From assembly GCA_937872315.1 (NCBI GenBank), contig CALMST010000338.1, positions 1-51,443 of the forward strand: a stretch of 51,443 nt of DNA. Reading direction: 5' to 3'. The first letter of the stretch is position 1. Each line of letters begins with the position of its first letter. Both the position numbers and the translations under genes were made by a program. Under the pieces are notes generated by a model. The model saw nothing but the letters and a program-made list of their open reading frames with translations. It made no database searches and had not been told where the DNA came from. The DNA is from an uncultured Ignavibacteria bacterium. GTDB lineage: Bacteria > Bacteroidota > Ignavibacteria > Tepidaquicellales > Tepidaquicellaceae. Positions 1 through 51,443 of this stretch are shown here, piece after piece.

Positions 1-2797
1 TCACATCATACCCGCTTCTTGCCCATTTGAGATTTACTTTCCCGCCCTGATCATTGGGGACATCTCTGACATAAGTGAATATTGGTTTAACACTTATTGC
101 GGAGCCGGTGAAAATGTATGCTCTTCCGGCATTGGTTCCGGCCACATCGTTTCCGGGACCTCCCACTATCACGTCACTGTATCCGTCACCATTCACATCG
201 CCTGCTCCGGAAAGTGAATATCCAAAAGTATCACCAATAGTGTCTCCTTTCATTGTCACATCAACAACATTATTCATTGAAGCACCACCGTAATAAATAT
301 ACGACTTCCCTGCGGCGTTACCGGTCTCATCATTATTTTGCGCTGCGACAATCACGTCACTGTATCCGTCACCATTTATATCTCCTGCTGAAGAAACACA
401 TTCTCCAAAATAATCATATATATTGCTTCCGCTTAGAGTCACATTTGCAGAACTGTTCATATTGATTCCGCCATAAAAAACATAAGCACGTCCGGTAAAT
501 GAAGAATAACCGTAAGCTCCCACGATCACATCACTGAACCCGTCTCCGTTTACATCACCTGCTGATGATACAGACACTCCGAAATAATAGCTTGCAGAAG
601 AACCGGTAAGAGTAAGAATGGGAAATTCATACATAGGATCTCCCCCTAAATAAATATAAGCTCTTCCTGCATTTGAACCGCCTTCATCATTATTGTCTGC
701 TCCGATTATTACATCGTCATATCCGTCACCGTTAACATCTCCGGCTGATGAAACGGATGTACCAAAGTTGTCACCTGCGGCTTCTCCGGTCATAGTTAAA
801 TCAACAGTATTGTTCATTGACAGACCTCCGAAATAAACATAAGCGCTTCCGGCATTTACTCCTGCTGTACCGTTGTTTTTTGCTCCGACTATTACATCAC
901 TGTATCCGTCACCGTTCACATCACCTGCGCCTGATACTGATTCTCCAAACCGGTCACCGGCTGCTGCTCCTGTAAGTATCACATCAACTCCATTATTCAT
1001 TACAGCTCCGCCATAATATATGTATGCCCTTCCCTGACCTGAATTATATCCGGGCCGACCGACTATTACATCAGCATAACCGTCGCCGTTTACATCTCCG
1101 GCTGATGAAACAGAGAAACCATTTTCAGAATCAGTTGATCCCGATATAACAACATCGGCTGTATTATCCATAAGTGTTCCTCCGTAGTAAACATAAACTC
1201 TGCCTGTATATGCGCTATATGGGTATGCACCTACAATTACATCATTGTAACCGTCTCCGTTTACATCTCCGGCTGATGATACTGATCTTCCAAATGCGCT
1301 GTATTCCAATTCCGCCGACAAAATATTATCAGGAACCATATCATTTTTCATGTAATAATCAAACATGTATGCTCTGCCTGTGGAAGAGTTGTATCCTTCC
1401 GCACCGACAATAATATCCGAATATCCGTCTCCGTTTACATCTCCGGCTGATGATACTGAAATTCCGAAATTATCCGAAGCATAAGTTCCCGTCATTATAG
1501 CATCCGCATTATACTTCATTGTAATGCCTCCGAAATATACATATGCCCTGCCGGTATTGGAGCTATAAGCATAAGCTCCTATTACCACATCCGAATATCC
1601 GTCACCGTTCACATCACCTGCTGAGGATACTGAATAAGCGAAAAAATTATTTGTTTGTTCACCTGTTACCTGATGAAAAGCAGTTAAACTCATTACCGGA
1701 GCGCCGAGATAAATGTAAGCGCTTCCCAGACCTAAAAGATATCCGTAAGCGCCTGCTATTACATCGCTGAAACCGTCACCATTTACATCACCTGCTGAAG
1801 AAGCCGAATAACCAAAGTAGTTATTTACGGTTTCACCTGTTAAGACAACATCAGATGTGTTATTCATTGCAGCTCCGCCATGATAAATATAAACCCTTCC
1901 TGTGTTTGATGAATATCCGTAAGCGCCTACGATCACGTCGCCAAACCCGTCACCATTTACATCACCGGCTGATGATACCGAACAACCGAAAAAATTATTG
2001 ATTGCTTCTCCTGTCAGAGTTACATCCTGAGTATTATTCATAAGTGAGCCTCCGTAATAAATGTAAGCTCTTCCGGTATTTGTTGAGTAAGCCTGAGTAC
2101 CAACTATCACATCAGAAAATCCGTCTCCATTCACATCACCGGCTGAAGAAACCGAATTTCCGAAAGAAGTTGACACAGTTCCAAGCAATGTCACATCTGC
2201 TATATTGTTCATAACGGTTCCTCCGAAATAAATATATACCCTGCCTGTATTTGAGCTGTAACCGTATGCGCCTACGATCACATCAGAATATCCGTCTCCG
2301 TTTACATCTCCTGCGGATGATACTGAATATCCAAAATAGTTTGAAGTTGATGCGCCGGTCATAACTACATCAGCAGTCGTATTCATATTCTGACCTCCGT
2401 AATATATATATGCCCTTCCGGTGTTTGCAGAGTATCCGTAAGCCCCGATAATTATGTCATCATATCCGTCACCATTGACATCTCCTGCCGAACTCACAGA
2501 GTAGCCATGCCTGTAACCCGTACCAAGTCCGTTGAATATTTTACTCTGAAAAGCATCACCTTCAGGATCTTCATCAGGGATGATACGTTGACCTTTTTCA
2601 TCTGTGAGACTGCTGAGCCAGTCTTTTGTAACACCGGATGGAAGCGAATCGGTTTGAGTGTGTTGAGTGTATGGAGTGTTTTCCTTTTCTTTATTGATAT
2701 CCGTTTCTGATTTCCAGTTTGAAAAAACCGGTTCACAAAATTGTGATAACATTAATATCATTAGTAATATGAAAGTTAACCTGAAATTTGTTTTCAT
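1..2797 (-). CDS. Secreted FG-GAP repeat protein (3' end outside the window)
   Basis: The frame is open from an ATG at 2797 to the window edge, giving at least 932 residues with no stop. Residues 1 to about 27 are a signal peptide (MKTNFRLTFILLMILMLSQF and on), so the protein is exported. From about residue 100 to 890 there are 14 copies of an FG-GAP (integrin-alpha type) repeat of roughly 58 residues. Each holds a calcium-loop motif AGDVNGDGYSD followed by VIVGAYGY, NTGRAYIYYGG and a short MN..ADV..TG segment. Such repeats fold as beta-propeller blades, so 14 could make two seven-bladed propellers (inference). After the last repeat the chain reads DVPNDQGGKVNLKW, like the start of the fibronectin-type linker that often precedes a type IX sorting domain in this lineage; that domain would lie off the window. 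Ligand unknown; a surface-adhesion or envelope role is likely. The downstream M23 gene is on the same strand. Confidence 0.9.
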   Translation of the reverse strand, partial: MKTNFRLTFILLMILMLSQFCEPVFSNWKSETDINKEKENTPYTQHTQTDSLPSGVTKDWLSSLTDEKGQRIIPDEDPEGDAFQSKIFNGLGTGYRHGYSVSSAGDVNGDGYDDIIIGAYGYSANTGRAYIYYGGQNMNTTADVVMTGASTSNYFGYSVSSAGDVNGDGYSDVIVGAYGYSSNTGRVYIYFGGTVMNNIADVTLLGTVSTSFGNSVSSAGDVNGDGFSDVIVGTQAYSTNTGRAYIYYGGSLMNNTQDVTLTGEAINNFFGCSVSSAGDVNGDGFGDVIVGAYGYSSNTGRVYIYHGGAAMNNTSDVVLTGETVNNYFGYSASSAGDVNGDGFSDVIAGAYGYLLGLGSAYIYLGAPVMSLTAFHQVTGEQTNNFFAYSVSSAGDVNGDGYSDVVIGAYAYSSNTGRAYVYFGGITMKYNADAIMTGTYASDNFGISVSSAGDVNGDGYSDIIVGAEGYNSSTGRAYMFDYYMKNDMVPDNILSAELEYSAFGRSVSSAGDVNGDGYNDVIVGAYPYSAYTGRVYVYYGGTLMDNTADVVISGSTDSENGFSVSSAGDVNGDGYADVIVGRPGYNSGQGRAYIYYGGAVMNNGVDVILTGAAAGDRFGESVSGAGDVNGDGYSDVIVGAKNNGTAGVNAGSAYVYFGGLSMNNTVDLTMTGEAAGDNFGTSVSSAGDVNGDGYDDVIIGADNNDEGGSNAGRAYIYLGGDPMYEFPILTLTGSSASYYFGVSVSSAGDVNGDGFSDVIVGAYGYSSFTGRAYVFYGGINMNSSANVTLSGSNIYDYFGECVSSAGDINGDGYSDVIVAAQNNDETGNAAGKSYIYYGGASMNNVVDVTMKGDTIGDTFGYSLSGAGDVNGDGYSDVIVGGPGNDVAGTNAGRAYIFTGSAISVKPIFTYVRDVPNDQGGKVNLKWARSGYDV
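189..2490 (-). repeat. 14 tandem ~175-bp FG-GAP coding repeats
   Basis: The segment encoding AGD(V/I)NGDG recurs near positions 189, 365, 541, 723, 910, 1078, 1250, 1424, 1601, 1773, 1945, 2121, 2299 and 2468, a period of about 168 to 187 bp. The copies are diverged at DNA level but similar enough that recombination between them, or assembly collapse, is possible. Confidence 0.9.
2653..2680. repeat. GTGTGGAGTG-like repeat inside coding sequence
   Basis: On the plus strand this stretch resembles the array beside the manC stop codon (26571-26612): 22 of 25 bases match by hand. Read on the minus strand it encodes the low-complexity TPYTQHTQTD linker between the signal peptide and the first FG-GAP repeat. 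Confidence 0.45.
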
Positions 2798-2861
2798 TAA
2801 ATTTTTAGCTTAATTAATAAAAATGTTTATCTGCCCTTTACTATTTAAATACAACTTTTTC

Positions 2862-2896
2862 ATTTGAAATTTATAGTCTGTAATTTGAAATTATAT
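2862..2896. repeat. Heptamer array abutting the M23 gene stop codon
   Basis: Five 7-bp units: ATTTGAA, ATTTATA, GTCTGTA, ATTTGAA, ATTATAT. The last unit touches the stop codon of the M23 gene at 2897. Read in the gene's sense direction it is a TTCAAAT/ATTNCAR-type array, like those after ridA, haao and acmsd. Confidence 0.6.
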
Positions 2897-4828
2897 CTAC
2901 GGACGTACCTTCCCTGCAAAGGCAGCCGAGTTATTATATCCAAGAAGAATATCTTCGAGACCTACCAGTCCGTTACCTGTCAGATCGGTAGGATCATAAG
3001 TTGATGCAAAAAAAGCATTTGATATATTATAGATCTGTGAAATATCAGAAAGATTAACATTACCGTCCTGATTCACATCACCGCTGTAAAAACAGTACTC
3101 TCCGCTTTTTAAAATGAGATTATCTCCGTAGGCTTTCGTTTTCGAAGTCGTGAAATCATAAGATAACGGCACATTGGTTGTGAACTGCATTGCGGTTTTG
3201 CTCCATGTCTCAATGGAGTTTCTGTGTTTGACAACCAGATAATAATATATTCCCGGATTGATATTCAGAAAACTTACTAAAGCATATCCTGCCGAATTTA
3301 AAACTACTTTAACAGAATCAGCAATATTATAAGGAGCAAGCGGAGCCCTCAATAAAACTGTCACAGTATCCGGCACCATTGTACTGCCGTTCCAGAAGCC
3401 TTCGATCTTACCTCTCAGTTCAAGTGACTCTATACCGTTGCCCGGGAACCTGTTCTTTGTTGTGTCAACTAAACAGTAATTCATAGTATCTCTTAATGTC
3501 GCGCTTCCTCCGATACTTGCGATCACTTTAAAATTAGAAGTTCTGAAAAGTTGTGACGATATTGAAATATTGAGTATTGAATCCTGTGTAAGTGTAACTC
3601 CGGCAGGAGCACCCAGAAGATCATACTGCATATTTGACCTTACGGGTCTGACCCTGAGTGTATCACGCTGAACAAATATAGATTTCCTGAAACACTTACC
3701 CGCGACCGGATACATTCTCGGCCGGTTGCTTGTAAGAAGCTGCACATTAAAAAAGCATCTGCCTTTTTCTACATTGTCATATAAAACTCTTACATACCAG
3801 TCTCCTGTGACAGCAATTCCGGGATTGAAGTTAGGAGTCCACCAGTACCAGCCGTACTGTGTCTGGTCACTCAGATAGAAATATGTTTCAGTAAACAAAG
3901 TGCCGTCAGATTTTCTGAGCTGAAATCTTATCTGTTTTCCTGTATAGCTTCCCTGCAGCTGGAGCCAGAATCCTATTTTGCTTTCATATCCGGATACTGT
4001 ATTTGGCTGAAGGATCCTTTCTTTAAAATATACTCCGGTGCTGTCGAAATTCCCTCCGACGAGACTCTGAGTATATACACCGAAATCAATCATTTTAAAA
4101 TCCCTGAAACCCACATAGGCTTCCTGATCCATCCATAAAGAAGCGCTGTGATTGTATGTGCCCTGCCACGGATCCCTTTTTACCCATGTGTTGCCCGAAT
4201 AGTATCCGGGTTCGAAGTGAAGGTGAGCGTCAGTTGAGTTTCCCGAACTGCCGACATAGCCTATGGTCTGACCCTGAAGCACATATTCCCCGAGTTTTAC
4301 CGAAATGGAATTCTTCATCAGGTGATAATAGAAAGCGTATGTACCATCGCTGTGACGGATCTGCACAAGATTGGCGGGCGAGCCCGTACCCCAGCCGGTG
4401 TTTCTGTCAAAATTTCCTACCGAAATTTTTACCACTGTACCCGAAGCTGCGGCGATCACTCTTGAGAATCTGTCCATATGCCTGAAATCATGAAGACAGA
4501 TGTCCGTGCCGTTATGACCGTTGTAAGACCATGTACCGTCATTGTAATCCTTTATCGAGCTGCCGGAAAGATCATCAACATAATTTACTATATTGACACC
4601 TGTATCGATCGGCTCCTCCAGAGGCCAGATATATGAAATTGCCGATAGATTGAGAGGAGTCGTCAGATTCTGATGTATGGCAGGATCAAAAGATACATCC
4701 AGACCGCAATTGTCTGCCGGTTCTGAAACTTTATCAGAATAAAAGTAAAGATCATCTGATATTTTTTTTACCTGACTGTTTGCAGTATTTACCGCAATCA
4801 ACAGAAAAAATACTAAGATTGTTTTCAT
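2897..4828 (-). CDS. Secreted M23 (LytM) peptidase with C-terminal dockerin-like module
   Basis: 643 residues. A signal peptide covers about residues 1-18. The LytM/M23 zinc peptidase core spans about residues 100-220: GHNGTD (H105, D109), a YYHLM segment with H169, and AHLHFE (H202, H204), the usual zinc and catalytic set of enzymes that cut peptide crosslinks in peptidoglycan or short glycine-rich peptides. The middle region (about 230-560) is beta-rich and unassigned. Residues 580-643 hold two EF-hand-like calcium loops, GDVNQDGNVNLSD and DLTGNGLVGLEDI, the layout of a type I dockerin. All metal-ligand motifs are present, so activity is plausible; the substrate is unknown. The dockerin-like end may stabilise or anchor the protein; no cohesin partner is visible in the window. 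Confidence 0.9.
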   Translation of the reverse strand: MKTILVFFLLIAVNTANSQVKKISDDLYFYSDKVSEPADNCGLDVSFDPAIHQNLTTPLNLSAISYIWPLEEPIDTGVNIVNYVDDLSGSSIKDYNDGTWSYNGHNGTDICLHDFRHMDRFSRVIAAASGTVVKISVGNFDRNTGWGTGSPANLVQIRHSDGTYAFYYHLMKNSISVKLGEYVLQGQTIGYVGSSGNSTDAHLHFEPGYYSGNTWVKRDPWQGTYNHSASLWMDQEAYVGFRDFKMIDFGVYTQSLVGGNFDSTGVYFKERILQPNTVSGYESKIGFWLQLQGSYTGKQIRFQLRKSDGTLFTETYFYLSDQTQYGWYWWTPNFNPGIAVTGDWYVRVLYDNVEKGRCFFNVQLLTSNRPRMYPVAGKCFRKSIFVQRDTLRVRPVRSNMQYDLLGAPAGVTLTQDSILNISISSQLFRTSNFKVIASIGGSATLRDTMNYCLVDTTKNRFPGNGIESLELRGKIEGFWNGSTMVPDTVTVLLRAPLAPYNIADSVKVVLNSAGYALVSFLNINPGIYYYLVVKHRNSIETWSKTAMQFTTNVPLSYDFTTSKTKAYGDNLILKSGEYCFYSGDVNQDGNVNLSDISQIYNISNAFFASTYDPTDLTGNGLVGLEDILLGYNNSAAFAGKVRP

Positions 4829-4917
4829 TATAGTTTTATATATGTTTAATAATTTTTTTAATAATTTTAATAAACTGGCATTTCACATTTTCATCATTTC
4901 ACGATCCGTTTATCAAT

Positions 4918-5208
4918 TCAGGGCGCTTTTTTTAAAATGCCCGAACTCGGTTCTGTCCTTCCATTTTTATCCACAGATATGATCCGGAATAAATAATCTT
5001 TATTTGATATCAGGTTCCTGACTGTATAGTGCGGATCAGAAATGATGTCAAGTATTCTCCACTTCTGATCCCGGGTCTGGATTGTGCGGGAAAACTCTAT
5101 CACATAAGAAACCGCGCTCTCAACTGAATCCCACTGAAGATTTATTTCACCCCTTGAATTTCCTTTTGCTGCGGATAAATTATCCGGTTTGAGTTTCATT
5201 TTTTTCAT
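4918..5208 (-). CDS. Small single-domain fibronectin type III protein
   Basis: About 96 residues that are almost entirely one fibronectin type III fold: INLQWDSVESAVSYVIEFSR, then YTVRNLISNKDYLFRIISVDKNGRTEPS, with the typical tryptophan, tyrosine and leucine core. There is no signal peptide or membrane segment. An upstream in-frame ATG at 5214 overlaps the -7 box of the promoter at 5212-5242, so translation more likely starts at 5208 (MKKMKL) or 5199. The transcript would then be leaderless or nearly so. Function unknown; domains like this usually bind other proteins. Confidence 0.65.
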   Translation of the reverse strand: MKKMKLKPDNLSAAKGNSRGEINLQWDSVESAVSYVIEFSRTIQTRDQKWRILDIISDPHYTVRNLISNKDYLFRIISVDKNGRTEPSSGILKKAP

Positions 5209-5211
5209 GTA

Positions 5212-5242
5212 CAAAATTAAAGCCGGGAAAATTTTGAATCAA
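5212..5242 (-). promoter_or_regulatory. Bacteroidota-type promoter (TTG-N20-TAATTTTG)
   Basis: On the minus strand a -33 TTG (5240-5242) is followed after exactly 20 nt by a -7 TAATTTTG (5212-5219). The same 20-nt spacing occurs at 13242-13272 and 45280-45310. It would drive the fibronectin gene. Confidence 0.6.
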
Positions 5243-5329
5243 AGAATGTTTTTTTGATTTGTTATTGGAAATCAGTATTGAACTCTTCCATTATAGTTGT
5301 TTTTTAAAGAATTTTAAGCAATTTTATGA

Positions 5330-5337
5330 TAAATTTG
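5330..5337 (+). promoter_or_regulatory. Possible -7 element TAAATTTG
   Basis: Matches TANNTTTG and lies 24 nt upstream of the ATG at 5361, but no TTG stands at the expected -33 position. Confidence 0.3.
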
Positions 5338-5360
5338 TAACCGGAAAATATATTTTTTTT

Positions 5361-6818
5361 ATGTTTAAATCTAATTTAATCGGTGTCTTAAAGACTTTCA
5401 GCAAGCAAGAGTTAAAAGAATTTTATCTCTTTATACAGTCACCGGTTTATAATACCAATCAAAGTATTATAAAACTTTATGATCAGCTGAAATTAATTTA
5501 TCCGGAATTTGATGAAATGCAATCTTCAAAGAAATTGTTATTCAAAAAAGCTTTCGGAAATATTGAATATGATGACAGCTTTATGAGAATGAATGTTTTC
5601 AGGCTGACAGAACTTGTGAAGGAATTCCTGATCTATATTCATCTCCGTAAAAACAATGTTTTTAAAACCACCATTCTTCTTGAAGAACTTAATTACAGAG
5701 AACTTGATACTCTTTTAAAAAAGACTCTCACGGAACAGGATAAAAAAATTGAAAAAGAAAAAGCGAAAGATTCGGATACATACTTTGCAAAATATAAACT
5801 TGAATATTATAAAAACGACATTAAATCCAGAGACACAAAGATGATCACATATAAGGATAAGCTTGATAAGGATCTTATTCTTGAGCAGAAGTATATGAAT
5901 ATAAACTTCTTTATTAACTCCCTGAAATTTTTTCAGTATTTTCTTAACCAGAAAAATTTTGTCGTCAATACGAACGGATATCCCGATTTTACCGGTGAGA
6001 TATTGAAATTCCTTGGTCAAAACCCTGAATATCTGAATGAGCCGGAGTTAAAATTATATTATGATCTTGTACAGTTATTGCTGACAAAGGATGAAAAATA
6101 TTTCAATGTGTTAAAAAAGAAGTTATTTGAAAATAGTGATGATCTGAAAATTAATTCGAAACACAACCTGGTTTCTGTTATAAGGAATTATGCCCAGTTG
6201 AAGATTCATGAAGGAAAAAGTGAATTTAAAGATACCTCTTTTGAAATACTGAAGTTTTCTCTGGATAAGGATATAATTACCTATACCCCGCAGGGTAATT
6301 ATATGACCGAAACAAGATTCATGGCTGTTGTCTGGTCAGGCCTGATTGTAAAAAAATACGATTTTACCGAGAAGTTCATAAAAAAATATATTGAGAAAAT
6401 TGAACCTGATAAGAGACAATATGTATTCGCTTATAATTATGCAAAACTCGAATTTGAAAGAGGTAATTTTTCTGATGCCCTTAAAAGACTGGAAGAAAGC
6501 GGAAAGATTACAAATGTAATGTATAAAGCGGCAACCAAGCAACTTTATCTGATGATCTATTTCGAAATGAATTTGTATGTGCAGGCTTTTGATCTGCTGG
6601 ATTCATACAGGCATTTTGTAAAAACAGACAAGCTTCTTCCCGAAATGTACAGATCACAGTGTAATACTTTTATTAATTTTTTTAACAGGCTTCTAAAAAT
6701 TGCAGAAAGTAACGGAAATGATTCTTTTGAATTAAAAAAATTGATTAAAGAACTTGGATCAACTTCGCAATTATGGCTGCTGAAAAAAGCAAAAGAGATC
6801 ACTCTGACTCCCGGTTGA
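5361..6818 (+). CDS. Unrecognised 485-aa helical protein
   Basis: The frame opens at 5259, but the first 34 residues look untranslated. I place the start at the ATG at 5361 (MFKSNLIGVLKTFSKQELKEF), just after a TAAATTTG promoter element. The protein is rich in lysine, leucine and aromatic residues and appears wholly alpha-helical, with no signal peptide or membrane segment. Its C-terminal half (about 300-470) has paired helices such as YVFAYNYAKLEFERGNFSDALKRLEE that look like tetratricopeptide repeats, so it may be a scaffold. I recognise no catalytic motif. It stands alone on the plus strand between minus-strand genes. Confidence 0.75.
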   Translation: MFKSNLIGVLKTFSKQELKEFYLFIQSPVYNTNQSIIKLYDQLKLIYPEFDEMQSSKKLLFKKAFGNIEYDDSFMRMNVFRLTELVKEFLIYIHLRKNNVFKTTILLEELNYRELDTLLKKTLTEQDKKIEKEKAKDSDTYFAKYKLEYYKNDIKSRDTKMITYKDKLDKDLILEQKYMNINFFINSLKFFQYFLNQKNFVVNTNGYPDFTGEILKFLGQNPEYLNEPELKLYYDLVQLLLTKDEKYFNVLKKKLFENSDDLKINSKHNLVSVIRNYAQLKIHEGKSEFKDTSFEILKFSLDKDIITYTPQGNYMTETRFMAVVWSGLIVKKYDFTEKFIKKYIEKIEPDKRQYVFAYNYAKLEFERGNFSDALKRLEESGKITNVMYKAATKQLYLMIYFEMNLYVQAFDLLDSYRHFVKTDKLLPEMYRSQCNTFINFFNRLLKIAESNGNDSFELKKLIKELGSTSQLWLLKKAKEITLTPG

Positions 6819-6873
6819 AATGATCTTCCGGTGTCTCACATTAAGAATTTTCCATCCCCAAAAAACCGGAATT

Positions 6874-7077
6874 TTATTCTTCTACCCGGAATGAAATCTT
6901 GCAATTGCATCCGAAAGTTGTCACGTTTCCGTCCTTTACATGAGCTTTGATATTCTCAATATATACCGAATCTATGTTGTGTATTGTCTTGGATGCTTCT
7001 TTGACGGCATTGCGGATAGCGTCATCCAGACTTTTTTCAGATGACGCAATAACTTCAATTATTTTTACGATTGCCAT
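6874..7077 (-). CDS. Dodecin family protein
   Basis: 67 residues, the normal dodecin length. MAIVKIIEVIASSEKSLDDAIRNA is the strand-helix start of the family and HVKDGNV is the hairpin that links the two long strands. Dodecins form hollow 12-mers that store flavin, flavin breakdown products or CoA. By hand alignment the tryptophan that stacks on flavin in classical bacterial dodecins is Ser37 here, and the glutamine contacting the ring is Gly56, in a Cys-containing stretch FGCNCK. The ligand may therefore not be flavin. Monocistronic by layout. Confidence 0.85.
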   Translation of the reverse strand: MAIVKIIEVIASSEKSLDDAIRNAVKEASKTIHNIDSVYIENIKAHVKDGNVTTFGCNCKISFRVEE

Positions 7078-7262
7078 AATAAATTAATTTTTTGGTTAGT
7101 ATAAAATTATTGATTTAATATTGTAAAACATGAACTTCACGTATGAAAGAACTTCCATTAAACAAATTACAAAAAATGTAATTTACAAACACTTCGAATT
7201 AAAGGACAATTTTTAACAAGTGAGATTTAGTACTCTCATTCTTATTGAAAATACGGTACCCT

Positions 7263-7808
7263 CTACTCTTTCTTTTTCCCTCTCCCTGACCATCTGATCC
7301 CGATATTCTCTTTTAACCTTAGTCTGTCAGCCAGCTGCGCGGCGCCGTGCTGCAGATGTCTGATATTGACAAGCTGATGCTCGAGCTTGGATATCGGGTA
7401 CCATGAAAACCCGCTTTCCGGATCACTAAGATCCATAATATCAACGAACTCGTCGACTATTCCCTTGCAGTAGCCCCAGTATTCCAGAACTTCTTCCCTG
7501 GTATACGGATCAGGTATTAACGGTAATTTGCTTTCAGGATCGGGATCTCCTCCCATTCCGTCAGGATTCTGATTATTCTCCTGATGCTTGATCCATGGTA
7601 TAAAATCCTCGTTGCTTTTGCATAAATACAGGTGTGTAAAAAAAAGAGTATGATAAGAGAGTTGCCAGAATCTGTTTTTAAATTCGTGATTGTCCCACAG
7701 TTCATCGGGGCATTTCTCTATTGCCTCTCCAAGCATATTAAATGCAGCGTGATACTGACTCTTCAAAGCATGTTTGAAATCATCAGTGCTTATTTGATTG
7801 GATTCCAT
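7263..7808 (-). CDS. DinB-like four-helix protein
   Basis: 181 residues. The pattern fits the DinB/YfiT superfamily of four-helix metal-binding proteins: H53 in LSYHTLFFTHLYL and H151/H154 in IRHLQHGAAQLADRL near the C-terminus, placed like the metal ligands of the fold. A proline and acid-rich loop (about 78-100) is inserted between helices 2 and 3. Members include thiol-S-transferases and many proteins of unknown function. Substrate not predictable. Start ATG at 7808; no close neighbour on the strand. Confidence 0.7.
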   Translation of the reverse strand: MESNQISTDDFKHALKSQYHAAFNMLGEAIEKCPDELWDNHEFKNRFWQLSYHTLFFTHLYLCKSNEDFIPWIKHQENNQNPDGMGGDPDPESKLPLIPDPYTREEVLEYWGYCKGIVDEFVDIMDLSDPESGFSWYPISKLEHQLVNIRHLQHGAAQLADRLRLKENIGIRWSGRGKKKE

Positions 7809-7938
7809 TTCAAAAATTATTAGAAGTTAACAGTTATTTTGCTTTGAAAAATTTATAAAAAAATTATTTTTATTAAAGGCATTAATATTTTAAATTCACC
7901 GGTGAGGAATGTATTGATCAGATAAAACTATAAATCAT

Positions 7939-7970
7939 AAAGCCATACTAAAATTACTTAGTATGGCTTT
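7939..7970. terminator. Hairpin terminator after the tricorn gene
   Basis: A perfect 12-bp stem (7939-7950 with 7959-7970) and 8-nt loop lie 46 bp beyond the stop of the minus-strand tricorn gene. The T-tract is weak on the minus strand and moderate on the plus strand. Confidence 0.6.
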
Positions 7971-8016
7971 TAAATTAATTTCTTTGTAACCTGTTAATCT
8001 GTCAACAGATCATATA

Positions 8017-11000
8017 TTAAGATCCGACCAGCTTTTCAGATTTATGCACACCGTTGCCGTTGCCATTCTTGCTAACCTCAAAACCCGGTAATGTAAGCTT
8101 AGGTCTGTCTTTAAAATCAGGCATCTGTACAGGCTTCTTTTTCAGCTGTTCAAGAGCAACCTCAATTGCTTTGTCAAGCTGCGGATCCCTGCCTTTAGCA
8201 TAATCTTCAGGCGTTACCTCCACCACTATATCAGGATCGGTTCCGTAATTTTCAACTTTCCAGCCGACGTCTTTCATGTATGTTGCAAATTCCGGCTGTG
8301 TGGTCATCGAACCGTCGGCAAGACTGTGTCGCGGATGAATTCCAATAACTCCGCCCCAGGTTCTTTTACCTACAAGCTTTCCGAGTTTCATCTGTTTGAA
8401 CTGATGACTGAAAATATCTCCGTCAGATCCTGCCCATTCATCAGTCACGGCTACAATTGGACCGGCAACACTGTGACTTGGATATGTATCAATGCTTCCG
8501 TGACGCGATACGCCGTAGCCGTAATGCTTTCTTGAAAGTTTCTCTAATAATAACTGCGAAACATGTCCGCCTCCGTTATCCCTGATATCAACTATCAGAC
8601 CGTTTCTTGAAGATTCGCTAATATAGTATCTGTGAAATTCCGAAAATCCGTTTGGTCCCATATCCGGAATGTGAACATATCCTAATTTACCCTTGGATTT
8701 CTTATGAACATATTCCCTCCTGCTTTCCACCCATTCTCTGTAGCGGGCATCAGTGTCTGAGACAATCGTTTTTACATTATAGGATTTTTCTTCCCCGGTT
8801 TCAGAGCACCGTACTGTTATACTTACAACATTATTAGCCTGATTAACAAGAAGTGAATTCGGAGTAACTTCTTTAGTAAGCAATTCTCCGTTGATAGCAA
8901 TCAGATAATCACCTTCTATCACTCTCTCTAATCCAAGACTCCGTAGAGGTGAATTGTTTTTCCATGAATCTCCATTAATAATATGATCGATCCTGTATGA
9001 TTTTGCTTCTTCATCATAAACAAAATCAGCGCCGAGCGAGCCGAGTGTATAATTTGGCGAAGGTTTATAATCCCCGCCCATTTCGTAAGCATGAGACGTT
9101 CCAAGTTCACCCTGCATTTCCCATATCACATCTGAGAATTCCGAACGAGTTGCTATTTTATCCAGAAGAGGAAGATATCTCTTATAGACTGCATTCCAGT
9201 CAATTCCCGACATATCCTCTGTCCAGTAATTTTCTTTCTGAAGTCTCCAGGCTTCCGAATACATCTGCTTCCATTCGCTCATGGGATCGAGATTAACTTT
9301 CACCCTGTTCAGATCCAGCCAGTCACTTTTGCAGCCCGGATGCATTCCCATTTCTTTCAAATGCTGATGACCTGAATGCTCTTCAAAAAGATCTGATGAA
9401 AGATACAGTTTTTTACCAGTCCTGTATATCAGGGTCCTTCCGTTCATCCCGACTTTAAAGTTAGAGACTTTCTTGGTAATTCCTTCGGTCTTTTGTGTAT
9501 TAAAATCAAATCTTTCGAGAGATTCATCCGAAGGATGCGCATCCCAGTACCAGTGATGAAGCGAACCTTTCCCGGCTTCCCTGCTGTAAACAAGCCCGTC
9601 TTTTACCGCGGCGATCTGAAAATAATTCTTTTCAGGGATTGGAAAAGCTATTATTCTTTCCTGTATTCCGTCTGTATCTACCTCAACCTTTACGGATTTT
9701 TCTTTTTCGTTTTTCTTTTTTCCTTTACCTTTTTCATCTTTGTTATCCTTTCCATCTTCTTTATCTGCGCTTTTGAAAATTCTGCTGTATTCCGGAGTAA
9801 ACGGAGAAGGTGTGCCTTTTTTCAGCGAGACAAGATAAGGCCTTACACCAAGCGGAAAACTCAGCTGAAAATAACTTGTATCATAAACAGGATTAAAATC
9901 ACGGGCTGAAAGAAAATAAATATATCTTCCTTCAGGATCAAATACAGGCTGAGTATCACGGAATCCGGAAGGCGTGATCCGGACAGATTCCTTTGATTCA
10001 ATGTTATATAAAAAAATTGATGAAAGAAATTCTTCGTCAGACATACTGTATGTAAGCCATTTGCCGTCAGGTGAGAATGAAATATCTTCTATTCTTTCAA
10101 ATTTACTGTGCGCTACTTTATCACAATTGTCATTTTTCAGATCGATCAGATAAAGATCATGTCTGTTATTGGATACGGCAATTTTGTTTTCCTTTGGCGA
10201 TACCTTTAATCTTGAAACTATTCCTATGTCAAGATCTTTCAGTCTGCGTACGGACGATTTGCCGTTTTTAGTTGTATGAACTTCAATAGCTTCACTTCCT
10301 CCGTCATCAGAAACCGTGACAATGGTTTCTTTATCACAAAGCCATTGTGTCTGCCTGTATCTGACTCCGTGAGTTTTCCCGATCTGAAGCACCGGGCCTT
10401 CCCAGTTTGAGAATTTATATGACTTACCTCTTGAAGTAACTATAACTGAATTACCGTCAGGATTAATATTGTAATCCTCTAGAAACTTATCTGTATCCAC
10501 AAATTTTCTCTGTCTCTGGATCTGTGGACTGTGATATTCAATATTTATTTTCTTTTCTTCAGTGGTTTCAGGATCATATATGAATATTTCTGCTCCGGCG
10601 TGATAAACAATTTTCTTACCGTCCGTTGCGGCATTCCTTACATAATATTCTTTGTTGTGCGAATGACTCTTTATATTTTTTCCGTCCGGTGTACATGAGT
10701 ATAATTTTCCGATTCCTTCGTGGTCAGATATGAAATAGATCCTGTCTCCTATCCACATTGGACTTGCAAAATTACCTTTGACCTTTTCCAGAAACTTTTC
10801 AAATTTGCCTTTTCCTTTTCTGTCGATCCAGAATACACCTGCCGTACCGCCTTTGTATCTTTTCCATCTTGCAGGATCAAGAGTATTTCTACCCAAAAGG
10901 ATCTGTCCTTTAGGTCCGAATGAAATGTTGTTTGCAATACCCAGATTCATTTTTTCCGGTAAGCCGCCTTCTATCGGGATCTTATAAAGCTCACTTCTGC

Positions 11001-11337
11001 CTACAAACGGCTGTGATGCATCGGATGTGAAAATTACATTCCCGCTGTCCGGTGTCCAGCCTACGACTTTTGTATTTTTTCCAATATATGTCAGACGTTT
11101 GTTTGCGCCTCCTTCTGAAGGTATGATATATACATCTTTCTCACCTTCTTCTTTTCCGGAAAAAGCAATATACTTTCCGTCCGGAGAATAATAAGGACTG
11201 GATACTTCGCCCATGTTTGATGTGAGCCTTCGCGCAATTCCGCCTTCTGACGGCACTTCCCATATATCATCTTCGCTGACAAATGCGACCTTGTGATCAT
11301 AAATGGTTGGGAATCTTTTGTAACCTGAGTTTTGCAT
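8017..11337 (-). CDS. Tricorn-type protease (S41 family)
   Basis: 1106 residues, close to archaeal tricorn (about 1070). Residues 1 to about 500 hold WD40/PD40-like blades (SPYYSPDGKYIAFSG, SEGGANKRLTY, FSPDGKWLTYSM) that form the propellers feeding peptides to the active site. A lysine/glutamate-rich linker (about 510-560) follows. The C-terminal half carries the C1 domain, a PDZ domain (about 770-850) and the C2 protease domain. The catalytic set is present: the histidine in GTSHAYEMGG, Ser971 in WAGSDGD, and a glutamate near 1029 in VENYGTDPD. The enzyme degrades oligopeptides released by larger proteases. No signal peptide is seen, so it is probably cytosolic, unlike many relatives in this group. 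Confidence 0.93.
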   Translation of the reverse strand: MQNSGYKRFPTIYDHKVAFVSEDDIWEVPSEGGIARRLTSNMGEVSSPYYSPDGKYIAFSGKEEGEKDVYIIPSEGGANKRLTYIGKNTKVVGWTPDSGNVIFTSDASQPFVGRSELYKIPIEGGLPEKMNLGIANNISFGPKGQILLGRNTLDPARWKRYKGGTAGVFWIDRKGKGKFEKFLEKVKGNFASPMWIGDRIYFISDHEGIGKLYSCTPDGKNIKSHSHNKEYYVRNAATDGKKIVYHAGAEIFIYDPETTEEKKINIEYHSPQIQRQRKFVDTDKFLEDYNINPDGNSVIVTSRGKSYKFSNWEGPVLQIGKTHGVRYRQTQWLCDKETIVTVSDDGGSEAIEVHTTKNGKSSVRRLKDLDIGIVSRLKVSPKENKIAVSNNRHDLYLIDLKNDNCDKVAHSKFERIEDISFSPDGKWLTYSMSDEEFLSSIFLYNIESKESVRITPSGFRDTQPVFDPEGRYIYFLSARDFNPVYDTSYFQLSFPLGVRPYLVSLKKGTPSPFTPEYSRIFKSADKEDGKDNKDEKGKGKKKNEKEKSVKVEVDTDGIQERIIAFPIPEKNYFQIAAVKDGLVYSREAGKGSLHHWYWDAHPSDESLERFDFNTQKTEGITKKVSNFKVGMNGRTLIYRTGKKLYLSSDLFEEHSGHQHLKEMGMHPGCKSDWLDLNRVKVNLDPMSEWKQMYSEAWRLQKENYWTEDMSGIDWNAVYKRYLPLLDKIATRSEFSDVIWEMQGELGTSHAYEMGGDYKPSPNYTLGSLGADFVYDEEAKSYRIDHIINGDSWKNNSPLRSLGLERVIEGDYLIAINGELLTKEVTPNSLLVNQANNVVSITVRCSETGEEKSYNVKTIVSDTDARYREWVESRREYVHKKSKGKLGYVHIPDMGPNGFSEFHRYYISESSRNGLIVDIRDNGGGHVSQLLLEKLSRKHYGYGVSRHGSIDTYPSHSVAGPIVAVTDEWAGSDGDIFSHQFKQMKLGKLVGKRTWGGVIGIHPRHSLADGSMTTQPEFATYMKDVGWKVENYGTDPDIVVEVTPEDYAKGRDPQLDKAIEVALEQLKKKPVQMPDFKDRPKLTLPGFEVSKNGNGNGVHKSEKLVGS

Positions 11338-11652
11338 AATAAATAATTTTTTAAAAATTCTTAAAATTCAATTTAGGGAATTTCATAAATTAGGTTGGGG
11401 ACCAAGAGGTATAATTTAACAGAAATAGATTTTATATTCCACATTTTTATTAATGAAAGTTTATTCCATTTTGCAATTCTGTCCGGATATAGCTTAATAA
11501 TGTTCCCTGTTTTTTAAAAGTTTTAAACAATGTTGCCTATTGCTTAATAATATTGATAATGTATTTAACTTTTTCATTATTCTGATTTTTTTAAATTTAG
11601 TTTCAATATTATATGATAATCACAGATGATCACATCAAAATCAGCTAGGAGT
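11338..11652. other. 315-bp AT-rich gap upstream of the tricorn gene
   Basis: No gene-like frame. A short near-repeat TTAATAATGTTCCCTG / AACAATGTTGCCTATTG occurs around 11494-11555. I could not find a full TTG-N20-TANNTTTG promoter. It must hold the tricorn promoter. Confidence 0.4.
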
Positions 11653-11970
11653 TTATTCACTCCATACATGAAACTTCATCCCGAAAGGATCAGCAAGCAT
11701 AATGCTTTTCCCGCTGTATTCCTGCGTGACTTTACAGCCGGCTTTTTCGAGTTCTTCACGGGCAGATTTTACATCTTCTGTCTTAAATTCAAAAAATGTC
11801 AATCCTGTATCAGCTGCTTCCATATAGAAGTTCATCCCGCCTTTTTTGAAATGTGTTTCCGTATCGGAAGTTGAGATGACCTCCATACCGAGTGTCTTCT
11901 CATAAAATTCCTTAGCGTTCTTATAGTCCTTTACCTGGAAGGCAATGTGAGGACTGAATTCGTATTTCAT
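11653..11970 (-). CDS. VOC (glyoxalase/bleomycin-resistance fold) protein
   Basis: 105 residues with the paired beta-alpha-beta-beta-beta units of the vicinal oxygen chelate fold: SPHIAFQVKDYKNAKEFYEKTLGMEV, then LTFFEFKTEDVKSAREELEKAG and LADPFGMKFHVWSE. Members are dioxygenases, isomerases, glyoxalases or resistance proteins; substrate unknown. It lies 77 bp upstream (in plus coordinates) of the SDR gene end and may be separately transcribed. Confidence 0.85.
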   Translation of the reverse strand: MKYEFSPHIAFQVKDYKNAKEFYEKTLGMEVISTSDTETHFKKGGMNFYMEAADTGLTFFEFKTEDVKSAREELEKAGCKVTQEYSGKSIMLADPFGMKFHVWSE

Positions 11971-12044
11971 GGTTTATTGGATTTGATTTATATAACTAAA
12001 TGATCTTTGATGAATTAAATATATATTATTTCTTAACACTTCAA

Positions 12045-12767
12045 TTAAGGATTCATTTTTTCAAACGTTGAACGTATTACTTCAGGATCAGCTTTGTGCA
12101 TTATTTCACTGAAACCAAAAGTCAGTTCTGATTTGCCGTCTTTCATCTGCCGGAATACTGCTTCCACAAAATCACTTACCGGGGGCTGCCCGTCATGTAT
12201 ACCTTTTCCGCCAAGATCTGTATTTAAAGCAGGAGGTATCATTTCAATAATTTCAATGTTCCTTGATTTCAATATGTGTCTCAGCGAAAGTGTGAATGAT
12301 CTTAGAAATGCCTTGGTGGCGCAATAAACCGGTACTTTTGAGAGCTGGACAAAGGCTAGACCTGATGTAACGTTAATAATAGTATCCAAAGATCTTAAAT
12401 TCAAAAATAAAGTTATCAGATGAATCGGAGCTAGGATATTTGTATTTATCTCAATAACTGACTTAGCATAAAAATCATTTTCGGAAACATTCATCCAGTT
12501 CTGTATGCCAGCATTATTTACTAACACATTCAGATCGGGATGATTTTCCGAAATCCATTTGTAAAGTTCTGTCCGGTCTTCCTCATTTGTTAAATCACAT
12601 ACCCTGGAGATAACCGACGGGAATCTTTCCGCAACTTCATTTAAAACTTCTTTCCTTCTGCCGCAAATAATAACGGTATTGTTCTCATTAATAAATCTCT
12701 CTGTAAGTCCCAGGCCAATACCGCTTGCCCCTCCTGTAATTAAAATTTTATTGTTTGAAAGTTTCAT
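12045..12767 (-). CDS. Short-chain dehydrogenase/reductase (DltE-like)
   Basis: 240 residues, classical SDR. The Rossmann nucleotide site TGGASGIG is at 11-18, NNAG at 84-87, and the catalytic Ser135, Tyr148 and Lys152 (YCATK) are all present. The arginine pair ICGRRKE after strand 2 suggests NADP(H). It resembles the DltE/YqjQ type that oxidises or reduces small alcohols and aldehydes; substrate unknown. Its start overlaps the stop of the HxlR gene by 4 bp (12764-12767), so the two are translationally coupled and probably co-regulated. Confidence 0.88.
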   Translation of the reverse strand: MKLSNNKILITGGASGIGLGLTERFINENNTVIICGRRKEVLNEVAERFPSVISRVCDLTNEEDRTELYKWISENHPDLNVLVNNAGIQNWMNVSENDFYAKSVIEINTNILAPIHLITLFLNLRSLDTIINVTSGLAFVQLSKVPVYCATKAFLRSFTLSLRHILKSRNIEIIEMIPPALNTDLGGKGIHDGQPPVSDFVEAVFRQMKDGKSELTFGFSEIMHKADPEVIRSTFEKMNP

Positions 12768-13144
12768 GATTTTTGTATTTTGGTTTTAGTTTTTTTTATT
12801 TTTTGTGGAATGAGTTTTTCATTTTTAAATTTATCACCCCATTCTCTCAGACTTTCAATGACAGGAACTATGGTTTTACCTTTACTGGTGATCCTGTATT
12901 CTACTTTCGGCGGTACAACGGGATAAACTTTCCTGTCAATGAGCCCGGCTTTTTCGAGTTCTTTCAATTGTTCGGTAAGCATCTTGTGAGTAATTATACC
13001 AAGATCTTTCCGGAGTTCACCGTACCTCCACACCTTCCTGTTCAGTCTCCATAATATCGGCATTTTCCATTTGCCTCCGATCACGTCGAGAGCCAGCTCC
13101 ACAGGATTATTGTACTTTTTTCCGTTATGTTCGAATCCCGGCAT
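12764..13144 (-). CDS. HxlR-family transcriptional regulator
   Basis: 126 residues with the winged-helix signature of the family: PVELALDVIGGKWKMPILWRL, then YGELRKDLG-ITHKMLTEQLKELEKAGLI and VEYRITSKGKTI. HxlR proteins are dimeric repressors or activators that often sense electrophiles through an N-terminal cysteine. Here the protein has no cysteine at all (Asn at the usual position), so it must respond to a ligand or by another means. It is divergent from the plus-strand genes at 13303 and 13505, and a palindrome at 13213-13243 is a likely operator. The lysine-rich tail (about 110-126) is unusual. Confidence 0.9.
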   Translation of the reverse strand: MPGFEHNGKKYNNPVELALDVIGGKWKMPILWRLNRKVWRYGELRKDLGIITHKMLTEQLKELEKAGLIDRKVYPVVPPKVEYRITSKGKTIVPVIESLREWGDKFKNEKLIPQKIKKTKTKIQKS

Positions 13145-13212
13145 GATTAATAAAAAATTAATTTTTAAAAAAAATATTACCGTAAAACCCGTTTATCCCA
13201 AATCTTACCGCG

Positions 13213-13243
13213 AAGTGTGTATGTTACTTTCAAGTGCATACTT
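13213..13243. promoter_or_regulatory. Imperfect palindrome, likely HxlR operator
   Basis: A 31-bp imperfect dyad, beginning AAGTGTGTATG and ending GTGCATACTT, with an inner GTATG...CATAC pair (13219-13223, 13237-13241). It lies in the divergent gap and overlaps the -33 TTG (13242-13244) of the rightward promoter. A bound regulator would compete with RNA polymerase there (inference). Confidence 0.5.
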
Positions 13244-13272
13244 GTTCAAATTTAACATATAATATATTTTTG
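13242..13272 (+). promoter_or_regulatory. Bacteroidota-type promoter (TTG-N20-TATTTTTG)
   Basis: A -33 TTG at 13242-13244 and a -7 TATTTTTG at 13265-13272 are separated by exactly 20 nt. It would drive the DJ-1 remnant and possibly the reductase at 13505. Confidence 0.65.
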
Positions 13273-13302
13273 TAATAGTTAAAATTTAAAATAAAAAAGA
13301 TC

Positions 13303-13456
13303 ATGAGTTTAAAAAACATAAATTCTGTCGATCCGGGCAGACCAAAACGAGTTGAGATAGTCATTTCAAATCCGGTTGTTTCGGATATTACAGGTTGGCG
13401 TGCCGGATTGCGTAACTGACACCGCCAGACTTGTAATCGAAGCGCTTGGAAAGTAA
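13303..13456 (+). pseudogene. DJ-1/PfpI-type gene remnant
   Basis: From an ATG at 13303 a 38-residue frame (MSLKNINSVDPGRPKRVEIV, then ISNPVVSDITGWRAG) resembles the N-terminus of DJ-1/PfpI amidotransferase-like proteins, including the NPxxSxxTGW..G signature. It stops at 13417-13419. The +1 frame continues with VTDTARLVIEALGK and a TAA at 13454-13456, which resembles the C-terminal helix of the same proteins. The middle of about 150-190 residues is missing, so an internal deletion removed the body and fused the ends out of frame. It still has a complete promoter and the HxlR operator in front. Identification rests on short matches. Confidence 0.5.
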
Positions 13457-13504
13457 TTCATTGCTTAAATATTTTTTATAACATAATTAAACAATCAATT
13501 AAAA

Positions 13505-14116
13505 ATGAAAATAGCAATTATCGGTGCCGGAAATGTCGGCATGGCTCTGGCCGGAGGATGGACAAAAGCCGGGCACTCAATTATACTTGGTGTAAAAGAT
13601 CCTCTAAGTGAAAAAACAGGATCTCTTTTAAAAGAAAACATAACGGCAAAGTCCGTTTCCGAAGCCTCTGCGGAATCTGAAGTTATACTGATCTCTTTAC
13701 CGGTCAGTTCAGCAGTAAGCGTACTTGAAGAAATCGGTAACGTAAAAGACAAGACCATCATTGACGCAACAAATTCAGTTTTCGGAAAACCTGAACCTTA
13801 CAATAACTGCTTTGAAGCCATAAAGGATATTACAAAATGTGAAAATGCAGTTAAGTGCTTTAACTCAACCGGATTCGAGAACATGTCAGATCCTGTTTAC
13901 GGTAACATTGGAATTGATATGTTTGCCACAGGTTCAAGTGAGATTGCTAAAAAAATTGCAGTAAGACTATCCGGGGATCTTGGATTTGAAAACTGCCATG
14001 ATTTTGGCGGAGATGATAAAGTTGAACTTCTCGAGCAGTTTGCAATGTGCTGGATAAATCTGGCCATCATACAGAAACACGGAAGGGATATTGCTTTCAA
14101 AGTTATAAAAAGATAA
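13505..14116 (+). CDS. NADPH-dependent F420 reductase-like (Rossmann) oxidoreductase
   Basis: 203 residues. MKIAIIGAGNVGMALAGGW is the dinucleotide-binding start (GAGNVG at 7-12). The motifs EVILISLPVSSAV, KTIIDATNSV and AVKCFNSTGFENM follow the pattern of the NADP oxidoreductase, coenzyme F420-dependent family (F420:NADP reductase and its many F420-independent relatives). Length is normal. F420 use is not implied. It follows the DJ-1 remnant and is divergent from the HxlR-SDR pair, so it is a candidate member of the same regulon. Start ATG 13505; no clear ribosome site. Confidence 0.82.
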   Translation: MKIAIIGAGNVGMALAGGWTKAGHSIILGVKDPLSEKTGSLLKENITAKSVSEASAESEVILISLPVSSAVSVLEEIGNVKDKTIIDATNSVFGKPEPYNNCFEAIKDITKCENAVKCFNSTGFENMSDPVYGNIGIDMFATGSSEIAKKIAVRLSGDLGFENCHDFGGDDKVELLEQFAMCWINLAIIQKHGRDIAFKVIKR

Positions 14117-14216
14117 TTAAAAATTTCTAACCACCCGGCAGCGAGCGGATCAGGACGGAGAGATGCATAAAAATTCAGGCATTGAAATGTAAATAGAGAT
14201 ACAGTTTTTGAATGAT

Positions 14217-14224
14217 TATTTTTG
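14217..14224 (+). promoter_or_regulatory. Possible -7 element TATTTTTG
   Basis: Matches TANNTTTG and lies 35 nt upstream of the DUF302 gene start; no TTG at the -33 position. Confidence 0.35.
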
Positions 14225-14259
14225 TATGAATTTAACTTTAATCAAAACACATACAAATC

Positions 14260-14649
14260 ATGGATTATACATTCAACAAAACTCTCAAAGGAATTTCCTA
14301 CGAAGATGCGCTGCTAAAAGTAACTGACGAATTAAAAAAAGAAGGATTCGGAATTATCACTGAAGTAGATGTGAAGGAAACATTCAAAAAGAAACTCGAT
14401 CTGGATTTCAGAAAATATAAAATTCTCGGAGCCTGTAATCCTGGTTTTGCTCATAAGGCAATAGAATCAGAAAGCAGAATAGGTGTGTTTCTTCCGTGTA
14501 ATGTGATAGTTCAGGAGATTGATAACGGCGAAATAGAAGTCTCAGCCGTTGATCCGGAAGCATCGATGTCATCTGTCAATAATGCAGGTCTCAAAGACAT
14601 AGCATCAGAGGTAAAAAATAAACTTAAAAAAGTGATCGGGTCACTCTGA
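14260..14649 (+). CDS. DUF302 protein
   Basis: 129 residues that cover a DUF302 domain: SYEDALLKVTDELKKEGFGIITEVDVKETF, FRKYKILGACNPGFAHKAI, then IGVFLPCNVIVQE and EVSAVDP. The fold resembles the TT1751 protein of Thermus. Members are widespread and uncharacterised. Two conserved cysteines (in GACNPG and LPCNV) are noticeable. Own promoter likely. The 189-bp gap after it holds no gene. Confidence 0.85.
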   Translation: MDYTFNKTLKGISYEDALLKVTDELKKEGFGIITEVDVKETFKKKLDLDFRKYKILGACNPGFAHKAIESESRIGVFLPCNVIVQEIDNGEIEVSAVDPEASMSSVNNAGLKDIASEVKNKLKKVIGSL

Positions 14650-14838
14650 CCATTTGTCTGCAGGACGCTGAAGCTCCGGGGATTTCAATATTAAATCCGC
14701 TTCAAAGGTACAAATTACGGGTTATGTATTTCTTGAAGGAACTGGATCCGGGATACCGGACCTCACTTATATAGATACAATTTTTTCTTATAGATTTCTC
14801 TGAGTCTTGTTGACTTCGAGGCGGAGAACAGCCGCAGG

Positions 14839-15645
14839 TCAGTGCCGGCGGAACATGCATTCATCGAATCCCGCATATATCCTGAATCCGATCTTCTCGT
14901 AGCATTTGATTGCGGCGGTGTTATTTTCATGTACATTCAAACCTATCAGATCAGTTGTGTTAAACAGATCTCTGCATAACTCTGCAGTTAATTTAGTACA
15001 AATAGATTTCCCGCGGTAAGCCGGATCGGTCGCAATATTTCCCAGGGCAGCAATTCTGTAATTTACAGAATAAACATGAATGCCTGCTATTGCCGCCGGT
15101 TTACTTTTATCAAAAAATCCAAAATATTTTCCCGTTTCAAGCATCCGCTTATCAAACCAGTTGTCAGGATAGCTCTGTGTGTAAAATTCCAATATGTCAT
15201 CCAGTTCAGAAACTTTCAGCCTTCTGATTTTACTGTCCCTTTCGATCTTTTCCAGCTTATCTTTATTCTTTTCCGGAAAACACATCTTCAGATACCTGCC
15301 GCCGGGTTCATATTCGTGATCTACCATGAACACATCTTTAAGACCGGGCGATAAGTGCGCATAAAATTCTTCCGGAAGATCAGTTTTTATATTCTCAATC
15401 AGATATTTCATTTGTTTGGATTCAATTTCATTTCCATAAAATGCCAGCAGCACAGGAAGTTCAGAACCTTTATACAAAAGAGCAACCTGTTTAAGTTCGC
15501 CGTCTTCGGATTCAAACAACCCGAACCATTCCGTGTATTCAAAAAAGAAATCATCAAGATCACCGAGCAGATAAATATTCAGAGGTGTGTTTTTTCTGAA
15601 ATGTGTCTCGAGAACATCTTTATCTCTGATCTTTTTTATTATCAA
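14839..15645 (-). CDS. GNAT-family N-acetyltransferase
   Basis: 268 residues. The C-terminal half (about 130-268) is a GNAT domain: IRRLKVSELDDILEFYTQSYPDNWF, AALGNIATDPAYRGKSICTKL for the acetyl-CoA pyrophosphate loop, and GLNVHENNTAAIKCYEKIGFRI. The N-terminal half is a degenerate GNAT-like or partner domain (NTPLNIYLLGDLDDFFFEYTEWFG) like those in tandem acetyltransferases. Acceptor unknown. The start codon is TTG at 15645; no in-frame ATG lies near. The gene stands alone. Confidence 0.8.
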   Translation of the reverse strand: MIIKKIRDKDVLETHFRKNTPLNIYLLGDLDDFFFEYTEWFGLFESEDGELKQVALLYKGSELPVLLAFYGNEIESKQMKYLIENIKTDLPEEFYAHLSPGLKDVFMVDHEYEPGGRYLKMCFPEKNKDKLEKIERDSKIRRLKVSELDDILEFYTQSYPDNWFDKRMLETGKYFGFFDKSKPAAIAGIHVYSVNYRIAALGNIATDPAYRGKSICTKLTAELCRDLFNTTDLIGLNVHENNTAAIKCYEKIGFRIYAGFDECMFRRH

Positions 15646-15892
15646 ACTGTATTTTTATTTAAGTTTTTTCGGCTCAGTGTATCAAAGACTCCATGACTTT
15701 ATCTCTGCTACCCAAAGATTTTAAAATCGGTGAAACTTTGTTATAATAAACTCAGATAAGCTGCGGACAGAAGATCCGGAGATTCATTTTGTCTTAAAAT
15801 AAATTTCTTACTTAATGTATTATAATTAAGCCGGCTTTGAGTTCCGGAACAGAATCGTTTATTCCTGCCTAAAAATTCTTATCAAAAATAAC

Positions 15893-15900
15893 TAACTTTG
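15893..15900 (+). promoter_or_regulatory. Possible -7 element TAACTTTG
   Basis: Matches TANNTTTG 33 nt upstream of the M29 gene start; no -33 match at the expected spacing. Confidence 0.35.
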
Positions 15901-15933
15901 CATCTATTTAAAATTTTAAAAACCCGGATAACA

Positions 15934-17169
15934 ATGAAAAAAGAGTACATAAAAAAATACTGCGAACTGCTCATTAAGGTAGGAGTTAATCTTTACAAAG
16001 GTCAGAGTCTAATGATCGGCAGCAGTGTACAGAATTCAGACTTTGCGCTGGAGTTAGCAGACACTGCTTATAAAGCCGGAGCAAAACACGTTGAGATACT
16101 TTATATCAGCAATAAACTTAAAAAAAGTAAAATTGATAATACGGTCAATTTGGTTGATTTGGAATACATGCCCGCATTTTATATAAACCGTATTCATGAA
16201 GCAATAGCGGGTGACTGGGCATTTATAAGAATTGATAATCTTGAAGAGATTGATGAACTGAAAAGCGCTGATACTGAAAAACTCGGAATTATAATAAAAA
16301 AAGAACAGGAGATAAATACCCCCATGTCAAATGCCGTTTCTACGGGAAAGATCTGCTGGTGTATCGTTGCAGCTCCCGGACCTAACTGGGCGGCAAAAGT
16401 ATTTAATGCGGAACCATCCGAAGAGCTTACAGATAAATTGTCTGAAAGTCTTGTAAAAGTTTTAAGACTTGATAAAGATGATCCGGTCGAAGAATGGAGA
16501 CTTCTGGGGAAAAAATTAAAAGAAAGAAGCGACAAACTTGATGCTTTGAAAATTGATAAGTTAATTTATAAAGGACCCGGGACGGATCTGGAGATCGGAT
16601 TAAATAAAACCAGTATATGGAAAGCAGGATTCACAAAAGCTCAGAACGGAAGGGCTTTCATTGCCAATATTCCAACTGAAGAAGTTTTTACCACACCTGA
16701 TTATAAAAGAACAAACGGAAAAGTAAGGGTTACAAAACCTGTGAAAGTTCTTGAAAATTTACTTACAGGAATCTGGTTCGAATTTAAAGACGGAATGATA
16801 ACAGATTTCGGAGCTGATTCCAAACGAGAACTTCTCGAAAAATTCTTTGCAACAGATGAAGGCGCAAAATATCTCGGCGAGGCTGCACTTGTTGATAAGC
16901 ATTCAGAAGTTCATAAAAGCGGACTGATTTTTAACAGCATACTCTATGATGAAAACGCCGCCTGCCATATTGCACTTGGCAGAGGAATTTCAACCTGCCT
17001 GACAAATAAAGATGAACTTATATCTCCGGATGAAATGATGAAAAACGGATGTAATTATTCTATTGTGCATACTGACTTTATGATAGGTTCCGATGAGATC
17101 AATGTAACGGCTGTTACACAGGAAGGTAAAGAGATCGGGATTATAAAGATGGGTGAATTTGTGATTTAA
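15934..17169 (+). CDS. M29-family aminopeptidase
   Basis: 411 residues from the ATG at 15934 (MKKEYIKKYCELLIKVGVNL); an upstream in-frame ATG at 15898 falls inside the likely promoter. Length and motifs fit thermophilic aminopeptidase T/S (AmpS). The N-terminal domain carries QSLMIGSSVQNSDFALELADTAYKAGA. The C-terminal metal site has the glutamate in IPTEEVFTTPD, the glutamate in LGEAALV, the histidine in HIALGRG and the HTDFMIG histidine and aspartate. The enzyme removes N-terminal residues from peptides with two metal ions, probably in the cytosol. It stands alone on its strand. Confidence 0.92.
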   Translation: MKKEYIKKYCELLIKVGVNLYKGQSLMIGSSVQNSDFALELADTAYKAGAKHVEILYISNKLKKSKIDNTVNLVDLEYMPAFYINRIHEAIAGDWAFIRIDNLEEIDELKSADTEKLGIIIKKEQEINTPMSNAVSTGKICWCIVAAPGPNWAAKVFNAEPSEELTDKLSESLVKVLRLDKDDPVEEWRLLGKKLKERSDKLDALKIDKLIYKGPGTDLEIGLNKTSIWKAGFTKAQNGRAFIANIPTEEVFTTPDYKRTNGKVRVTKPVKVLENLLTGIWFEFKDGMITDFGADSKRELLEKFFATDEGAKYLGEAALVDKHSEVHKSGLIFNSILYDENAACHIALGRGISTCLTNKDELISPDEMMKNGCNYSIVHTDFMIGSDEINVTAVTQEGKEIGIIKMGEFVI

Positions 17170-17196
17170 TTTTAGAAAGCAGTATCTGTGGATTTT

Positions 17197-19095
17197 TTAT
17201 AAATACAGCCAGCCACTTATTACCGAATTACAGCTTTCACAGTTTTTACCAATAAGATTGCCTTGTGGCAATTGCTTTCCGCAATTGTTGCAGGCAATTT
17301 TTTTTGAATTAACTATTCCCAGTATTAAACCTGTGAGGATAAATATAATTAAATAGATTACGGGAACTGCCAATAACAAATAAATTAAAAGTTCATTCAG
17401 TAGTTCAATATCTGTAGAATAAATATTGAAATACAAAACAGCAACAGGAAGGATCATGACCGACAACAGTAATGATGAAACTATATTGAATATAAAATTC
17501 CTCTTTCCGGGCGTTACAGACTTGTTGTATCTGCTGAATAAATTTTCGGTAAAGTGTTTTACATAATAAACCCACAGAAAATTTACTGAAAATGCCAGTA
17601 TAGTTGTCAGGATCATATAAGGTATTTTATCCAGTAATATTTCTTTAAATCCGGAAGTGACAAAAATATTCAGCACTGAAAAATACGGAAGTATCAGACA
17701 CCCCGCTGCCATGCCCGATGTCAGAATTAATGAGATAAGAAATAATTTTTTTATTCCCTTCTTCTTTTGATCACCGCTGCTTAACGAAAAAATAACACTT
17801 CTCTGAATTTGAATACCAAGAGAGGATGAGATCAGATATGATGTGGCAATAAAAGGAATAAAACATAAAAAGATAAACAGCAATATGCTTATCGTTATTG
17901 TAAAAAAACTTATCCCGGGATTCTGAGAGATCACCTGCCCGGCTCCTGAAATTATTCCTGTCAGCGAGATAGCAACTTTACCTAAAGTAAGGATGGACAG
18001 AATACTGAATGGTATGAGCAATCCGACAAAAAAGCACAGGTCATATTTCATAATAAATAAAACTGAAGGATCTTTAAGACAATCGATTCTCTCTTTTAAA
18101 GATGGATGCCATCTGAAGAATACCTTTATCCCTGAAGATATTTTTTCCCTGTTTAAATTTTCACCGAAATATGAGATCAGACTTTCTTTCGCGCCTTCAA
18201 TTGCCGCTCTCCAGTCTGCATAAAATTCCCTGGTCCGAAGAATGCTTTTCAGCAATAAATGAACAGTTAAAAATACAGCAGTAAGAGACAGAACAAGTAT
18301 GATAAAAACCGGAATACTTTGAAATAATATATTTTTAATTTCATCTGATTGCGGACCTCCCGATAATTTTCCAATTACATTTTTAAGTAAAGTGAATAAC
18401 GCAAGAATAAAGGTAGGTATTGCAAATACATATAAAACCGCTTTCCATACAGATTGCGATAAATAAGTTTTTTTAACATCCCGGTTTGCAAAGTGTCCGA
18501 GTTCATGGAGAATTACCGACCGGAATTTATCACGGCTCTTTATTAACATAAGTCTCAAACCGTTATCAATTCTTATTGATTTTTGATCACCGGATCCGAA
18601 TGCCTGAGCGCCTGCAGTAAACTCCGGCGCAATATATATCCGGAGAGATTCTATTCCACAACGGTCCGACAGATTTTTGATCTCCTCTTTAAGTGTGCGG
18701 TATTTACCTGTTTCGTCTTTGTCTGCACTGATCAGCTTTTGTTCTGATATAATATTCCCGGGATATCTTCTGTAAATGATCGCTATACAGATAGTTGTAA
18801 GGAATAGAATAAAAGACATTATTATAATTGAAGGAAAATATTCAAGCGCATTGCTGATCATATTAATCCCGGATTCTTTAAGATAATCAGGAGAATCCGG
18901 ATTCTTTTCTGTAAAGTTCACATCCGGGGACAAAAGATCTTTAGACAGATCATCGGGGAGAAAATATAACGGCATATAATTTCCGAGTATGAGAGATATG
19001 ACAATTACGGCAACAAGCAAAAGCCTGAATCTGGCATCTGTTTCAGAAGGGAGCGCAAAAGGGTTCAGAATTTTTTTATTGCTGATTTTTTCCAT
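17197..19095 (-). CDS. Membrane M48 metallopeptidase with C-terminal zinc ribbon
   Basis: 632 residues. Transmembrane segments lie at about 24-45 and 88-108. The peptidase domain follows: RIYIAPEFTAGAQAFG, then the zinc motif HELGH at 197-201 and a downstream glutamate in REFYADWRAA (about 295), as in HtpX/Oma1/Ste24 relatives. Several more membrane helices run from about 350 to 590. The last 30 residues form a two-CxxC zinc ribbon (CNNCGKQ...CESCNSV). The family cuts membrane or misfolded proteins. The extra helices and the ribbon go beyond plain HtpX. It follows the 167-aa gene by 25 bp on the same strand, so the two probably form an operon. Confidence 0.85.
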   Translation of the reverse strand: MEKISNKKILNPFALPSETDARFRLLLVAVIVISLILGNYMPLYFLPDDLSKDLLSPDVNFTEKNPDSPDYLKESGINMISNALEYFPSIIIMSFILFLTTICIAIIYRRYPGNIISEQKLISADKDETGKYRTLKEEIKNLSDRCGIESLRIYIAPEFTAGAQAFGSGDQKSIRIDNGLRLMLIKSRDKFRSVILHELGHFANRDVKKTYLSQSVWKAVLYVFAIPTFILALFTLLKNVIGKLSGGPQSDEIKNILFQSIPVFIILVLSLTAVFLTVHLLLKSILRTREFYADWRAAIEGAKESLISYFGENLNREKISSGIKVFFRWHPSLKERIDCLKDPSVLFIMKYDLCFFVGLLIPFSILSILTLGKVAISLTGIISGAGQVISQNPGISFFTITISILLFIFLCFIPFIATSYLISSSLGIQIQRSVIFSLSSGDQKKKGIKKLFLISLILTSGMAAGCLILPYFSVLNIFVTSGFKEILLDKIPYMILTTILAFSVNFLWVYYVKHFTENLFSRYNKSVTPGKRNFIFNIVSSLLLSVMILPVAVLYFNIYSTDIELLNELLIYLLLAVPVIYLIIFILTGLILGIVNSKKIACNNCGKQLPQGNLIGKNCESCNSVISGWLYL

Positions 19096-19120
19096 AACCC
19101 GGATTATAATTAGAGAATGA

Positions 19121-19624
19121 TCAGTATATAACTATGGAGGCAATCAGTGCATTTGCGAGTTCGGTTGCTTTTTCCTTACTCATGTTCAATGCTAATCCTT
19201 CATTAAAAGCTTTTTCATGAATTTTTTTTAACTGTTCCTGTGTGAGGATCGGAGAATCTTTATTTTCAGAACTGTCACTCTTAGCTTTATCTTTATCTTT
19301 ATTCTTATTAAAAAGTGATTTTATTTTAATCTTAAGTTCATCCGTGACAACCCCTTTCGCCACTCCGAATAACTCTGTGGCAATATATGTTATCACAGTC
19401 GTAACCACACCAATGGCCGCGGGTGACATCATTTCTATTACTCCTTCAATACCAAATCCTACGGGATCTTCGCGGGATTTATCACTTTTTAATAAACCCG
19501 GATCGGTATAATAAGCGTCTGAAATATCATAAAAGAAATCCGATTCTTCCGGGGCTATTTCATTTATTATATCAAATGATACACCGGTAATTACTGATCT
19601 GATGTCCTTATCTTTTTCTATCAT
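19121..19624 (-). CDS. Unrecognised small membrane protein
   Basis: 167 residues, not recognised. An acidic N-terminus (about 1-55, many Asp and Glu) is followed by a glycine-containing hydrophobic stretch MMSPAAIGVVTTVITYIATE (about 67-86) that could span or enter the membrane. After it comes a lysine/aspartate-rich linker (NKNKDKDKAKSD) and a C-terminal helix SKEKATELANALIAS. It has no signal peptide. Its stop lies 25 bp before the M48 protease start, so it may be a substrate, adaptor or regulator of that protease (inference from layout only). Confidence 0.65.
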   Translation of the reverse strand: MIEKDKDIRSVITGVSFDIINEIAPEESDFFYDISDAYYTDPGLLKSDKSREDPVGFGIEGVIEMMSPAAIGVVTTVITYIATELFGVAKGVVTDELKIKIKSLFNKNKDKDKAKSDSSENKDSPILTQEQLKKIHEKAFNEGLALNMSKEKATELANALIASIVIY

Positions 19625-19806
19625 GAAATAAAATTATATGTTGATCTTATGATCGTTTAAAAAATTAACCTCCGAAGTTTTATAAAGAGGAAAGAAAATT
19701 GTATGATGTCTTATAATATCTGATTTCCGATTATTCTCTGCATCTGATGATCAATAGAAGCTGCATTAATTACTAACTCTAATATCTGCATCCCGGTCTG
19801 CTCATA

Positions 19807-20589
19807 CTATTTTCCCTTCACGGCACATCCGTAATAAACCTTATCTCCGTTTACATTTACATAAATTGCATAGTCATACTGTTTTCCCGATCTGGCATCT
19901 GTGCAGCTTTCTTTTCTTAATCTGATTTCAATGTTATATCTCTGAACAAGATTATGGCTCTTGTATATGATCAAACCTTCTTCCTCGGTCGGATCATTAT
20001 AGAAAAAATAATATGTTTTTTTTTCGCCCGGTACGATAAGCTCAATAAGATTTTCATATCTGGATATAAGCAGGGTCCAGCTGTTTCCCGGACCTATTCC
20101 CCAGAAATCATAAGGCACGCAGTTGTTGTTCTGATTCTTCCTTTCCATATTTATAACTTCCGATACTCTCAGCGTCCTGGGATAATTCTCACTAATGCCT
20201 GTATTTTCAGTATTTTCTATTTTGCCTTTGACCTTAACATATACAGAGTTATATACGCTTTTCTCATCAAAGAATTTCGAATACTGCCCTTCAAGCTTCT
20301 TTGTATCATCTGAAACCCAGTAAACAGAATCAGGATATCTGCAGTCTCTGAATGTTTTTGTGCTGAGATTGGTAATGAATATTCCTTCGTAAATTTCAGA
20401 ATTGGGTTTATCCGGTATTGTAGGGTCAGTTATTGAAGTGTCTGAAGTCATTTCTCCTGTCTGAACAGATTCACTTCCTGCTAATGAATCCGTTTCTGAA
20501 ACTGAATCTGTCATTTCAGGAATTTTTTCCTCTGTCTTATCCTTGCAGGAAGATAATAAAATGAGAACGATAAAAATATATCTGAACAT
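19807..20589 (-). CDS. Putative lipoprotein of unknown function
   Basis: 260 residues. MFRYIFIVLILLSSCKDK is a lipoprotein signal peptide with lipobox LSSC, Cys15 being the acylation site. A serine/threonine/glutamate-rich tether (about 20-65) follows, then a beta-rich domain (about 66-260) with paired cysteines. The motif YYFFYNDPTEEEGLIIYKSH is distinctive, but I do not know it. Likely an envelope protein of the outer or inner membrane. It is followed 182 bp later by the 167-aa gene; co-transcription is uncertain. Confidence 0.7.
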   Translation of the reverse strand: MFRYIFIVLILLSSCKDKTEEKIPEMTDSVSETDSLAGSESVQTGEMTSDTSITDPTIPDKPNSEIYEGIFITNLSTKTFRDCRYPDSVYWVSDDTKKLEGQYSKFFDEKSVYNSVYVKVKGKIENTENTGISENYPRTLRVSEVINMERKNQNNNCVPYDFWGIGPGNSWTLLISRYENLIELIVPGEKKTYYFFYNDPTEEEGLIIYKSHNLVQRYNIEIRLRKESCTDARSGKQYDYAIYVNVNGDKVYYGCAVKGK

Positions 20590-20692
20590 TTATAGGTTTA
20601 ATTCCAAAAATTATTTATGATTATTAGTACACAAATTAAAATTAATATATCTTAAAAGCGAATCATATTTGAATATTGCCGGAAACATAACA

Positions 20693-21268
20693 TTACTTTA
20701 TATTATTTATCTTTGCTTTCATACTCCAGCCCGGTTTTGTCTTTAATACTTTTTTGTATATCCTGCAGCTTTCAATATGCGCTCCCGGAAGATATCCGGT
20801 ACTCATAAGAAATTCATTTACAATCTCTCCGCCGGTAAATAGAAATGTTTTTTTAAATAATTTTGTCCATTCTTCTTTTGTTTTTAAAGTCAGGTGGTTT
20901 TCATCAAGCCAGTTTTTAAAAGAACCGTATTGCTTTTGTAACCCGAGAATAATCCTGGCATTTTCTATGGCAGCATTTATTTTCAGCCTGTTGCGGATGA
21001 TACCCGCATCCGAAAGAAGTCTTTGCTTTTCTGCTTCATCATAAGAAGCTACTTTTTTTATTCTGAAACTGTGATAAGCTTTTTTAAAGTTTTTCTGTTT
21101 GTTCAGAATGGTCGTCCAGCTAAGTCCTGCCTGATTTATTTCCAGTATCAGTCTTTCAAATAACTCGTTATCGTCATCAATCGGAAATCCGTAAGCCGTA
21201 TCGTGATAGATCTTGTGAACGTTATCTGATTCCATTTTTTCCACCGCCTCACAATATGAAGTTGCCAT
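20693..21268 (-). CDS. tag: DNA-3-methyladenine glycosylase I
   Basis: 191 residues, normal for the TagI family of the HhH superfamily. The zinc snap is intact (C6, H22, H164 and C168 in GAHIESC). The base-recognition residues E43 and W51 (EINQAGLSW) are present. The YHDxEWG motif is altered to YHDTAYG. The enzyme excises 3-methyladenine from alkylated DNA, the first step of base excision repair. It is the last gene of a probable GDCCVxC-DinB-tag transcription unit (27-bp gap to the DinB gene). Confidence 0.93.
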   Translation of the reverse strand: MATSYCEAVEKMESDNVHKIYHDTAYGFPIDDDNELFERLILEINQAGLSWTTILNKQKNFKKAYHSFRIKKVASYDEAEKQRLLSDAGIIRNRLKINAAIENARIILGLQKQYGSFKNWLDENHLTLKTKEEWTKLFKKTFLFTGGEIVNEFLMSTGYLPGAHIESCRIYKKVLKTKPGWSMKAKINNIK

Positions 21269-21295
21269 ATATATTATTTTAAGATTAATTAAAAA

Positions 21296-21805
21296 TTACC
21301 AATCACCGGCATAAATAAGATCAATACCGCTGATGTGTTTCAGATAACAGTACTTTGTATAAATGATCTGCCTGAAATGAAGATAATCATGAGCCAGCCA
21401 GTTTGACAGAAAAAATTCAGCAGACATACCGCCGAATTTCGGGTGAATGTATTCGTTCTTCCATTGTGGATCTTCCAGTGAATACAGCCATTCGACAGAT
21501 TTCTTTCTTTCATCCGTAAATTTTTCGAGGGTTTTGTAAAAATCCCAATCGATATACTTTTTGCTCTTTACCCAGCCCTGAGGATCTATTTCCGGCGGAT
21601 CTCCTTCGGTTTTTTGAAGTGTGTGCTTCACCCTTGCTCTGAAATCCAATTCCTCCTCTTCATAAAGATGACAGACTATCTCAAGCAGACACCATTTATT
21701 TTCAGCGGGTCTGAATAAATATTCTTCCTCAGAAGTATCTGAAAGTAAATTATTAAAAGTATCTAAATTATCATTCAGTTTTCTGATAACAATTGCATGT
21801 TCCAT
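21296..21805 (-). CDS. DinB-family protein
   Basis: 169 residues from the ATG at 21805 (MEHAIVIRKL); a further upstream start would run into the preceding gene. The four-helix DinB pattern is clear: IVIRKLNDNLDTFNNLLSD, then KWCLLEIVCHLYEEEELDF with the first histidine ligand, and LSNWLAHDYLHFRQI with the other two. These proteins bind a metal between helices; many are thiol transferases or of unknown substrate. It lies 23 bp after the GDCCVxC gene and 27 bp before tag. Confidence 0.82.
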   Translation of the reverse strand: MEHAIVIRKLNDNLDTFNNLLSDTSEEEYLFRPAENKWCLLEIVCHLYEEEELDFRARVKHTLQKTEGDPPEIDPQGWVKSKKYIDWDFYKTLEKFTDERKKSVEWLYSLEDPQWKNEYIHPKFGGMSAEFFLSNWLAHDYLHFRQIIYTKYCYLKHISGIDLIYAGDW

Positions 21806-21828
21806 ATTAATATAACTAATATTATTTG

Positions 21829-22035
21829 TTAACAGCAATTTTTTCCCTTCCGGACAGGAGGGCATTTAACCGAACCATAGCTGCAGAATACGCAGCAGTC
21901 ACCGGGTTTTGGTTTCAATAAGTTTCTGCAGTTTTCACATTCGTAAAACCACTGACATGAATTCAAAGACATTGTCTCTTCTTTTGAATGTCCGCATTCC
22001 GGACAGGTTATAGTAGATAAAAGTATAAGTTCCAT
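21829..22035 (-). CDS. GDCCVxC-domain small cysteine-rich protein
   Basis: 68 residues with 12 cysteines. CPEC at 11-14, CENC at 33-36 and GDCCVFCSYGSVKCPP at 45-60 match the GDCCVxC family, in which some members carry selenocysteine. Here all positions are cysteine. The family appears to bind metals or act in redox chemistry and is common near mercury and arsenic genes. It is the first gene of a likely unit with DinB and tag, downstream of the arsM terminator. No SigZ-type promoter is found upstream. Confidence 0.75.
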   Translation of the reverse strand: MELILLSTITCPECGHSKEETMSLNSCQWFYECENCRNLLKPKPGDCCVFCSYGSVKCPPVRKGKNCC

Positions 22036-22231
22036 TTTAAAATAGTATTGCTAAAATAATTAATCTCCGTTTAATCATCAACTTAAACATTTTCATTGTC
22101 TCAAAAGACACTTTCTGAAAAGCTAAAATCTAAAATGGCTTATGTGGACGCCCGGTCTAAAAAATTCCCCCGGGTAAATGTAAGCTGAAGATTCCGCCTG
22201 CAAACTGAATTTAATCGATTAGGGTTTAACT

Positions 22232-22251
22232 CCCCGCTGCTTGCGGCGGGG
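22232..22251. repeat. GC-rich hairpin, REP-like
   Basis: CCCCGC pairs with GCGGGG around an 8-nt loop (22238-22245). The GC content contrasts with its AT-rich surroundings. It looks like the short palindromic repeats scattered in many bacterial genomes; only one copy is in the window. Confidence 0.45.
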
Positions 22252-22264
22252 TACTTTATTTTCT

Positions 22265-22308
22265 TACAAAAAAACCATTAAGTATATTTTAAATTACTTA
22301 ATGGTTTT
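22265..22308 (-). terminator. arsM terminator
   Basis: A perfect 14-bp stem (22271-22284 with 22295-22308) with a 10-nt loop. On the minus strand it is followed by eight T residues, a standard rho-independent terminator 36 bp past the arsM stop. Confidence 0.8.
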
Positions 22309-22343
22309 ATATCAGTATTTTTTACCCGGTCCTGAGAAAAGAT

Positions 22344-23126
22344 TTATTTAATACCGCTCACAGTAATGCTCAGAATTTTGGTTCCGCTTCTTTTGTGATC
22401 TTTAAGTTCATCTTCACTTATCAGATCAAGCATTGTATCATCCGAAATATCAATAATTTTCTCTTTCAGAATACTGACGTTAGTAAACCCGCAATCTTTG
22501 ATAATATTTATGTAATCCTCTTTCTGTACAGCGCCTGAAACACAGGCTGCATACATCTCGGCTGCATGTCTTACCTTGTCCGGAAGTTCGCCCGTGATCA
22601 CAATATCCGATATGGTAAAATGTCCTCCGGGTCTGATCACGCGGTACATTTCACTGAAAGCTCTTTTTTTGTCCGGTACAAGATTCATTACACAGTTGCT
22701 GAGTACGACATCCACGCTGTTATTATCAACCGGCATGTCTTCAATATCTCCCAGTTTGAATTCCACATTTTCCATTCCCAGTTTTTCCCTGTTCTGATTA
22801 GCTTTGTTTATCATTGCTTCGGTCATATCCAGCCCGATAACTTTTCCGCTATCACCTGCAATCTTCGCTGCTATGAAAACATCATTGCCCGCTCCGGATC
22901 CGAGATCCAGAACAGTATCTCCCTCTTTTATATCGGCAAACTTTGTCGGTATCCCGCAGCCAAGCGCATAATCCGCCTCCTTTACATATCCTTCCAGTGT
23001 TGAATAATCTTCAGCCATTGAGTCTCCCGAACTGCAACAGTCCGTTCCGCAGCATCCTGATCCTCTCTCTTCCAAAACTTCTGTGTAAGCTTTCTTTACT
23101 GATTCTTTTATTAATGTACTTTCCAT
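22344..23126 (-). CDS. arsM: Arsenite S-adenosylmethionine methyltransferase
   Basis: 260 residues. SAM-binding motif I VLDLGSGAGNDVF is at 72-84 and motif II at about 126-131. The three cysteines that bind As(III) in ArsM are C57 (ALGCGIP), C145 (SNCVMNL) and C195 (AACVSGA). An extra N-terminal cluster GCCGTDCCSSG (24-34) may deliver arsenic. The enzyme methylates arsenite stepwise to volatile or less retained species using SAM and thiol reductants. Its promoter at 23167-23194 nearly duplicates that of sigZ. It has its own terminator. Confidence 0.93.
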   Translation of the reverse strand: MESTLIKESVKKAYTEVLEERGSGCCGTDCCSSGDSMAEDYSTLEGYVKEADYALGCGIPTKFADIKEGDTVLDLGSGAGNDVFIAAKIAGDSGKVIGLDMTEAMINKANQNREKLGMENVEFKLGDIEDMPVDNNSVDVVLSNCVMNLVPDKKRAFSEMYRVIRPGGHFTISDIVITGELPDKVRHAAEMYAACVSGAVQKEDYINIIKDCGFTNVSILKEKIIDISDDTMLDLISEDELKDHKRSGTKILSITVSGIK

Positions 23127-23166
23127 TTTATTGTTTTTTGTGTTTATAAAATTTTGAATTCATATA

Positions 23167-23194
23167 TAAGACGCGGATTTTATAAAAAGACGCA
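23167..23194 (-). promoter_or_regulatory. Predicted SigZ promoter of arsM
   Basis: On the minus strand TGCGTC (23189-23194) and GTCTTA (23167-23172) are spaced by 16 nt. The 33 bases around match the sigZ promoter at 27 positions, including TGCGTCTTTTT, AAAATC and GTCTTAT. Transcription would begin about 35 nt before the arsM ATG. Confidence 0.7.
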
Positions 23195-23324
23195 GGTTTG
23201 AAATAAATTTACAAATTGCAAAAAATTAATCTCCCTGCAGTTGAATTGATGATTTAAAAATGTAAAAATCTCTTTTCCATCTGCCCTGTCTTCTATTTTT
23301 GTTAAAGCTGAATGCGATATGTGT

Positions 23325-23891
23325 TCAGCAGGATTTTTTATCGGTTCTTGAATGGTATTCAATAATATTCCCGTATTTATCATATGAGATATTACAGCAG
23401 TCTTCGAATAGTTCTTTGAGTTTTACTTTTGCTCTTTGCACGCGGGATTTAGCGCCGGAGTATGAAATTCCGAGATGATCTGCGAGTTCGAGCTGAGAGT
23501 AATTCTCAAACTCCGTAAGTGTTAATGCTTCTTTGTAGATCGGGGGAAGTTTGTTTATGAAAGGAACCACACACTCCGAAAGTTTTAAATTATTTTCATT
23601 TAAACCATCTGAGTCAGACTGTGCCGTGTTTTCAGAATTATCATCAAACTCTTTTAAAATCTTCTTACTTCTGAAATAATCAATGATGGAATTATAAGTG
23701 ATCCTGTATATCCAGAACTTCAGACTCTTGTCATCTTTTAATGAATGAATGTTCTTCTGAATTTTTATAAAGGTCTCCTGCAATATGTCCTTAGCCGCAT
23801 CCCTGTCTTTAACTTTACTCAATATAAAGTTAAACAACTCCCTGTTAAAATTTTTCCAGATCGATTCCAGATTTTTGTTATGTGATGTCAT
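23325..23891 (-). CDS. sigZ: ECF sigma factor of the SigZ type
   Basis: 188 residues. The sigma-70 region 2 covers about 10-77 (DAAKDILQETFIKIQKNI, LKFWIYRITYNSIIDYFR). Region 4 covers about 105-160 (KLPPIYKEALTLTEFENYS, ISYSGAKSRVQRAKVKL). The C-terminal tail EDCCNISYDKYGNIIEY is the SigZ hallmark; it holds C165 and C166, with C188 as the last residue. No anti-sigma gene is adjacent. The promoter at 23898-23925 matches that of arsM, so it is probably autoregulated. The -10 box ends only 6 nt before the ATG, so the mRNA may be leaderless. Confidence 0.9.
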   Translation of the reverse strand: MTSHNKNLESIWKNFNRELFNFILSKVKDRDAAKDILQETFIKIQKNIHSLKDDKSLKFWIYRITYNSIIDYFRSKKILKEFDDNSENTAQSDSDGLNENNLKLSECVVPFINKLPPIYKEALTLTEFENYSQLELADHLGISYSGAKSRVQRAKVKLKELFEDCCNISYDKYGNIIEYHSRTDKKSC

Positions 23892-23897
23892 AATAGA

Positions 23898-23925
23898 TAA
23901 GACAGAGATTTTTCAAAAAGACGCA
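23898..23925 (-). promoter_or_regulatory. Predicted SigZ promoter of sigZ (autoregulatory)
   Basis: TGCGTC (23920-23925), 16-nt spacer, GTCTTA (23898-23903) on the minus strand, matching the arsM promoter. Confidence 0.7.
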
Positions 23926-24002
23926 ATTACTTTTATCGGGGAATAAATATATACTTTTTAACTTTTATAAACTTAATTATTCCAATCAGTAAATTCCACT
24001 CA

Positions 24003-25916
24003 TCACTCAAACCACTCTTTCAGCTTCCCGGCAACTTTCTTACCAGCCGATCTTTCCACTATATTAACATTATTCTTTAATACCTTTTTCAGATTTTCTA
24101 CCGAACCGAATTCTATCAAAAGCTTCTGTGCTGTCTTATCACCTATACCTTCTATCTCTGTAAGCTCTGTTGTCAGCGTTCTCTTGTTCCGTATGCTTCT
24201 GTGATATGTCACAGCAAACCTGTGAGCTTCGTCTCTCACTCTCTGCAGCAGTCTCAGTCCGCTTGAAGTTTTGGGAATGTTCTGAGGAATTGATTCATGC
24301 GGCATATACACTTCCTCCAGACGCTTAGCAAGTCCTATTATGTTCTGATCCTTTATATTAAGATCATCAAGCACTTTTACCGCCGATGATAATTGTCCCT
24401 TACCTCCGTCTACAATTATAAGATCCGGCTTTGAATTAAAACTCTCATCTTCTTCTTTGATAACTTCTCCGGGAATTACTCCCTCGGCGATCCTTTTATA
24501 TCTCCTGTAAATAACTTCCCTCATGGACATAAAATCGTCAGGCATTCCCGTTTCATCCGTTACATTGTTTATTTTGAACTTTCTGTAATCTGATTTCCTG
24601 GGTTTTCCGTCAACGAAAACTACCATTGAGGCAACTGTATCAGTGCCCTGAATATGTGAAATATCAAAGCACTCTATCCTTCTCGGCAATTTTGTCAACC
24701 GAAGATCTTTCATAAGTGAATCTACGGAAGGCGGAATGAACTCACGTTTCATCTTTGTCAGTATGAGTTCGTCTAGCAAAAGTCTGGCATTTTTCTTCAC
24801 CATAAACACCAGTTTATACTTGTCGCCGATTTTAGGGATCACAAAATCAATTTTACCGTGTTTCTTTTCTTCCAGCCATTTTTTAAGTGTAGTTTCATTC
24901 TCAATTTCACTCATAAGAAAAAGTTCATCGGGTATGAAATCTGTCTTCGTATAATGATTGGTAATTAAATTCTCAAGTATCTCACTGTCTGTCTTCTCTT
25001 CCACATTGCTCAGGAAGTAATGGGTCTTCCCTGTGACTTTCCCGTCCCTGATCTTCAGTATCATACCGCAACCGTCATTTCCGGATCTTTCATAAGCAAA
25101 AATATCACGGTCAATGATCTCATCATCCACCATTTTTTGTTTGGACGAATAAACTTCAATTGCATTCAGCCTGTCCCTCAGACCTGCAGCTTTCTCAAAC
25201 TGCATTTCTCCGGAATATTTATTCATTTTTTCTGTGAGCTCTTTAATAAGGGTCTTTGTCTTTCCGTTAAGTAATTTCGCAACTTCGTCTATCATATCAT
25301 TGTATTCCTTTTTCAAAACATAACCGACACAGGGAGCTTCGCATTTATGAATATGATAATCCAGACAAACACTGAATTTATTCTGAGCAATTGTTTCTTC
25401 GGTAAGATTAAGACTGCATGAACGGATCATGAAAATATCCCGTATCGTCTTCAATGCATAACGCATATTCTTTACGTCGGTATAAGGTCCGAAATATCTT
25501 GAACCATCAGATCGTTTTTGTCTTGTCGGAAAGACTCTGGGAAAAGGCTCGTTGGTAATTACAATATATGGATAGGATTTGTCATCTTTCAGATTAATGT
25601 TGTATCTCGGTTTGAGAGATTTGATAAGATTATTCTCAAGTATCAGCGCTTCTATTTCGTTATCGGTCGTAATTACCTCAAGATCCGAGATTTTACTTAT
25701 CATAATTCCGAGCATTCCGGAAACAGGTTTATTCTGAAAATATTGCCTGACTCTGTTCTTCAGAACTTTTGCTTTGCCTACATACAATAATTTTCCGTTA
25801 ACATCCCTGAACTGATACACGCCCGGACCGGACGGAAGATTTTTTAATTTCTGTTCAAGACTGGCAGGTTTGTTAACCGGATTATTCGAATCTGTATTTT
25901 CAATGGTATCGGACAT
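24003..25916 (-). CDS. uvrC: Excinuclease ABC subunit C
   Basis: 637 residues from the ATG at 25916 (MSDTIENT); the frame is open 30 bases further but without need. The N-terminal GIY-YIG nuclease is at about 20-100 (GPGVYQFRDVNGKLLYVGKAKVLKNRV, then EIEALILENNLIK with the catalytic glutamate). A zinc-like cysteine cluster CLDYHIHKCEAPCVGY, a UVR domain (about 205-240), the RNase-H-like second nuclease (about 390-540) and a helix-hairpin-helix pair (IEGIGDKTAQKLLIEFGS) follow. UvrC cuts both sides of a lesion in nucleotide excision repair with UvrA and UvrB, neither of which is in the window. Confidence 0.96.
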   Translation of the reverse strand: MSDTIENTDSNNPVNKPASLEQKLKNLPSGPGVYQFRDVNGKLLYVGKAKVLKNRVRQYFQNKPVSGMLGIMISKISDLEVITTDNEIEALILENNLIKSLKPRYNINLKDDKSYPYIVITNEPFPRVFPTRQKRSDGSRYFGPYTDVKNMRYALKTIRDIFMIRSCSLNLTEETIAQNKFSVCLDYHIHKCEAPCVGYVLKKEYNDMIDEVAKLLNGKTKTLIKELTEKMNKYSGEMQFEKAAGLRDRLNAIEVYSSKQKMVDDEIIDRDIFAYERSGNDGCGMILKIRDGKVTGKTHYFLSNVEEKTDSEILENLITNHYTKTDFIPDELFLMSEIENETTLKKWLEEKKHGKIDFVIPKIGDKYKLVFMVKKNARLLLDELILTKMKREFIPPSVDSLMKDLRLTKLPRRIECFDISHIQGTDTVASMVVFVDGKPRKSDYRKFKINNVTDETGMPDDFMSMREVIYRRYKRIAEGVIPGEVIKEEDESFNSKPDLIIVDGGKGQLSSAVKVLDDLNIKDQNIIGLAKRLEEVYMPHESIPQNIPKTSSGLRLLQRVRDEAHRFAVTYHRSIRNKRTLTTELTEIEGIGDKTAQKLLIEFGSVENLKKVLKNNVNIVERSAGKKVAGKLKEWFE

Positions 25917-26141
25917 TAATAGAATCCGGTTTTTATATTCAATCAATATTAACCGGAATGAAAATATTGATATTAAGGCATTGGTCGATTATTAACCCAA
26001 AAAGATAAAATAAAAAATTTTAACATCCGGAATTTTAAAAAAAATTCCATACTGATCTTTTAAATCCCATTCTGATTTAACACTCCGTTTTCCTGTATGC
26101 CTAAAGTTCCTGTGCGGTTAATAACTGACACATCAAAGTTG

Positions 26142-26543
26142 TTATTTAGCCTGAGGCTCTGTCAGTTCCATCAAAACGCTGTTAGTGGATTTCGGATGCA
26201 GAAATGCAACAAGCATTTCGTCAGCACCGATCACGGCTTTTTCATTTATCAGTTTTATGCCGCTTTCACCTATCCTGTCAAGATTACCCTGTATATCATT
26301 CACGCCAAATGAAACATGATGAATCCCTTCACCTTTTTTTTCTATGAATTTACTTATCGGCGATTCGGGATCGGTGCCTTCAAGAAGTTCGATATCACAA
26401 TTATCCAGTTTTATCTTTCTTACATTTACTTTCTGCCCTTCGACATACTCCTGTTCACCCGCTTTTATATTGAATATTTTTTCAAATACCGGAACTGATT
26501 CACTCAGAGATTTTACTGCTATTCCAATATGCGCTAAGTTCAT
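26142..26543 (-). CDS. mce: Methylmalonyl-CoA epimerase
   Basis: 133 residues, VOC fold, family length. H5 (MNLAHIGIAV), the GEGIHHVSFGV histidine and the C-terminal glutamate in VLMELTEP are the usual metal ligands. It interconverts (2R)- and (2S)-methylmalonyl-CoA in propionyl-CoA/succinyl-CoA interchange, which serves odd-chain and branched-chain degradation. No mutase gene is nearby. It lies 63 bp downstream of manC on the same strand. Confidence 0.9.
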   Translation of the reverse strand: MNLAHIGIAVKSLSESVPVFEKIFNIKAGEQEYVEGQKVNVRKIKLDNCDIELLEGTDPESPISKFIEKKGEGIHHVSFGVNDIQGNLDRIGESGIKLINEKAVIGADEMLVAFLHPKSTNSVLMELTEPQAK

Positions 26544-26570
26544 TGCTGTTAATTATATTAAAAATTTTAA

Positions 26571-26612
26571 ATTCACTACTCCACACATTCCATTCACTCC
26601 ACACACTCAAAG
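26571..26612. repeat. Heptamer array at the manC stop
   Basis: Units ATTCACT, ACTCCAC, ACATTCC, ATTCACT, CCACACA, CTCAAAG; ATTCACT recurs after 21 bp. The manC stop codon (26607-26609) lies inside the last unit. It resembles the sequence at 2653-2680. Confidence 0.55.
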
Positions 26613-27713
26613 ATACTGCTCCAGTCCTTTTCTTCTCAGATAATCAACGACTTCCTTGACTTTCTGTGATTCTCCCCTTTTACAGATCAGCAATCCGTTG
26701 TCCGTATCTATGATGATCAGATCTTTTACTCCGACTGTTGCCACAATCCTCTGATCATTTATAATGAGACAGTTTTCCGTATCCACGGCAACTGCTCTTC
26801 CCTGTATCACATTCCCTTCACTGTTCTTTTCTTTTATGTTATATACTTCATCCCAAGCTCCTACGTCATTCCATCCGAAATGACTTCTGATAATGTAAAC
26901 ATTCTGTGATTTCTCCATTACACCATAATCAATTGAAATGCTTTTTAATTTTGAAAATTCATCTTCGAGATGTTTCGGAAAATCATTCGAAAAAATGGTA
27001 TGAGATAATCTTCCAAGTGAATCATGCAGTTCGGGAATATAGTTTTGTATCTCTTCTATCATAGTATCGGTTCTGAAAATGAACATTCCGCTGTTCCATA
27101 GAAAATCACCGCTTTCAAGAAAAACTTTTGCAACTTCAAGATTGGGTTTCTCGGCAAAGGTCTTTACTTTATATATTTTTTCAATCCGGTTATCGCCTTC
27201 TTTTTCTATTTCTACATCTGTTACTATGTCGGCATCATACTGAATATATCCGTATCCTGTCTCAGGCTGAGTAGGATGTATTCCGAGAGTTACGATCCCT
27301 CCGTTTTCGGATACGAATTTCAATCCGCTTTTAATTACCCTGTGAAACTCTTCGTTGTCATTGATCAGATGATCGGCAGCCAGTACGAGTACATTTGCTT
27401 TCTGATTGAACTGATTTATAAAGAGACAGGCAAGTCCGATACATGGCGCGGTATTTCTTCCTATAGGTTCGCATATAATATTATCTTCCGGGATCCTGGG
27501 GATCTGTTTCCTGACCTCGTTCTTATAATTTATGTTTGTTACAACAAAGATGTTTGAATCTTTGAACAATCCGTCGAGTCTTTTATATGCCTGCTGAATC
27601 AGAGTATCACTGTCATCTGCTATCTTTAAGAATTGTTTGGGGAGTTTAGCTGAACCCTTTGGCCAGAATCTTGTTCCGACTCCGCCGGCCATAATTACTG
27701 CATAATTATTCAT
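26607..27713 (-). CDS. manC: Mannose-1-phosphate guanylyltransferase
   Basis: 368 residues, the short form without a mannose-6-phosphate isomerase domain. The nucleotidyltransferase signature MAGGVGTRFWPKGSAKLPKQFL is at 8-29; FVVTNINY, LVLAADHLI, TGYGYIQYD, FAEKP and WNSGMFIFR follow in family order. It makes GDP-mannose from GTP and mannose-1-phosphate for surface polysaccharide. It is third in the minus-strand run alr, 675-aa gene, manC, mce, with 28 bp between it and the preceding gene. Confidence 0.92.
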   Translation of the reverse strand: MNNYAVIMAGGVGTRFWPKGSAKLPKQFLKIADDSDTLIQQAYKRLDGLFKDSNIFVVTNINYKNEVRKQIPRIPEDNIICEPIGRNTAPCIGLACLFINQFNQKANVLVLAADHLINDNEEFHRVIKSGLKFVSENGGIVTLGIHPTQPETGYGYIQYDADIVTDVEIEKEGDNRIEKIYKVKTFAEKPNLEVAKVFLESGDFLWNSGMFIFRTDTMIEEIQNYIPELHDSLGRLSHTIFSNDFPKHLEDEFSKLKSISIDYGVMEKSQNVYIIRSHFGWNDVGAWDEVYNIKEKNSEGNVIQGRAVAVDTENCLIINDQRIVATVGVKDLIIIDTDNGLLICKRGESQKVKEVVDYLRRKGLEQYL

Positions 27714-27741
27714 GTATTATTTTTAATGTGATATAAAATTG

Positions 27742-29769
27742 TTAATTTTTTTTCTTGTCTGTATTTGAAAATATTTTGACAGGATCATTAAGATAAGAAA
27801 TGAAAAGATCAACATCCCCTGAATCCCTGCCCATTGTTATAAGCTTCAGATTATGCACAATATATCCGAATATTTCCTTTGTTTCATCTGTTACCGGGTT
27901 TATTCTGTAATTCTGAAGAAACTTTACGAATATATATCCCGCTTCAGCCAGCTGTACAAGCTTCATCATTTTCAGCTCTTTGGAAACTTTAACAATATCC
28001 TTAAAATTGTTCAGACTTCCTGAAAGACTTCTCAAAGCTTCGTATATCTGATATTCGCCGGAGATATTTTCAAGTGAATGAAAATTACTTTCCGTGTCCT
28101 TAATGTATTTTTTAAGAAGCGTTATTTTATTTTTAGCTGTCTCATCCGGAAATCTTTTATCGAGATTTTTATCCATCTCCAGTTTCTCCTGAAGACGCTT
28201 CAGATATGTCTCTCTTTTTTGCTTCTCCTCTATCAGCGTGTTTCTTATATTCTCAATGGATTTCAGTATGTCTTTGTATCCGAAATAGTTATCTCCGTTT
28301 ATTAGACTTATTACAAGCGTTAAACCTTTTTTGAATAAATTCAGAGTACTTTCTGTAATATCATATTTTGCATCGGATATTTTTTCAAAAGAAAGTGTGA
28401 TGGTCTGATAGATATTTGAAATTACTTCCAGTGACATTTTTCTCGAAAGTTCTTCGAGTTGCCCGGATGTTTCTATTATGCTTAAAATGATCTTAGTTCT
28501 CTCTTCTTCATCTTTGCTTTTTTCTGCCAGAAGCTTTATCATATTGTCAAATTCCCTGCTTAGATATCTGTTCCTGTCCCTGACCTCACTTTCATATTCA
28601 ACAAAAAGAGTGTTTGCGGGTTCGGGTTCAATCTCTTCCAGATCCTGTAAAAATCTTTTTTCAGATTGTTCGGGTATATCATCTTCGTCATCATTTTCTT
28701 CACCGCCTGCCTCATCAAACATGTCAAGCTCTTCCTGAATTTCATTGCTTAATTGTATTTTGCCGGTGCTGTCAGATTCTTCCGCGTTATCGGCATCTGC
28801 CTTGACTTCTGATCCCTCTTCTTTGTTTTTAATTCCTGTTTCATGGTAAATGATCAGTTCTTCTTCCGAAATAAATCCTGATATATTTACTTCTTCATTC
28901 TGATCTGCTTTTTCAGCTTCTTCATGAGACTCTTCGGTTTTAGCTGAAAAAGATTCACCTGCTTCTTCAGAATCCGAAAATTCTCCGGCTTCGCTTTTAA
29001 TATCATTACTTTCTTTTCTCTCGTTAATTTCGTTAATTTCAGAGTCTGATCCTTCAGCATCATGCTGACTGTTTTTATCCTCTTCCTTTACCGGAAAGTT
29101 CTCATCCGGGAGATCCAGTTCCGGACTGTTAAACTCCCGCTCTTGCTCATCACCGCTTTCCATTCCGGGCAGCTCATATACAATACCAGTTTCTTTTTCT
29201 TCTGTTTTTATCAGTTCAAGATAATTCTTTCTGAATTCAGTTTCTTCCGTTTCAGCTTCTTCCGTTTTGATCTCTTCAGCATCCTCTCCGGAAATGTTTT
29301 CTTTTATATCGGAAATATTTTCATCTTCATAATTTTCCGCATCATTATACTGTTTATCGGATCCTCTGGATTGTTTAGAACTGTAACTGATTTCACTGTC
29401 TGCAATTTCAGGCGGAAACTTAATTTCGTTGACGACCTTTCTTTCCGGGTTTGAAAGATATGATAGTATTTCATTCTGAATAAATTCAGAATCATTTTCA
29501 AGATTAAATAATAGATTTTCAAAATTGATCACGTCATCTTCAAGTTTTTTTAAAATGAAGATCATATACTTGCTCAGATTCTTAAATTCTTTTATGTTGT
29601 AAAGAATGAAAAGAGAAGCGTGAGGGTTTTCCGAATTAATTATTTTTCTGAATATGTTTTTTATCAGCTCCGAATCATCCGGGTTTATCTGATAGCGGGT
29701 CAGATTTTTTTTTGTTCTGAAGAATAAATAATTAAGATAATCTTTTTTTAATTTCAATTTTGCTTTCAA
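27742..29769 (-). CDS. Large acidic protein of unknown function
   Basis: 675 residues, not recognised. Residues 1-115 form a helical domain (LKLKKDYLNYLFFRTKKNLTR and on). Residues about 130-400 are very acidic and low in complexity, rich in Glu, Asp and Ser, probably disordered. The C-terminal part (about 400-675) is helical, with a coiled-coil stretch LIEEKQKRETYLKRLQEKLEM. An Hpt-like helical bundle is conceivable, but no phosphorylatable histidine motif is seen. It lies 6 bp after alr and 28 bp before manC, so it is probably co-transcribed with cell-wall and polysaccharide genes. Confidence 0.75.
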   Translation of the reverse strand: MKAKLKLKKDYLNYLFFRTKKNLTRYQINPDDSELIKNIFRKIINSENPHASLFILYNIKEFKNLSKYMIFILKKLEDDVINFENLLFNLENDSEFIQNEILSYLSNPERKVVNEIKFPPEIADSEISYSSKQSRGSDKQYNDAENYEDENISDIKENISGEDAEEIKTEEAETEETEFRKNYLELIKTEEKETGIVYELPGMESGDEQEREFNSPELDLPDENFPVKEEDKNSQHDAEGSDSEINEINERKESNDIKSEAGEFSDSEEAGESFSAKTEESHEEAEKADQNEEVNISGFISEEELIIYHETGIKNKEEGSEVKADADNAEESDSTGKIQLSNEIQEELDMFDEAGGEENDDEDDIPEQSEKRFLQDLEEIEPEPANTLFVEYESEVRDRNRYLSREFDNMIKLLAEKSKDEEERTKIILSIIETSGQLEELSRKMSLEVISNIYQTITLSFEKISDAKYDITESTLNLFKKGLTLVISLINGDNYFGYKDILKSIENIRNTLIEEKQKRETYLKRLQEKLEMDKNLDKRFPDETAKNKITLLKKYIKDTESNFHSLENISGEYQIYEALRSLSGSLNNFKDIVKVSKELKMMKLVQLAEAGYIFVKFLQNYRINPVTDETKEIFGYIVHNLKLITMGRDSGDVDLFISYLNDPVKIFSNTDKKKN

Positions 29770-29775
29770 CGTCGG

Positions 29776-30954
29776 TTAATTTTCCGTGTAAATTCTTTTT
29801 ACTCTTTTTGTAATTCCGCAAATTACCTCATATGGAATAGTATTCATTATATCAGAAAGTTTGTATGCCGGGTATTCACTTCCAAACAATATCACTTCAT
29901 CGTTTTCACAGATGCCCGAATCCGTTCCGACATCTGACATTATCCAGTCCATGCAAACCTTTCCTGTGACTGTTCTGAATTTTCCGTTAACCATAACTTT
30001 TGCCTTATTCGATAAAAGTCTAGAATATCCGTCACCGTATCCCACCGGAATTGAGATCACCTGTGTTCTTTTTTTTGTATAATAAGTTCTGTCGTATGAT
30101 ATACTCTGATTTTTATCCAGGGTCTTTATGAATTTCACTTTACTTTTCAAAGTCATTACGGGAATAAGTCCGATTTCATTAACGATCTTTTTTCTGTCGG
30201 GATAATAACCGTATAAAGAAATTCCCGGTCTGACCATATTAAAATAAGGATCACAAAAGTTAATTATACCTCCGGTATTAGATATGTGTTTCAGATCAAA
30301 TTTTATGATATTGTGCTCAGCTTCGGAGATAAGTTTTTTAAAATCCGCCAGCTGCTTTTTTGAATAACTGTTACCCGGGATCTCGCTGGTTGCAAAGTGT
30401 GAATATATACCCTTTAAGTTAAGGTTTTTTAATGATGCGATCGTTTTTATTGCATCATAAGCATCGGCTAATTTGAATCCTGTCCTGTTTATTCCGGTAT
30501 CGATCTGTGCCTGTATATTAACCTTTAAATTCATTTTACCGGCAAGATCATTTAACATCACAGCGCTGTTAATATCTGCTATTGAAACTTCTATATTTCT
30601 CTTAAGAACTTTAACTGCTATTTTCTCATCATTGAGTAATCCCATGCATAGAACAGGTGTGTTTTTATCAGAATGCTTTTTTAAATGATCAGACAGGATT
30701 ATGGATTCATAATAGTCAGCAGTTGCAAGATAATCTGTTCCCGCTTCGGATAAATATTTACCGATCTCGTTCATTCCGTGACCATAACCGTCAGCTTTCA
30801 CAACAGAACAAATTTTTACATTACTGTTTTTTCTCTTGTTAACAGCACTTTTTACAGCTTCAAAATTATTTCTTAATGCGCTTAGATCTATTTCCGCATA
30901 TGTATCGGGAAGGATATTATTTCTTTTTCCGGACGTATTTTTTTTTAAACTCAT
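29776..30954 (-). CDS. alr: Alanine racemase
   Basis: 392 residues. The PLP lysine K53 is in VVKADGYGHG. The catalytic tyrosine is in VGYGDGYSRLL, preceded by SYDRTYYTKKRTQVISIPV, and TVTGKVCMDWIMSDV is the C-terminal domain signature. It converts L- to D-alanine for peptidoglycan. It is divergent from dnaA across a 402-bp AT-rich gap and starts a minus-strand run. Confidence 0.95.
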   Translation of the reverse strand: MSLKKNTSGKRNNILPDTYAEIDLSALRNNFEAVKSAVNKRKNSNVKICSVVKADGYGHGMNEIGKYLSEAGTDYLATADYYESIILSDHLKKHSDKNTPVLCMGLLNDEKIAVKVLKRNIEVSIADINSAVMLNDLAGKMNLKVNIQAQIDTGINRTGFKLADAYDAIKTIASLKNLNLKGIYSHFATSEIPGNSYSKKQLADFKKLISEAEHNIIKFDLKHISNTGGIINFCDPYFNMVRPGISLYGYYPDRKKIVNEIGLIPVMTLKSKVKFIKTLDKNQSISYDRTYYTKKRTQVISIPVGYGDGYSRLLSNKAKVMVNGKFRTVTGKVCMDWIMSDVGTDSGICENDEVILFGSEYPAYKLSDIMNTIPYEVICGITKRVKRIYTEN

Positions 30955-31356
30955 TTTTAAAAATAAAAAATCTGAATACTAAAAAATATTTAAATATTTA
31001 TCTGATTTTTATAAATTTTTCCAAAGTTTTTAAAATCAAACTTGACTATCTTAATCAGTTTAAGTAATATTATTAGGTTCAAATTACACAGGAAATTTTG
31101 TTAGTAACTTGTTCACAGTTTTTACTTTGCTCTTTTAATTATGGCTGCTTTATATAAACAAACTATTATTATTAACAATGATTGTTAATAACTATTAATT
31201 CACCCATTAACAGATAGATATATATAGCACTTAACAGAAACGCTGTTTGTTTAAAAAACGGTCTTTTTGTTAATAATTTTTATAAAAATTTTAATCGGAT
31301 TTAAAGTAAAATATTAACTAACTTTCATTTGTTAATAATTTTTTAAAACTCTTAGC
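30955..31356. other. AT-rich alr-dnaA gap with repeated TTGTTAATAA sites
   Basis: 402 bp. Four exact copies of TTGTTAATAA occur: 31169-31178 (inverted), 31182-31191, 31267-31276 and 31329-31338. The first two overlap a perfect dyad at 31171-31189. A TTGTTCACA at about 31109 has one mismatch from the DnaA box. The layout suggests dnaA regulation or a replication origin element. Confidence 0.5.
31171..31189. promoter_or_regulatory. Perfect 8+3+8 dyad upstream of dnaA
   Basis: ATTAACAA, TGA, TTGTTAAT: an inverted repeat centred 177 bp before the dnaA start. It contains two of the TTGTTAATAA sites facing away from each other. Confidence 0.5.
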
Positions 31357-32898
31357 GTGATAAATAATCTTTCTGCTTCTTTTGATGATAGTTCGGATTT
31401 AAATAAAAAAAACAGTGGTGAAAGCGAAGGGAATTCCGAATCCCGGATGAATGCTGTTTCGGCGTGGAATAAGTTTATAGAGCTTCTCTCTGATAACTTA
31501 AAGACAAACGAAGTTAATACCTGGTTTTCAGTAATAGCACCAAAACAACTTGAAAATAATGTACTTACCGTAACCGTTCCGAGTGAGGATTATTACAGTC
31601 TTATTGAAAGCCGGTATAATAAAATCATTTCTAAAATAATTGAAACGCTTCTTGGTCCCGATGGTAAACTTAATTACGAGATAAGTCAGATGGGGCTGTT
31701 CAGTAATAATGATATTGCTGATCAAAAAGAACTTCCCGTTCACAACACAGTAAAAAATTCTTCACTTATTAATGTATCACAGGATAACAAGTATATTGAA
31801 AATATAAAATTAACAGAGTCTGATCCCGAAGATGAATTCAATTCCAATCTTAATCAGAAACATATATTTGATAATTTTATAAAAGGCGAAAGCAACGAGC
31901 TCGCTGTAGCCGCAGCTTATGCCATCACAAATAATCCCGGTAAAATTTATAATCCGTTTTTTGTATATGGAGGCGTCGGTCTCGGAAAGACTCACCTCGT
32001 TCAGGCTATCGGAAACGAGATACAGAAAAAATTTCCGGAGAAAAAAATATACTATACCACAGCTCCTGATTTCACCACACAGTTTACTACTAATATTGCC
32101 CAGAGCAGAATTGATTTCTCGTCAAACAGGAACGGCACTAAAAAACTTGATTCGTTTTATAAATCCCTGGATGTTCTTATACTTGATGATATTCAGTATC
32201 TCAGCGGAAAAGAAAAAACCCAGGATTTCATGTATCAGATTTTTAATACTCTTTATAATGAAAAGAAACATATAATTTTTTCGAGTGATAAGCCCATCAG
32301 CCAGATTAAAGGAATTGAAGAAAGACTGATCTCAAGATTCCAGTGGGGGATAACTGTGGATATGCAGCCGCCCAACTGGGAAATGCGCGTTGCCATTATT
32401 CAGAAAAAATTTGAGGAAACAAATATAGATGCTCCGGAAGAGGTCATTCATTTTATTGCAACAAATGTTAAAGACAGTATCAGAACAATTGAAGGCTGCA
32501 TTGTCGGTATAATAGCAGACAGCGTGCTGAGATACGGCGGTGAAGTAAATCTCGAAATAGCGGAGAATGTGATAGGAAGAGTAGTTGGCAATATAAGAAA
32601 GGCAAAAAATATATCAATAGAGAATATTATTTTTACCGTAGCTGAATATTATGACATTTCGGAAAACCAGATATTGTCAAGAAAGAGAACCAAAGAGATA
32701 GCTTTTGCCAGACAGGTTGCAATGTATCTTGCAAAGGAGCTTACGTCACTTACTTTGGAAACTATCGGACTCAACTTCGGCGGCAAGGATCATGCAACGG
32801 TTTTGTATTCATTTAATTCAGTTTCTGCCCTGGTTAAAAAAGACAAAAAAATTTCTGACCAGATACTGGAAATTAAAGAGCTTATAAAGAATCTCTGA
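31357..32898 (+). CDS. dnaA: Chromosomal replication initiator DnaA
   Basis: 513 residues. Domain I is at about 35-110 (WNKFIELLSDNLKTNEVNTWF), domain II is a variable linker, domain III the AAA+ ATPase (Walker A GGVGLGKTH at 205-213, Walker B LILDDIQ, LISRF with the arginine sensor), and domain IV the helix-turn-helix (GGKDHATVLYSFNSV). The start is GTG at 31357; an in-frame ATG at 31447 would remove 30 low-complexity residues and is an alternative. DnaA binds origin boxes and melts DNA. A terminator follows at 32926, and recN, not dnaN, is next. Confidence 0.95.
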   Translation: MINNLSASFDDSSDLNKKNSGESEGNSESRMNAVSAWNKFIELLSDNLKTNEVNTWFSVIAPKQLENNVLTVTVPSEDYYSLIESRYNKIISKIIETLLGPDGKLNYEISQMGLFSNNDIADQKELPVHNTVKNSSLINVSQDNKYIENIKLTESDPEDEFNSNLNQKHIFDNFIKGESNELAVAAAYAITNNPGKIYNPFFVYGGVGLGKTHLVQAIGNEIQKKFPEKKIYYTTAPDFTTQFTTNIAQSRIDFSSNRNGTKKLDSFYKSLDVLILDDIQYLSGKEKTQDFMYQIFNTLYNEKKHIIFSSDKPISQIKGIEERLISRFQWGITVDMQPPNWEMRVAIIQKKFEETNIDAPEEVIHFIATNVKDSIRTIEGCIVGIIADSVLRYGGEVNLEIAENVIGRVVGNIRKAKNISIENIIFTVAEYYDISENQILSRKRTKEIAFARQVAMYLAKELTSLTLETIGLNFGGKDHATVLYSFNSVSALVKKDKKISDQILEIKELIKNL

Positions 32899-33239
32899 TA
32901 AGATATTTTTAAAGATCTTAAACTTAAAAGGTTTGCCGTAATTGCAAACCTTTTTTTGTTTGTGCTAAGCTGTTTTATACTTCATGTAATGAGACTTGCT
33001 TCCGCGGAATGTCAGTAACTCCCTAATATCTTTTCAGTAAGTAATTTTTACTGACAAAAAAATTAAATATTAAAAGCACCTTTAACATCAATTGTTAATA
33101 TTTTATAATTAAGCTATTTTTATTAACATGTTATCAGAAGAGTTTGATAAGCTTTTATGATAACCGCAGAGATACTGACAATACTAACACCACTACTAAT
33201 GCTACTAATATTTTATATAATATAATAATATATAATAGG
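32899..33239. other. 341-bp dnaA-recN gap
   Basis: It holds the dnaA terminator, two one-mismatch versions of TTGTTAATAA (33092-33101; 33120-33129 inverted) and, at about 33170-33235, an ACTAAT/TATAATA low-complexity stretch just before recN. No gene-like frame. Confidence 0.45.
32926..32957 (+). terminator. dnaA terminator
   Basis: An 11-bp stem (32926-32936 with 32944-32954), 7-nt loop and seven T residues. It lies 28 bp after the dnaA stop. Confidence 0.85.
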
Positions 33240-34958
33240 ATGATAGAAAGTCTTTACATAAAAAATTATCTGATAATAAAAGAGGCTGAAATAGAATTTG
33301 ATAAAGGGCTTAATATTCTTACCGGTGAGACTGGAGCAGGTAAATCAATAATACTTGACGCACTGGCACTTATTCTCGGCGAGAGAGCAGATTATTCGAA
33401 GATAAAAAAGGATGAGGACAAACTTATTGTGGAAGGACAATTCAGTTTTAATAAGAAAGAAGATGTTAAGAACATTATAAAAGAACTTTTTCCTGACGAG
33501 GATACGGAAAACGGGAGCATTATTCTGAGAAGAGAACTTAACAGGAAAGGTACCAGCCGAAACTTCATAAATGATTCCCCGGTCAGTATTTCTGACATGA
33601 AAAAATTCGGTGATGCGATAATAGACATACACTCTCAGAATGAACATCAGTTTTTACTGAATAAAGATACTCATATTGAAATACTTGATAATTATACCCT
33701 TAAACCTGATTTAAGGGAAAGCTATTTGCAAAGTTATGATAAACTCAGGGAATTAGTCCGGAATTATAAAGAACTCGAGGAAAAGAAAGATGAACTTTTG
33801 ACTAAAAGAAATTTTCTTGATTTTGAGTTAAAGGAAATTAATAATGTAAACCTTTCTCACGGAGAAGATACCGGTCTGGAGAATGAGTTAATGAGACTGG
33901 AGAATACCGAGGTAATATCAGAGAGTACTGTCAACGCAATGAAACTTCTTTATGAGGATGATTCTAATGCCGGAGGGCTGATCAAATCAGCTGTTAAAGA
34001 ATTAACTAAAATTGCCGGGTATGATGACGAACTGAAAAAAATAATCAGCGATCTTGAGAATGCAAATATACTGGTTAAAGAAAGTTCGGATTTTCTGATC
34101 AGCTATCTTGATAAACTGAATTTTGATGCAGACCGAACCGAGCAGGTAAGAAACAGGCTTAGTGATATTGTTCATCTTAAGAAAAAGTACGGTTTAAGTC
34201 TTGATGAACTTATACTAAAAGCAGAGAATCTTCAGGAAGAATTTAACTTTGCCGATAACTTTGATTTTGAGATAGAAAAATTAAAAAAAGAAATAGAGGC
34301 TCATAAAAAAGAGGTGTTTAATAAAGGAAAGGATATATCCGCGTTAAGAAAGAAAGGCGCTGTCGGACTTGCAAAAAATATCAATAAAATATTGAATGAG
34401 GTCGGTCTCGAAGGAGCAGAGTTTAATGTCAATATTGAAAATATATACGGGGAAAAAGATGATCATCTTTCTTCTGTTTCAGGCAAAGAATTTATCAGAT
34501 TAACTCAGAGCGGATATGACTCCGTTGAGTTTCAGATAAAAATAAATAAAGGATCAGACTTTACACCTCTCCGGAAATCAGCTTCAGGCGGAGAGATATC
34601 CAGGATCATGCTTGCCATTAAAACAGTACTTTCCGAAAAAGACAATATCGGAATACTGGTCTTTGATGAGATCGATGCCGGTATCAGCGGACGTATAGCG
34701 CAGAAAACAGGAAAAGTGCTGAAAGCGCTTTCGGGATCTCATCAGATAATATGTATCACACACCTTCCTCAGATAGCCGCAATGAGCGACAGACATTTTC
34801 ATGTGAGTAAAAAAGAAGATAAAAACAGGAATGAAACTGTGGCAAGCATAAAGACATTAAATGAAGAGGAAAAGATAACCGAAGTAGCAAAACTGCTGAG
34901 CGGAGAAAACATAACCGAGGCATCTTCAAAAGGCGCTATCGAACTCATCAACGCATAA
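33240..34958 (+). CDS. recN: DNA repair protein RecN
   Basis: 572 residues from the ATG at 33240 (MIESLYIKNYLII). An upstream TTG at 33144 would add a low-complexity leader and is unlikely. It is an SMC-like ATPase: Walker A GETGAGKS at 29-36, long coiled coil (about 170-370), signature SGGEISRIMLAIK, and Walker B ILVFDEIDAGISG near the end, then ITHLPQIAAMSD. RecN acts at double-strand breaks with RecA. It follows dnaA after a terminator, so it is likely transcribed on its own. Confidence 0.95.
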   Translation: MIESLYIKNYLIIKEAEIEFDKGLNILTGETGAGKSIILDALALILGERADYSKIKKDEDKLIVEGQFSFNKKEDVKNIIKELFPDEDTENGSIILRRELNRKGTSRNFINDSPVSISDMKKFGDAIIDIHSQNEHQFLLNKDTHIEILDNYTLKPDLRESYLQSYDKLRELVRNYKELEEKKDELLTKRNFLDFELKEINNVNLSHGEDTGLENELMRLENTEVISESTVNAMKLLYEDDSNAGGLIKSAVKELTKIAGYDDELKKIISDLENANILVKESSDFLISYLDKLNFDADRTEQVRNRLSDIVHLKKKYGLSLDELILKAENLQEEFNFADNFDFEIEKLKKEIEAHKKEVFNKGKDISALRKKGAVGLAKNINKILNEVGLEGAEFNVNIENIYGEKDDHLSSVSGKEFIRLTQSGYDSVEFQIKINKGSDFTPLRKSASGGEISRIMLAIKTVLSEKDNIGILVFDEIDAGISGRIAQKTGKVLKALSGSHQIICITHLPQIAAMSDRHFHVSKKEDKNRNETVASIKTLNEEEKITEVAKLLSGENITEASSKGAIELINA

Positions 34959-34994
34959 ACCCTTAAAATCTAAATATATTCATGTAAAAACAAA

Positions 34995-35024
34995 AAACCC
35001 TGTATGATAAAATATACAGGGTTT
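34995..35024. terminator. Bidirectional hairpin between recN and aag
   Basis: A perfect 11-bp stem (34995-35005 with 35014-35024) and 8-nt loop. It lies 36 bp after recN. The T-tract is stronger on the minus strand, so it can also end the convergent glycosylase transcript. Confidence 0.75.
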
Positions 35025-35158
35025 AATTAAAGGAAGAACAAATATGAAAGAACAATAGCCGACTGGCGTCGACTGTTACAAACATAATAAAAAAAATAAT
35101 TGTATACAATGTTTTTTTGAATTTTTTTAAAAAAAAACAAAAAGCATTAAAACAAAAT

Positions 35159-35767
35159 TCATGAGGGTTTGTTTAATCTGTGTTTTGTTACATAAGGATT
35201 GTCTTTTATAAAAAATCTGTAAGGCAGATCCGCTCCTTTGCTTAATCCAATCCTCTTTGAAATAACTATATCAAATTTAGTTTTTTTAAAGGATTCTGAA
35301 ATGAAAATTTCTTTATCATTTGTCAGATCTCTGCCGTATAATTTTTTATCTATGTCAAAAGCCATACAAAGTTTTGCCGGTCCATTGGTAAGGTCAAAAG
35401 GATTTTTAATGTTCTTTCTGTTTGCTTCCATTAAGCCGATCCCTTCTATAGGTTCAACAGCCCTTATAAGAACTGCATTTGCAATTCCTTCTTCACGGCA
35501 TACAACATTAAAACAAAAATAGTTGCCGTAAATAAAATATATGTAAACCAATCCGCCTGTGTCATACATAATTTTATTTCTTTCAGTGAATTTTTTATAT
35601 GCATGACTGCCCGGATCAAGATCGCCCATATAGGCTTCGGTCTCAACTATTATTCCAGCAATCAGATTTTTACCGGACCGTCTTACAAGTATCTTCCCAA
35701 TTAATTTTTTTGCGACTGACAGTGAATCGCGCAGATAGAATTTTTTGGGAAGGGGATTGTAGAGCAT
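35159..35767 (-). CDS. AAG-family 3-methyladenine DNA glycosylase
   Basis: 202 residues, normal for the AAG/MPG family. The family core IIVETEAYMG (E42 is the catalytic glutamate by comparison with human AAG), H55 in GSHAY, VYIYFIYGNYFCFNVV, ANAVLIRAVEP and LTNGPAKLCMAF are present. It removes alkylated purines by a different fold from TagI, which is also encoded here. The ATG at 35767 lies 4 nt after a heptamer array, leaving no room for a ribosome-binding site. Confidence 0.93.
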   Translation of the reverse strand: MLYNPLPKKFYLRDSLSVAKKLIGKILVRRSGKNLIAGIIVETEAYMGDLDPGSHAYKKFTERNKIMYDTGGLVYIYFIYGNYFCFNVVCREEGIANAVLIRAVEPIEGIGLMEANRKNIKNPFDLTNGPAKLCMAFDIDKKLYGRDLTNDKEIFISESFKKTKFDIVISKRIGLSKGADLPYRFFIKDNPYVTKHRLNKPS

Positions 35768-35771
35768 TTGG

Positions 35772-35827
35772 TATTAAGTATTAAGTATTAAGTATTAGGT
35801 ATTAAGTATTAGGTATTAGGTATTAAG
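35772..35827. repeat. (TATTARG)8 heptamer array upstream of the AAG gene
   Basis: Eight exact 7-bp units, TATTAAG or TATTAGG, ending 4 bp from the gene's start codon on the minus strand. In the gene's sense it reads (CYTAATA)n, the same unit as in front of truB. Confidence 0.85.
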
Positions 35828-35915
35828 TAAAAAGTTTTATGTTTTAACAAACTATTTTAAATGATTGCGAATTCAGGTTTAAAACTTTACACCTGTAATC
35901 AGTTCAGGGACTTTT

Positions 35916-37241
35916 TTACTTAATTAATACAAATTTCTTTGTAAAAGTATATTGTCCTGCTGTCATAGTATAAAAATAAATTCCGGATGTTAATCCCGAA
36001 TTTGCGGTAAAATCGACTGTGTAATTTCCTGCATTCATAAAATCGTTAACAAGCGTGGAGACTTTTTTTCCTAATTGGTTATATACATTTAAAGTTACTT
36101 TAGATTGTACCGGAACCGAGAAATTAATTTTAGTAGCCGGATTAAATGGGTTTGGATAGTTTTGTCCGAGTTTGAACTCTGCGGGTATTTCTGTATTTGA
36201 TAAATTTATTCCTATCGAACTTCCGTACCGCAGAAATTTTCCGCCCGCGCCGCCGGCGAATCCAAGCGACGGGCTAAGGAACTGCATTTGCCTGATTGAT
36301 GAAGATGCCTGTGACGGGACCGCTTCTTCTGTCCAGGATGCTCCATAATCAGAAGTTTTAAAACATAAATTTCTGTTTGTATAAAGCATCAGGAAAATTA
36401 AATTCGATCCGTCCTTTAGACCAAACATATTAAACGGGATGAAATTGGAAGCTCCGGGAGGATTAGGAACAGTGGTCCAGGTATTTCCGCCATCAGTTGT
36501 TTTTCTTACAGCATCACCCGTACCGTTGGACGCCGTCATGCCGTATTCATTATCGGTAAAAGCTATGGAAGAAAAATATAAACCCGAACTGTTTCCAGAC
36601 CCGGTCAAGACTGTGTTTGTCCATCCGCCGCCGGTATAACCGTTTATGGTTTTAAACGATTTGTTGGAAGTCGAACCTGAAGTAAAGTTGCCGGTAGATA
36701 TCCAGACCCTGCTTGTATCTGTCCAGTCCCATGCGTTCAACAATCCGGCTTCATTTGCATTAGCTACAGGCGCATTCGGAGAGAGCAGCCAGTCTGTTCC
36801 GCCGTTGGTTGTATATCTCCACTGATGCGGCTGTCCTGCGGCCGGCGGGTCTCCGTAATACATGCCGTAATTTTCATTGAACATTTTTATCCCGTCTGAA
36901 AAACTGCCTGCGATCGAAAATTGCAAAGCCCAGTTTGATCCTCCGTCTGAAGTTTTATAAATGCTTCCGGTTTCAGTTCCGACCCAGCAATACGAAGTAT
37001 CCAGGGCGCAAATGCTTGTAATGTCAACCGAAGGAAGCCCGTTATTTCTGGCAACCCAGTCAGCGCCGCCGTTTACGGTTCTGAATACCCGACCGGCTGT
37101 ACTGCATACCCAGATCAGATCCTGATTAAGTACGGAAAGATTGTATATTTCACCCGAGCCGGGGATTGTGCTGACGTATGACCATTGACCAGAAGAAAAA
37201 GAAGAGTTTAAAAGAAAAAGAAGCAGATATAATTTTTTCAT
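35916..37241 (-). CDS. Secreted BNR/Ycf48-like propeller protein with type IX sorting domain
   Basis: 441 residues from the ATG at 37241 (MKKLYLLLFLL); MPKMKK at 37250 is an alternative start. A signal peptide covers about 1-19. Repeats such as GRVFRTVNGGADWVARNNGL, IYKTSDGGSNWALQF and VRKTTDGGNTWTTVP are BNR/photosynthesis-assembly-type propeller blades. The last 90 residues are a type IX secretion sorting domain: EFKLGQNYPNPFNPATKI, VTLNVYNQLGKKVSTLV, and LTSGIYFYTMTAGQYTFTKK. This routes the protein through the outer membrane to the surface or medium. Function unknown; probably adhesive or a hydrolase accessory. Confidence 0.88.
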   Translation of the reverse strand: MKKLYLLLFLLNSSFSSGQWSYVSTIPGSGEIYNLSVLNQDLIWVCSTAGRVFRTVNGGADWVARNNGLPSVDITSICALDTSYCWVGTETGSIYKTSDGGSNWALQFSIAGSFSDGIKMFNENYGMYYGDPPAAGQPHQWRYTTNGGTDWLLSPNAPVANANEAGLLNAWDWTDTSRVWISTGNFTSGSTSNKSFKTINGYTGGGWTNTVLTGSGNSSGLYFSSIAFTDNEYGMTASNGTGDAVRKTTDGGNTWTTVPNPPGASNFIPFNMFGLKDGSNLIFLMLYTNRNLCFKTSDYGASWTEEAVPSQASSSIRQMQFLSPSLGFAGGAGGKFLRYGSSIGINLSNTEIPAEFKLGQNYPNPFNPATKINFSVPVQSKVTLNVYNQLGKKVSTLVNDFMNAGNYTVDFTANSGLTSGIYFYTMTAGQYTFTKKFVLIK

Positions 37242-37631
37242 TTTCGGCATTTTAAATTTAAAAAATAAGTAATGCAACGGAGGAAACTTAATTTTCAAAA
37301 TAAGTAAAAGCAAGATGGATTTTGATAACCGGTTTTATAAAGATAAGTTAACTGAAATTAAATCATATTGACGGAAAAAATTTCAACTCACCGCCGTTCA
37401 GAAAACGCTGACCTTCGGATCAAAAAAATTATAATATAAATAAACTTAAGTTTACCGCTTATGATCAACAGCAATTGATTATGATTTTTTTGCCTCGAAT
37501 TAACACAAATTATCACAAATTATATATACATAGAAATAAAATTTTTTTTATCCGTGAAAATCCGTGTTAATCCGTGGCTGAGCAGCAGTTTCGGAATCAG
37601 ACGGTAAACTTTAGAAAATTAAAATTATTAA
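37242..37631. other. 390-bp gap with 10-bp-period repeats
   Basis: No gene-like frame; it holds the 10-bp-period inverted element at 37498-37579. Confidence 0.45.
37498..37579. repeat. Two 10-bp-period triplets forming an imperfect inverted repeat
   Basis: AATTAACACA, AATTATCACA, AATTATATAT (37498-37527), then ATCCGTGAAA, ATCCGTGTTA, ATCCGTGGCT (37550-37579). The right half is the inverted complement of the left with G-to-A-type changes, so minus-strand RNA would pair through G-U wobbles. Confidence 0.5.
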
Positions 37632-39035
37632 TTACCTGACCTGAGCAAGTATCCATTCTGTAATAATATCCATAGCCTGCGGAGAAAAGGTCTCCTCTAT
37701 TTTCCCGTATTCTTCCGGCAGACCCGCAGAACATTTCTGAAACAGATGATTAAGTCCGGGAAGTTCTTTTGCTGTAAAATTCTTATTGCCGGCTTTTTCG
37801 AGCGCTTTTTTTGTAGCTTCAAGATTTACTTTTGGCGGTACCTGCAGATCTTTCTCTCCAATTACCGCAAGTACGGGAATAGTTACTTTTTCCAGATCAG
37901 AAGCCGGGTCATATTCAAGAAAGAATTTAAACCAGGGCGAGGAATATACGCTTATCATCTGAGCGATCATATTGTCATCAACCTCACCTGAAGAATTCAA
38001 TATTTCAGGATGTTCGAGATACTGCTGTTCAACAAACGATTTAACCTCTGTTTTAATTTTATCTTCATTATCATTCTTTTTTATGATATCAAAAACACCT
38101 TTGTACATATTTTTAGTAATCTCAATTTCCTCATCACTTACACCGGAAGCTTTTTCGATCAATCCGGTCTGCAGAAGGACAATCTCTTCACCGTTAACTG
38201 CAGGACCTGCTAGCATTATAATAAAGCTTATATTTTCATTTCTTGCGGCGATCATTGATGCAATATAACCGCCTTCACTGTGTCCGGCCAGCCCGATCTT
38301 TTTTTTATCAATTTCTTTCCGTGTCTTTAAATAATCAACAGCCGCTTCTGCATCCAGCGCGAAATCGAGAGAGGTAGCGCTTTTGAAATCTCCTTTTGAA
38401 TCCGCGACTCCACGGTCATCATATCTGAAAACCCCGATCCCGTTTCGGGTAAGGTGGTCTGACAGTACAAGAAAAGGTCTGTGGTTCATTATTTCCTCAT
38501 TCCTGTTTTGGGGACCGCTTCCGGTGATCAGAACAACGACCGGGAAAGTACCATTTTTATTTGGGAGAGTAAGTGTGCCCGCCAATTCTATCCCGGCTTT
38601 TTCATTCATGAATTTCACATCTTCCGAATAATAGGGATATGGTTTTAACGGATCCTGCGTTCTTGTGACAGTTTCCTTTTCAATGCTCTCTCTGCCGAGA
38701 TCCAGTGGAAGTGAACCGCCGCTCTGGGTTAATGTTCCGATGAAATTTCTCCCTTCGGCATCAAGTGTACCGGTATATTCAAGTTTTAGATTATCAACAG
38801 AAAATTTCAGCGTGTTGTTTTTGAAAGTAGTAGTATTTACAGGAATATCCTTAGCGCCCTGATCCGGGCTGTCGAGAGTAGATGTGAATCCATCGGTTGT
38901 TTTACTAATGTTTATGATGAGTCTGAGCTTTGTACCCCGGACATCAAGCAATCCGTTCCACTGGCCGGTAATATCCTGCGCCTGAATGCTGAATGAAGCT
39001 AGTAAAAATAACAGACATAAAAGTGATCTTCTCAT
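37632..39035 (-). CDS. Exported alpha/beta hydrolase
   Basis: 467 residues. The signal peptide MRRSLLCLLFLLASFSIQAQ is at 1-20. A beta-rich N-terminal domain (about 21-115) resembles lipocalin-like or DUF modules found before such hydrolases. The hydrolase domain (about 140-467) has the oxyanion region TGSGPQNRNE, the nucleophile elbow GHSEGG at 251-256 (Ser253), the aspartate in VIGEKDLQVPP and the histidine in LPGLNHLF. It likely cleaves esters or short peptides in the envelope; substrate unknown. Single gene. Confidence 0.85.
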   Translation of the reverse strand: MRRSLLCLLFLLASFSIQAQDITGQWNGLLDVRGTKLRLIINISKTTDGFTSTLDSPDQGAKDIPVNTTTFKNNTLKFSVDNLKLEYTGTLDAEGRNFIGTLTQSGGSLPLDLGRESIEKETVTRTQDPLKPYPYYSEDVKFMNEKAGIELAGTLTLPNKNGTFPVVVLITGSGPQNRNEEIMNHRPFLVLSDHLTRNGIGVFRYDDRGVADSKGDFKSATSLDFALDAEAAVDYLKTRKEIDKKKIGLAGHSEGGYIASMIAARNENISFIIMLAGPAVNGEEIVLLQTGLIEKASGVSDEEIEITKNMYKGVFDIIKKNDNEDKIKTEVKSFVEQQYLEHPEILNSSGEVDDNMIAQMISVYSSPWFKFFLEYDPASDLEKVTIPVLAVIGEKDLQVPPKVNLEATKKALEKAGNKNFTAKELPGLNHLFQKCSAGLPEEYGKIEETFSPQAMDIITEWILAQVR

Positions 39036-39323
39036 ATTGATGTGTTAAGTTTGTATTTGTCTTTGTTACATTACTGATAAATATTAATTAATGCTGTAAA
39101 ATTAATAAAATTTTTATTGGATTACTATTAATACTCAATACCTGCGGGATTGTGCGCATATATTCAAAAAATTATGAATCTGCATTTCAGATTCAGCATA
39201 CTAAATATCAATTGCCATATCCAAAATCAAACAATACCTTGTAATTTTAAATCATAAAGAGTATTTTACAACCTGATTTTAATGAAGATATTAGTGGTGG
39301 GTTGTGAGACCCACTTTTTTTTT

Positions 39324-39821
39324 ATGGAAAAAGAAATAGAGCTGCAGAATCTTATAAATGAATATTTCGCCTCCTCGGATTATAAAATAATTGAAAATAT
39401 AATAAGAGGTGAAAAGGGGACAAGGGTACTTGAAATATTTATTGATAACGAAAAAGGGATAAACATTGATGAGATAACGAAGATCAACAAAGATCTGAGT
39501 AGTCTTATAGATGAGAAGATCGACATGTTTAATATTTCAAACCTTGTGGTATCATCGCCCGGCGCCGAACGGCCTCTGAAATTTTACTGGCAGCTTAAAA
39601 AACACGCAGGCAGGATACTGGAGATCGAAATGAATGACGGAGAGAAGCTGGAAGGCAAGCTCGAAGAGTTTCCTGAATTTCCGGATGAGAAAAAAGATGA
39701 GGAAAAAATATCGGTTGAGATTACTGTGAAGGAAAAAGGAAAAAAGAATACGGTTTATCCCAGAGAAATAAAATTCAAAGATATTAAAGAAGTAAAGGTA
39801 AAATTAAAATTTACCAAATAA
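39324..39821 (+). CDS. rimP: Ribosome maturation factor RimP
   Basis: 165 residues from the ATG at 39324 (MEKEIELQNLINEYF). The N-terminal alpha/beta domain has GTRVLEIFIDNEKGINIDEITKINKDLSSLIDE; the motif VVSSPGAERPLK and the C-terminal SH3-like barrel (RILEIEMNDGEKLEGKL) complete the protein. It assists 30S subunit maturation. It is the first gene of the rimP-nusA-infB-rbfA-truB operon, 27 bp before nusA. Confidence 0.93.
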   Translation: MEKEIELQNLINEYFASSDYKIIENIIRGEKGTRVLEIFIDNEKGINIDEITKINKDLSSLIDEKIDMFNISNLVVSSPGAERPLKFYWQLKKHAGRILEIEMNDGEKLEGKLEEFPEFPDEKKDEEKISVEITVKEKGKKNTVYPREIKFKDIKEVKVKLKFTK

Positions 39822-39848
39822 TTAAACAAATAAAATTCAGCAAATAAA

Positions 39849-41102
39849 ATGAAATCAGAAATAGTAGATGCTTTCTCAATGATGGCAAAGGAAAAGAATA
39901 TCGACAGGGACATTCTTTCGAGCGTCATTAAGGATTCCTTTAAAAAAATGATGGAGAAGAAGTACGGACTGGAAGCCAACTTTGAGATCGTAGTGAACAT
40001 GGAAAAAGGTGACATAGAAATATTTCTATATAAGACGGTAGTCGATGAAGTTGCAGATGACAACATTGAAATAGACATAGAGCTGGCTAAAGAAAAATCG
40101 GGAGAAGAATTTGAGATCGGGGATGAATTTGTTGAAGAGATCCCGACAGAAGAGTTTGGCAGAAGAATGGTGATTAATCTCAAGCAGAATCTTAACCAGA
40201 AAATAAGAGAGATCGAAAAAGAGATAACATATAATACATATAAGGATCTTGTGGGGGAAATACTTGTCGGGGAGATCTACCAGATAAAACCTACATCAAT
40301 ACTGATCATACATAACGGCAACGAAGTTATTTTTCCGAAAGGAGAACAGATCCCGAAAGAAAGATACAAAAAAGGCGATACTACAAGGGCTATTGTAAAG
40401 AGTATTGAGAAGAGACAATCGGGACCGCCGCTTATCATAGTATCCAGAGCAGACGAACAGTTCTTGTATAAGCTATTCGAACTCGAGATCCCGGAGATTT
40501 ATGACGGCATAATTGATATCAGAGGAATAGCAAGAGAGCCGGGCGAAAGAGCCAAGATAGCTGTTACTTCTAATGATGACAGAATTGATGCTGTCGGCGC
40601 CTGTGTCGGAATGAAAGGTATCAGGATACACTCAATCGTGAGAGAGTTGAGTAACGAGAATATTGACGTGATAAATTATACTGAAGATCCCGCGCTTTAT
40701 ATTTCAAGAGCATTATCTCCCGCAAAACTGAATGACATTTATCTTGACAATGAAAATAAAATTGCAAAAATATATGCCGATGAGGATCAGATAAGTCTTA
40801 TCATAGGAAAGAGCGGACAAAATATTAAACTCGCTTCGAAACTTACGGGATATCAGATCGATGTAGTGAGAGCAACCGATGAAGAAAAAGAAGAAGATGA
40901 GGATGAAGACGATATGGAAGAAATGGAAGATATGGAGGATATGGAAGATGCAGAAGATGAAACAGATGAATCAGATGAAGAGGCTGATGCAGATGAAGAA
41001 TCAGAGGAAGAAGAAGCTGCAGATGAAGAATCAGAATCAGGAAACATTAAAGAGGATGCGGATGAAAAAACAGAAACAGCGGATGGAAATGTAAAAGAGT
41101 GA
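39849..41102 (+). CDS. nusA: Transcription termination/antitermination factor NusA
   Basis: 417 residues: an N-terminal RNA-polymerase-binding domain (about 1-130), an S1 domain (about 133-200), then two KH domains (about 200-340; GACVGMKGIRIHSIVREL and IIGKSGQNIKLASKLTG). From about residue 343 a tail of 75 residues is extremely acidic (EEDEDEDDMEEMEDMEDMED), in place of the extra C-terminal repeats of enterobacterial NusA. It modulates pausing and termination. 56 bp separate it from infB. Confidence 0.95.
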   Translation: MKSEIVDAFSMMAKEKNIDRDILSSVIKDSFKKMMEKKYGLEANFEIVVNMEKGDIEIFLYKTVVDEVADDNIEIDIELAKEKSGEEFEIGDEFVEEIPTEEFGRRMVINLKQNLNQKIREIEKEITYNTYKDLVGEILVGEIYQIKPTSILIIHNGNEVIFPKGEQIPKERYKKGDTTRAIVKSIEKRQSGPPLIIVSRADEQFLYKLFELEIPEIYDGIIDIRGIAREPGERAKIAVTSNDDRIDAVGACVGMKGIRIHSIVRELSNENIDVINYTEDPALYISRALSPAKLNDIYLDNENKIAKIYADEDQISLIIGKSGQNIKLASKLTGYQIDVVRATDEEKEEDEDEDDMEEMEDMEDMEDAEDETDESDEEADADEESEEEEAADEESESGNIKEDADEKTETADGNVKE

Positions 41103-41158
41103 TAATATACAATATCAAAAAATAATAAAATTAAAATATTAGTAATTTAAATTATATA

Positions 41159-43966
41159 ATGTCTGAAACCCCTGTAAAAGCAAAGAAACAAAAAGTAATT
41201 GGTATAGTAAGAGACATCAATATCTCAAAGGATGATCTGTTGGATTATCTCAAAACAATTGGTGTGGAAGCGACTATTAATACCACACTGGAATCAGACA
41301 TAGTAGAAAAAGTTTTCGGGCACTTCAAAAAAGACATTGAGAAAGAAGATAAAAGATTATCTAAGTCCGTTGAGTTTATTAAAAAATATGATGTGGTAAT
41401 ATCTGATGCACAGGAAAAGATCCAGCAGGAAGAAGATAAGTTAAAGCAGGCTGAAGAAGAAAAAAGGATGAAGAAGCTTATCGAAGAGGAAAATCTGAAG
41501 AAGGAACAGGAGAAGAGGCTTCAGGAAGAGAAAGCATATAAAGAAAGAGCAAGGATCATCAAGGATGAAAAGGAAAGAGAGAAAGAAAAAAAAGCGGCAT
41601 TAAGATCTTCCAAATCCAAACCGCCTCCGAAAGATTCTCAGAAGGTCACTGATAAAAAAGAGAAACCTTCGGCGCCGGTCAAACAGGTTGTAAAAGACGA
41701 GCCGGTAAAAAGTACTGCGGCTCCTGAAAAAAAGACAGATCAGCGGGATAGAAAACCATTTGATCCGGCGAGACAAAAACCGTTTGACAAGAACAAGAAA
41801 AAAGGAAATTATGAAAAAGTATCTATCAAAGATCTGAAAGATGATAAAAGAAAACCAAAGGCTCCGGGAGAAACACCGAAGCCGGCAGGCAGCGGAGATG
41901 GAAACAAAACTTTTACAAGAGCCAAGCTTCCTGACAGAAGCTCGGGAGATAAGAGATTCAGAGACAAAAAGGATAAAGAAAAGAAAAAACCGGAAACAGA
42001 GCAGGAAAGAAGACGCAGGGTCAAGCTTGAGAAGACACACAGGGCAAAAGGCGCCACACAAAAAGAGATCGATGAAGCGATCCGTGAGACTTATGCAAAG
42101 ATGGACACTGACACTTCTTCTGCCAGAAGTCTTGCAAGGAAAAGAAAGAAAAAAGAAAGGATAGAAGAAGAGAAAAAGATCATGGAAGCGCAGGAAGCTT
42201 CCAAACATATTCTTAAAGTAAATGAATTTTTATCCACTTCAGAGCTTGCAGGCCTGATGGGTGTTGATGCCAATGAAATCATTAAGAATTGTTTTAAACT
42301 TGGAATAATGGTCTCTATAAATCAGAGACTGGATAAAGATATTATTGAACTTATCTGCGGAGACTTTGGATTTGAAGTAGAATTTCAGAAAGAATATGAA
42401 GAGGATATACTCGAAGAAGCTCCGGATATAGCAGAAAATCTGAGGGAAAGAGCTCCTGTTGTAACGGTTATGGGACACGTTGATCATGGAAAGACATCGC
42501 TTCTGGATTATCTCAGAAAAGCAAATGTGGTTGCGGGTGAAGCCGGCGGGATCACACAGCACATCGGAGCTTATAAAGTTACTCTTGACAACGGAAAAGA
42601 AATTACTTTCCTTGATACTCCCGGTCACGAAGCGTTTACGGCTATGAGAGCAAGAGGAGGGCAGGCAGCTGACATAGTTGTTCTTGTGGTTGCAGCCGAT
42701 GACAGCGTAATGCCTCAGACCATTGAAGCCATTGCGCACGCCAGAGCAGCAAATGTGCCGATTATCATAGCAATAAATAAAGTCGATAAACCGGAAGCAA
42801 ATCCCGAAAGGATAAAGCAGCAGCTATCAGAAAAAGACATACTTGTGGAAGACTGGGGCGGTAAATATCAGTCGGTTGAAATTTCAGCAAAGCATGGAAA
42901 AAATATTGATTCGTTACTTGAAAAGATACTGATTGAATCAGAATTACTTGAACTTAAAGCAGATCCTAATAAAGAAGCAAGAGGTGTTGTGCTGGAAGCT
43001 AAGCTTGATAAAGGTAAAGGTCCGATTGCAACCGTACTCGTGCAGAAAGGAACACTTAAAATAGGAGATACTTTTGTTTCCGGAATATACAGCGGAAAGG
43101 TCAAGGCAATGTTTGATGAAAGAGATCATAAGCTTGATGAATCGCAGCCATCTACTCCGGCGGTTGTACTCGGATTTGACGGTGTGCCTCAGGCCGGTGA
43201 TACTTTCATTGTACTGGACTCGGAGAGAGATTCGAAAGCAATATCACTTAAAAGACAACAGCTTAAGAGAGAACAGGATTACAGGTCAGTTAAATTTGTT
43301 ACCCTTGATGACATATCAAAACAGATTCAGGAAGGTAAACAGGTTGAGCTTAAGATTATATTAAAAGCAGATACTGACGGTTCGGCTGAAGCTCTTAAAG
43401 ATTCTTTACATAAACTTACAACCTCCGAAACAAAGGTTCTTGTCATTCACAAAGCAGTCGGTTCGATCAGTGAATCCGATATTCTGCTTGCCGAAGCTTC
43501 AGGCGCTATCGTAATCGGATTTAATGTAAGACCGAATCTGAACGCAAGAAAGCTTGCAGAAAAAAACAACATTGATGTAAGACTATATAATATTATTTAT
43601 AATCTGATAGATGAAGTTAAAAACGCTCTTGAAGGAATGCTGGCACCGGATATCTCTGAAGAAGTAACATCAACTATCGAGGTCAGACAGGTTTTCAAAG
43701 TTCCGAAAATCGGAAATATCGCAGGATGTTATGTACTTGATGGCAAGGTTACACGAAACAGCAAAGTGAGATTACTAAGGGACGGATTTGTAATATTTGA
43801 CGGTGGAATTTCATCGCTGAAGAGAATTAAAGATGATGTAAAAGAGGTTGAATCCGGATACGAATGCGGAATCAGTCTTGAGAATTTTAATGATGTAAAA
43901 GTCGGTGATATAATTGAAGGTTACAAGATCGTTGAGACAAAGAGAAAACTTGAATTGAATAAATAA
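41159..43966 (+). CDS. infB: Translation initiation factor IF-2
   Basis: 935 residues, long for IF-2 because of a lysine/glutamate/proline-rich N-terminal region (about 60-340). A second IF2-N domain (ILKVNEFLSTSELAGLMGV) precedes the GTPase: G1 GHVDHGKTS near 438, G3 DTPGHE near 485 and G4 NKVD near 539. Domains II to IV follow, ending in the fMet-tRNA-binding C-terminus. It delivers initiator tRNA to the 30S subunit. It is followed 40 bp later by rbfA. Confidence 0.96.
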   Translation: MSETPVKAKKQKVIGIVRDINISKDDLLDYLKTIGVEATINTTLESDIVEKVFGHFKKDIEKEDKRLSKSVEFIKKYDVVISDAQEKIQQEEDKLKQAEEEKRMKKLIEEENLKKEQEKRLQEEKAYKERARIIKDEKEREKEKKAALRSSKSKPPPKDSQKVTDKKEKPSAPVKQVVKDEPVKSTAAPEKKTDQRDRKPFDPARQKPFDKNKKKGNYEKVSIKDLKDDKRKPKAPGETPKPAGSGDGNKTFTRAKLPDRSSGDKRFRDKKDKEKKKPETEQERRRRVKLEKTHRAKGATQKEIDEAIRETYAKMDTDTSSARSLARKRKKKERIEEEKKIMEAQEASKHILKVNEFLSTSELAGLMGVDANEIIKNCFKLGIMVSINQRLDKDIIELICGDFGFEVEFQKEYEEDILEEAPDIAENLRERAPVVTVMGHVDHGKTSLLDYLRKANVVAGEAGGITQHIGAYKVTLDNGKEITFLDTPGHEAFTAMRARGGQAADIVVLVVAADDSVMPQTIEAIAHARAANVPIIIAINKVDKPEANPERIKQQLSEKDILVEDWGGKYQSVEISAKHGKNIDSLLEKILIESELLELKADPNKEARGVVLEAKLDKGKGPIATVLVQKGTLKIGDTFVSGIYSGKVKAMFDERDHKLDESQPSTPAVVLGFDGVPQAGDTFIVLDSERDSKAISLKRQQLKREQDYRSVKFVTLDDISKQIQEGKQVELKIILKADTDGSAEALKDSLHKLTTSETKVLVIHKAVGSISESDILLAEASGAIVIGFNVRPNLNARKLAEKNNIDVRLYNIIYNLIDEVKNALEGMLAPDISEEVTSTIEVRQVFKVPKIGNIAGCYVLDGKVTRNSKVRLLRDGFVIFDGGISSLKRIKDDVKEVESGYECGISLENFNDVKVGDIIEGYKIVETKRKLELNK

Positions 43967-44006
43967 TAAAAAGCGGAAAGTTAAAAGTTTAAAAGGATAA
44001 GTAAGA

Positions 44007-44399
44007 ATGTCTGTGAGAATGGAAAAGGTCGGTGAAGAGATAAAGAACAAGCTGAATACGGCTATGTCTAAAGATCTTTCTGAAATTGGCGGACTGGGAT
44101 TAGTTACTATTACAAAAGTTCTGATGACGCCTGATCTGAAGATTGCCAGGATCTATCTTAGTTTTCTGGGAAACAAAGAACCTATCGACACCTGTCTTGA
44201 AAAAATCAACAATAAAAAAAAGCATATCAGATACCTTCTTGCAAAACAGATCGTTTTAAGATATATGCCAGATCTGAATTTTTATCATGACGATACACTG
44301 GAATATGCAGATAAGATGACAAAACTTCTAAATGAAGTCAAGGAGCAGGATGAATTGATCCATAAAGATAAACCCTCGATTTCTGAATCAGATGAATAA
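44007..44399 (+). CDS. rbfA: Ribosome-binding factor A
   Basis: 130 residues, KH-like fold, family length: MSVRMEKVGEEIKNKLNTAMSKDL, VTITKVLMTPDLKIARIYLSFLG, then IRYLLAKQIVLRYMPDLNFYHDDTLEYADKM. It acts in late 30S maturation and cold adaptation. A GGATAAG stretch about 8 nt before the ATG may help ribosome binding. The heptamer array follows at 44416. Confidence 0.93.
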   Translation: MSVRMEKVGEEIKNKLNTAMSKDLSEIGGLGLVTITKVLMTPDLKIARIYLSFLGNKEPIDTCLEKINNKKKHIRYLLAKQIVLRYMPDLNFYHDDTLEYADKMTKLLNEVKEQDELIHKDKPSISESDE

Positions 44400-44415
44400 T
44401 GTTAGAAATAAAATT

Positions 44416-44513
44416 TCACTACCCACTACCCAATACCCAATACTTAATACTTAATACTTAATACTTAATACTTAATACTTAATACTTAATACTTAATACC
44501 TAATACCTAATAC
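44416..44513. repeat. (YYAMTAC)14 heptamer array between rbfA and truB
   Basis: Fourteen 7-bp units, TTAATAC, CTAATAC, CCAATAC and two CACTAC-type, with no gap, ending 10 bp before the truB start. In sense orientation the unit is the same as that before the AAG gene. Confidence 0.9.
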
Positions 44514-44523
44514 TTAAATCCAT

Positions 44524-45219
44524 TTGCCAGACACAATTCCAACATTAGAAAACAATCCCGGCAAAATCTTCCTGATAGACAAACCTCTTAATTTCACAAG
44601 CGCTGACATAGTAAGAATATTTAAACGCGTACTTAATTTAAAAAAAGTCGGACATTCCGGTACACTCGATCCTAAAGCAACAGGGTTGCTTGTTTTATGT
44701 TCGGATAAAATGACTAAGAAGATCAATGAATTCATTGATTATGATAAGGAGTATGAAGGTATAATAAGGATCGGAGCGAAGACAAAGAGTTTTGATACTG
44801 AAACAGAAGAGGAAGAAATACTGGAAAAGTTTGATGTCAGTGATGAAGAAATAGAAAAAGTCAGACAAAGTTTCATGGGTGAGACCGAACAAATGCCGCC
44901 CATGTTTTCTGCATTGAAGCATAAAGGCAAACCGTTATATAAACTTGCAAGGAAAGGTAAAGAGATAGAACGTCAGCCAAGAAAGATAACCATCACAGAT
45001 TTTGATGTTAAAAGAATCAGCGAAACGGAGTTGTCATTCAGGATCTCCAGCAGCAAGGGAACATACATCCGCACCATAGCCAGTGATTTCGGACAGAAGC
45101 TCGGAATTGGCGGTTATCTTAAAGAATTAAGAAGAACAAGAATTGGTGATTTCAGATTAGGTGAATTTGAACTTACGGCCAGAGAAATAAGGTATACAAT
45201 TTTTGAATCAGCATCTTAA
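44524..45219 (+). CDS. truB: tRNA pseudouridine55 synthase
   Basis: 231 residues, shorter than enterobacterial TruB because the C-terminal PUA domain is absent, as in many bacteria. The catalytic Asp49 lies in VGHSGTLDPKATGLLVL. The uracil-binding and core motifs YDKEYEGIIRIG, MPPMFSALKHKGKPLYKLAR and SKGTYIRTIASDFG follow. It makes pseudouridine 55 in the T loop of tRNAs. The start is TTG at 44524, since no in-frame ATG precedes residue 60; it lies just after the heptamer array. Confidence 0.93.
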   Translation: MPDTIPTLENNPGKIFLIDKPLNFTSADIVRIFKRVLNLKKVGHSGTLDPKATGLLVLCSDKMTKKINEFIDYDKEYEGIIRIGAKTKSFDTETEEEEILEKFDVSDEEIEKVRQSFMGETEQMPPMFSALKHKGKPLYKLARKGKEIERQPRKITITDFDVKRISETELSFRISSSKGTYIRTIASDFGQKLGIGGYLKELRRTRIGDFRLGEFELTAREIRYTIFESAS

Positions 45220-45279
45220 ATTTACAAAGTCTTTCTGATCATTACCTGTCTTAGAAATCCAAACCATACAATTCTTTGA

Positions 45280-45310
45280 TTGAATGTTTAAATCAGTTAG
45301 TTTATTTTTG
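45280..45310 (+). promoter_or_regulatory. Bacteroidota-type promoter (TTG-N20-TATTTTTG)
   Basis: A -33 TTG at 45280-45282, exactly 20 nt, then -7 TATTTTTG at 45303-45310, 35 nt before the ATG of the TPR gene. Confidence 0.65.
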
Positions 45311-45345
45311 TTAAAACATCTTATTTTTAAAAAAATAAAAGAAAA

Positions 45346-46260
45346 ATGAGCGGAAACGGATCTGCAAATTCTGATAATATTATAACTATTTTGGATTTTG
45401 ATAAACTATGGGATTATAACGCTCCCGAAAAAACCGAAAAAAAATTCAGAGAACTCATTCCCGGATTAAAAGATCATAAAGATTTTGAATATCAATCAGC
45501 TTATCTTCAGTTACATACACAGATCGCGCGAACTCTGGGGCTTCAGATGAAATTTGATGAAGCTCATAAACTTCTTGATGAAATAGATCCAATGATAGAC
45601 GATAAGTTTTATGTGGCAAAGATCAGATATCTTCTCGAAAGAGGAAGGACCTTTCGGTCTTCCAGGCAGGTAGAAAGATCAAGAGACTTATTTATAAAGG
45701 CATACGAACTGGCAGTAAAATACAATGAAGACAATCTTGCGGTTGACGCCGCTCATATGATGGGTATAATCGAACCATTCGAAGAAGCCCAGAGATGGAA
45801 TGAACTGGCAATGGATATAGCAGAAAAATCTGAAGACAGGAAAGCAAAAAAATGGCTCGGACCTCTTTATAATAATACTGCATGGAATTATCATGATAAC
45901 AATGATTTTGAAGAAGCCTTAGAACTGTTTGAAAAGAATGTTGAATGGCATACTGAAAGAAATTCAAAACAGGAATTGATAATTGCTAAATGGTCAGTTG
46001 CAAGGGCTCTCCGGTCTTTAAACAAAATTGATGAAGCTTTAAAAATGCAGACAGATCTTTTAAATGAGATTAACGAAAAAAATCTTGAGGATGATCCTTA
46101 TGTTTTTGAAGAACTTGGAGAACTCTTTCTTATTAAAGGAAAAAAAGAAGAATCAAAAAAATATTTCGCAATGGCATATGATCTGCTTTCAAAAGACAAA
46201 TGGTTTGTTGAATATGAGACTGAAAGACTTGACCGCATAAAAGAACTTGGAGAAAAATAA
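45346..46260 (+). CDS. Tetratricopeptide repeat protein
   Basis: 304 residues. Successive helical pairs such as AYLQLHTQIARTLGLQMKFDEAHKLLDE, RDLFIKAYELAVKYNEDNLAVDAA, GPLYNNTAWNYHDNNDFEEALELFEK and FEELGELFLIKGKKEESKKYFAMAYDLL are TPR units covering most of the chain. There is no signal peptide. It is likely a cytosolic scaffold or adaptor; partner unknown. The VOC gene starts at the next base after its stop, so they are co-translated. Confidence 0.85.
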   Translation: MSGNGSANSDNIITILDFDKLWDYNAPEKTEKKFRELIPGLKDHKDFEYQSAYLQLHTQIARTLGLQMKFDEAHKLLDEIDPMIDDKFYVAKIRYLLERGRTFRSSRQVERSRDLFIKAYELAVKYNEDNLAVDAAHMMGIIEPFEEAQRWNELAMDIAEKSEDRKAKKWLGPLYNNTAWNYHDNNDFEEALELFEKNVEWHTERNSKQELIIAKWSVARALRSLNKIDEALKMQTDLLNEINEKNLEDDPYVFEELGELFLIKGKKEESKKYFAMAYDLLSKDKWFVEYETERLDRIKELGEK

Positions 46261-46614
46261 TTGATCAGTCCTGGACATACGGAAATTTTTGTAAGTGATC
46301 CTGAGAGGTCAAAAGAATTTTATGAAAAAGTACTGGGATTTGAACTTGTAGAGATTCAAAATGATAAATTCATCTGGCTTAAACTCGGGACGTGTTTATA
46401 TCTTTTAAGACCGGGCGAGAATAAGCTTATTGCGGAGAATTATAAAGATTCAAATACAGGATTTGTGTTATATACCGCAGATCTTGAAAAGACAAAACAG
46501 GAGTTAATTTCAAGAGGTCTGAAATTCTCCGGTACAGACGGCTCGGATAGATGTCTGACTTTTAAAGATCCTGATGGAAACTGGTTTCAGCTGGTTAATC
46601 CGGATCATCATTAA
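46261..46614 (+). CDS. VOC-family protein
   Basis: 117 residues. GHTEIFVSDPERSKEFYEKVLGFELVE and the C-terminal CLTFKDPDGNWFQLVNP are the two half-sites of the vicinal oxygen chelate fold. The protein may be a glyoxalase or resistance-type protein; substrate unknown. The start codon is TTG at 46261, immediately after the TAA of the TPR gene, so translation is coupled. Confidence 0.85.
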   Translation: MISPGHTEIFVSDPERSKEFYEKVLGFELVEIQNDKFIWLKLGTCLYLLRPGENKLIAENYKDSNTGFVLYTADLEKTKQELISRGLKFSGTDGSDRCLTFKDPDGNWFQLVNPDHH

Positions 46615-46644
46615 TAGTAAATATTTTATGAAATCAAAAAAAAA

Positions 46645-47235
46645 ATGAATAATCTAACCAACGAAGAAAAAGCGAAAATCGAGAAAGAGATTCAGGAAAT
46701 TGACAAGCAGATCGAAACCATAAGAAAAAAGAGGATCGAACTTAACTCAAGGCTTGCGGAAATGAGTGTCAAAGATTATATTTTAAAGGACAGGAACGGA
46801 AAGGATGTAAAGCTTTCGGAAATGTTTGGAGCCGGCAAGAATCTCATCCTGGTGCATAACATGGGAAAAGGTTGTTCATACTGCACTATGTGGGCAGACG
46901 GATTCAAAGACACATATAAAGAGATAGCAAAGAAAGTGCCGTTTGTGTTAGTAAGTCCGGATAGTCCCGAAGTTCATAAGGAGTTTGCCGAATCAAGAGG
47001 ATGGGATTATCCCACATATTCAGCAGCCGGCACAGATTTTATTTTTGACATGGGTTATGATTTCATAAAAGACGGAAAGCATAATTACTGGCCCGGTGTT
47101 TCGGTGTTTGAAAAAGATGATGACGGTAAGATAAAAAGAATCGCAAAAGATTATTTCGGTCCGGGAGATTTTTATTGTAATATATGGCATTTTCTCGACC
47201 TGCTGCCGGATGAAGATATTACGGTAAACTCATAA
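46645..47235 (+). CDS. DUF899 thioredoxin-like protein
   Basis: 196 residues. A short coiled coil (1-40) is followed by a thioredoxin-like fold with the DUF899 signature KGCSYCTMWADGF (C77 and C80), and later DYFGPGDFYCNIWHFLDLLP. The C-x-x-C pair resembles a peroxiredoxin-like or disulfide reductase site, but the family is not well characterised. Probably cytosolic. It lies 30 bp after the VOC gene; a terminator-like hairpin follows. Confidence 0.82.
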   Translation: MNNLTNEEKAKIEKEIQEIDKQIETIRKKRIELNSRLAEMSVKDYILKDRNGKDVKLSEMFGAGKNLILVHNMGKGCSYCTMWADGFKDTYKEIAKKVPFVLVSPDSPEVHKEFAESRGWDYPTYSAAGTDFIFDMGYDFIKDGKHNYWPGVSVFEKDDDGKIKRIAKDYFGPGDFYCNIWHFLDLLPDEDITVNS

Positions 47236-47245
47236 ATCATTGAAT

Positions 47246-47326
47246 GTCAGACTGCTGTTCCCCAAGTAGTCCGCGAGCTATTATCCTTTCGTTTTAGCAG
47301 TGGGCGGGCAGTCTGACTGTTTTTTT
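47246..47326 (+). terminator. Terminator-like hairpin with a long structured loop
   Basis: GTCAGACTGC (47246-47255) pairs perfectly with GCAGTCTGAC (47308-47317) and is followed by TGTTTTTTTG. The 52-nt loop has its own stems (for instance TAG...CTA and CTGCT...AGCAG), so the element could also be a small RNA. Confidence 0.6.
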
Positions 47327-47447
47327 GTTTAAACAAAATTTTTTACTGACCTGATTAAAAAATATGTCTGAATTGTTTCATTTTATATTAAAGTCCGGCT
47401 CATAAGAACATTGTTAAGAAATTCAGGAATAATCAAATTAACTCAAG

Positions 47448-47942
47448 ATGGAAAATATATTATCCCGGCAGTTTCAGAGACAGCATGAGATGATAATCGA
47501 ATGGGTAAACGGAACGATGGGTCAGCTTTCAGATGATGAATTCGAAATGGAGCTTTCACCCGGTAAGAATCACGGTGTCTGGTTACTAGGACATCTTGTG
47601 ACGAGCGATGATGATTTTTCGATGTTTATGGGAAAGGGTGAAGTAATGTTTCCACAGTATTGTGAAATGTTTGGTCAGGGAAGCAAGCTGCTTCCGCCGG
47701 AAAATTATCCGACTGTTTCCGAATTAAAAGATGCCTGGAACAAAGTATGTGATAAGAACAGGAAAATATATTCTGAACTTACAGACGATGAACTTCAGCA
47801 GCCGCACGCTTTAGTTAAAGATCATGAAAAAGATTATTATAAAACCAAAGATCGAGTGATAATGGCATGGCATCTGCACCAGCTGTATCATACCGGTCAG
47901 TTTGGAATACTGGTATCAAGATCCGGTAATAGTAAATACTAA
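47448..47942 (+). CDS. DinB-family protein
   Basis: 164 residues. MENILSRQFQRQHEMIIEWVNGTM, then NHGVWLLGHLVTSDDDFSMF with one histidine ligand and VIMAWHLHQLYHTGQFGIL with the others, place it in the DinB-like four-helix family. Substrate unknown; one of three such proteins in the window. Followed 38 bp later by the PAP2-type gene on the same strand. Confidence 0.83.
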   Translation: MENILSRQFQRQHEMIIEWVNGTMGQLSDDEFEMELSPGKNHGVWLLGHLVTSDDDFSMFMGKGEVMFPQYCEMFGQGSKLLPPENYPTVSELKDAWNKVCDKNRKIYSELTDDELQQPHALVKDHEKDYYKTKDRVIMAWHLHQLYHTGQFGILVSRSGNSKY

Positions 47943-47980
47943 ATTTAATATATTAACGATAATATAATCCTTCCTGTATT

Positions 47981-48637
47981 TTGTCTAAAACAAATTTCGT
48001 TTCTAACTGGAAAAAGCTTTTCAGCAGCAGATCAAAAACCATAGAATTTTTTGCAACAGTAGTTTTACTTGTAATAGTTGTCTCTTCATTCAGCCAATAC
48101 CTGAAATACAATGAAACGCGTCAGGGAGCAATAATTGACGATCCGGTTCTTCAGCATTTTAATGCGATCGATCTGAACCTTTTGCTTTTCATTACTATAT
48201 ATTCATCTTTGCTTCTCGGACTTATTGCATTCAGTTTTGATCCGCAGCAGCTCATTACCGCATTTCAAACTTATACACTGCTCGTTCTGTTCAGGATGCT
48301 TGCAATGTGGCTGATACCGCTTGACCCGCCTGCCGGTTGCATCGATCTGCAGGATCCGGTGGTGTTTATAATGGGAACGGGTAAAAAGATAGTAAAGGAC
48401 CTGTTCTTTTCGGGGCATACATCCACTGCATTCATGCTTTTTCAGGTGGCAAAAAATAAATACCTGAAAACATATTTTATACTTGCCACAATTACTGTTG
48501 GAATTGCCGTAATACTTCAGAAAGCTCATTATACAATAGATGTATATGCGGGACTTGTTTATTCATTCACATCTTATCAGATCATTAAAATGCTGCATAA
48601 TAAATTTTATAAAAAAGAAAATGTCCGAATCAAATAA
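47981..48637 (+). CDS. PAP2-like membrane phosphatase
   Basis: 218 residues with about five to six membrane helices (FFATVVLLVIVVSSF; NLLLFITIYSSLLLGLIAF; TYTLLVLFRMLAMWLIPL; YFILATITVGIAVIL). The core FFSGHTSTAFMLF (second phosphatase motif) and HYTIDVYAGL (third motif) match the PAP2/sphingomyelin-synthase-related branch, while the first basic motif is weak. It may act on lipid phosphates. The start is TTG at 47981. Its 3' end overlaps the RidA gene by 17 bp. Confidence 0.78.
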   Translation: MSKTNFVSNWKKLFSSRSKTIEFFATVVLLVIVVSSFSQYLKYNETRQGAIIDDPVLQHFNAIDLNLLLFITIYSSLLLGLIAFSFDPQQLITAFQTYTLLVLFRMLAMWLIPLDPPAGCIDLQDPVVFIMGTGKKIVKDLFFSGHTSTAFMLFQVAKNKYLKTYFILATITVGIAVILQKAHYTIDVYAGLVYSFTSYQIIKMLHNKFYKKENVRIK

Positions 48638-49028
48638 ATCATCAGAGAAAATAAAATATTCTTCCGGGGCAAAATGGGAAGACATTGTCGGATACAGCCG
48701 TGCAATAAAGATCGGCGACAGAATACTGGTATCCGGGACTACTGCAATTGCTGATGGAAATTTAATAGGTGAAGGCGATCCGTATCTGCAGACAAAAACA
48801 ATTATTGAGAATATTGAAAAAGTTTTGATAAAAGCGGGATCTGATTTAAATGATATAGTTAGGTTAAGGACTTATGTTACTGATATTACTAAATGGGAGG
48901 AAGTCGGAAGAGCGCTCGGTGAATCATTTAAAGATATCAGACCGGCTCAGACGCTCGTTGAAATAAATGCTCTGGTCGATCCTAAGATGATGGTGGAGAT
49001 AGAGGCGGAAGCGGTAATCAATTATTAA
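48621..49028 (+). CDS. RidA/YjgF-family protein, possible 2-aminomuconate deaminase
   Basis: 135 residues from the ATG at 48621 (MSESNKSS). Motifs KWEDIVGYSRAIKIGDRILVSGTTA and RLRTYVTDITKWEEVGRALGESF fit the family, which forms trimers with clefts between subunits. The arginine that activates water in RidA (PAR in E. coli) is Gln here (RPAQTLVEI), so it is not a standard imine deaminase. Placement before haao and acmsd suggests it could be the 2-aminomuconate deaminase of the 3-hydroxyanthranilate branch, or simply a neighbour. A heptamer array begins at its stop codon. Confidence 0.75.
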   Translation: MSESNKSSEKIKYSSGAKWEDIVGYSRAIKIGDRILVSGTTAIADGNLIGEGDPYLQTKTIIENIEKVLIKAGSDLNDIVRLRTYVTDITKWEEVGRALGESFKDIRPAQTLVEINALVDPKMMVEIEAEAVINY

Positions 49029-49055
49029 TTTCAAATTTCAAATTTCAAATTTTAA
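49028..49055. repeat. Heptamer array after the RidA gene
   Basis: ATTTCAA three times, then ATTTTAA; it begins in the last base of the TAA stop. Confidence 0.75.
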
Positions 49056-49171
49056 ATAAGTGGTAAGGAAATAAGTAATTCTGAATTTAGAAACGAAATT
49101 TACATATCAATTTACGGAAGATACATTTTAACTTTTCACTTTTAAGTATCAGGTAACTACATTAAGTTTAA

Positions 49172-49204
49172 ATCAAAAATCAAAAATCAAAAATCAAAAA
49201 TCAT
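49172..49204. repeat. (ATCAAAA)4 heptamer array before haao
   Basis: Four ATCAAAA units (49172-49199), then a partial one, followed by the ribosome site of haao. Confidence 0.8.
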
Positions 49205-49208
49205 ATTC

Positions 49209-49216
49209 AGGAGGAA
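49209..49216 (+). promoter_or_regulatory. Strong Shine-Dalgarno of haao
   Basis: AGGAGGA stands 5-7 nt before the ATG at 49221, stronger than the leaders of most genes in the window. Confidence 0.7.
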
Positions 49217-49220
49217 AAAA

Positions 49221-49730
49221 ATGTTACAGTCATTTAATTTTAAAGAGTGGATAGAGGAAAACCGTCATTTATTAAAGCCGCCGGTCGGGAATAAATGCAT
49301 AGTAAACGGGGATCTTATTGTAATGGTAGTAGGCGGACCTAACACGCGCAAAGATTATCATTATGAAGACGGAGCTGAATTTTTCTATCAGGTCGAAGGC
49401 GATATCACGGTTAAAATAATCGAAGACGGAAAGCCAAGAGACATACATATCAAAGAAGGAGAAATTTTCTATCTTCCTCCTAACATTCCGCATTCTCCTC
49501 AAAGACCTGCTGATACAGTCGGTCTGGTTATAGAAAGAAAAAGAGAAGAAAAAGAATATGACAGTTTTCAGTGGTATTGTGAAAACTGCGGAGAGAAACT
49601 TCACGAAGAATTTGTAAAACTAACAGATATTGGCTCACAACTCCCACCGATTTTTGAAAAATACTGGAACGATATTGATAAGAGAACTTGTAAGAAGTGC
49701 GGGACGGTGATGGAACCGCCGGCTAAATAA
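49221..49730 (+). CDS. 3-hydroxyanthranilate 3,4-dioxygenase
   Basis: 169 residues, the bacterial form. The cupin iron site is H47, E53 and H91; R43, R95 and E105 hold the substrate (NTRKDYHYEDGAEFFYQ; IPHSPQRPADTVGLVIERKR). A second rubredoxin-like iron site has C120, C123, C157 and C160. The enzyme opens 3-hydroxyanthranilate to 2-amino-3-carboxymuconate semialdehyde, in kynurenine (tryptophan) degradation. ACMSD, encoded next but one, uses its product. Confidence 0.95.
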   Translation: MLQSFNFKEWIEENRHLLKPPVGNKCIVNGDLIVMVVGGPNTRKDYHYEDGAEFFYQVEGDITVKIIEDGKPRDIHIKEGEIFYLPPNIPHSPQRPADTVGLVIERKREEKEYDSFQWYCENCGEKLHEEFVKLTDIGSQLPPIFEKYWNDIDKRTCKKCGTVMEPPAK

Positions 49731-49731
49731 A

Positions 49732-49759
49732 ATTGCAAATTACAAATTTCAGATTACAA
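49732..49759. repeat. Heptamer array after haao
   Basis: ATTGCAA, ATTACAA, ATTTCAG, ATTACAA, then ATAATTA. It starts one base past the haao stop and contains the left arm of the S23 inverted repeat. Confidence 0.75.
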
Positions 49760-49761
49760 AT
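49738..49761. repeat. Left arm of a 24-bp perfect inverted repeat
   Basis: Pairs exactly with 50287-50310, on the other side of the four-helix-bundle gene. Confidence 0.85.
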
Positions 49762-49799
49762 AATTAGATATATTTTATATATTTAATTGAAAACTATTA

Positions 49800-49809
49800 A
49801 AGGAGGAGG
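49800..49809 (+). promoter_or_regulatory. Strong Shine-Dalgarno of the four-helix-bundle gene
   Basis: AGGAGGAGG stands about 6 nt before the ATG at 49815, unlike most genes here. Confidence 0.7.
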
Positions 49810-49814
49810 ATTCA

Positions 49815-50198
49815 ATGAACAAGAAAAGTATAATACATGTAAAAAGTTATTCCTTTTCAATTAGAATTGTTAGACTTTATCAATATTTAATAAATGAACA
49901 CAAAGAATATTCTTTAGCAAAGCAAATACTCAAGTCAGGTACTTCAATTGGTGCAAATATTGAGGAAGCAACCGGGGGATATTCTAAAAAAGAATTTTTA
50001 TCTAAACTTTCCATCTCATACCGGGAAGCTCGAGAAACTCACTATTGGTTAAGATTATTATTTGACACAAACTATATCAATAAAATTTTGTTTGAATCCT
50101 TATTGAAAGATTGTGAAGAAATTCTAAGAATCTTATCCAGAATACAACTGACTACAAAAGCATCATTAAAAAAAAGAAGTGAATCTCCACGTGTATAA
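49815..50198 (+). CDS. Four-helix-bundle protein (23S rRNA intervening-sequence S23 type)
   Basis: 127 residues. The family signature is clear: YSFSIRIVRLYQYLINEHKEYSLAKQILKSGTSIGANIEEATGGYSKKEFLSKLSISYREARETHYWLRLLFDTNYI (shown in parts: GTSIGANIEEATGG; SKLSISYREARETHYWLRLL). These small basic bundles are encoded in intervening sequences of 23S rRNA genes and also as lone genes; they are related to accessory proteins of diversity-generating retroelements. Here it interrupts the haao-acmsd pair between 24-bp inverted repeats and has its own ribosome site, so it looks inserted. No function in tryptophan breakdown is expected. Confidence 0.88.
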   Translation: MNKKSIIHVKSYSFSIRIVRLYQYLINEHKEYSLAKQILKSGTSIGANIEEATGGYSKKEFLSKLSISYREARETHYWLRLLFDTNYINKILFESLLKDCEEILRILSRIQLTTKASLKKRSESPRV

Positions 50199-50281
50199 AA
50201 GGAGGGGTATCATAATAAACTAATTTGTATTCTTCCATAGTAAGAGGCGGAGAATTAAATCCTTAGCTATCAAAATAATAT

Positions 50282-50309
50282 TTGTAATTTGTAATCTGAA
50301 ATTTGTAAT
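50282..50309. repeat. Heptamer array before acmsd
   Basis: TTGTAAT, TTGTAAT, CTGAAAT, TTGTAAT: the reverse-complement type of the array after haao. Confidence 0.75.
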
Positions 50310-50310
50310 T
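50287..50310. repeat. Right arm of the 24-bp inverted repeat
   Basis: Exact inverted copy of 49738-49761; 12 bp before the acmsd start. Confidence 0.85.
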
Positions 50311-50321
50311 AAGAAGATAAA

Positions 50322-51347
50322 ATGAAAATAGATATCCACACCCACATCCTCCCAAAAGATTGGCCAAACCTGAAAGAAAAATACGGCTACGGCGGATTTG
50401 TGAATCTCGAACATCACAAACCCTGCTGCGCAAAGATGATGGTGGACGGAAAATTTTTCCGTGAGATACAGGACAACTGCTGGGACGGCGGCGTTCGCAT
50501 TAAAGACTGTGATCATACCGGTGTGGATATGCAGGTATTATCAACAGTTCCCGTGATGTTCAGCTACTGGGCGAAACCGGAAGACACTCTCGACCTGTCC
50601 AAATATCTCAATGACCATATAGCTTCCGTCATCAATGATTATCCTGACAGATTTCTCGGACTCGGCACTCTGCCGATGCAGTCTCCTGACCTGGCAATTA
50701 AAGAGATGGAAAGATGTATTAAAGATTTAAAACTTTCCGGAATTGAGATCGGCTCACATATCAATGACTGGAATCTGGATAATGAAAATTTATTTCCAAT
50801 TTATGAAGCCGCCGAAGAACTCGGAGCTTCTATCTTCGTTCATCCCTGGGACATGATGGGTAAAGAGAAGATGCCGAAATACTGGCTTCCGTGGCTTGTA
50901 GGGATGCCGGCTGAAACGTCGCTTGCAATTTGTTCAATGATCTTCGGCGGAGTATTTGAGAAGTTTAAAAAGCTGAAGGTCTGTTTCTCTCACGGCGGCG
51001 GATCATTCCCGTTCACTATAGGCAGGATCGAACACGGATTCAATGTCAGACCTGATCTTGTAGCTGTGGATAATAAAGTTAATCCCCGGGAGTATCTGGG
51101 TAAATTTTATTTCGACTCACTTGTTCATGACGAAATGGCATTGAAGTTTTTAGTTGATCTGGCAGGAGATGATAAAATAATACTTGGTTCGGATTATCCG
51201 TTCCCGCTGGGCGAGCATCATCCCGGAAAACTTATAGAGTCCATGAGTTCACTGAGTAAGGGATCGAAAGAAAAACTGCTTTGGAAGAATGCGGCGGAGT
51301 TTCTGGGAGTGGAAAATTTCATATTGCAGATTACGGATTACAAATAA
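50322..51347 (+). CDS. 2-amino-3-carboxymuconate-6-semialdehyde decarboxylase
   Basis: 341 residues, amidohydrolase-2 (ACMSD) family. Metal ligands are H6 and H8 (IDIHTHIL), the histidine in FVHPWDMMG and the aspartate in [11 protein letters not shown]; the SHGGGSFPF histidine is the catalytic one. It decarboxylates the HAAO product to 2-aminomuconate semialdehyde, diverting it from quinolinate. The last residues ILQITDYK and stop are encoded by another heptamer array (51323-51350). Confidence 0.92.
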
Positions 51348-51350
51348 TTA
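51323..51350. repeat. Heptamer array across the acmsd stop codon
   Basis: ATTGCAG, ATTACGG, ATTACAA, ATAATTA. It shares a 15-bp identical stretch (51336-51350) with the array after haao (49752-49766). Confidence 0.65.
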
Positions 51351-51443
51351 TTCTTCTAATTCACTTTTGTATCCGTTGAAAAATAAAGTTTTCAAATGAT
51401 GAGAGATTAAATATCAGACAAATTTTTTCAACGATTCAGTTAA

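Follow-up and report, generated by a model that had tools for sequence, protein, structure and literature searches.

CorE and CorE2 of Myxococcus xanthus (ECF44, now ECF238) are stand-alone ECF sigma factors for which direct metal sensing has been proposed (PMC3107203, PMC8999054), and a metal-sensing sigma factor made of a single protein is thus already known in principle. In these proteins, a CXC motif lies in the sigma2–sigma4 linker (PMC8999054), a C-terminal cysteine-rich domain carries four invariant Cys residues (CX2C-X7-CXC; PMC3107203), and the Cys spacing of this tail sets the metal specificity (PMC8999054). Self-sensing of a metal has likewise been reported for an OrbS-type sigma factor with an on-board iron sensor, which differs in being an iron starvation sigma factor (PMC9023288). 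SigZ of Bacillus subtilis has C at -34 in its -35 element (PMC6713349) and is given no role in a table of the sigma factors of this organism (PMC10141391). In the open-access literature that we searched, no paper links SigZ with arsM, and a published description of its ECF group may exist.

Here we analyzed a stretch of 51,443 nucleotides from an uncultured Ignavibacteria bacterium (the window; contig CALMST010000338.1), in which sigZ lies next to arsM. The explanation that we favor, and regard as moderately probable as a whole, is that SigZ is a self-sensing activator of arsM that stands in the place of ArsR.

The sigZ–arsM locus and its promoter motif

The features of the locus are as follows.
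23325–23891, minus strand: sigZ, ECF sigma factor of the SigZ family, 188 aa (TIGR02959 and PRK09637)
22344–23126, minus strand: arsM, As(III) S-adenosylmethionine methyltransferase, 260 aa (NF008823)
21829–22035, minus strand: Cys-rich zinc-ribbon-like ORF downstream of arsM, 68 aa, with a GDCCVFCSYG motif (sequence reading)
23898–23925, minus strand: predicted SigZ-type promoter of sigZ, exact match; -35 TGCGTC at 23920–23925, -10 TGTC/GTCTTA at 23898–23903
23167–23194, minus strand: predicted SigZ-type promoter of arsM, exact match; -35 TGCGTC at 23189–23194, -10 CGTCTTA at 23167–23173

SigZ scored 189.2 bits against TIGR02959, above the curated cut-off of 168.65, and 204.3 bits against PRK09637 (SigZ), just under the cut-off of 212. 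It contains sigma-70 regions 2 and 4 only (PF04542 and PF08281) and no region 3, which identifies it as an ECF factor, and its fold agrees with ECF structures. ArsM passed the cut-off of the arsenite methyltransferase model NF008823 (321.7 bits; cut-off 263). Among named records, MAG HKST-UBA123 is the nearest, with 85% identity in SigZ and 94% in ArsM. The gene pair has uvrC upstream; on its downstream side lie the Cys-rich ORF and genes for a DinB-like protein and for a DNA-3-methyladenine glycosylase. The 68-aa Cys-rich ORF has no motif of its own and is possibly cotranscribed with arsM as an operon partner; a near-identical ORF is kept in the nearest relative (L045, 8827–9036). A preliminary description of this DNA had noted that no anti-sigma factor or ArsR gene lies nearby, and inspection of the neighbors in the window agreed with it. 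The genome does have an ArsR, which adjoins acr3 on contig C140 without arsM; it encodes three HTH_5 proteins, one of them beside acr3.

The same description had reported TGCGTC-N16-GTCTTA upstream of both genes on the minus strand, within 33 aligned bases of which 27 are identical, and nowhere else in the window. All three points proved correct: both copies matched without a mismatch at 23167–23194 and 23898–23925, 27 of 33 bases were identical when the alignment was counted from TGCGTC, and no further exact copy was found in the window, where matches with two mismatches occurred at chance level. The genome search that had been proposed as a check yielded exactly two exact copies in 4.56 Mb, those of sigZ and arsM. 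Sites with one mismatch numbered 8 in the whole genome and 18 for the reversed-pattern control; therefore, nothing beyond the two exact copies rises above the control, and the one-mismatch sites were rejected as extra promoters. A third site, found on contig C57 with the relaxed family pattern described below, was judged spurious from our reading of the sequence, having N14 spacing and lying antisense in a long minus-strand open frame.

The sigZ ATG lies 6 nt after the end of the -10 of its promoter copy (window 23891–23903, minus strand). The distance from the TGTC/CGTC box to the ATG is 9 nt, and both same-genus genomes have the box at the same position and spacing; in several further loci, with start codons chosen by us, the box ends 5–12 nt before the sigZ ATG. 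Since ECF transcription usually starts several bases past the -10 and the ATG is so near to it, the sigZ transcript is probably leaderless. The spacing at arsM is unlike this, with at least 29 nt between the box and the start in all but two aberrant cases.

The -35 layout is that of SigW (T-36 G-35 A-34 A-33 A-32 C-31, then a T-tract), except that -34 is C. When the ECF factors of B. subtilis were compared, C-34 of the SigZ promoter was aligned with G138/S141 (PMC6713349), which correspond in our alignment to G146/S149 of the SigZ studied here and are near-invariant in the family. Both residues lie in the following element.
23427–23465, minus strand: recognition helix of SigZ, residues 143–155 (including S143, G146, K148, S149, and R150), near-invariant in the family (alignments)
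This helix is expected to read the TGCRTC -35.

Promoter sites at sigZ and arsM in other genomes

Named genomes were scanned with a SigZ alignment, which gave 80 loci spanning Bacteroidota, Ignavibacteria, Bacillota, Chloroflexota, Calditrichota, Acidobacteria, Planctomycetota, and others. We searched the 79 loci with a called sigZ ORF (963 kb) for the family pattern TGC[AG]TC[CT][AT]T-N11-14-[CT]GTC and found 114 sites, compared with 5 for the reversed pattern. Twenty-nine sites stand before sigZ, 29 before arsM, and 31 before another gene within three of sigZ; the rest comprise 20 without a called gene start and 5 far away. The consensus is TGCGTC(C/T)TTTT ... CGTCT, in which the 25-base class has a spacing one base shorter than the 26-base class, and TGCRTC(Y)TTTT...CGTC was found before sigZ and/or the adjoining gene in loci of Bacteroidota, Ignavibacteria, Bacillota, Chloroflexota, and other groups. 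In a phylum draw of 296 genomes, 44 encoded SigZ-like proteins, and in 19 of these 44 the motif lay no more than 1.5 kb from sigZ. Genomes lacking sigZ had 0.21 sites per whole genome, a background from which we estimate about 0.01 chance coincidences of motif and sigZ in total.

Tiny Cys-rich ORFs lie behind five of the sites that have no called gene (L046, L067, L069, L072, and L108). The promoter pattern helps to find metalloid-defense genes, even metallothionein-like ORFs so small that gene callers may overlook them.

Comparison of upstream regions in relatives, also proposed earlier, showed that both same-genus genomes keep sigZ–arsM and a site before each gene. This retention of the site before sigZ supports the autoregulation that had been suggested for this lineage; positive autoregulation is indicated by the sites here and in many Bacteroidota. 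Many Bacillota and Chloroflexota have the site only at the target gene and not before sigZ, so the feedback loop seems to be optional and the target promoter not. Two further observations concern individual loci. Five SigZ-type sites lie in 12 kb around sigZ in L116 (Kouleothrix, G353 contig C3511, 9.6–21.2 kb), the largest local regulon that we encountered. L064 and L065 are two identical SigZ copies with identical neighbors, separated by ca. 80 kb on a single Ignavibacteriae contig.

Among 59 relatives, ArsM was present in 51 and SigZ in only 6. The arsM loci of 27 sigZ-less relatives of the same class (L197–L223) had arsR on the same strand just upstream in 25 cases and the SigZ motif at arsM in none of the 27; acr3 was also near arsM in ten. 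In the genome of the window, sigZ occupies the usual place of arsR at arsM, and arsR is together with acr3 on contig C140. Because arsR stands before arsM in 25 of the 27 sigZ-less relatives and the motif in none, SigZ appears to have taken the place of ArsR before arsM. This exchange, seen by comparison of gene orders, points more strongly to a role in arsenic defense than any other observation. ArsR is a repressor that is released by As(III). ArsR-controlled arsM operons have the same enzyme gene in the same position in related genomes, whereas the gene in the place of arsR is here that of a sigma factor, by nature an activator. If this is true, arsenic methylation can be turned on through a sigma factor and not by the removal of a repressor.

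A shared motif of this kind could also be a repressor operator or a chance resemblance, as a short local duplication could give two 28-bp matches in one window. We consider this explanation nearly refuted: the motif is non-palindromic, has the layout of an ECF promoter (-35 T-36 G-35 C-34 and T-tract as in SigW) with narrow spacing, is tied to sigZ across phyla far above the control, and does not occur upstream of arsM in the relatives that lack sigZ. Chance or duplication as the origin of the motif was rejected on its cross-phylum conservation and the reversed-pattern control. The identification of the motif as the SigZ promoter, made earlier from the window, is therefore borne out by this conservation, by its near-exclusive position beside sigZ, and by the arsR/sigZ exchange.

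According to our preferred explanation, SigZ would act alone as a positive regulator of the detoxification of arsenic (soft metalloids). Together with RNA polymerase, it would read TGCGTCTTTTT-N-CGTC and transcribe arsM and, in its own lineage, sigZ, and transcription of sigZ would form a positive loop that amplifies the response.

C-terminal cysteines and candidate metal sensing

The residues that may take part in sensing are encoded as follows.
23394–23399, minus strand: codons of C165–C166, end of the region-4 helix; Cys-Cys in 80 of 80 homologues
23571–23573, minus strand: codon of C107, start of region 4; kept in 64 of 80 homologues
23328–23393, minus strand: C-terminal extension, predicted β-hairpin (strands 166–170 and 176–181) and tail ending in C188 (AlphaFold2 model)

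C165, C166, and the terminal C188 had been pointed out correctly in the preliminary description; C107 is additionally widely conserved. The pattern used to scan for homologues did not include Cys-Cys. A Cys aligned with C188 is present in 72 of 80 homologues, and at least one tail Cys in 78 of 81. The next Cys past C166 usually follows after 16–19 residues, and the number and spacing of tail Cys residues vary widely; the SigZ of the window has a single one, and most relatives have two or more. Within the genus, the tail ends differ and the terminal Cys is kept (RTDKKSC, RNTKNNCR, and RNSGKNC). SigZ of B. subtilis (TIGR02959) belongs to the same sequence family and has the Cys-Cys in common. 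Compared with the SigZ of the window, the Bacillus-type factors L092 and L095, two of the three that lack tail Cys residues, are also without arsM and without SigZ-type sites at sigZ or its downstream neighbor. In the third, L084, every tail Cys is absent, yet the motif and arsM are present; therefore, the tail is not strictly required, or the L084 gene is damaged.

An AlphaFold2 model (75 sequences) reached a mean pLDDT of 84.7 and a pTM of 0.50, a pTM that makes the placing of the two domains unreliable. The last region-4 helix is predicted to run to residue 165, followed by the hairpin and a loose end with C188. Because the match of solved ECF structures ends at profile position 157, the extension is without a solved relative by sequence.

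SigZ resembles CorE and CorE2 in that its C-terminal extension carries Cys residues, no anti-sigma gene is linked to it, and its regulon serves soft-metal handling. No anti-sigma family occurred among the neighbors in the window or among the 25 commonest neighbor families of the homologues (128 proteins beside SigZ). The CXC of the CorE linker (PMC8999054) and the CorE cysteine-rich domain (PMC3107203) were each found in 0 of 81 SigZ homologues, and membership in ECF44/ECF238 was rejected on these two tests. In contrast to CorE, SigZ has the CC pair where region 4 ends, then a hairpin and a Cys tail that is short and variable; its promoter begins with TGCRTC, and its targets are metalloid genes. 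SigZ occurs in Bacteroidota, Bacillota, Chloroflexota, and others, where a 2011 survey found no CorE-like factors. At most, then, SigZ works like CorE, and membership of the CorE group is not indicated. With the CXC linker motif and the cysteine-rich-domain spacing of CorE absent, SigZ would be an independent solution and, if it does sense metals, the second, structurally different family of metal-sensing sigma factors.

Direct metalloid sensing through C165, C166, and C188 is the most economical reading, and CorE and CorE2 show that sigma factors of this kind exist. The trigger would most likely be a thiophilic metalloid, As(III) or a methylated or related As/Sb species, bound by C165–C166 and by C188 past the β-hairpin, perhaps also by C107. 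Binding would lock the tail and thereby permit binding to the promoter or to RNA polymerase, as the cysteine-rich tail of CorE does. Direct sensing by cysteines is compatible with their conservation and with the lack of a recurring partner, and the CorE/CorE2 precedent speaks for it; we regard the case as evenly balanced.

The main rival to direct sensing is structural zinc combined with an unlinked partner. SigZ would then still drive arsM and itself, the cysteines would hold structural zinc, and the activity would be set by an unlinked anti-sigma factor, a protease, or a second sigZ promoter under a metal regulator such as the ArsR of contig C140. For most ECF factors that have been studied, an anti-sigma partner is known. 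The genome encodes three HTH_5 proteins, and its ArsR, located elsewhere, could act on arsM indirectly. The CC-hairpin-C layout is compatible with a structural zinc site, and L084 keeps the motif and arsM without tail Cys residues. However, none of the commonest neighbor families is an anti-sigma family, the terminal Cys stays while the tail sequence around it varies within the genus, and the Cys number and spacing vary widely, unlike in most structural zinc sites. On balance, this rival is rather unlikely.

Target genes across the SigZ family

In 35 of the 80 loci, arsM is found at most four genes from sigZ, and in 30 the two are direct neighbors. The distances among SigZ and ArsM proteins were correlated (r = 0.70; reached in 0 of 5000 permutations), to which shared organismal descent contributes. 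In loci without arsM, the motif precedes an ArsP_1 permease (L074, L077, L104, and L122), a DUF2703 protein (e.g., L060, L068, L082, and L099), ArsI/CadI (L113), or a metallothionein-like peptide of 27–62 aa; L074 and some of the DUF2703 proteins were assigned by sequence similarity to scanned ones. The commonest Pfam families next to sigZ are DUF2703 (9) and ArsP_1 (7). arsM is the sole target found in the genus itself. In G307, of another genus of the same family, the promoter is followed by a metallothionein-like ORF and then sigZ, and arsM is elsewhere.

The metalloid theme read earlier from the arsM promoter was thus upheld and widened, the regulon being one of metalloid and soft-metal detoxification by its target classes. 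We hold the assignment of promoter and regulon, drawn from genome comparison, to be close to certain, and a metalloid or soft-metal role of SigZ to be very probable. The SigZ family thereby gains a promoter, a coherent regulon, and a candidate sensing site.

The breadth of these targets bears on the signal. SigZ might sense something other than arsenite (Cu, Cd, Hg, Zn, antimonite, a methylated arsenical, or disulfide/thiol stress), with ArsM as one of several outputs. The promoters before metallothionein-like peptides, DUF2703 proteins, and ArsP_1 permeases and the arrangement in G307 fit such a signal, as does the variable spacing of the tail Cys residues, which sets metal specificity in CorE/CorE2 (PMC8999054). 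On the other hand, the commonest targets that can be named are arsM, ArsP, and ArsI/CadI, and in the genus itself no target but arsM was found. We rate a non-arsenite signal as a serious possibility, somewhat less probable than its opposite.

A more general proposal, which we make tentatively and believe only slightly less than we doubt it, is that the SigZ family consists of pan-bacterial one-protein, cysteine-based sensors of metalloids and soft metals. These would recruit RNA polymerase directly to a conserved promoter in front of arsM and of genes for ArsP, ArsI, DUF2703, and metallothioneins, would have displaced ArsR from arsM loci, and would have evolved apart from CorE. If direct sensing is true, one protein and one promoter would make a compact two-part biosensor for arsenicals or soft metals.

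DUF2703 proteins recurrently adjoin sigZ behind a SigZ-type site (L060, L068, L073, L082, L099, L102, and L124), a position that suggests a metalloid or soft-metal role for DUF2703. Some more distant SigZ-like factors in Bacteroidota (such as L030, L031, and L033) have no recognizable TGCRTC site; these and other distant SigZ-like factors (L020, L028, L037, and L038) have metallothionein-like Cys-rich mini-ORFs directly upstream, apparently in one transcription unit. In L027 and L034, a SigZ-type site precedes sigZ and a selD-like gene (selenophosphate synthase) lies two genes upstream, an arrangement that possibly links SigZ to selenium.
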